24,870 bases of DNA, from the IMG/VR virus record IMGVR_UViG_3300012919_000038, positions 1 through 24,870 of that record; one strand, given 5' to 3'. The translations under genes and the position numbers were made by a program. The notes beneath the pieces were generated by a model. It made no database searches, was not told the origin of the DNA, and was given only the letters and a program-made list of their open reading frames with translations. Source of the stretch: a virus. Position 1 is the first letter of the stretch. Every line of letters starts with the position of its first letter. This document shows positions 1-24,870 of this stretch, one piece after another.

Positions 1-332
1 AGGCAATATTCGGCTGGATCCTCTGGATGATCCTTATTCAAATTCCAAGCGATATCAGCCTCGACCAAAAGAATCATCATGTCCTCAGTCAATTCTTTTC
101 CTGAAAGAGGCAAATCACTAAAGCTAGTTTCAGTGAATCCCTCCAAGACACTTCCATCATAAGAAGGGTTAGCTTCTAATTCATACCAGCCCTCTTTGTT
201 TTTTAGGGGCTTGATGTGCCAATCTACTCCGTAATCATGCCATCTCAAATGATCGTCCACAAAACATCTAATAACTTTGTGAACGATCTCAAAGCCGTAC
301 TTTGGCTTAAACATAAAATGCGAAAGACTCAT
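1..332 (-). CDS. hypothetical protein, C-terminus cut by the window edge
   Basis: An open frame starts at ATG 332-330 and runs off position 1 without a stop, giving 110 visible codons. The start MSLSHFMFKPKYG is preceded by AAGG at good spacing, and that AAGG overlaps the stop region of the upstream lipoprotein gene. The visible part is acidic, with many Trp and Asp residues (LRWHDYGVDWHIKPL), and shows no signal peptide or membrane segment. I do not recognise the family. It follows the lipoprotein gene by 3 nt, so the two are probably translated from one message. Confidence 0.6.
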   Translation of the reverse strand, partial: MSLSHFMFKPKYGFEIVHKVIRCFVDDHLRWHDYGVDWHIKPLKNKEGWYELEANPSYDGSVLEGFTETSFSDLPLSGKELTEDMMILLVEADIAWNLNKDHPEDPAEYC

Positions 333-335
333 TTC

Positions 336-503
336 TTACCTTACCCAAGTGCTTATCGTTTTGCAGTAAACTTTTCCGTCTGCGTCTTGATGACAAACTT
401 TCTTGTAGTGAATTTTAGGAGGTGTATAGCCAACCGATGGCATCCTTTGATAACAACCTGAACATAAGAACGATATCACAATCGTAAAGATAATTTTCTT
501 CAT
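336..503 (-). CDS. small lipoprotein, 55 aa
   Basis: The protein starts MKKIIFTIVISFLCSGC: a short Lys-rich n-region, a hydrophobic stretch and a lipobox-like CSGC ending at Cys17, which predicts lipidation and periplasmic or outer-membrane placement in a Gram-negative host. The mature part is only about 39 residues, with Cys residues in KVCHQDADGKVYCK. ATG 503 is preceded by GAGGAG. Upstream in-frame codons lie inside a tRNA gene and are not coding. Small phage lipoproteins can act in superinfection exclusion or as the outer-membrane spanin, but this one is not clearly proline-rich like Rz1, so its role is open. Confidence 0.72.
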   Translation of the reverse strand: MKKIIFTIVISFLCSGCYQRMPSVGYTPPKIHYKKVCHQDADGKVYCKTISTWVR

Positions 504-538
504 TGCACTCCTCACATATATACGTGAGTAAAAAATTA

Positions 539-614
539 TGGTGGGCTCTCTCGGATTCGAACCGAGGACCGATCGGTTATGAGCCGACAGCGCTAACCGC
601 TGCGCTAAGAGCCC
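539..614 (-). tRNA. tRNA with CAT anticodon, tRNA-Ile2-like (or elongator Met)
   Basis: This is a full cloverleaf of 76 nt with CCA encoded. The acceptor GGGCTCT pairs with AGAGCCC, the D stem is GCGC/GCGC, the anticodon stem is GTCGG/CCGAT around loop CTCATAA, and the T arm is CTCGG-TTCGAAT-CCGAG. The anticodon CAT could be Met or lysidine-modified Ile2. The 8-nt D loop AGCGGTTA and the overall layout look more like bacterial Ile2 than elongator Met, but this is a judgement by eye. Confidence 0.88.
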
Positions 615-619
615 GTGTG

Positions 620-696
620 TGGTTGGCCCAACGGGACTTGAACCCGTGACACCCACTTTATAAGAATGGCGCTCTAACCTACTGAGCTATGGGCCA
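620..696 (-). tRNA. tRNA-Ile (TAT anticodon)
   Basis: Full cloverleaf of 77 nt with CCA encoded: acceptor TGGCCCA/TGGGCCA, D stem GCTC/GAGC, anticodon stem CCATT/AGTGG with loop CTTATAA, and T arm ACGGG/CCCGT. Anticodon TAT reads AUA. It lies 5 nt upstream of the CAT tRNA in transcription order, so the two are probably processed from one transcript. Confidence 0.9.
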
Positions 697-711
697 GTAA
701 TCTACTTACAA

Positions 712-927
712 TCAAAACATAGGCACTGGATCTTTGTAGTAAAGCCAACTATCAACATATATCAGATTTTCTATTAGATGATACTCTCCAAACTCACGAT
801 CAGAGAAATAAACAATAGCCTCGGACTGATCACCAATTTTATAGACCTCAGTTATAAGACCGGGAGGAGGATTTTCGTAGTCTTTCGCGTCTTCAATATG
901 GAAAACTAAGTCACCCGGCTGCATCAT
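712..927 (-). CDS. MKVGDLV-family small protein (MMQPGDLVF variant), 71 aa
   Basis: This is the most downstream member of the array of tiny paralogs. The N-terminus is MMQPGDLVFHIEDA, followed by PGLITEVYKIG and EAIVYFSD, a pattern suggesting a small beta-barrel. I place the start at ATG 927, 7 nt after GGAG; ATG 924 and TTG 930 are alternatives. It overlaps the preceding gene by 17 nt. The C-terminus LYYKDPVPMF lacks the ESR tail of other members because no further array gene follows; a tRNA does. Function unknown. Confidence 0.75.
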   Translation of the reverse strand: MMQPGDLVFHIEDAKDYENPPPGLITEVYKIGDQSEAIVYFSDREFGEYHLIENLIYVDSWLYYKDPVPMF

Positions 928-1093
928 CAAGTTGCTCCAAAAGATCTTTATGGATTAACATCTCTTTACCTTGATGTTCTAGGCAGATATAAACATCAAA
1001 GATGCTAATAAAACTACAAATCGATCCATATGGCAAATAGCTTTGACTTGTGCCTTCTTTCCTAACTAAAACTAGTTTATCTCCTGGCTTCAT
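911..1093 (-). CDS. MKVGDLV-family small protein (MKPGDKLVLV variant), 60 aa
   Basis: The N-terminus MKPGDKLVLVRKEG is a diverged form of the array motif, with an extra residue between Asp and Leu. The middle SICSFISIFDVYICLEHQG alternates hydrophobic residues as beta strands do. ATG 1093 overlaps the stop of the zinc-ribbon gene as ATGA, implying translational coupling. Its end overlaps the next gene by 17 nt. Function unknown; an SH3/KOW-like barrel is my inference from the spacing of Gly, Val and hydrophobic residues. Confidence 0.75.
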   Translation of the reverse strand: MKPGDKLVLVRKEGTSQSYLPYGSICSFISIFDVYICLEHQGKEMLIHKDLLEQLDDAAG

Positions 1094-1293
1094 CTTCCAG
1101 CATCCTTGGCCATAGACTTGCTTGTGATGTACATATACCCGCCCTTGTTATATGCTGGCGCTGTGCATCGCGATTTGTGCAAAATCTGCCTAGCGGCTTC
1201 ATTATCTCCGCACTCAAGACAAGTATAATAACCAAGAGCAAATCGTCTAGGATTAAATTTATCTCCACATTCAACACACTCAGGTCTTTTCAT
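1090..1293 (-). CDS. zinc-ribbon protein, 67 aa
   Basis: The protein carries two CxxC pairs, CVECGDKF (residues 5-12) and CLECGDN (25-31), spaced as a treble-clef or zinc-ribbon finger, followed by a conserved-looking YNKGGYMYIT segment. Small proteins of this type occur in many tailed phages and are usually hypothetical; binding of nucleic acid or protein is possible. ATG 1293 lies 14 nt inside the end of the preceding MKVGDLV-family gene, and its stop overlaps the next start as ATGA. Another frame over the same stretch lacks a sensible motif and is rejected. Confidence 0.82.
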   Translation of the reverse strand: MKRPECVECGDKFNPRRFALGYYTCLECGDNEAARQILHKSRCTAPAYNKGGYMYITSKSMAKDAGR

Positions 1294-1444
1294 GATTTTC
1301 TACCTCTGAATAATCACAATATATCATCGCCTCCTCTTTGGGAAACTCAACTAAAATAGTGCTTTGATTAGCATAAAATCTAACGATTTTGCCAGCACCA
1401 TATTCAGGACGACCTTTTACTTTAACTAAATCACCGACTTTCAT
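1280..1444 (-). CDS. MKVGDLV-family small protein, 54 aa
   Basis: The N-terminus is MKVGDLVKVKGRPEYG, followed by AGKIVRFYANQ and ILVEFPKEEA, a strand-turn-strand pattern typical of the array. ATG 1444 sits within a 14-nt overlap with the upstream gene, whose tail is ENESR. The start region (1415-1445) is a perfect 31-bp repeat of the start of the member at 2001-2183, pointing to recent duplication or conversion. Its own end overlaps the zinc-ribbon gene by 14 nt. Function unknown. Confidence 0.8.
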   Translation of the reverse strand: MKVGDLVKVKGRPEYGAGKIVRFYANQSTILVEFPKEEAMIYCDYSEVENHEKT

Positions 1445-1445
1445 T
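1415..1445. repeat. 31-bp direct repeat, copy A
   Basis: This stretch is identical to 2154-2184. It spans the junction overlap and the first ten codons (MKVGDLVKVK) of the member ending at 1280. At 31 bp the identity exceeds what the protein motif alone requires, because synonymous positions also match. Confidence 0.85.
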
Positions 1446-1715
1446 TTCAATCTCATATGAAGGACAAACCAACCATACTTTATTTCTAGGACTCCAACCT
1501 TCTTTGAAGAACCTGCCCATTGCTAAAACTTCTACAACTGGTTTCGTAGGGTTGCTGTCTGTTACAATAAAACTATAGGAACTAATATATTTTGGTAAAG
1601 GTTTTTTTCTTTTTGCTATCGATAAAAGGTTCTCTTTGGTCTTAACCTTTGATTTCAAAGCTATCAACGCGGTGTATTTTTTTCTTGGATTACACTCCCA
1701 GTCTTCAACTTTCAC
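1431..1715 (-). CDS. hypothetical basic protein in the MKVGDLV array, 94 aa
   Basis: GTG 1715 begins MKVEDWECNPRKKYTAL, a degraded form of the array motif, but the body is different: longer and Lys-rich (ALKSKVKTKENL, AKRKKPLPKYI), ending PSYEIENESR. The ESR tail comes from the 14-nt overlap with the next gene, as in true members. Its start overlaps the previous gene by 11 nt rather than 14, as if three bases were lost from the junction. It may be a separate gene captured between array junctions. No domain recognised. Confidence 0.65.
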   Translation of the reverse strand: MKVEDWECNPRKKYTALIALKSKVKTKENLLSIAKRKKPLPKYISSYSFIVTDSNPTKPVVEVLAMGRFFKEGWSPRNKVWLVCPSYEIENESR

Positions 1716-1872
1716 TGATAACCCTCAACTGAGTCAAATACATATCTACCTCACCTGCTGGCCACTGAACTGTAGCATATTTATGGCCGTCTCCAGCGTT
1801 CCATATTCTGGTTACAAGACCTGCGCCGTCCGCTTCCCAACACAATTGCACAACCAAATCACCGACTTTCAC
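1705..1872 (-). CDS. MKVGDLV-family small protein, 55 aa
   Basis: GTG 1872 starts the protein (read MKVGDLVVQLCWEADG). It is preceded by GGAGG at 5-6 nt, much stronger than any signal for in-frame codons further upstream. The body GLVTRIWNAGDGHKYATVQW and tail YLTQLRVISES match the family plan: conserved start, a G-hydrophobic strand, a V-x-W strand and a final L-x-hydrophobic strand. It overlaps its upstream neighbour by 14 nt. Function unknown. Confidence 0.78.
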   Translation of the reverse strand: MKVGDLVVQLCWEADGAGLVTRIWNAGDGHKYATVQWPAGEVDMYLTQLRVISES

Positions 1873-1875
1873 TGA
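1853..1875. repeat. 23-bp direct repeat at an array junction, copy A
   Basis: This stretch is identical to 1995-2017 and covers the GTG start region of the 1705-1872 gene together with the ESR tail of the 1859-2014 gene. Confidence 0.8.
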
Positions 1876-2014
1876 CAACCTCCAGGCCAATAGTATAGTT
1901 GTCTGCATCTTCAACTGTACCGTCATCGAGCCATCTTACCAGTGTCTCGAAGTCATTGGCGCAGATGATGAGGCCAAGGTATCCGCTATGTTCTACCAAA
2001 TCACCGACTTTCAC
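1859..2014 (-). CDS. MKVGDLV-family small protein, 51 aa
   Basis: This is a short member: GTG 2014 reads MKVGDLVEHSGYLG, then LIICANDFETLVRWLDDG and a tail LEVVSESR. Both ends use the 14-nt overlap, so this gene is bounded by two copies of the same junction word. It is the clearest example of a cassette in the array. No recognised domain beyond the family pattern. Confidence 0.78.
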   Translation of the reverse strand: MKVGDLVEHSGYLGLIICANDFETLVRWLDDGTVEDADNYTIGLEVVSESR

Positions 2015-2017
2015 TGA
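1995..2017. repeat. 23-bp direct repeat at an array junction, copy B
   Basis: Second copy of the repeat at 1853-1875. The two copies flank the 51-aa member, so homologous recombination between them would delete or duplicate exactly one gene and keep the reading frames. Confidence 0.8.
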
Positions 2018-2183
2018 TTACCTCTATATCACACCCAGCAGCATGCACGTCACGTAGATGGTCCAGCATTTTTACACGCCACTCATCACCACGCCAATCG
2101 GGACGATGGTAACTCTCAACTAGCACGCCTAGTTTTGTACCGTAGTGCCTTGTTTTTACTTTAACTAAATCACCGACTTTCAT
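2001..2183 (-). CDS. MKVGDLV-family small protein, 60 aa
   Basis: ATG 2183 starts MKVGDLVKVKTRHYGTKLG, followed by VLVESYHRP, EWRVKMLDHL and the tail DIEVISESR. The start lies in the 14-nt overlap with the end of the GIY-YIG gene, and the end lies in a 14-nt overlap with the next member. The first ten codons are identical in DNA to those of the member at 1280-1444. Function unknown. Confidence 0.8.
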   Translation of the reverse strand: MKVGDLVKVKTRHYGTKLGVLVESYHRPDWRGDEWRVKMLDHLRDVHAAGCDIEVISESR

Positions 2184-2184
2184 T
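2154..2184. repeat. 31-bp direct repeat, copy B
   Basis: Second copy of the perfect repeat at 1415-1445, located at the boundary between the GIY-YIG gene and the next array member. Confidence 0.85.
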
Positions 2185-2424
2185 AACAATCTCTTCTTTT
2201 TGTTTCCGTTTCAGGCGTTTGAACTTGATCTCAGCCCTCATAGCTGAAGATCTATCAGGATGTGACTCCGACAAAACAATCTTTGTTGGCCTTCTTGTTC
2301 TAGTGTATTTTGCACCGCGCTTGGTGTGATTGTGTTCGTGTAATCTTCTCTCGATATTCGTTGTCACACCAGCATAATAAGTACCGTCAGCACAAAGTAA
2401 AACGTAAAACCACCAAACGTTCAC
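2170..2424 (-). CDS. GIY-YIG domain protein (YhbQ/UPF0213-like), 84 aa
   Basis: The sequence fits a stand-alone GIY-YIG nuclease fold: WWFYVLLCADGTYYAGVTTN carries the two Tyr/Gly motifs, IERRLHEH the catalytic-type Arg, and SSAMRAEIKFKRL the conserved Glu. Length is typical of the YhbQ group. The start is GTG 2424, with GGGG 5-6 nt upstream. The C-terminus EEIVNESR carries the array tail, because the end overlaps the next member by 14 nt. Its place inside the repeat array could make it a mobile or recombination-linked gene; DNA cleavage is known for the family but unproven here. Confidence 0.83.
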   Translation of the reverse strand: MNVWWFYVLLCADGTYYAGVTTNIERRLHEHNHTKRGAKYTRTRRPTKIVLSESHPDRSSAMRAEIKFKRLKRKQKEEIVNESR

Positions 2425-2445
2425 ATCGACCCCATATTTTGATCT

Positions 2446-2739
2446 TCATTTCACACTCAGATATGGAATTCCATTTGGCATTTTCCCTTTCACAACCCCG
2501 CCATGCTTGGCACAAACCAGAGTCACGACGTCGGAGGGGACATACCCATATACAGTACCAGTGTAATTTTCTTTGTCCTCTGCATAATCGACCAACAAAG
2601 ATTCGTAATCATTCGGAAAGCCGATCTCCACTGCGACATATTTGTCGGCGTTATCAATGCGAGGTTCACAATAATTAAACCTACTCGCTTGTACACTCAT
2701 GCTGAATCCGTCAGCACATTCTATTCTTTCATTATTCAT
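2446..2739 (-). CDS. conserved-type phage hypothetical protein, 97 aa
   Basis: The protein begins MNNERIECADGFSMSVQASR, then FNYCEPRIDNADKYVAVEIG and later TVYGYVPSDVVTLVCAKHGG. The pattern reminds me of a small hypothetical family common in tailed phages, but I cannot name it. It has no membrane segment, and its Cys residues are not in a clear zinc motif. ATG 2739 overlaps the end of the preceding MKVGDLV-family gene by 8 nt. It is unrelated to the array proteins around it. Confidence 0.75.
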   Translation of the reverse strand: MNNERIECADGFSMSVQASRFNYCEPRIDNADKYVAVEIGFPNDYESLLVDYAEDKENYTGTVYGYVPSDVVTLVCAKHGGVVKGKMPNGIPYLSVK

Positions 2740-2917
2740 CTATTTTCTCCAGCCATGTGGCTCTCATCCAAGCTGACTCGTAGCCGTGCTCAAACCAATG
2801 CACCCTATAAGGGCATGCGTTGGAATTTTTTAATTGCGGTGTGCTCACCTCTACTATAATCCCCACATTCGCAGGGTAAAGGCCGTGAATGTTTTTTACC
2901 AAATCACCTACTTTCAT
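2732..2917 (-). CDS. MKVGDLV-family small protein, 61 aa
   Basis: ATG 2917 starts MKVGDLVKNIHGLYPANVG, then IIVEVSTPQ, PYRVHWFEHGYESAW and RATWLEKIDE. The Val-x-Trp strand and the later Trp are shared with the members at 3112-3309 and 3691-3882. The start lies in a 14-nt overlap with the upstream member; here the third codon is GTA. The end has no ESR tail because the next gene is not an array member. Confidence 0.8.
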   Translation of the reverse strand: MKVGDLVKNIHGLYPANVGIIVEVSTPQLKNSNACPYRVHWFEHGYESAWMRATWLEKIDE

Positions 2918-3125
2918 TTACAATCTCCACCCAGCCATTTTTAACAGCCAACATATCCATTTGCACAGGCTCGTGATTATTAGAAGGCCAAGAGACCATA
3001 ACGTATTTATGGCCGTTGGGATATGCGCGCTTATTATTAACTTCCGCAGGATAACTACGGAGTTCACTCACGATAATACCAATGTCGCCATCGGCGGAAT
3101 CTCTAACCAAATCACCCACTTTCAC
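2904..3125 (-). CDS. MKVGDLV-family small protein, 73 aa
   Basis: GTG 3125 reads MKVGDLVRDSADGDIGIIV, followed by KYVMVSWPSNN and a tail GWVEIVNESR. The segment DGDIGIIV is close to DGDIGVVI in the member at 3480-3725, so these two are probably sister copies. Both ends use the 14-nt overlap. Function unknown; a small barrel fold is inferred. Confidence 0.8.
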   Translation of the reverse strand: MKVGDLVRDSADGDIGIIVSELRSYPAEVNNKRAYPNGHKYVMVSWPSNNHEPVQMDMLAVKNGWVEIVNESR

Positions 3126-3309
3126 TTACCAACTCCAAATCACCAGCTCTGTGCCAAAGACTCTCTTGTCCCCATTGAACTTGATACCATAGGCCAGATG
3201 TGTCGTACTCATCAATCATTATAATAACGCCGGATCGATAGTAAATATTTTTATCAGCAGTTTCGTATGAGTAGCCTGATTTAAGACTCACTAAATCGCC
3301 AACCTTCAT
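3112..3309 (-). CDS. MKVGDLV-family small protein, 65 aa
   Basis: ATG 3309 starts MKVGDLVSLKSGYSYE, then SGVIIMIDEYD, WYQVQWGQESLWH and DLELVSESG. The tail is ESG rather than ESR because the junction word here has G in the third position of the next gene's Val codon. The start directly abuts the previous stop (TGA then ATG) with no overlap. Closest relative in the window by eye is 3691-3882. Confidence 0.8.
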   Translation of the reverse strand: MKVGDLVSLKSGYSYETADKNIYYRSGVIIMIDEYDTSGLWYQVQWGQESLWHRAGDLELVSESG

Positions 3310-3483
3310 TCAAGCCTCGCTGACAACTTTAATTTCTGAATGTAAAATGCGTCTCTTAACACCGTCTCTCAAACCGTACAAAACGTACCTATCTTCGCTA
3401 TGGGTATGATCGTCTAGCTTCTCTAAAACAAGATAGTACCGTCTTGTTTCGTAGAGTACCGACACCAAATCACCGACCTTCAT
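3310..3483 (-). CDS. MKVGDLV-family small protein, 57 aa
   Basis: ATG 3483 starts MKVGDLVSVLYETRRYYLV, followed by YVLYGLRDGVKRRILHSE and KVVSEA. The start overlaps the previous stop as ATGA. The frame is open further upstream to a codon at 3552, but that part lies inside the preceding gene and begins before the family start, so I reject it. The truncated-looking SEA tail could be a remnant of the SESR tail after loss of the 14-nt overlap. Confidence 0.78.
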   Translation of the reverse strand: MKVGDLVSVLYETRRYYLVLEKLDDHTHSEDRYVLYGLRDGVKRRILHSEIKVVSEA

Positions 3484-3725
3484 GCCCTGCTGATGATGTG
3501 AAACATTTCTTTTCCAGTATTGAAATCTTCGGAACACCATGCGTCTGTGCATAGGCCAGCATTAATCCAGCGCGCTTCAACCACAATTCTTTCTTTAGAA
3601 AAGTAATATGGGTCTTCTTTAGTTGAAATAACTACGCCGATATCACCGTCATTGCATCCAATAATATCGCCTACTTTTGGAAATGCTGAGCTATTTCTTT
3701 CCGTCGCTAACAAGTCGCAATTCAT
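3480..3725 (-). CDS. MKVGDLV-family protein with N-terminal extension, 81 aa
   Basis: ATG 3725, after a GGAAGGA ribosome-binding site, starts MNCDLLATERNSSAF; the family motif then appears internally as PKVGDIIGCNDGDIGVVI, followed by VVEARWINAG. The extension lies in a 35-nt overlap with the upstream gene. It looks as if the native start was lost and a new upstream start adopted, giving about 15 extra residues. The end overlaps the next start as ATGA. Confidence 0.68.
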   Translation of the reverse strand: MNCDLLATERNSSAFPKVGDIIGCNDGDIGVVISTKEDPYYFSKERIVVEARWINAGLCTDAWCSEDFNTGKEMFHIISRA

Positions 3726-3882
3726 CTTCCTTCCACCATTCTTGGTCACTCATCCAATGAATTTCATAGTACACTATTCCATAATCATCCTCATAACAAT
3801 CAAGAATCACACCATATCGATATTCATCAGTGAACATTCCATCAGCGCGGACACGAGGCTGTACTATGTCTCCCACTTTCAT
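3691..3882 (-). CDS. MKVGDLV-family small protein, 63 aa
   Basis: ATG 3882 starts MKVGDIVQPRVRADGMF, then YRYGVILDCYEDDYG, YYEIHWMSDQEWW and DELRLVSDGKK. The G-V-I, x-H-W and terminal L-x-L-V-S elements align with the 3112-3309 member. The Shine-Dalgarno sequence is weak, and 14 nt separate it from the upstream stop. Function unknown. Confidence 0.78.
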   Translation of the reverse strand: MKVGDIVQPRVRADGMFTDEYRYGVILDCYEDDYGIVYYEIHWMSDQEWWKEDELRLVSDGKK

Positions 3883-3896
3883 TTATCAAAATATAT

Positions 3897-4103
3897 CTAC
3901 GAACTAGAATTAGTTAAGATATTTTTAATGCTTCCGTTTTTTTCTACCGAGGCAGACTCCGTGCCATCATTAGAAATGATTTGACATGGCGTTAGAAAAA
4001 AAACTTTCGCTGCCTCGGCACATTCCTCGATAGTATTACAGGTTATGTTCCTCACATCAGACATGTCGGTATCTGGTGTAACAATATATGTCTTTGTCAT
4101 CAT
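3897..4103 (-). CDS. hypothetical protein, 68 aa
   Basis: Two adjacent ATGs (4103, 4100) follow GGAG at proper spacing, so I choose MMTKTYIVTPDTDMSD over an upstream TTG. The rest, ITCNTIEECAEAAKVFFLT and ASVEKNGSIKNILTN, suggests a small alpha/beta fold. It is not an array member although it sits between two of them. Family not recognised. Confidence 0.65.
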   Translation of the reverse strand: MMTKTYIVTPDTDMSDVRNITCNTIEECAEAAKVFFLTPCQIISNDGTESASVEKNGSIKNILTNSSS

Positions 4104-4119
4104 CAATACTCCGCTTGAA

Positions 4120-4302
4120 CTATACTTTTTCAATACATATTAACGGCGTCCAGGCTTCTTGAGGTCCGTACTCATCAGTAAGCCAGCGTATCCAGGCGCC
4201 TTCATTATTACTTATACTTTCTAGCCTTAGAATAACACCCATGTGGCCGACAAGATAACTACGACTAGAATCTGACCACTTGACTAAATCGCCAATGTCC
4301 AT
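4120..4302 (-). CDS. MKVGDLV-family small protein (MDIGDLV variant), 60 aa
   Basis: This is the first array member in transcription order. ATG 4302 starts MDIGDLVKWSDSSRSY, then GHMGVILRLESI, AWIRWLTDE and WTPLICIEKV, with the same G-V-I, x-R-W and final hydrophobic strand as other members. No clear Shine-Dalgarno sequence is visible. Its end overlaps possible upstream codons of the next gene but not my chosen start. Confidence 0.75.
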   Translation of the reverse strand: MDIGDLVKWSDSSRSYLVGHMGVILRLESISNNEGAWIRWLTDEYGPQEAWTPLICIEKV

Positions 4303-4332
4303 GATATAATCATATGCACGTGCAAACTATAG

Positions 4333-4506
4333 TTAAGGATTTTTTAATCCCTCTGCAACGTCCATTAATGCTTGTCTTATTTTATCAATTCTATTGCTAA
4401 TCTTTTCTTCACTTTCCGTTTTTATTGCGGTTTTCAAAAGATAAAGCTCTTTTAGCGCTTCATTGATTGTCTTCTCTGCCGGGTTTGGAACGTAAACTCT
4501 TGGCAC
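4333..4506 (-). CDS. small helical protein, 57 aa
   Basis: GTG 4506 is preceded by AGGAG and an A-run, a strong ribosome-binding site. The protein reads MPRVYVPNPAEKTINEALKE at the start, then two predicted amphipathic helices rich in Glu and Lys, ending AEGLKNP. It overlaps the end of the preceding gene by 47 nt in another frame. Because both have good initiation signals I keep both. No family recognised. Confidence 0.6.
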   Translation of the reverse strand: MPRVYVPNPAEKTINEALKELYLLKTAIKTESEEKISNRIDKIRQALMDVAEGLKNP

Positions 4507-4729
4507 TTTTTTTTCTCCTAAAACGCTCGATTCTTGCCGATAAAACTTTGTTTTTATTCTGTAAAAGAATATTCTCAGTCAAAATCTCTTGAAGCTCGTT
4601 CGACAAGGCGTCTAGCAGTCTCATTGCCTCAATATCTAGGGTATACACATTCTTGTTTTGCATGGTCGTTAACTTATGCTTTGCTTGGTTGATTAAATCC
4701 AATCGCTCATGAAATATCTTGCTCTTCAC
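4460..4729 (-). CDS. coiled-coil protein, 89 aa
   Basis: GTG 4729 follows GGAGG by 7 nt and is preferred over an in-frame TTG at 4744. The protein (MKSKIFHERLDLINQAKHK...) is almost entirely helical, with heptad-like Leu/Ile spacing (MRLLDALSNELQEILTENIL), then a basic tail RFRRKKSAKSLRSKPG. The basic tail is the part overlapped by the next gene. It may be a small structural or DNA-associated protein. It starts 20 nt after purA ends and is probably cotranscribed with it. Confidence 0.65.
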   Translation of the reverse strand: MKSKIFHERLDLINQAKHKLTTMQNKNVYTLDIEAMRLLDALSNELQEILTENILLQNKNKVLSARIERFRRKKSAKSLRSKPGREDNQ

Positions 4730-4749
4730 TGAAACGACCTCCAACTTAG

Positions 4750-5751
4750 CTAAATCCTGTGTTTGGAATCTGAAAAATATATATCTACATCTGATAGTTC
4801 TTTCTTTACGAAATCAAGCATCTCATTCTCTCCAGAGAATGAAATTATTTCATCGTTATTAATTAGTCTCCAAGTGTCTAAAGATCTCAAAACATCAACT
4901 TTATTAAGCACTAACTTATTAACAGCATTGACTGCTATCGATCTTTTCAAGTTTGACAAGTTCAAATAATTGCACTGTCTTGGACGTCCAGTGGTGGCGC
5001 CATACTCCTCGCCTGCCTCACGCATGCGAGCAAAAAATTCTCTCTCTTTCGGCTCGTCGATTGGCTCAAACTGTTTCGCGCCGACGTAGGTTTCATATAC
5101 CTTGCCCACTCCCCATACATCCTCAACTGAGTTGTGTGGAATACCATTGAGCAAGGCACCAGCGACTCCGCAGTGGCTTGAAGTTACATAGGGGTAGTCT
5201 CCCCAGTCGATATCCAACTCAAAACCTTGTGCGCCTTCACATAGAATGTTGACACTACAGGGGATACTATAGAATTCCTCATATAAATCAATTAGATATG
5301 GCTTTAGAGCGGAAACATCCTTTGCCTGTACACCAAGGCGAGCGTACTTGTCACGGTATGCTGGTCCGTTTCCTCTTTTGGTTGTGCCAATCTTCTTCTC
5401 TGAATGTTCCTCTTGAACATGAGCGTCGGAAATAACGTGAGTATTTTTGGCAATGAAAATCTTTCCCTTCGCATTAACTCCACCCTCTTCCAATTCCGCT
5501 AGTTCTTTAAAAAACTGTTCTACATTAACAACACAGCCAGGACCTATGATAGATTTAATACCATAAAATACACCTGCTGGTATGTGGTGTGTTACAAATT
5601 TACGACCCTCATGATAGATCGTATGTCCAGCGTTGCACCCGCCATTGAATCTTAAAACGTGCGTATAATCTTTGTATTTACACAAATAATGTGTAACTTT
5701 TCCCTTAGCCTCATCCCCATGTTGTAAACCAATAACTACGTCCGCACGCAT
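4750..5751 (-). CDS. purA: adenylosuccinate synthetase (PurA-type), 333 aa
   Basis: PurA joins IMP and aspartate with GTP, the committed step to AMP. Visible motifs are GLQHGDEAKGK (8-18, with the catalytic-type Asp13), NAGHT (40-44, His43), IGTTKRGNGP (121-130), EGAQG then YPYVTSS (172-192), GATTGRPR (251-258) and guanine-recognition NKVD (283-286). At 333 residues it is nearer the short archaeal/viral form than the roughly 430-aa bacterial enzyme. The usual TRVGAGPFPTE segment is replaced by TYVGAKQFEP (221-230), so substrate handling may differ. Asp13 is kept, arguing for PurA rather than the aminoadenine enzyme PurZ. ATG 5751 follows AAAAGGAG. Confidence 0.9.
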   Translation of the reverse strand: MRADVVIGLQHGDEAKGKVTHYLCKYKDYTHVLRFNGGCNAGHTIYHEGRKFVTHHIPAGVFYGIKSIIGPGCVVNVEQFFKELAELEEGGVNAKGKIFIAKNTHVISDAHVQEEHSEKKIGTTKRGNGPAYRDKYARLGVQAKDVSALKPYLIDLYEEFYSIPCSVNILCEGAQGFELDIDWGDYPYVTSSHCGVAGALLNGIPHNSVEDVWGVGKVYETYVGAKQFEPIDEPKEREFFARMREAGEEYGATTGRPRQCNYLNLSNLKRSIAVNAVNKLVLNKVDVLRSLDTWRLINNDEIISFSGENEMLDFVKKELSDVDIYFSDSKHRI

Positions 5752-5783
5752 TTAAACTCCTTTTGTATAAACCCCATTCCCAT
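5736..5783 (-). CDS. putative 15-aa leader ORF overlapping the purA start
   Basis: ATG 5783 follows AAGGAGG by 6 nt, the best ribosome-binding site in the area, and encodes MGMGFIQKEFKCVRT, ending inside purA (stop at 5738-5736). The purA ribosome-binding site lies inside this leader, so translation of the leader could open or block purA initiation. A 5-bp hairpin (GCCTC/GAGGC, 5789-5801) covers the leader's own ribosome-binding site. Expression is unproven. Confidence 0.4.
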   Translation of the reverse strand: MGMGFIQKEFKCVRT

Positions 5784-5816
5784 ATCCCGCCTCCTTGAGG
5801 CAACCACGCTACCAAT

Positions 5817-5825
5817 ATTATAGCA
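5817..5825 (-). promoter_or_regulatory. candidate extended -10 promoter for purA
   Basis: On the minus strand this reads TGCTATAAT, a perfect extended -10 element (TGnTATAAT). I see no good -35 hexamer, which extended -10 promoters can lack. Transcription would start near 5810, about 60 nt before purA, and no terminator is visible down to the tRNAs near 690, so it may drive purA and the MKVGDLV array. Confidence 0.5.
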
Positions 5826-5845
5826 ACAAAATCTAAAAAATAAAA

Positions 5846-6094
5846 CTATTTTTTTGATTGATAAAAAATACCCACTGTATATCTTTTGCTAAGTTCCTTG
5901 AGTTTTCTCTCAAGGTTTTTTGTCATCTTAAAATCAACTTCGACTTCTGTCTCCGGTAATTGATAAACAAAAACAGTCTTCAGATCATTACAAAAGTGAT
6001 GAAATTCAAACTGAGCATTGTATTCAACAAATACTTCAATCGCCTCTTCCTCAACAATTCTTTTAATATTCTCTAAGTCTGTTTTCTTTGACAT
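5846..6094 (-). CDS. hypothetical protein, 82 aa
   Basis: ATG 6094 starts MSKKTDLENIKRIVEEEAIE, followed by VFVEYNAQFEFHHFCNDL and a helix NLERKLKELSKRYTVG. The alternation suggests a small alpha/beta protein. It begins 14 nt after the 3' end of the tRNA-Lys gene, so its message is probably cut out of the tRNA transcript. No family recognised; the purA promoter region follows. Confidence 0.65.
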   Translation of the reverse strand: MSKKTDLENIKRIVEEEAIEVFVEYNAQFEFHHFCNDLKTVFVYQLPETEVEVDFKMTKNLERKLKELSKRYTVGIFYQSKK

Positions 6095-6107
6095 TTGTTT
6101 CTCTCAG

Positions 6108-6180
6108 TACCCCCTGTAGGGATCGAACCTACGACCTACGGATTAAGAGTCCGGTGCTCTATCAACTGAGCTAAGAGGGC
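6108..6180 (-). tRNA. tRNA-Lys (CTT anticodon)
   Basis: Cloverleaf of 73 nt: acceptor GCCCTCT/AGGGGGT (first pair G-U), D stem GCTC/GAGC, anticodon loop CTCTTAA, T arm GTAGG/CCTAC, discriminator A. The anticodon stem CCGGA/TCCGT has a C-U mismatch at its outer end. The genome reads CTG after the discriminator, so CCA must be added after transcription. Confidence 0.88.
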
Positions 6181-6185
6181 ATATA

Positions 6186-6260
6186 TGGTAGTCTCACGGG
6201 GAATCGAACCCCGGCTACCGGGATGAAAGCCCGGTGTTCTAACCACTAAACTATGAGACC
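6186..6260 (-). tRNA. tRNA-Glu (TTC anticodon)
   Basis: Cloverleaf of 75 nt with CCA encoded: acceptor GGTCTCA/TGAGACT (first pair G-U), anticodon stem CCGGG/CCCGG with loop CTTTCAT, T arm CGGGG/CCCCG. It lies 5 nt upstream of tRNA-Lys. Confidence 0.92.
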
Positions 6261-6304
6261 GTACATATTATATTATAATAACACGCTGGCAACAGTAAAG
6301 TTTT

Positions 6305-6415
6305 TTAAATGAAAACTTCACTTGCGGCATAAGCAATTGCAGAAAAAGAAACAATAGCTAAAATAATTGCCATAACATATTCTGCTTTCTCTATATCTCT
6401 TTTAAATTTATTCAT
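6305..6415 (-). CDS. single-pass membrane micro-protein, 36 aa
   Basis: ATG 6415 shares its A with the preceding TAA stop (TAATG), so translation is coupled. The charged start MNKFKRDIEKAEY is followed by one hydrophobic span VMAIILAIVSFSAIAYA and a short tail ASEVFI. This layout, a charged cytosolic end plus one helix, is common among phage membrane micro-proteins, including some holin-like ones. Function unknown. Confidence 0.6.
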   Translation of the reverse strand: MNKFKRDIEKAEYVMAIILAIVSFSAIAYAASEVFI

Positions 6416-7620
6416 TAATCAACCTTTTCAAACCTTTCATCTAAATGATTCCATTCCCATGCTTCTGTATCGTGACCATCAACCTCAATCTGTCTGGTAA
6501 AAACAATCTTAACAACACATGGCATGCCATACGGTAAACTTAAGTATAAATTACGTTTCCTTAAATTCTCTATCCATTCTTTTCTGCGCTTTTCAATAGT
6601 CTTTAAACTGGTAGCCTTGTCGCCTGGATGCACGAGAAGCTCGATCTGAGTGTATTGTTTAAGACCTGCCTCGATTCTCTGTTGCAACTCTTGGGTCATC
6701 CTGTGCGTTAGCATTTGATATGTAGTAGCGTACGCGATTTGTAGACGTGGATCATTTTGACTTTCTTTATTTGCATCGGGATCCCAGCGCTCATTATTCT
6801 TTTTAAAGTGTTGTGACCAAATTTTAGATTGCAATTGCTCGTCTTTTGGCATAGGCACAACCGCACCATACCTTTCATTAAAAGCCTGATTTATTGCTGC
6901 GCCTTTTCTTTGTTTTGTTTCTGATTTGTTCTCAGAAAGCCACTCTAAACCCCACTCTCTCTGAGCTGGAAAATCAAAAGAACTCAACTCTTCATTAACT
7001 TCCTTCTCCAATTCATATGCAACTTTTAACTGAATTGCTAAATCTTCTACCGATTCTTTCTCCGTCTCATCACCAGTTTGTTTGTTTGATTTGATTGATA
7101 TCTTGTGCATATGCACTCTTAGATGATCTTTTGAGATAGGACGTCCAGTTGAAACATCATATTCACCAACAATTATGGCTGGAGATTCAAGCTGCATACC
7201 TTCCGCTTGTCCTTTCACATGTGCAAAGGCCCTATGATTACCGACAGCGGGATAAAAAATATTATCAAATTCCATGCCGATCGAAGGTCGCTTTTGTTTT
7301 TCTCCCACTTCATAAAATCTTTCGTAAAGCTCCTTAACTTTTGAAGGATCATGACGATAGGCCCGACATTGCGCGTTGGTGATCAAGGGATTAGTGCCAA
7401 TCTCTGAAATATCGTATAGCCTTTCAGAAAAATTGTAGTTCGGCTCGAAACGCACTGAAAGATTATTGTTTCGAATATAGTCCCAAATTTCAATTTGGCG
7501 GCTGTCGCCGTGATCTTGAGATGGATCTTGATATCCAGCCTTGTGAATGTCAAAGGCAGCGTTTTTATAATATTGAGCACGATTTACATTATAATTTGTT
7601 TTTAGTTTTAATTTATTCAT
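6415..7620 (-). CDS. ParB/sulfiredoxin-like domain protein, 401 aa
   Basis: Residues about 70-155 resemble the ParB N-terminal nuclease-like fold: NPLITNAQCRAYRHD, a helix with ELYERFYEVG, then YPAVGNHRAFAHVKG (GNHR at 127-130, where ParB has a GxRR/GNHR-type box) and ESPAIIV. The remainder is charged and helical, and ends WEWNHLDERFEKVD. In phages such domains occur in partition-like proteins, DNA-modifying enzymes and nucleases; I cannot choose. The start ATG 7620 has no good Shine-Dalgarno sequence (a GGAG is about 14 nt away). It follows tRNA-Arg. Confidence 0.6.
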   Translation of the reverse strand: MNKLKLKTNYNVNRAQYYKNAAFDIHKAGYQDPSQDHGDSRQIEIWDYIRNNNLSVRFEPNYNFSERLYDISEIGTNPLITNAQCRAYRHDPSKVKELYERFYEVGEKQKRPSIGMEFDNIFYPAVGNHRAFAHVKGQAEGMQLESPAIIVGEYDVSTGRPISKDHLRVHMHKISIKSNKQTGDETEKESVEDLAIQLKVAYELEKEVNEELSSFDFPAQREWGLEWLSENKSETKQRKGAAINQAFNERYGAVVPMPKDEQLQSKIWSQHFKKNNERWDPDANKESQNDPRLQIAYATTYQMLTHRMTQELQQRIEAGLKQYTQIELLVHPGDKATSLKTIEKRRKEWIENLRKRNLYLSLPYGMPCVVKIVFTRQIEVDGHDTEAWEWNHLDERFEKVD

Positions 7621-7660
7621 ATTAATATTATAATCTCCGTTTTTAGAAAGTAAAGTTATT

Positions 7661-7737
7661 TGGCACGCCCGACAGGATTCGAACCTGTGACCCTCGGCTT
7701 AGAAGGCCGATGCTCTATCCAGCTGAGCTACGGGCGC
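7661..7737 (-). tRNA. tRNA-Arg (TCT anticodon)
   Basis: Cloverleaf of 77 nt with CCA encoded: acceptor GCGCCCG/CGGGCGT, D stem GCTC/GAGC, anticodon stem TCGGC/GCCGA with loop CTTCTAA, T arm ACAGG/CCTGT, discriminator G. It reads AGA, a codon often rare in bacteria and frequent in AT-rich phages. Confidence 0.93.
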
Positions 7738-7741
7738 TTAG

Positions 7742-8011
7742 TTATTCTTCGTCGGTTATGAGTACTTCGTAAATAAGAGGAGGCTCACTTCTATAATGTA
7801 CAGTTTTAAAATGAGTCCATTTTGATTCAGGTTTGTGTCTTACTTTGGATGCTGACTCCTTCACAGAAATATATAAGTTGCCACACTGGCAATATCCTTT
7901 GTAAACATTCATCAAAGTATCGTCACCACAAAAATTACATTCAATTACCGTTCGATAAAGAGGAACATATTCTTCCTCTACTTCCTCTTCGTGATTGAAA
8001 CCGATGCCCAT
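7742..8011 (-). CDS. zinc-ribbon protein, 89 aa
   Basis: ATG 8011 starts MGIGFNHEEEVEEEYVPLYR. Four Cys occur as CNFCGDD and CQCGN, about 17 residues apart, a zinc-ribbon arrangement. The remainder is VKESASKVRHKPESKWTHFK and a tail ending LITDEE. The frame is open upstream, but those codons lie in the tRNA-Asn gene and are rejected as a start. Nucleic-acid or protein binding is plausible; no family named. Confidence 0.7.
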   Translation of the reverse strand: MGIGFNHEEEVEEEYVPLYRTVIECNFCGDDTLMNVYKGYCQCGNLYISVKESASKVRHKPESKWTHFKTVHYRSEPPLIYEVLITDEE

Positions 8012-8043
8012 ACAGTATATAGACCCTAAAGTATTAAAAAATG

Positions 8044-8116
8044 CTGCGCAGACAGGGCTCGAACCTGTGACCCGGCGGTTAACAGCCGCCTGCTCTACCA
8101 ACTGAGCTACTGCGCA
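8044..8116 (-). tRNA. tRNA-Asn (GTT anticodon)
   Basis: Cloverleaf of 73 nt: acceptor TGCGCAG/CTGCGCA, D stem GCTC/GAGC, anticodon stem GGCGG/CCGCC with loop CTGTTAA, T arm ACAGG/CCTGT, discriminator G. No CCA is encoded; the next bases are CAT. Confidence 0.92.
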
Positions 8117-8120
8117 TTAC

Positions 8121-8197
8121 TGGAGCCTCCTCACGGATTCGAACCGTGGACCTGATGATTACAAATCAACTGCTCTGGCCATCTGAGCTAAGGAGGC
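8121..8197 (-). tRNA. tRNA-Thr (TGT anticodon)
   Basis: Cloverleaf of 77 nt with CCA encoded: acceptor GCCTCCT/AGGAGGC, D stem GCTC/GAGC, anticodon loop TTTGTAA, T arm CACGG/CCGTG, discriminator T. The anticodon stem GTTGA/TCATC has one T-T mismatch. It lies 4 nt upstream of tRNA-Asn. Confidence 0.9.
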
Positions 8198-8202
8198 AGT
8201 CT

Positions 8203-8334
8203 TTAATTTGTTATCAAATAAACTGACAGCGAGACAATCCAGCCTGACATGATCAAAGTCAAAAGCATTGTGTCTGCTGATCTTTCTGTCGTTTTGTAGT
8301 TAAATGTCTTTTTATACCATTGGCTGAATTTCAT
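8203..8334 (-). CDS. single-pass membrane micro-protein, 43 aa
   Basis: ATG 8334 follows GGAG by 6 nt. The protein has a basic start MKFSQWYKKTFNYKTTERS and one membrane span MLLTLIMSGWIVSLSVYLI, ending TN. It ends 6 nt before tRNA-Thr. Architecture resembles the 36-aa protein at 6305-6415 (charged N-terminus, single helix, next to tRNAs), but the sequences are not obviously related. Confidence 0.62.
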   Translation of the reverse strand: MKFSQWYKKTFNYKTTERSADTMLLTLIMSGWIVSLSVYLITN

Positions 8335-8350
8335 TTTGTCTCCGTTCGTG

Positions 8351-8605
8351 TTATTTAAAATCTGGGGTTGGTATACAAGTTTCTGGATCTATTGTAACCA
8401 TATTATTTTTATGCGCTTCAATAAATCTTTCGGCTGCTTTTTTGTTGCGAAAGTTTGTGAGATAAACTAACTTTTCTTTTATTCTAAGTATAACCTCGTA
8501 ACACCCATGTCTGACGTGGTTAATTATATAGTTATTTGCCTCTTCGTTTTCTTTTAGTTTTTTAAGACCCTTGGGTTTTTTTCTAAATCCTGTTCTGCGT
8601 GCCAT
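8351..8605 (-). CDS. small basic protein, AP2-like DNA-binding possible, 84 aa
   Basis: The start MARRTGFRKKPKGLKKLKEN is strongly basic. The core CYEVILRIKEKLVYL followed by NKKAAERFIEAHKNN looks like a three-strand sheet plus helix, as in AP2/integrase-type DNA-binding domains, but the match is weak. It starts 3 nt after uvsE ends, so it is cotranscribed with the repair gene. Function unproven. Confidence 0.65.
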   Translation of the reverse strand: MARRTGFRKKPKGLKKLKENEEANNYIINHVRHGCYEVILRIKEKLVYLTNFRNKKAAERFIEAHKNNMVTIDPETCIPTPDFK

Positions 8606-8608
8606 GAT

Positions 8609-9529
8609 TTAATAATAATCACGACGGTAATTTAGTAAAGCCAATTCTTTGCTCTTAGCCTCAATCATGATATCAACATCCAAACCATAAGTATTAATCT
8701 CGTCGACAATCATATCGGAATGTGCATTAGGCCTGATCTTTGGATCTTGTTTCTCGCGTGAACGAGACTCTGAATAGTGTACAACTGGCTTGATGTCACC
8801 CCAAGTCATTGCTGCCATAAGCAAAGCCTCTTCTTGGTCAATACCGCCAGTACAAAAAGTATGATGATGTAAATCGTGAACAATAGGTATTCCAATCTTC
8901 TGATATACCTCTTCGTACAACTCTTTGGTAGAGTACAAACTAGCTTTGTCATCATTCTCAACAGTCAAGCGAGACTTGGCAGCTTCAGATAATCGGTGAT
9001 AGTTGCGATTGAAATTAGCTAGCGCCATTGGCTTGTCGTTATAGTGCGCGCCGACGTGAATGTTTAGCTTGTTGTACGGAGTGCGCGAAAGGCCAAGCAT
9101 ATCAAAAAGCTCACCGTGCGTATCTAGATCACGAATAGTGTTGAGTACAACTTGCTCATTGGGCGATGTAAGTTTGTTGAATGGGCCAGGATGTGAAGTA
9201 ATTCGATGGCCATGGTCGTCGATAAAGTCACCCGCATCTTGCAGCGCATCGCAAATGGCTTCGAAGTCTGGCAAGTCAGACAGTTTGTACTCAGAAGACC
9301 ACGGAAAAATATCTGATGATATACGAAAGAAACGAATGTCATGCTTTTCATTCCACTTAAGAATCGTAAGCAGGTCGAGACAGTTCTGTAATGCCAGTTC
9401 AGAAGCATAAGGCAAGCCTTTGGCCTTGAACGTTCGTTTGATCATTGATCGATTAGTTGTGATACGTTTAGATTTAGGTTGCTCGGAGAGCGTCATATTA
9501 ATGCAGGCATAGCCTAGGTTGTTTTTCAT
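8609..9529 (-). CDS. uvsE: UV-damage endonuclease (UvsE/UVDE family), 306 aa
   Basis: UVDE is a TIM-barrel metal-dependent nuclease that nicks DNA 5' of UV photoproducts. Motifs in order: LGYACINMTL (5-14), FRISSDIFPWSS (68-79), HPGPFNKL (113-120), LNIHVG (155-160), ENDD (191-194), VHDLHHHTF (217-225), HYSESR (251-256), HSDM (270-273) and MIEAKSKELAL (288-298). These supply the His, Glu and Asp metal ligands and the active-site Lys. Length is normal for bacterial UvsE. ATG 9529 overlaps the preceding stop as ATGA and lacks its own Shine-Dalgarno sequence, so translation is probably coupled. Confidence 0.92.
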   Translation of the reverse strand: MKNNLGYACINMTLSEQPKSKRITTNRSMIKRTFKAKGLPYASELALQNCLDLLTILKWNEKHDIRFFRISSDIFPWSSEYKLSDLPDFEAICDALQDAGDFIDDHGHRITSHPGPFNKLTSPNEQVVLNTIRDLDTHGELFDMLGLSRTPYNKLNIHVGAHYNDKPMALANFNRNYHRLSEAAKSRLTVENDDKASLYSTKELYEEVYQKIGIPIVHDLHHHTFCTGGIDQEEALLMAAMTWGDIKPVVHYSESRSREKQDPKIRPNAHSDMIVDEINTYGLDVDIMIEAKSKELALLNYRRDYY

Positions 9530-9669
9530 ATGTCTATTATAATTACGCCACGGTTATCGTCTAGTTCTTCTTTCTCTTGCTCTTCTTGTTCCCTGGTTTT
9601 GCGAACATACTCTTCCCACTCAGGAGGAGGCAAGGGGATTTGAACGAACGGTCTCTCACTCTCCCCCAT
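9526..9669 (-). CDS. small acidic protein, 47 aa
   Basis: ATG 9669 follows GGAG by 7 nt. The protein starts MGESERPFVQIPLPPPEWEE and continues with a Glu/Lys/Gln-rich helix, then DDNRGVIIIDI. The stop overlaps the uvsE start as ATGA. Its start is 14 nt inside the previous gene. Not recognised; it may serve mainly to couple uvsE translation. Confidence 0.6.
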   Translation of the reverse strand: MGESERPFVQIPLPPPEWEEYVRKTREQEEQEKEELDDNRGVIIIDI

Positions 9670-9811
9670 TTTCTATCTCCTCTAAGATCCTCTTAAGTTC
9701 TTGATTTTCTTCGCGTAATTCATGAATCAAATCATTCATATCGTGAACAGTTAGAATTAAAATATCATATCTTTCTTTTAGATCTTCTAATTCTTGTTCA
9801 CGATGGCTCAT
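9656..9811 (-). CDS. small coiled-coil protein, 51 aa
   Basis: ATG 9811 follows AAGGAAG. MSHREQELEDLKERYDILIL and later DLIHELREENQELKRILEEI form one continuous heptad pattern, predicting a dimeric coiled coil, ending ENGGE. It overlaps the previous stop (ATGA-type) and the next start by 14 nt. No family recognised. Confidence 0.62.
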   Translation of the reverse strand: MSHREQELEDLKERYDILILTVHDMNDLIHELREENQELKRILEEIENGGE

Positions 9812-9987
9812 CTTCCTTGGCCCCTATAAGGTTTTTTGCGGCGGCGGGCGCGGTTTGGAGTAGTACCTGACCTGTGATTGTTGTAAAAGGTCTCGCCGCC
9901 GGAGTGTGGAGACCGAGTATAGACACCGCTACCCTGAGATGTCTTTTTTGGTGTATAGCTATTTCCTTTCGTATTAATCTTCGCCAT
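9808..9987 (-). CDS. small basic Gly/Ser-rich protein, 59 aa
   Basis: ATG 9987 follows AGGAG by 6 nt. The protein is MAKINTKGNSYTPKKTSQGS at its start, disordered in composition, and ends RARRRKKPYRGQGR. Such a tail suggests nucleic-acid or ribosome binding. It overlaps the deformylase gene end by 14 nt and the next start by 4 nt. Function unknown. Confidence 0.65.
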   Translation of the reverse strand: MAKINTKGNSYTPKKTSQGSGVYTRSPHSGGETFYNNHRSGTTPNRARRRKKPYRGQGR

Positions 9988-10420
9988 CTATTTCTCCTTT
10001 TTGTCTTTCATACATGGTGATACCATTCAAGTGATCTATTTCATGCTGCACACAGACGCACTCTAGCGCACTGTCTCTCGCACTAAAATACAACATAGTT
10101 GCATGGTTGTCAGCTTTCACAGCGATATCTGTGAATCTTTCAGTAACAATATAATCTCCAGGGAAAGAAAGACAACCCTCTTTAAACAAAAACTTTCCAA
10201 AATGGCCAGCAATTTTTGGATTTACCAAAACAATCGGCTTGTTAACGTTCACAACACATACTCTTTTGTTGATTCCGATTTGATTTGCCGCCAATCCGAC
10301 ACCATTTTTGTGACCAGATAGCGCACTAAGCAAAATCTTTCCTATGCGCTCTCCTTCCTCCGGGGACGCTTTGACGCACGGCTTTTCAAGTCGTGTCTTA
10401 TTTGTAATTAAGTTATACAT
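9974..10420 (-). CDS. def: peptide deformylase, 148 aa
   Basis: It removes the formyl group from nascent proteins. All three diagnostic motifs are intact: GVGLAANQIG (40-49), EGCLSFP (81-87, metal ligand Cys83) and QHEIDH (125-130, ligands His126 and His130, catalytic Glu127). It is shorter than most bacterial deformylases because the C-terminal helix is reduced, as in other phage versions. ATG 10420 is 10 nt from the PAP2 gene. In phages it may keep pace with heavy virion-protein synthesis or act on particular host proteins. Confidence 0.95.
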   Translation of the reverse strand: MYNLITNKTRLEKPCVKASPEEGERIGKILLSALSGHKNGVGLAANQIGINKRVCVVNVNKPIVLVNPKIAGHFGKFLFKEGCLSFPGDYIVTERFTDIAVKADNHATMLYFSARDSALECVCVQHEIDHLNGITMYERQKGEIDGED

Positions 10421-10430
10421 CTTTATTTAA

Positions 10431-11051
10431 CTAGGACTTAGACATCAGTCTCGTCCTTACAAAAGCCGCAGAAACATAAAAACTTATGTAAGCTAGTGTA
10501 ATTCCAGATATAACATCTATCAAATAATGTTGCTTTAGAGTCAGAGTTGACAAAGCAATGCCTATAGCCCACAAAAGGTATAAGGCCTTGAGACCCTCCA
10601 CTCGACTAGCTAACCTAGTCTTTATGGCCCCTAAAAACATAATCCATGCAAATGTAACATGACCAGATGGAAAAGTGTTATGAGACGCATCTATCTTCCT
10701 AGTTAAATGCACTAGTGCTTCCGATATTGTATTGACCTCAAACTCTGGTCTGGGATAAAAACTCGGAAAACACAAATAAGATATATTCAAAACTACGGTT
10801 GCAATTGCGCATGCCCAAAAAGTTGTGATAAATAACTGCCGAGCCTGCACTAGCGAAAACATCGTTAATAATATAACAGGGAGTATGCTATGGTATATCC
10901 ATATGTGCTGTGGCATGAAAGGTATTGCCAAGTCAAATTGCGTTATAAAATCAAACTCATGCGTGGTGACTATGGCTTGGATAAAGATATACATACTGAT
11001 ATAAGATACCAGCACTAGTGAGATATATTTAGCCTTTTCATATCTCGGCAT
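10431..11051 (-). CDS. PAP2-superfamily membrane phosphatase, 206 aa
   Basis: An integral membrane protein with about five or six hydrophobic spans. The PAP2 phosphatase motifs are present: PRP (100-102), PSGH (128-131) and LKQHYLIDV (172-180, His175 and Asp179). The MPQHIWIYHS segment (46-55) recalls the AUR1/inositol-phosphoceramide-synthase-like branch. Likely substrates are phospholipids, undecaprenyl pyrophosphate or similar; the sequence does not decide. The start is ATG 11051, with AGGA about 10 nt upstream. Unusual cargo for a phage; it lies between hsp20 and def. Confidence 0.85.
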   Translation of the reverse strand: MPRYEKAKYISLVLVSYISMYIFIQAIVTTHEFDFITQFDLAIPFMPQHIWIYHSILPVILLTMFSLVQARQLFITTFWACAIATVVLNISYLCFPSFYPRPEFEVNTISEALVHLTRKIDASHNTFPSGHVTFAWIMFLGAIKTRLASRVEGLKALYLLWAIGIALSTLTLKQHYLIDVISGITLAYISFYVSAAFVRTRLMSKS

Positions 11052-11130
11052 ATATGGTTCTTCCTTGTAACCAAAAGAACAGGTGCACCTGCTTACTTAT
11101 AAGTATACTTTCTTATCGCAAAAAGTAAAT

Positions 11131-11157
11131 AAAAAAGGAAGCCGAAACTTCCTTTTA
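11131..11157 (-). terminator. rho-independent terminator after hsp20
   Basis: On the minus strand AAAAGGAAG, a 6-nt loop and CTTCCTTTT form a 9-bp stem, followed by a T-run. It starts 15 nt after the hsp20 stop and separates hsp20 from the PAP2-def-uvsE genes. The plus-strand reading also ends in T's, so it may work both ways. Confidence 0.75.
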
Positions 11158-11171
11158 TGAGATTTACAAAT

Positions 11172-11606
11172 CTACTTAATTTCGACGCGTAAAGGCTTAG
11201 CCTCTGGTCTTTGCGGGACAACCAAGCGGAGCAATCCATTCTCAAACTCGGCCGTCGTGGCGTTGAGGTCTAAATTGCTGTCATAATTGACATAAGTCTT
11301 AGAAAAATTACGGCGTGCGACGCGTCTCTGGCGTTCGCGTTCAGTAATATTCTCACTCTTAGCGCTAACTGTGATAGATTTATTCTCTGGCTTGATCTCG
11401 ATTGAGAGATCTTCTTTTCTAAAGCCAGCCAAAGCAAACTCCATTACGGTGTTTCCATTCTCCTCGCGATAGATATCAGCCACAGGATATCCCTGTGTTG
11501 TCTTTTGCATCAATTGCGGAAAATCCAGCATTGAATCAAAGATATCCTCGAATACGTTCCGACCTAACAGGCTCGGTCTATATGTTGTAAGTGTTGTAGT
11601 AGTCAT
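11172..11606 (-). CDS. Hsp20/alpha-crystallin small heat-shock protein, 144 aa
   Basis: An ATP-independent holdase. The N-terminus has RPSLLGRNVFEDIFDSMLDF as in bacterial IbpA-type proteins. The alpha-crystallin domain runs from about residue 40 to 134, with FALAGFRKEDLSIEI, ARRNFSKTYV and the hallmark GLLRLVVP (124-131). The C-terminal I-x-I/V-type anchor is reduced to VEIK. ATG 11606 follows AGGAG by 8 nt. It is a single-gene unit with its own promoter, 5' stem-loop and terminator, suggesting high separate expression. Related phage Hsp20 proteins are known from cyanophages. Confidence 0.93.
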   Translation of the reverse strand: MTTTTLTTYRPSLLGRNVFEDIFDSMLDFPQLMQKTTQGYPVADIYREENGNTVMEFALAGFRKEDLSIEIKPENKSITVSAKSENITERERQRRVARRNFSKTYVNYDSNLDLNATTAEFENGLLRLVVPQRPEAKPLRVEIK

Positions 11607-11631
11607 AATATTTTCTCCTTTTTAAGCAAGT

Positions 11632-11672
11632 TTTAAACACCCTCTCCTTACAGCAAGAGGGTCTTGTTTAAA
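11632..11672 (-). promoter_or_regulatory. 5' stem-loop in the hsp20 leader
   Basis: A perfect 7-bp stem (ACCCTCT at 11662-11656, AGAGGGT at 11645-11639 on the minus strand) closes a 10-nt loop. A further 7-bp arm pair TTTAAAC/GTTTAAA lies outside a 3-nt bulge. With transcription starting near 11665, the inner stem would sit at the extreme 5' end of the message, as in stabilising leaders. There is no T-run, so it is not a standard terminator. Confidence 0.5.
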
Positions 11673-11699
11673 GAATAAACACACTTTTACAAAAGTCAA
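11672..11699 (-). promoter_or_regulatory. sigma70-like promoter for hsp20
   Basis: Minus strand: -35 TTGACT (11699-11694), 16-nt spacer, -10 TATTCT (11677-11672). It matches the consensus at five and four of six positions and uses the same -35 as the groEL and 21.9-kb promoters. Confidence 0.6.
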
Positions 11700-11703
11700 G
11701 AAA

Positions 11704-12054
11704 TTAATTTATAGCTAAAGAAATATTATATCTTGCTAACTCTTTTGAGACCAGATATCTGGATATCAACGCAGATTCTACTATCATCATGACATCAGAA
11801 CTTATATAAACCTGACCTTCATCTTCTTCTTCGATGTAATTCTCCAATGCGTTCTCTAAATGTCTTTCGGTCGCGCGGGATGAAGAATAAAACTCACACA
11901 AAAGTCCGATGATGTCCTTGTTCTTCTTTCCCTCCAGCAAGCTTTCAAACAACAATTCTTCCGAAAAGCCAAATTGAATTTTACACTCGCTTAATAATTC
12001 CTCTAGTGCGACGATAGGCAAAGAGTAAACCTTGTTATTGTTCTCGTTGCTCAT
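11704..12054 (-). CDS. hypothetical protein, 116 aa
   Basis: ATG 12054 starts MSNENNNKVYSLPIVALEEL. The protein is mostly helical and acidic (LENALENYIEEEDEGQ), with no Cys cluster or membrane segment. It overlaps the glutaredoxin gene end by 20 nt and is the last gene of the groEL operon before the hsp20 promoter. The context suggests a role linked to folding or redox, but nothing in the sequence shows it. Confidence 0.7.
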   Translation of the reverse strand: MSNENNNKVYSLPIVALEELLSECKIQFGFSEELLFESLLEGKKNKDIIGLLCEFYSSSRATERHLENALENYIEEEDEGQVYISSDVMMIVESALISRYLVSKELARYNISLAIN

Positions 12055-12298
12055 TGATATCCTGTTTTTCTAAAAGGTCTGTATAACCCCCCACAAATGT
12101 ATATTCATTTTCTTTTTTCTGAAAGACCATTGGTACAGTCGACCAATTATATGCCTCTTTTAATTCTTCAAGGATCTTAACATTCTGATCAAAGTAAATT
12201 GCTTTGTAGTGGATGTCTTTGAGTGATAAAACATTCTCAGCTTTTATGCAAAAGGGACACTCTTTCTTCAAATATAATATGTATTTGTATTCGCTCAA
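12035..12298 (-). CDS. glutaredoxin, 87 aa
   Basis: Thioredoxin fold: YKYILYLKKECPFC (4-17) with a CPFC dithiol site, STVPMVF (53-59) with the cis-Pro, and GGYTDL (70-75) in the glutathione-binding region. It may reduce phage or host ribonucleotide reductase or virion thiols. The likely start is TTG 12298, overlapping the previous stop as TTGA and giving the usual glutaredoxin length. A TTG at 12343 would add 15 residues unlike the family. Confidence 0.88.
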   Translation of the reverse strand: MSEYKYILYLKKECPFCIKAENVLSLKDIHYKAIYFDQNVKILEELKEAYNWSTVPMVFQKKENEYTFVGGYTDLLEKQDINEQREQ

Positions 12299-12552
12299 AT
12301 CTCTGCCTGCAAGCCATATACATCTTTTTGGTTTACATACCAAGTTTCACCTAGATAATGTACACCCAAAAGCCTTCGTGGGTGCGTATTCTCTATTTCA
12401 GTAACAAGTAAATTCAAAGGCTCTTTGATGGTAAAATACTTTTCTGGGATTGATTCAATTGAATTTTTCTTGTCATGAGAACGTGCAAACTTAAGCAAGC
12501 TAACACTCGAAGGTATATAAATAAGTTGTCCTATTTTTATTTCACCCTTCAT
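12295..12552 (-). CDS. hypothetical small beta protein downstream of groEL, 85 aa
   Basis: ATG 12552 overlaps the groEL stop as ATGA. The protein reads MKGEIKIGQLIYIPSSVSLL, then PLNLLVTEIENTH and HYLGETWYVNQKDVYGL, a beta-rich layout. It sits where a groES gene would be expected, but lacks the GroES mobile-loop and D(R)VL-type motifs, so I do not call it a co-chaperonin. The KIGQLIYIP start faintly recalls the MKVGDLV family and may share an SH3-like fold. Confidence 0.7.
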   Translation of the reverse strand: MKGEIKIGQLIYIPSSVSLLKFARSHDKKNSIESIPEKYFTIKEPLNLLVTEIENTHPRRLLGVHYLGETWYVNQKDVYGLQAEI

Positions 12553-14114
12553 ACTTCAACGATCGCATAGTTAGTTGTTATTAAGGTAGAGGCCACCGAA
12601 ACTGCGTTAACCAGAGCAGTAGAAGTTACCTTAACGGGGTCAATGATACCCACACTTAACATAGGTACCAGTGCATCAGAGTTAAAATCCCAGCCTTCGC
12701 CTTCTGGCGACTTGCTAACTGTATCTACTATTAGGTCCGGGCTCAATCCTGCATTGCTAGCCATCTGTCGAAGCGGAGCGCTTAAAGATTTACGCACAAT
12801 TTCTGTTCCAAGCCTCTGGTCTTCGTTTTCTGTGTCGACCTCGAAGTCCATGCAGCGAACCAAAGCAGAGCCTCCACCGGAAACAATACCGCCTTCGCGC
12901 GCTGATTTGACAGCTTCCAAGGCATCTTCGATACGATGCTTCTTCTCTATCATTTCAATCTCTGTCGGAGCACCAACTCTTATGACCGCTACCCCGCTAG
13001 CAAGTCGTGAGATTCTTTCTTGAATCCTGAAGCACTCCTCTGAATCTTCAGTTTGCTTTATTTCTTCTTTTAAAGATTCAATTCTCTTGTCAATTTGTTG
13101 CCAATCACAATTACCACTGATCAAAGTGGTAAAGTTTTTTAGCACCTCTATCTTTTTACATCGTCCAAGATTCTCTAACTTTACATCTTGCAGCTTAATT
13201 CCCGAATCCCGACCAATAAAAGTTGCGCCACAAGAAATAGATAAGTCTTCCATTATCTTCTTGCGCTCTTGGCCATAACGCGGGGCCTTGACAGCTGCGA
13301 TCTTCATTGTGCCTCGCACAGTGTTCATAATTAATGCGGCGAGTGCTTGGCCCTCGACCTCCTCGGCAACAATAATTAAGGGACGTCCTTCTCGTGAGAC
13401 GAATTCTAGAACAGGCAAAATATCTTCAACCAATTCTATCTTGTGATTGGTGACCAATAACAAGGCATCATCGTACTCTACAGCAGCCTTTCTTTCGTTT
13501 GTTATGAATGCAGAGGCAAAATAGCCAGAGTCAAATCTAAATCCTTCTGTAATATCGACAGAAGTCTCCATTGATTTGCCGTCTTGAATAGTAATTGAAC
13601 CATCTTTACCAGCTTGATCGACGGCCATGGCAATCATCTTTCCAATCGATTGATCTCCGTTGGCAGAAATGGTGGCCACATGCTCTATGTCTTCAGTAGA
13701 AGACAAGGGGTGTGACATGCCCTCTAGGCGCTCTAGAAGCGACTCTACGGCTTTATCCATACCTCGCTTAAGTTCAACCGGGGAAGCCCCTGCAGCTAGG
13801 TATTTCTGTGCGTTATTAAGGATTGCTCGGGCTAGTACAGTTGACGTGGTTGTACCATCACCGGCCTTGGAATTTGTTTGCGCTGCAGCTTGTTTGATTA
13901 TTTGCGCGCCAACATTCTCAAAAGAATCTTCAAGCTCCACAAAATTAGCTACAGTCACACCATCTTTTGTAATGATTGGTGGATTATTTTTTCTATGCAG
14001 TATAACGTTTCGACCTTTAGGTCCCAAGGTAGAAGCTACATTATCTGCTAGCTTATTTACTCCATCGATTATACGAACCTGCAAATCTTTGCCGTTCTGG
14101 TAGTTTTTAGACAT
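12549..14114 (-). CDS. groEL: GroEL-type chaperonin, 521 aa
   Basis: Complete equatorial, intermediate and apical domains. ATP-site motifs are LGPKGRNV (30-37), KDGVTVA with Asp51, GDGTTT (85-90), GGGSALVR and the Asp of EDALEAVKSA. The apical region EGFRFDSGYFASAF and AEEVEGQALAAL is well kept. The C-terminal Gly-Gly-Met tail of bacterial GroEL is absent; the protein ends ITTNYAIVEV. No groES gene is seen in the window, so it may work alone, as reported for the Pseudomonas phage EL chaperonin, or borrow host GroES. It heads an operon with an unknown, a glutaredoxin and another unknown. ATG 14114 follows GAGG. Confidence 0.96.
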   Translation of the reverse strand: MSKNYQNGKDLQVRIIDGVNKLADNVASTLGPKGRNVILHRKNNPPIITKDGVTVANFVELEDSFENVGAQIIKQAAAQTNSKAGDGTTTSTVLARAILNNAQKYLAAGASPVELKRGMDKAVESLLERLEGMSHPLSSTEDIEHVATISANGDQSIGKMIAMAVDQAGKDGSITIQDGKSMETSVDITEGFRFDSGYFASAFITNERKAAVEYDDALLLVTNHKIELVEDILPVLEFVSREGRPLIIVAEEVEGQALAALIMNTVRGTMKIAAVKAPRYGQERKKIMEDLSISCGATFIGRDSGIKLQDVKLENLGRCKKIEVLKNFTTLISGNCDWQQIDKRIESLKEEIKQTEDSEECFRIQERISRLASGVAVIRVGAPTEIEMIEKKHRIEDALEAVKSAREGGIVSGGGSALVRCMDFEVDTENEDQRLGTEIVRKSLSAPLRQMASNAGLSPDLIVDTVSKSPEGEGWDFNSDALVPMLSVGIIDPVKVTSTALVNAVSVASTLITTNYAIVEV

Positions 14115-14151
14115 ATGACCTCGCTTCTGTATTCTAATTCTTACACATATT

Positions 14152-14180
14152 AGTATAAGAACGATAACTATTTAAGTCAA
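14152..14180 (-). promoter_or_regulatory. sigma70-like promoter for groEL
   Basis: Minus strand: -35 TTGACT (14180-14175), 17-nt spacer, -10 TATACT (14157-14152). Five of six bases match the consensus in each box at ideal spacing, 38 nt before the groEL ATG. It is readable by host RNA polymerase. Confidence 0.72.
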
Positions 14181-14192
14181 TTAATTAATTTA

Positions 14193-15698
14193 TTATGAAC
14201 CAGAGCCTTTACGAAGCGTCGGAGGGGAAACTGAATAATCCATATACGTTTCTCCTCCAGATGCACCGCCATCAATTGCTTGTACAGCGTTTGAGGTTGC
14301 TTGCTGCAGCTTTTCTGCGTCTTGAATTGCATCTAAAGCAAATTGTTTTCTATTCTGCCCTTCTTCCGTTGTAGCTAAGAAATAATTATTTACGTTTCCA
14401 GTAAAAGTCTGAAGTGTTGCATAAACAGGGCCGATAGTTTCTTTCAAGAGATCGGCATATGCTGCCCAAGTTTGCTTCATGTATTGCTCGCCAATCATCA
14501 AGGTTCCAAGGGAGCGAAAGCCACGGATCTCTTCAGCCTGATCTCTTGTAAACTCAAACTGCTCTTTGCCTTGGTAGCCGGCTGTCTGTCTCAGAGAATC
14601 AATAATTGCGTCTTTGTCGCCAGATTCAATATTTCTTTTTAAGATGTCAACAACGGCCATTGAACCAAATAGCTTCTGCGCTTTTGTGCCCTCGAATCTT
14701 CTATCAGCATGATTAATAACAAATGGAGCGAACTCCTGCAGATCTTCATCTGGCGTCTGCATAACTTTATTTAAGATTTTGTTGAGATCTTCGCCGCGAA
14801 CACCAACCTCGTTTAACCTCGATGGAGCAGACGGTGAGAATTTAAATTCGCCAGCGCGTTGGCCGGGGACAAAACCGACTTTATTAAACTTAATAAATTT
14901 AACCGGCTTACCTTCTGAATCTAATTTTTGAAGAAACTGTTTGAGACCTGTGGCTGTCTCTATTTCTACTCCTCTCGTTGTCACCTCTCTTAAGAACGGC
15001 GTTACGAAAACATCCAAAAAGTTCTGCAGGGTGATTAAGAACTCACCAAATTCAAGGCCTTGGTCTTGATTAATCCGGCGGGCATCAAGATAAATAACAT
15101 GATCATAATCAGCAAAATGTTCAACCATGTTTCGAAAGGATCCTTTAACACCTGTTGTCTGGCCTAAAAGTTTAAGAGAGTAATGTTTGTTATTTAAAAT
15201 CACATCCGTAATTGGCTTTCCTGAAGCACCAGAGCCAATATCTTCTGGTCCTGTGATCTGCACAGATTCGCCACCAAACAATCCAGCAAGAAAGCCCTCA
15301 AAAATAAAACCACCAGCTGATTCTGTAAATTCTCTAATGATTGAAGAAAGTATTTCACAAACGACCATGCTAGAGAGGATTTCAGAAATACTTGCAGCCT
15401 CTTTCTTTTCTGCTATAATACTATTAATACTAGCTATTTTTTCTTCTAAAGAAGTTCCGCCGATACGTTTAGTGAAACCTTCGATGATTGCGCGGTCTTT
15501 GGAATTCATCTTACCCCAGTCTTCTGTAATTTTGATTGTTGGCAACGATATGTTAACGTTAGAATAATCAATAGTAGCGGTCTCATCTTCGGTCAAGAGA
15601 TTAAACACTGACATTTGTTCTTCAATTATTTGTATTAAAGAATCAAAATTTAATTTTGGGGTAGTTTTGCTATCTAGCATTTCTTTTTCTGAATTCAT
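14193..15698 (-). CDS. protein of unknown function, 501 aa (restriction-like fold or virion protein?)
   Basis: ATG 15698 starts MNSEKEMLDSKTTPKLNFDS. Around residues 128-180 is the most conserved-looking stretch: AGGFIFEGFLAGLFGG, then GKPITDVILNNKHYSLKLLG. Glu134, Asp165 and SLK at 174-176 are spaced like a PD-(D/E)xK nuclease core with Ser in place of the second acidic residue. The C-terminal half is long and helical, ending SPPTLRKGSGS. Its place after the endolysin and ClpP-like genes would also fit a structural protein. I do not recognise the family. Confidence 0.7.
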   Translation of the reverse strand: MNSEKEMLDSKTTPKLNFDSLIQIIEEQMSVFNLLTEDETATIDYSNVNISLPTIKITEDWGKMNSKDRAIIEGFTKRIGGTSLEEKIASINSIIAEKKEAASISEILSSMVVCEILSSIIREFTESAGGFIFEGFLAGLFGGESVQITGPEDIGSGASGKPITDVILNNKHYSLKLLGQTTGVKGSFRNMVEHFADYDHVIYLDARRINQDQGLEFGEFLITLQNFLDVFVTPFLREVTTRGVEIETATGLKQFLQKLDSEGKPVKFIKFNKVGFVPGQRAGEFKFSPSAPSRLNEVGVRGEDLNKILNKVMQTPDEDLQEFAPFVINHADRRFEGTKAQKLFGSMAVVDILKRNIESGDKDAIIDSLRQTAGYQGKEQFEFTRDQAEEIRGFRSLGTLMIGEQYMKQTWAAYADLLKETIGPVYATLQTFTGNVNNYFLATTEEGQNRKQFALDAIQDAEKLQQATSNAVQAIDGGASGGETYMDYSVSPPTLRKGSGS

Positions 15699-15706
15699 AA
15701 CTATAA

Positions 15707-16576
15707 TTAGCTCCTTTCCTTCTTAATAGATTCAATAATTTCATCGACTTTCAGACCAGCAGTATCAATTTTGTTTCTGGTTAAATTATAGTGGTTGATT
15801 ACTCCTTTGAAGCTTCCTTTAACGGCGTCAGGAAAAACACCAGTACACAGACTTCCATCTTCATTCTTGGGATACTCTAAAGGAATATCCAGGCACTTAT
15901 TCAAAAAGTCAATCAATACTTTATAAGCCTCTAATTGCGCAGGATAATAGCCCAAATGCGGCTTTAAAGTTCGACCGTGAACCTTGCTGTCTGATAAAAC
16001 TGGGCGCTCTTCCAGGCCCATTCTCTTATAGCGTGAGCCGTACTTAACATAGTAGGCATTAGAAATATCAATACCAATCGAATTGTTGTTTGAACCCTTA
16101 GCGTGCCAAGCAATATTATTGGTGTCAACTAACTGAACAATTGTTCCGTCGTTATCGATTACAAAATGTGTAGAGATGCCTCTCTTCTCCAAGACTCTCT
16201 TACAAGAATCAGCTGAAGTGCAAACATCCCAATGCGTTACGATTACATGCGGCTTTCTTTGTTTTCTATAAGTTTTGTAACACTTTGAGGGAAGCATGTC
16301 TCTTTTTACTTTGGGCCAAGCGATCGGGACCAGCTTTCCGTTGATCATCAAATTACTAAGCCCTTCAAGAGAATCCAGTTCAGATTCGCGGTGGAGCTGC
16401 ATGCGCCTGAAAGTATTAGTGCCCACCATTCCGTCAACCTTAAGATCATGTTCAAGTTGAAACTTGCGCACCTCTCTTTCAAGCTCAGTGTTGAACTTCT
16501 CAACACCCAGCCATGAAGGATCCCAGCCAAGCCTCTTGGCAGATCTCTTGTTGTATCGATTAATTATCCAGCCCAT
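15707..16576 (-). CDS. endolysin: peptidoglycan-binding domain plus N-acetylmuramoyl-L-alanine amidase, 289 aa
   Basis: The N-terminal part (about 25-62) is a PG_binding_1 domain with VRKFQLEHDLKVDGMVGTNT. The C-terminal part (about 108-285) is an Amidase_2 domain that cuts the MurNAc-L-Ala bond: candidate zinc ligands are His115 (VTHWD), His262 (NHYNLT) and Asp271 (KIDTAG); AWHAKG (His158) and GIDISN lie in the core. No signal peptide, so export would need a holin. An N-terminal binding domain is typical of endolysins from large phages of Gram-negative hosts. ATG 16576 follows GAGGA. A tail-associated role is a lesser possibility. Confidence 0.9.
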   Translation of the reverse strand: MGWIINRYNKRSAKRLGWDPSWLGVEKFNTELEREVRKFQLEHDLKVDGMVGTNTFRRMQLHRESELDSLEGLSNLMINGKLVPIAWPKVKRDMLPSKCYKTYRKQRKPHVIVTHWDVCTSADSCKRVLEKRGISTHFVIDNDGTIVQLVDTNNIAWHAKGSNNNSIGIDISNAYYVKYGSRYKRMGLEERPVLSDSKVHGRTLKPHLGYYPAQLEAYKVLIDFLNKCLDIPLEYPKNEDGSLCTGVFPDAVKGSFKGVINHYNLTRNKIDTAGLKVDEIIESIKKERS

Positions 16577-16586
16577 GCTTTGTCCT

Positions 16587-17249
16587 CTAGTAGATTATAT
16601 CAGCGATGCCTAACTCAACAGCTTCCTCTGCGTCAATATATACATTCGTCTTTCTTTGTATTAGTTTTCGTAGATGTGCTTCGGTCATGTTTGTTTCAGC
16701 AGCTAAGGCCTTAACATATTGTTTCTGTGTTATCTTCGCCTCTTCAAATTCATTTTCAACGTCGTGTAGGTGGCCGTGTTGACCCGATATCACACCATGG
16801 ATCATCACTCTGCAGTTTTTGCCAATCTTTCTTTGACCCTTGGTGCCGGCTGCCAATAGAAGTACGCCAGCAGACATAACCTTTCCCATACCTACAGTGT
16901 GTATCGGCACAACGTTGCGAATTTCTCTCATGGTATCATAAACAGCAAACATATCCATGGCGGCGCCTCCATATGTCGAGATACAAAATTCAATTGGTTC
17001 AGGTGCGACTTCCTCTTCCTCTGTGCTGCTTATTCCGGCCATCATTAAACCTGATTCTGTCAAATACTTGAGAGTATAAATTGCTTCTGAGCATCTTTCT
17101 TCGTTGATATCTCCATATATTCCTAATATTCTTAGTTTTGGAGCATCTGTCAGCACTGAACTTAAATCAGAAAGGCTAATTGCCTCATACTCTTCTTTTG
17201 TTTCCTCTTTTTCTTCTTTCTTTTCTTTCTTTTTGCTAACGTTAAACAT
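16587..17249 (-). CDS. ClpP-like serine protease, 220 aa
   Basis: Matches the ClpP/crotonase-fold protease: ILGIYGDI (41-48), STYGG (91-95), GKVMSAG (122-128) with nucleophile Ser126, and RVMIHG (147-152) with His151. At the third triad position the block TNVYIDAEEAVELG puts Asn202 where ClpP normally has Asp. A Lys/Glu-rich N-terminus (3-22) and an acidic insertion TEEEEVAPEP (76-85) are extra. In phages such proteins may be head-maturation proteases or may work with host Clp ATPases. The gene lies between the acidic-protein block and the endolysin. ATG 17249 follows AGGA. Confidence 0.85.
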   Translation of the reverse strand: MFNVSKKKEKKEEKEETKEEYEAISLSDLSSVLTDAPKLRILGIYGDINEERCSEAIYTLKYLTESGLMMAGISSTEEEEVAPEPIEFCISTYGGAAMDMFAVYDTMREIRNVVPIHTVGMGKVMSAGVLLLAAGTKGQRKIGKNCRVMIHGVISGQHGHLHDVENEFEEAKITQKQYVKALAAETNMTEAHLRKLIQRKTNVYIDAEEAVELGIADIIY

Positions 17250-17628
17250 TTTTTATTCCTTTTTTCAAGTGTTTCATCGCACCTTGCCAATCTTTAAATG
17301 TCGTGATCGACCTTAGTCTTGTGGGAGTTAGGTTTTTTATATTCAAGACAACTAACCTCTGCCAAAATTGTAACGCCTGTTTGTCTTTTTCTATCTGTTC
17401 CTTGGCTTTCTCTTCATCAAGTTCCAACAACTTGTCAAAGCTTTGTTGACTAACTAAATCGTAATTGTCACTAGCATTTTTAAGAAGCGACAATGATGAA
17501 ATCAGCGCTTCATTAAATATAGTCGCAGCCATGGTAATATTAAGCGCTTTGGCCACAATTTTATAAGATATAATTCCCATTGCGTACCAAAAAACCGCTT
17601 GCAACATTGTAAAATCCATTGACTCCAT
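17242..17628 (-). CDS. hypothetical membrane-anchored helical protein, 128 aa
   Basis: ATG 17628 follows GGAG by 6 nt. The N-terminus MESMDFTMLQAVFWYAMGII leads into a probable membrane span or amphipathic helix, and the rest is helical with a charged middle (LELDEEKAKEQIEKDKQ) and a basic C-terminus. It overlaps the protease gene by 8 nt, so the two are made together. No family recognised. Confidence 0.68.
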   Translation of the reverse strand: MESMDFTMLQAVFWYAMGIISYKIVAKALNITMAATIFNEALISSLSLLKNASDNYDLVSQQSFDKLLELDEEKAKEQIEKDKQALQFWQRLVVLNIKNLTPTRLRSITTFKDWQGAMKHLKKGIKNV

Positions 17629-17642
17629 CTACAACTCCAAAT

Positions 17643-17673
17643 AAAAAGCCTGTTAGGATTCTAACAGGCTTTC
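17643..17673 (-). terminator. rho-independent terminator
   Basis: On the minus strand AAAGCCTGTTAG, a 4-nt loop and CTAACAGGCTTT give a perfect 12-bp stem followed by T's. It lies 30 nt after the stop of the acidic-protein gene and just before the next gene's ribosome-binding site. It is the strongest terminator in the window. Confidence 0.9.
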
Positions 17674-17702
17674 AAGTTTCAGTTAACTAAAAGAATATTC
17701 AA

Positions 17703-18245
17703 TTAGTTGTTTTTGCTGGCTTCAATAAGCCTATTGGTGACTCTACGCAAAGTCTCGTTAACCAGCCATTCTTCTCTATCAGAATCAACCAATTCAATGT
17801 CAGCATTAGCTAGCGCTTCTTCGAGATTCTCTTCGGTGACCTCTGTCTCTTCCTCTAAAGTATATTCCTGCTCAAGCATTGGCTCTTCATCACCCTCGGG
17901 TGCATCCATGTCCATCTCGCCTGGATCATCGTTTGCGACCGTCATATTGCAGCCAGTTGCGTCCTCGATTGCTGCAGCAACTGCGTTAACAAGAGAAACA
18001 ACGTCGTCTGAGCATGCACCGTCTTTTGCAGACATGTCGTCTTCTGGGTCTGCCATGTCCATGTCTGGAGCGGGATCAGCGTCCATTCCGACTTCTGGAT
18101 CTTCTTCATACATACCCATGCCCTCTTCTTGAACTTCATTCTCACTAACGACATCTTCTTGGAAGAAATCTTCGTTTAAGGGCTGTAAATTGGCCAACTT
18201 CATAAACCTACGAGTGGTTTCTTCTTTAAGTAAGCGCTTTTTCAT
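17703..18245 (-). CDS. highly acidic protein, possible prohead core/scaffold, 180 aa
   Basis: ATG 18245 follows AAAAGGAG. The N-terminus MKKRLLKEETTRRFMKLANL is a basic helix of a kind I associate with virion-assembly proteins of large marine phages. The middle is rich in Asp, Glu and Met (MDADPAPDMDMADPEDDMSA) and the C-terminus is helical (LVNETLRRVTNRLIEAS). A charged acidic middle with helical ends fits a head-core or scaffold protein degraded during maturation, and the ClpP-like gene lies close by. It is bounded by an 80-nt gap upstream and a strong terminator downstream, so it is a single-gene unit. Function is inference. Confidence 0.7.
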   Translation of the reverse strand: MKKRLLKEETTRRFMKLANLQPLNEDFFQEDVVSENEVQEEGMGMYEEDPEVGMDADPAPDMDMADPEDDMSAKDGACSDDVVSLVNAVAAAIEDATGCNMTVANDDPGEMDMDAPEGDEEPMLEQEYTLEEETEVTEENLEEALANADIELVDSDREEWLVNETLRRVTNRLIEASKNN

Positions 18246-18325
18246 AATTCTTTCTCCTTTTAAAAAACGGTTTTACAGTTTAAATTAAATAGTACGCAAA
18301 AGATACAAATGCATTTTTTACTATT

Positions 18326-18562
18326 CTAAATAGTATCTGGTTTGATCATTTTGCCTAGTTTTTTTAATGCCTTTTCTTCAATCTGCTTGATTCGCACAAA
18401 ACTAACCCCCAAGCGTTCGGAAGTTTCTCTCAAAGTTAGAGGTCCGTGCTTTGATACTGTCTCGTGTACACAATTTCTGTCTTCATCATAATCAACCCAA
18501 GATCGACACTCTTTTACCGGACATGACACATTTAGTTTTCTACAAGTTTCCAAACATTTCAT
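18326..18562 (-). CDS. sigma-70 region 4-like regulator with Cys-rich N-terminus, 78 aa
   Basis: Residues 41-69, PLTLRETSERLGVSFVRIKQ followed by IEEKALKKL, match sigma factor region 4.2, the helix-turn-helix that reads the -35 box. The N-terminal half has five Cys (3, 7, 14, 19, 31), suggesting a zinc-binding module in place of sigma regions 2 and 3. It cannot be a full sigma factor; it may redirect host RNA polymerase to phage promoters, as small phage sigma-like or late factors do. It overlaps the preceding gene as ATGA and ends the nucleotide operon. Confidence 0.8.
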   Translation of the reverse strand: MKCLETCRKLNVSCPVKECRSWVDYDEDRNCVHETVSKHGPLTLRETSERLGVSFVRIKQIEEKALKKLGKMIKPDTI

Positions 18563-18900
18563 AGATCCGGGTGCTCCTGGGCTATAATATCAAACATATC
18601 TTCAATATCATTTTCGTTCAAACCAAAAACTTTTTTAGTCTCCTCTCCTTTCTTAAGGAGTCGTGATGAGGCAGATCTTTTGTTCACCCCTTGTATACTA
18701 TTCTCTCCCTTATAGCGATCTAAATAAGAAATTATATCTTCATCATTGTTCAGATATCCAGTTATCATCGCGCGAAAGAAATGAGATTGATTCATACCAT
18801 CGTGACGCAAGCGTATTCTCAAGTCAGCTTGTCGCTTTTCAGTATCATAGAACATGAATTTCTTTCTTGTCTTTGGGTCTGGAATTGTAGGATCTTTCAT
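18559..18900 (-). CDS. ribbon-helix-helix-like protein, 113 aa
   Basis: The segment ADLRIRLRHDGMNQSHFFRA followed by MITGYLNND reads as a beta strand and two helices of a ribbon-helix-helix DNA-binding fold. The rest is charged (RLLKKGEETKKVFGL) and ends DMFDIIAQEHPDL. ATG 18900 follows a strong GGGGAGG and overlaps the previous stop as ATGA. Pairing with the sigma-like gene directly downstream suggests a two-gene regulatory unit, but this is inference. Confidence 0.68.
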   Translation of the reverse strand: MKDPTIPDPKTRKKFMFYDTEKRQADLRIRLRHDGMNQSHFFRAMITGYLNNDEDIISYLDRYKGENSIQGVNKRSASSRLLKKGEETKKVFGLNENDIEDMFDIIAQEHPDL

Positions 18901-19922
18901 TTGTTCCTCCCCAAAATATGTGTGTTACTTTCTACTTGACTTGAATTTGTCTGTCGTAGGAAATTTGCTTTACATCGAAGCTCTGACAAGTTGCGTACAC
19001 CTGAATAAGAAAGGCCGCTGCGAATACCGCCACCAATGTTTTCAAGGATATCTTCAACACTTCCTTTATACGGAACGGTAGTTGATATTCCTTCTGGCGT
19101 TGAAGATTTGCCTCTCCAGTCGATTTGTGCGTCTGCTGAGGCCATACCTCTGTATACTTTATACTTTTTCCCTGTGTTACTAGAAAAGGTTTCACCCGGA
19201 GTCTCCTCGGTACCGGCTAGCATTGATCCGATCATGACAAAATCTGCACCAGCTGCATATGCCTTGATCATATCTCCGGTAGTTTTTATGCCACCATCGG
19301 CAATAATCTTTGAACTATAAGTAGTCTTGGAGATCTCTAAAAGACTCTGAAAAGTCGGCATGCCATGACCGGTCACCAATCTAGTAGAACAAATTGATCC
19401 TCCACCTATGCCAACACGAATCGAATCAGCACCCCAAGAGGCTAAAGCATCAAAACCTTCCAAGGTCGCGACGTTGCCAGCCATAATATGCACAGACTCG
19501 GCAAAGCGATCTTTAAGAGTCTTGAGGCAGCGCTCCATAACAGAATGGTGTCCATGTGCAACGTCGACACATAAAACTTGAGCACCAACTGAGCGAAGCG
19601 CCATGGCTCGCATTTCGAAATCATCAGTCATGCCGATGGCGGCGGCAACTTTCATTTCCGAATTCAATGCAAGAGCATATGCCAGTTTTCGTACTTGTTC
19701 TTCAACTTCATCATATCTATGAATTATTCCTAAGCCACCCATCTTGTCCATGGACAAAGCCATTCGACTCTCGGTAATCGTATCCATTGGACTTGAAATA
19801 ACCGGCAGCTTTAAATGTATATTTTCGTCTAGATCGCTGCCTATATCAACCTGCGACCTACTTTCAATATCGCTAAATTGTGGCACCAACAAAACATCAT
19901 CGTATGATAATCCCTCTTGCAT
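18897..19922 (-). CDS. IMP dehydrogenase/GMP reductase family enzyme, 341 aa
   Basis: TIM-barrel enzyme acting at the IMP/GMP step. The family signature [12 protein letters not shown] (169-180) holds catalytic Cys178 and Thr180; also seen are [12 protein letters not shown] (44-55), [12 protein letters not shown] (206-217), [13 protein letters not shown] (232-244) and YRGM (257-260). The CBS regulatory pair of bacterial GuaB is absent. The flap after Met260 is short (about 15 residues) and lacks the IMPDH Arg-Tyr pair, as in GMP reductase, yet the Glu of GMP reductase (MSSE) is also missing. The core looks more IMPDH-like, so I give only the family. ATG 19922 follows AAGGAG. Confidence 0.88.
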
Positions 19923-19931
19923 CTCTTCTCC

Positions 19932-20405
19932 TTATTTAGAATGCTTGTCTGCTATGGATGATGCTACGAAAGCATCTGGTTTAACTTTGCACTCGAAACC
20001 ATTACCCTTGGCATATCCAACTAGCATGTCTGAAAACTTGCTAGTTTTTGTATTTTTATTTGAACTGCTGACATCTAGGTGCAATTCAATATTTATTTGA
20101 GGACAGAAATGCAACAACTCCATCCCAACATCAATCGAAGTCTGAACCTCTGCCATGATTCTAACCATTAATGTTTTAAATCTCTCTGACTTGAAGATAT
20201 TGCGTTTTATAAAGTATCTTCCACCGTGCTGTCCTTCTGCATTGCGTAAACATATTGCAGATGAAAAAACACATTCTCTTTTATGCAAGAAACTATCACT
20301 ACCAACATAAATTGTGCCGTCAGCTTTTGCGTGGTTTTTTACAATGGCAACTATCTCATCAAATTCTATGCTCTCTCCAGCGCCCGTAAACCACTTACTC
20401 ATCAT
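19932..20405 (-). CDS. DUF458/YkuK-like RNase H-fold protein, 157 aa
   Basis: The protein has a strand-acid pattern GTIYVGSDSFLHKRECVFSS, then ELHLDVSSSNKNTKTSKFSD and VKPDAFVASSIADKHSK. Conserved Asp residues at the ends of strands match the RNase H-like fold of the YkuK (DUF458) family. Enzymatic activity is not established for the family. Two adjacent ATGs (20405, 20402) are possible starts. It overlaps the DUF3310 gene by 11 nt. Confidence 0.82.
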   Translation of the reverse strand: MMSKWFTGAGESIEFDEIVAIVKNHAKADGTIYVGSDSFLHKRECVFSSAICLRNAEGQHGGRYFIKRNIFKSERFKTLMVRIMAEVQTSIDVGMELLHFCPQINIELHLDVSSSNKNTKTSKFSDMLVGYAKGNGFECKVKPDAFVASSIADKHSK

Positions 20406-20685
20406 TCAAAGTCTCTAAATATCTTTGCAGATACCAAATAGCTTTCTCAATGTCTTCGTTGGATTTTCCTTTATGTTTGTGCCTGGCAATGTATTTAAGA
20501 GCATTGCCACAGTGAAAATCCAACTTCCAATCTTCAATAACTTCGATCGCCTCAATCTTTCCAGAGTTATAATGTTCTGGGTGATCGACTGATTTTGATT
20601 TGCTTTTACTTATTCCACGTATTGAGCGCTCATCCGCGTCAGCTAAGCCAATCATCTGACGCCACTCTTCTTTATTAATCTTCAT
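20395..20685 (-). CDS. DUF3310 (SaV-like / T7 gp1.7-related) protein, 96 aa
   Basis: The C-terminal block VDHPEHYNSGKIEAIEVIED, GNALKYIARHKHKG and EDIEKAIWYLQRYLE is the DUF3310 pattern found in many phages. T7 gp1.7, which carries a related region, has nucleotide-kinase activity, so a role in nucleotide metabolism is plausible, in line with dUTPase next door. The N-terminal 30 residues are variable. ATG 20685 shares its A with the dUTPase stop (TAATG). Confidence 0.85.
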   Translation of the reverse strand: MKINKEEWRQMIGLADADERSIRGISKSKSKSVDHPEHYNSGKIEAIEVIEDWKLDFHCGNALKYIARHKHKGKSNEDIEKAIWYLQRYLETLNDE

Positions 20686-21188
20686 TAAAACCCGCCACCG
20701 TGCTGGCCATTCAAGGGGTGAACTCTTCTTACATCTGTACTGCCCAATGCTCCGTCGCCGCGGTTTGACATTGATATATCATCGCGATAAAGACTGGTCT
20801 CTGTTACTTCTTGGGCGCGAAAATGAACCACCGGAACCATCACTAGTTGAGCAATCTTCGCTCCGCGTTCGATATATTGAGTCTCAGAGCCGATGTTGTG
20901 AAGATCGATAAACACCTCTCCATCGTATCCGCTGTCAACTATGTGCGCACCTACAACAAGAGAGCGTTTTGCTCCCATGCTAGATCGATTGCATACTTGT
21001 AACATATACCCATGCGGTACGCCGAAGCTTAAACCTGTTGGTAGTAACATATTCTCTCCAGGCTTGATTGAGCAAGACGAAACCATCGCATCTTTAGGGC
21101 AATAATATACATCTAGTCCAGCATCACTTGGATTTGATCTAGTCGGCGCATTGGCCAAAGCTCTCTTTTTCTTATACTCAATTATCAT
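20685..21188 (-). CDS. dut: dUTP diphosphatase, 167 aa
   Basis: Trimeric dUTPase: motif I SDAGLD (21-26), II NRSSMG (67-72), III IVDSGYDGEVFIDLHN (83-98, catalytic Asp85 and Tyr88), IV RGAKIAQLV (108-116) and V NRGDGALGSTD (142-152). Motif V has Leu where Phe usually stacks on uracil. It turns dUTP into dUMP and diphosphate, limiting uracil in DNA and feeding dTMP synthesis. About 15 residues (VRRVHPLNGQHGGGF) extend past motif V. It directly follows the nucleotidyltransferase gene. Confidence 0.95.
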   Translation of the reverse strand: MIIEYKKKRALANAPTRSNPSDAGLDVYYCPKDAMVSSCSIKPGENMLLPTGLSFGVPHGYMLQVCNRSSMGAKRSLVVGAHIVDSGYDGEVFIDLHNIGSETQYIERGAKIAQLVMVPVVHFRAQEVTETSLYRDDISMSNRGDGALGSTDVRRVHPLNGQHGGGF

Positions 21189-21620
21189 TTATAAATTCCC
21201 TTTTGCTTTTTTAATTGCATCTGATATGGTTTGCTCAGCCTCATCGCTGACCGTATTACCCAGAAACCAAACTGTGCCTATATTCAATTCCCTGCACAAG
21301 TCGACTTCTGGTGTATTCTCTACTGATCTATTGCCCCCATTTCCAAAGAAATCTGGCTTAAGTTCTCTTAGAGCTGAACAAACTGTATCGTCTGTGTCGT
21401 CGACTGGTATAACATCAACTACTCCGGGTATTTCCATGAGTATGTTTTTTCTCAGTTCCCAATCGACGAAATGCTTATCGTTCCATCTTCTCCTGCCGCA
21501 CCATTCATTGCTGTTTAAGATGATTATCACATCTGCAATCTTTGCAGCATCCAATATCATTGCTGTATGACCAGCGTTCGGAGGATCGAATCCGCCACTA
21601 AGGGCTATTACTTTCTTCAT
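21189..21620 (-). CDS. cytidylyltransferase-like nucleotidyltransferase, 143 aa
   Basis: Rossmann-like nucleotidyltransferase: GGFDPPNAGHTAMILDAA (9-26) is the phosphate-binding box, with Asn15 where the HxGH motif normally has its first His. DVIIILNSNEWC, LRKNILMEIPGVVDVIPVDD and ELKPDFFGNGGNRS match the HldE/TagD-type layout. The substrate could be a sugar phosphate, glycerol phosphate or NMN; the sequence does not tell. In phages such enzymes may modify surface or NAD metabolism. ATG 21620 lies 23 nt inside the preceding gene. Confidence 0.83.
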   Translation of the reverse strand: MKKVIALSGGFDPPNAGHTAMILDAAKIADVIIILNSNEWCGRRRWNDKHFVDWELRKNILMEIPGVVDVIPVDDTDDTVCSALRELKPDFFGNGGNRSVENTPEVDLCRELNIGTVWFLGNTVSDEAEQTISDAIKKAKGNL

Positions 21621-21849
21621 TTTTTTCCATTTGCTTTATGAAATCTTGTGCTTTTTTCCAGCACTCTGGACAATATAGGCGCACCTGTCCCTTGTCGCGA
21701 CGAACAACCACATTCCAAGTTTGGACTTGCTCCTTTGAGGTTTTATCAAAGGCTTTTTGACATACCAAGCATTCGTCACCTAGTTTATTAAAAAGTCCTA
21801 TCTTACTTTCTAGTTCTTTTTCCGCACGCTTCTTTTTCTTTCGTGCCAT
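21598..21849 (-). CDS. zinc-ribbon protein, 83 aa
   Basis: From ATG 21849: MARKKKKRAEKELESKIGLF, then CLVCQKAFD and, about 30 residues later, LYCPECWKKAQ, two CxxC pairs forming a zinc ribbon. An in-frame ATG at 21870 would leave almost no leader after the predicted transcription start near 21873, so I prefer 21849, though its Shine-Dalgarno sequence is weak. It is the first gene of the nucleotide operon. The family looks conserved in phages, but its function is unknown. Confidence 0.75.
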   Translation of the reverse strand: MARKKKKRAEKELESKIGLFNKLGDECLVCQKAFDKTSKEQVQTWNVVVRRDKGQVRLYCPECWKKAQDFIKQMEKNEESNSP

Positions 21850-21879
21850 TTTTCTTTTTAAGCTTCCCATTCTTCTATT

Positions 21880-21907
21880 ATTATACTATCGAAAACTTAA
21901 AAGTCAA
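21880..21907 (-). promoter_or_regulatory. sigma70-like promoter of the nucleotide operon
   Basis: Minus strand: -35 TTGACT (21907-21902), 16-nt spacer, perfect -10 TATAAT (21885-21880). Transcription would start near 21873 and serve the genes down to 18326. It overlaps the very end of the Ala/Pro-rich gene. Confidence 0.72.
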
Positions 21908-21910
21908 GAA

Positions 21911-22138
21911 CTATTCTTCTTTTTTGTTAAAAAGACTTCTTTTTCTACGCGACTTTTTAGCGGGTGCAGCTGCAGCAGGCTCGGCGGCGGGCTCTGGGGC
22001 CGGCTGGGGCTCAGGCTCAGGCTTTGCCGGTGCGGGCTTAGGCGCAGGGGCGGCCTTCTTGCTTGCCTCTTCGGCTTTGCGCTTGGCTGCCTGCTCAGCT
22101 TCATGTCTTCTATCTCTACGTTTCTTTGGACCGGGCAT
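21911..22138 (-). CDS. Ala/Pro/Lys-rich low-complexity protein, 75 aa
   Basis: ATG 22138 follows AAAAGGAG by 6 nt. The basic start MPGPKKRRDRRHEAEQAAKR leads into Ala-Pro-Glu repeats (PAPKPAPAKPEPEP) and a basic end KKSRRKRSLFNKKEE. It is predicted fully disordered, like histone-H1-type or linker proteins that bind DNA or RNA. The DNA is far more GC-rich than its surroundings. Not recognised; it sits between the polymerase gene and the next promoter. Confidence 0.65.
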   Translation of the reverse strand: MPGPKKRRDRRHEAEQAAKRKAEEASKKAAPAPKPAPAKPEPEPQPAPEPAAEPAAAAPAKKSRRKRSLFNKKEE

Positions 22139-22193
22139 AATATTCTCCTTTTGCAAATGAATCTGCTAACTTAAATAGATTTAAAGTGACAAA

Positions 22194-24870
22194 TTATCCC
22201 AATAATTTAAAATTGTGGTACATGGATCGTGTAGAAAAGCCCCAGGTTTCATTGTAGTCTAATTTTGCCATGTAAGGGCGATTAAGCTGAATCTGATCGG
22301 AATCTCTGATGCCCCAGCACCTAATTTTTGTAATCTCAGATGTTGTATCAATAACATTAAGAATCCAGTAAGGCTTACCGTTTTTGGTTTTTTTACGCAC
22401 TATTTCACGCGGAACAAACCATGCAACACCCAATTTAGGATCCCAACTACCTAGGGGAGGAACTAGATGTCTATCTAAGCTTTCAACAATTTCATCATCC
22501 ATCACTAGTTCAAAAGGGAATATACCAGTTAAAGAACTAATGTGCGTAATTCTTTCAGCTTTTGTGAAATCTCCCATCGATTCATAGATCTCAACATGCT
22601 CCTTAAACTTCTTATTGTTCTTTGGCCTATCGTCGACGACTGATGCCCAAAAATGCTTTAAGCCCGAGAAGCGATCATCCATGAGGCCATCTAAGGCTCC
22701 GCTAAGACACAACACGTTCAAAGCTTTCTTATTCAGCTTTGAATAAGTTATATCCGCGTTGAAAAGAAGATCTTCTATTTTCTCATATGGGCGATGTGCT
22801 ACTATTTGCTCAATAGCTTTGTCGCCCAATCCCTTAATCGAACTTAAAGGTTGAATTAGAGTCTTACCATCTTCGCTAATTTCCCATTGCTTACCAGAAG
22901 TGTTGATATCCAAAGCAGCAATACTAAATCCATACTTTTTAGCTAAACTAATTGCTGACTCTTTTCTTGATTCAGGTTCTTTATCTAAAAATGCCGCTGT
23001 CCAGCACTCAGGATAGTAGTTTAGAAGCCAAGCACACTGGTATGATAGGATAGAATAAGAAACAGCATGAGACTTATTAAACCCATATCCAGAGAAATAT
23101 TCAAAATTCTGCCAAATTTGGCTAGCTGTGGCTCTATCGATGGAGTTTTGTACGCAACCTCGAATAAACTTGTCCTTAATCTCATCTTTTTGTTCATGTC
23201 CTTTTCCCGTACCTTTTTTAGTTAAAAGCTTCCTTAGCTTATTACCCTCTTCTAGGGAGATGTTGTCGCCCAACTTGTGCGCCAACAATGCAATTTGCTC
23301 TTGAAAGATTAGAAAGCCTGCCGTCTCTTCTGTCACTCCCTTTACAATATCATTTACATAACGAATATCACCTGGATTGTTCTTTGCCTTGGCATAAAGC
23401 TTATCAACGTTGGCGCTTAGAGGCCCTGGCCTATAAATAGATGTAATTGCAGAAATGTCAATAATATCTTTAGGTTTTGCGCTCTTGCAGAACCTTTGCG
23501 CTCCGTCATTAGTGAACTGAAAGACTCCAACAAACTTTCCTTCACCGAAGATATTATCATAAACTTCTTTGTCGTTTAAGTCTAAGACATCCGGGTGGAG
23601 AACCTTATTATAATACTCGCTAATATCTTCAAAGGTCGGATCTTCCACGCCCTCGTACCTCTTAAGAATATGACCGATCGCAGATTCGATCATCTCCAGC
23701 GTTGATAGACCCAAAAGATCAAACTTAATGAAACCCAAAGGCTCTAAATGCCTTACGTTTTGGCCTTCAGCCCAAGGCGTCTGAATTACTCCACCGCGAT
23801 TAATCAAGGGCATGTGCTTATCTAAGTTCTCTCCAATTACGACACCGCCTGCATGACGACTAACAGACCTTACTTGTCCATACAAGGCTTCGACGTGAGT
23901 TTTGATGTGTGGGTATTTCTTAAGGAAGCTTTGCAGGCTATCAGAAAACTCCATGACCTCTTCAAAAGTCGGAACATAGAGTCCTGCCTTGATTCCATTC
24001 TTGGCCTTGGCGCCTGGAGTTGCCTCTCTTACCATCACATTCGTGACTTTGTTAACTTCAGTAAAAGGTACTTCGTAAAATTTACCGATGTCCTTGATCA
24101 AAGAGCGCAGCTGCAAAGTGTTGTAATTAGAAATAGGAACAACAGTTGACTCTCCCCACTCCTCCGCTAGAATCTCCTTTAGTCCAAACGCATCGCTGAC
24201 GTCATAATCAATATCTGGATAGTCAGTGGCATCAGAGCGAAGAAAGCGGCTGAACAGGAGACCATACTTTATAGGATCAACTTGCGTGATACCCAAGACG
24301 TAAGCCACAAGGGATCCAGCTGCCGAGCCGCGTCCAGGGCCAGAAAGCATATTCTCATTTGCTTTGTCCGCAATTGCTTTCATAGTCAGGAAGTATTTTG
24401 AAAAACCCCTATCAATAATCACATTCAATTCGTGACGCAGCCTTTCTGTGTATTCTTCATCATTATCCAAACCCATATCGCGAAGACAGCTAATAGAAAT
24501 CTTAAGCAAAGCCTCATCTGCAGTCTCGCCTTCGGGTACGACAAAATCAGGTAGACGAACTGTATCGTCTGGCATGAAATCTTCGATGCGTTCGTGAGCG
24601 ATAAAGTGTGTCTTCACAATAGAATCATACACCAAATCGTCGTCGTAAACAACTTGGCACTCTTCAGAGTATTTCTTGTAGGAATCCCACATCTGATCGC
24701 CATTCTTTGGATACAACTCCATACCCATCTCGTCAACATCAATCGGCAGTTCAGAACTTAACCATTCTGGCTTGTTAGCGCGGTTAAGAAAACCTAGACG
24801 CTTGTACAATTCGCGATCTTTGAATGACTCTGGGCTTGGATAGTGGCTGTCTGCAGTAGAAATAAGCTCC
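22194..24870 (-). CDS. dnaE: DNA polymerase III alpha subunit (DnaE type), 5' end cut by the window
   Basis: The frame is open to the window edge (891 visible residues), so the true start lies outside; the TTG at 24809 is internal. The visible N-terminus holds the end of a PHP domain (ELISTADSHYPSPESF). Catalytic-core motifs are PGRGSAAGSLVAYVLG, YPDIDYDVSD (two catalytic Asp), FIKFDLLGL (third Asp), YRPGPL, FNKSHAVSYSILSYQCAWLL and a helix-hairpin-helix IKGLGDKAIEQI. An OB-like region (YWILNVIDTTSEITKIRCWG) follows, but the C-terminal tail of cellular DnaE seems shortened. A replicative C-family polymerase is less usual in phages than A- or B-family enzymes. Confidence 0.94.
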   Translation of the reverse strand, partial: ELISTADSHYPSPESFKDRELYKRLGFLNRANKPEWLSSELPIDVDEMGMELYPKNGDQMWDSYKKYSEECQVVYDDDLVYDSIVKTHFIAHERIEDFMPDDTVRLPDFVVPEGETADEALLKISISCLRDMGLDNDEEYTERLRHELNVIIDRGFSKYFLTMKAIADKANENMLSGPGRGSAAGSLVAYVLGITQVDPIKYGLLFSRFLRSDATDYPDIDYDVSDAFGLKEILAEEWGESTVVPISNYNTLQLRSLIKDIGKFYEVPFTEVNKVTNVMVREATPGAKAKNGIKAGLYVPTFEEVMEFSDSLQSFLKKYPHIKTHVEALYGQVRSVSRHAGGVVIGENLDKHMPLINRGGVIQTPWAEGQNVRHLEPLGFIKFDLLGLSTLEMIESAIGHILKRYEGVEDPTFEDISEYYNKVLHPDVLDLNDKEVYDNIFGEGKFVGVFQFTNDGAQRFCKSAKPKDIIDISAITSIYRPGPLSANVDKLYAKAKNNPGDIRYVNDIVKGVTEETAGFLIFQEQIALLAHKLGDNISLEEGNKLRKLLTKKGTGKGHEQKDEIKDKFIRGCVQNSIDRATASQIWQNFEYFSGYGFNKSHAVSYSILSYQCAWLLNYYPECWTAAFLDKEPESRKESAISLAKKYGFSIAALDINTSGKQWEISEDGKTLIQPLSSIKGLGDKAIEQIVAHRPYEKIEDLLFNADITYSKLNKKALNVLCLSGALDGLMDDRFSGLKHFWASVVDDRPKNNKKFKEHVEIYESMGDFTKAERITHISSLTGIFPFELVMDDEIVESLDRHLVPPLGSWDPKLGVAWFVPREIVRKKTKNGKPYWILNVIDTTSEITKIRCWGIRDSDQIQLNRPYMAKLDYNETWGFSTRSMYHNFKLLG

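Follow-up and report, generated by a model that had tools for sequence, protein, structure and literature searches.

A chain of small single-gene cassettes in uncultured phages and its probable turnover at a shared coding joint

Mobile regulatory cassettes of T4-type phages, termed PeSLs, were reportedly described by Arbiol et al. (2010) and Comeau et al. (2014). As cited in PMC4503421, PeSLs are units of a promoter and a stem-loop that separate small accessory genes in T4-type phages, and they are proposed to serve modular shuffling. In the genomes of cluster K mycobacteriophages, short asymmetric repeats (SAS/ESAS) accompany the start sites of numerous small genes, and the authors suggest that these repeats could be targets of homologous recombination (PMC3203893). 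At the protein level, a close precedent is T4 MotB, a non-essential early protein with a predicted KOW domain and OB-fold; it is a DNA-binding protein with a beneficial effect on phage fitness (PMC7827196).

The gene array described here lies in a window of 24,870 nucleotides (i.e., the whole stretch of viral DNA that was analyzed). It resembles PeSLs in that short repeated DNA units accompany small accessory genes of T4-type phages and in that repeat-bounded modules are exchanged between relatives. However, its repeat lies inside genes, its stop and start overlap without a hairpin, and it joins mostly one protein family. The promoter and stem-loop of a PeSL were not found at the array: four joints folded as single-stranded DNA gave no stable hairpin (z of -0.96 to 1.22), and sigma-70-like sites in the array were no commoner than in shuffles (19 vs 15.2). 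SAS repeats (GGGATAGGAGCCC) lie upstream of the starts of genes of different families, whereas the array repeat spans the start codon and the coding sequence of both neighbors, mostly of one family, and cassettes can be directly seen to have been gained and lost there. Integron arrays share the chain of single-gene cassettes, the common joint, and the turnover of content between relatives; in contrast, the array is phage-borne and has its own start signals, and neither a tyrosine recombinase nor an attC-like hairpin was found with it. MotB and the NusG/Spt5 KOW domains share an SH3-like barrel with G-D near the first strand, and MotB is a non-essential early product of a T4-type phage. MotB is a single gene, however, while the barrels of the array stand alone, without an OB domain or a uniform basic charge; their median length (62 amino acids) leaves no room for an OB domain of the MotB type.

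Gene content of the array and extent of the family

Thirteen small genes were found on the minus strand between positions 712 and 4302, all with the common start and body pattern given in a preliminary description of the locus, the gene at 911-1093 being doubtful. That description presented an array of such genes; the 13 are there, but non-members occur in the same chain. The features are as follows (all on the minus strand).

712..924, minus strand, member a (MQPGDLVFHIED...); its first 14 nt are shared with the end of b; family profile E of 0.0014; orthologues in loci L003, L005, and L009
911..1093, minus strand, doubtful member b (MKPGDKLVLVRK...), listed for its start motif and position; no match to the family profile
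1090..1293, minus strand, non-member cassette, small zinc-ribbon-like protein with two CxxC; XPA_N match below the cut-off; same type in 16 loci
1280..1444, minus strand, member d; family profile
1431..1715, minus strand, non-member cassette (MKVEDWECNPRKK...); meets d at a joint with the ending ..NESR; this type occurs in 4 loci, each time with a joint at its end
1705..1872, minus strand, member f; family profile; no orthologue in L003
1859..2014, minus strand, member g; family profile; similar gene in L005, no orthologue in L003
2001..2183, minus strand, member h; family profile E of 1.4e-9; neighbor in L003 differs from that in the window
2170..2424, minus strand, non-member cassette, GIY-YIG nuclease (PF01541, E of 3.9e-17); ..VNESR end at the joint of h
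2446..2739, minus strand, non-member cassette, 97 amino acids; same type in 16 loci
2732..2917, minus strand, member k; family profile; modelled as an SH3-like barrel
2904..3125, minus strand, member l; family profile
3112..3309, minus strand, member m; family profile
3310..3483, minus strand, member n; family profile E of 0.0029
3480..3722, minus strand, member o; 15-residue extension precedes PKVGDII; matched by the body-only profile
3691..3882, minus strand, member p; family profile
3897..4100, minus strand, non-member small gene in the chain; kept in L003 with dN of 0
4120..4302, minus strand, member r, first in the array; adjoins genes leading to PurA; family-profile match; orthologues in several other loci
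1430..1444, minus strand, joint (stop of the upstream gene within the start of the next)
1858..1872, minus strand, joint
2000..2014, minus strand, joint
2169..2183, minus strand, joint, GIY-YIG gene to member h
2903..2917, minus strand, joint
3111..3125, minus strand, joint

The family profile matched 11 of the 13 genes (E ≤ 0.003 among 17,155 ORFs), a partly circular result because the profile was built with the window members included. A profile of the bodies only matched the gene at 3480-3722 (E of 0.0027), making it a twelfth member; the gene at 911-1093, with no family-profile match and a poor structure model, is a doubtful thirteenth. The start pattern RTGAAAGTNGGNGAT (≤2 mismatches) occurred 10 times, always within the array and on its minus strand, versus 1.37 expected from 100 shuffles (highest shuffle count, 4). 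The possibility that this start is a mere initiation motif was examined with a profile of bodies alone, built from a single cluster, which matched 195 of 728 bodies of other clusters (E ≤ 0.01), compared with 0 of 728 shuffled bodies and 5 of 728 other ORFs. The start is thus more than an initiation motif. The members are, as first described, strongly diverged paralogues (mean column identity, 25%), and no described function was found for them in Pfam, PHROGs, NCBIfam, or PADLOC; we found no paper that names such a family or array.

Since the 13-member alignment has no sufficiently conserved stretch, relatives were sought with the adjacent PurA gene and with the DNA pattern of the joint. About 1,180 members (473 clusters) were obtained from 202 loci of uncultured phages, in which they lie in strings of ~10 to 30 tiny genes. 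The carriers are large bacterial viruses, uncultured and for the most part marine, and nearly all of the 19 larger genomes examined are of the T4 type (i.e., with gp23 and DnaE). A search of 50,697 phage records with the array DNA and three members, of low power at the protein level for such short and diverged proteins, gave no convincing relative and no cultured example. Among prokaryote genomes, 89 stretches matched the joint pattern, mostly as singletons without the family. The few matches with several members sit in metagenome-assembled bins, several from ocean samples; they look like binned phage contigs.

The joint between genes

Genes are usually joined by a 14-nt overlap: the G-D codons (GGTGAT) of the next gene supply the stop of the previous gene, and the last strand of the upstream gene (LEVxSESR) also encodes the ribosome-binding site of the next gene. 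Conservation extends over ~30 nt (roughly TGGAGGTnnTCARTGAAAGTCGGTGATTTGGT), comprising the upstream last strand and stop and the downstream ribosome-binding site, start, and first seven codons. Because the joint supplies both stop and start, a cassette could be inserted or removed at any joint with both signals kept. The overlap would couple translation along the chain. The exact 14-nt overlap with a next member was found for 517 of ~1,184 members. About half of the members have a 14-nt joint, and the rest overlap by 4 nt or stand apart.

Codon usage is strongly skewed at the joint: the V3 codon is GTC in 69 to 73% of cases (18% in bodies) and the G4 codon is GGT in 93 to 100% (30% in bodies), with no GTC preference at V7. 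A Shine-Dalgarno-like sequence precedes 87% of the chained starts versus 53% of the unchained starts, and tails of the SESR/NESR type predominate in chained genes. In 14 of 33 near-identical pairs, the tail was present in the chained copy and absent from the unchained one. Member d, for example, ends in HEKT in the window and in YESR/HESR in loci L139 and L175, where another member follows. Conservation at the C-terminus is partly a consequence of the DNA that the following gene requires.

Turnover of cassettes and its possible routes

Comparisons of related phages indicate that whole cassettes are very probably gained, lost, and reordered at joints. After removal of duplicate contigs, 48 of the 68 ends of whole-gene difference blocks fell at joints (12.2 expected). 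Loci L015 and L017 have flanks of ~99% identity around the first cassette in which they diverge. The differences between them are of whole cassettes, with a single joint of 34 or 19 nt in one and two joints in the other; the flanking blocks of clean cassette indels overlap by 19 to 38 nt at the joint. Between the window and L003, the order has changed (the GIY-YIG gene is located before h in the window and after h in L003), and dS is ≤0.05 in the genes that separate PurA from the array, compared with 0.2 to 0.7 in many cassettes. The same cassette type was found beside different neighbors in different phages, and only 8 of 57 pairs at 80 to 97% identity have a common downstream neighbor. The nearest relative of a gene was located in another phage in 801 cases and in its own array in 19; 4 recent local duplicates were detected.

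The explanation that fits best, and that as a whole we regard as moderately probable, is a phage gene-cassette array under exchange at joints that holds a repertoire of small binding domains. Each cassette would be one small gene, usually encoding an SH3-like barrel of ~60 residues with its own surface. Exchange would take place in mixed infections by homologous recombination between joints, by the RecA/UvsX-type system of the phage, and the array would be retained as a changeable repertoire because hosts vary. Homologous recombination appears, from the sequences compared, to be a reasonably likely route of cassette turnover. The RecA family is present in 18 of 20 records (several being fragments), and a search that detected integrases in 14 of 14 control genomes found a tyrosine recombinase/integrase in 0 of these 20.

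Alternatively, random (illegitimate) recombination and selection for intact genes could have produced the same arrays, with the joint conserved as a compact initiation and coupling signal. Phage mosaicism through illegitimate recombination is well known (PMC3203893), the joint holds a ribosome-binding site, start, and stop, and ends at gene starts are also expected from this process, given that the joint sequence is common to any two cassettes. However, GTC at codon 3 is favored without gene overlap too (46% vs 18%), which neither reading frame nor stop explains, and flank overlaps of 19 to 38 nt are those expected of repeats that serve as recombination sites; we consider this alternative unlikely. 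Ancient tandem duplications in each lineage with later divergence, and possibly with diversifying selection (close to the reading of the preliminary description), would account for members that are clearly paralogous and share 25% mean column identity, but this is made highly improbable by the location of nearest relatives (801 in another phage, 19 in the same array), by the small number of recent local duplicates (4), and by a neighbor order that is mostly not kept even at 90% identity. The dN/dS of orthologues in the window and L003 is 0.112 (0.091 for the other genes compared), which speaks for purifying selection and gives no support to diversifying selection at the sequence level. The protein types are indeed old, as had been proposed for the array, but the composition of each array changes as whole genes are exchanged. 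Single-gene cassettes flanked by short repeated joints also recall a site-specific system such as an integron, or a diversity-generating retroelement. Such an origin is extremely unlikely, given the integrase count, the lack of a stable hairpin at the four joints, and variation by whole genes at a dN/dS of 0.11 rather than directed change in one gene.

Fold and possible roles of the proteins

The SH3/KOW-like barrel proposed earlier was modelled with confidence for member k, a five-strand SH3-like barrel (pLDDT 89, pTM 0.74; strands 6-9, 18-24, 37-41, 49-51, and 56-58) with a short helical turn ahead of the last strand, and other members are tied to k by the body profile. Most array genes probably encode differently shaped versions of one small barrel; the model of member b was poor (pLDDT 61). 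The best fold match of member k was PsaE (Z of 9.5; rmsd of 1.6 over 57 residues), which belongs to photosystem I and does not bind nucleic acid. Because no match below an E of 0.001 was obtained in the PDB fold search, this likeness is uninformative on function. PsaE, PWWP domains, Bacillus SPbeta YorP, and DUF2158 share the overall SH3-like fold or a weak profile match; they are not members at the sequence level, and their functions are unrelated or unknown.

The fold, the variability, and the accessory setting suggest, tentatively, that the proteins may be accessory binding domains (i.e., adaptors or inhibitors) directed against varying host or competitor proteins in host takeover or counter-defense. 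Net charge ranges from -8 to +5 (5th to 95th percentile; median, -1), which fits varied partners. PADLOC defense profiles matched 1 of 100 members, at an E of 0.0042, which does not place the members among known anti-phage defense proteins. Cassette shuffling is well supported, and we infer its enzymology and the targets of the proteins. The array may possibly be a phage counterpart of the integron that has no dedicated recombinase, in which a T4-type lineage shares hundreds of SH3-like single-gene cassettes, exchanged through a self-terminating coding joint, as a changing repertoire of host-targeting adaptors or inhibitors. If so, it would add a way for phages to exchange genes whereby the recombination joint, itself coding, gives the stop, ribosome-binding site, and start and cassettes are swappable with function kept. 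The 473 clusters among ~1,180 genes also point to a large stock of small binding domains with hardly any annotation, which may yield anti-defense or takeover proteins.

The proteins could instead be nucleic-acid binders, that is, KOW-type modulators of transcription or translation like T4 MotB or the NusG KOW domain, with phage or host gene expression as their target. Pfam gave no KOW match among the members. The alignment profile finds NusG (E of 0.0086) and uL24c (E of 0.11), members resemble the KOW domains of NusG, Spt5, and ribosomal protein uL24c in profile and fold, and MotB is a precedent as a DNA-binding early T4 protein (PMC7827196). Against this, the members differ widely in charge, with a slightly acidic average, PsaE is the best match in fold, and the T4 MotB family (phrog_1671) was matched weakly by a single member (E of 0.1 over 29 residues). 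Nucleic-acid binding appears rather unlikely. This reading is about what the proteins do, and cassette exchange can hold alongside it.

The Small-Gene Array and Its Protein Family

The window covers one IMG/VR virus record in full (24.87 kb) and carries the following features:

539-696, 6107-6260, and 7661-8197: three groups of tRNA genes (seven in all)
712-4302, minus strand: thirteen small genes with a shared start and body pattern
4750-5751: short (333-aa) adenylosuccinate-synthetase-like protein
8609-9529: UvdE UV endonuclease
12549-14114: GroEL-like chaperonin gene (by reading)
22194-24809: DNA polymerase III alpha

The array of thirteen minus-strand genes reported in the preliminary description is present at 712-4302, with five non-member genes interspersed in the same chain; the gene at 911-1093 is a doubtful family member. 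The start motif occurs 10 times in the window (1.37 expected), and the family profile matches eleven of the thirteen genes, with a body-only profile adding one. The possibility, raised earlier, that the likeness is merely a translation-initiation motif is contradicted by the bodies: with start and tail (i.e., the C-terminal residues) removed, a profile of one cluster found 195 of 728 bodies of other clusters, compared with 0/728 shuffled bodies and 5/728 other ORFs. This body profile matched seven window genes at E ≤ 0.003, five of them in the training cluster. No family in Pfam, PHROGs, NCBIfam, or PADLOC covers the member set, and we classify the cargo of the cassettes (i.e., the single small genes of the chain) as an undescribed protein family.

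The SH3/KOW-like barrel proposed for every member was recovered for member k (2732-2917; 99 relatives), which is predicted to form a five-strand SH3-like barrel (pLDDT, 89). The closest solved fold to this model is PsaE (Z = 9.5); the Foldseek neighbors of the model also include PWWP, Spt5, NusG, and Bacillus YorP (none below E = 0.001), and the closest solved sequence by profile is a NusG (E = 0.0086).

Joints between Successive Genes

Successive members most commonly overlap by exactly 14 nt (517 cases among the matches listed), the second commonest overlap being 4 nt (79 cases among the same matches). The joint (i.e., the shared stop/start DNA; ..AGTGAAAGTCGGTGATTTGG..) reads S-E-S-R-stop in the upstream frame and (M)-K-V-G-D-L in the downstream frame, with the upstream stop falling within the downstream G-D codons. 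SESR or NESR tails end the majority of chained genes and are far rarer in unchained ones; one cassette type has the tail HEKT in the window and YESR or HESR in two loci of other virus contigs (L139 and L175). The same joint also terminates non-family genes, including the window GIY-YIG gene.

GGT at codon 4 (93 to 100% at joints versus 30% in bodies) is accounted for by the overlapping stop. Since GTC at codon 3 (69 to 73% versus 18%) is explained by neither reading frame and would hardly persist as a simple relic in proteins this diverged, the bias suggests constraint or homogenization at the DNA level. Codon 7, the second valine, has no GTC preference.

Distribution and Cassette Turnover

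Loci were gathered through relatives of the neighboring PurA-like gene and a scan for joint DNA. In eleven PurA-relative loci (two identical in sequence), an array of 6 to 20 members lies downstream of PurA, and most others carry none to two; the scan gave at least 119 stretches. Approximately 1,184 members occur in at least 202 loci, at least 88 of which hold six or more (up to 34 in a single locus among the matches listed). Nineteen larger records contain 1 to 27 profile matches each, and a T4-type gp23 capsid protein and a bacterial-type DnaE (DNA polymerase III alpha) are each found in 18 of the 19. No convincing relative was found among 50,697 phage records. Since such contigs sit in ocean bins, we infer a mostly marine origin. 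The records of loci L014 and L071 (G017 and G018) have the same gp23 and DnaE, yet only 1 to 2 members; either the lineage can apparently do without the array, or it is absent from these possibly partial records.

The window and locus L003 are about 99% identical across the first genes and then diverge in content and order, with synonymous divergence of ≤0.05 between PurA and the array versus 0.2 to 0.7 in many cassettes. Between loci L015 and L017, identity is 99.5% as far as the array, where L015 has an additional 81-aa cassette; in L017, the blocks on its two sides have a 34-nt overlap, precisely at the joint, and those around a second differing cassette overlap by 19 nt. Once duplicate contigs were removed, 48 of 68 homologous-block ends fell near the start of a member (-20 to +30), against an expectation of 12.2. 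For members of arrays of six or more, the best relative came from another phage in 801 cases and from the same array in 19 among the matches listed; only 4 members had a close local copy, and in pairs 80 to 97% identical, the downstream neighbor was related too in 8 of 57. Cassettes thus move one at a time, or almost so, and local duplication is not the main source of array growth. Of the earlier picture of paralogs diverged in an old array, the divergence stands; great age applies to the protein types, and the composition of each array turns over, with nearest relatives mostly in other phages. Some profile matches in the records of L017, L018, and L126 (G014, G012, and G011) hold one internal stop (TGA or TAA); these may be members in decay, or matches joined across a stop.

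Since no tyrosine recombinase was found in 20 records, a RecA-family protein is present in 18 of them, and the four joints that were folded do not form a stable hairpin, homologous recombination between joints is the likeliest exchange route. The main rival is random recombination followed by selection for intact genes, from which similar block ends would be expected. The closest described arrangements are the PeSL cassettes of T4-type phages (PMC4503421) and the start-associated sequences of cluster K mycobacteriophages (PMC3203893). Exchange in the array works similarly to PeSL shuffling, but the defining features of PeSLs (promoter and stem-loop) and of integrons (integrase and folding site) are lacking. 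We class the array as a new form of modular exchange mediated by repeats.

Selection, Putative Roles, and Neighboring Genes

The dN/dS of array genes (0.112; 0.091 in the other genes compared) points to purifying selection rather than the diversifying pressure previously considered, and purifying selection implies that they make working proteins. Member charges vary from -8 to +5 (5th to 95th percentile), which argues for varied partners and against one common nucleic-acid-binding role. By analogy with small non-essential early proteins of T4, such as MotB, which are thought to optimize infection (PMC7827196), we infer that members may serve host takeover or counter-defense as accessory proteins, either adaptors or inhibitors.

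The product of 4750-5751, at best 37% identical to phage records, could be PurA or PurZ (2-aminoadenine synthesis). Two of the seven tRNA genes directly adjoin the array end. Recurrent non-family cassettes in the arrays (L085, L120, L121, L126, and L176) encode a MazG-like protein, a small zinc-ribbon protein, a 135-aa protein in 20 loci, and a GIY-YIG nuclease in 11 loci (all named by reading except for the GIY-YIG nuclease of the window).
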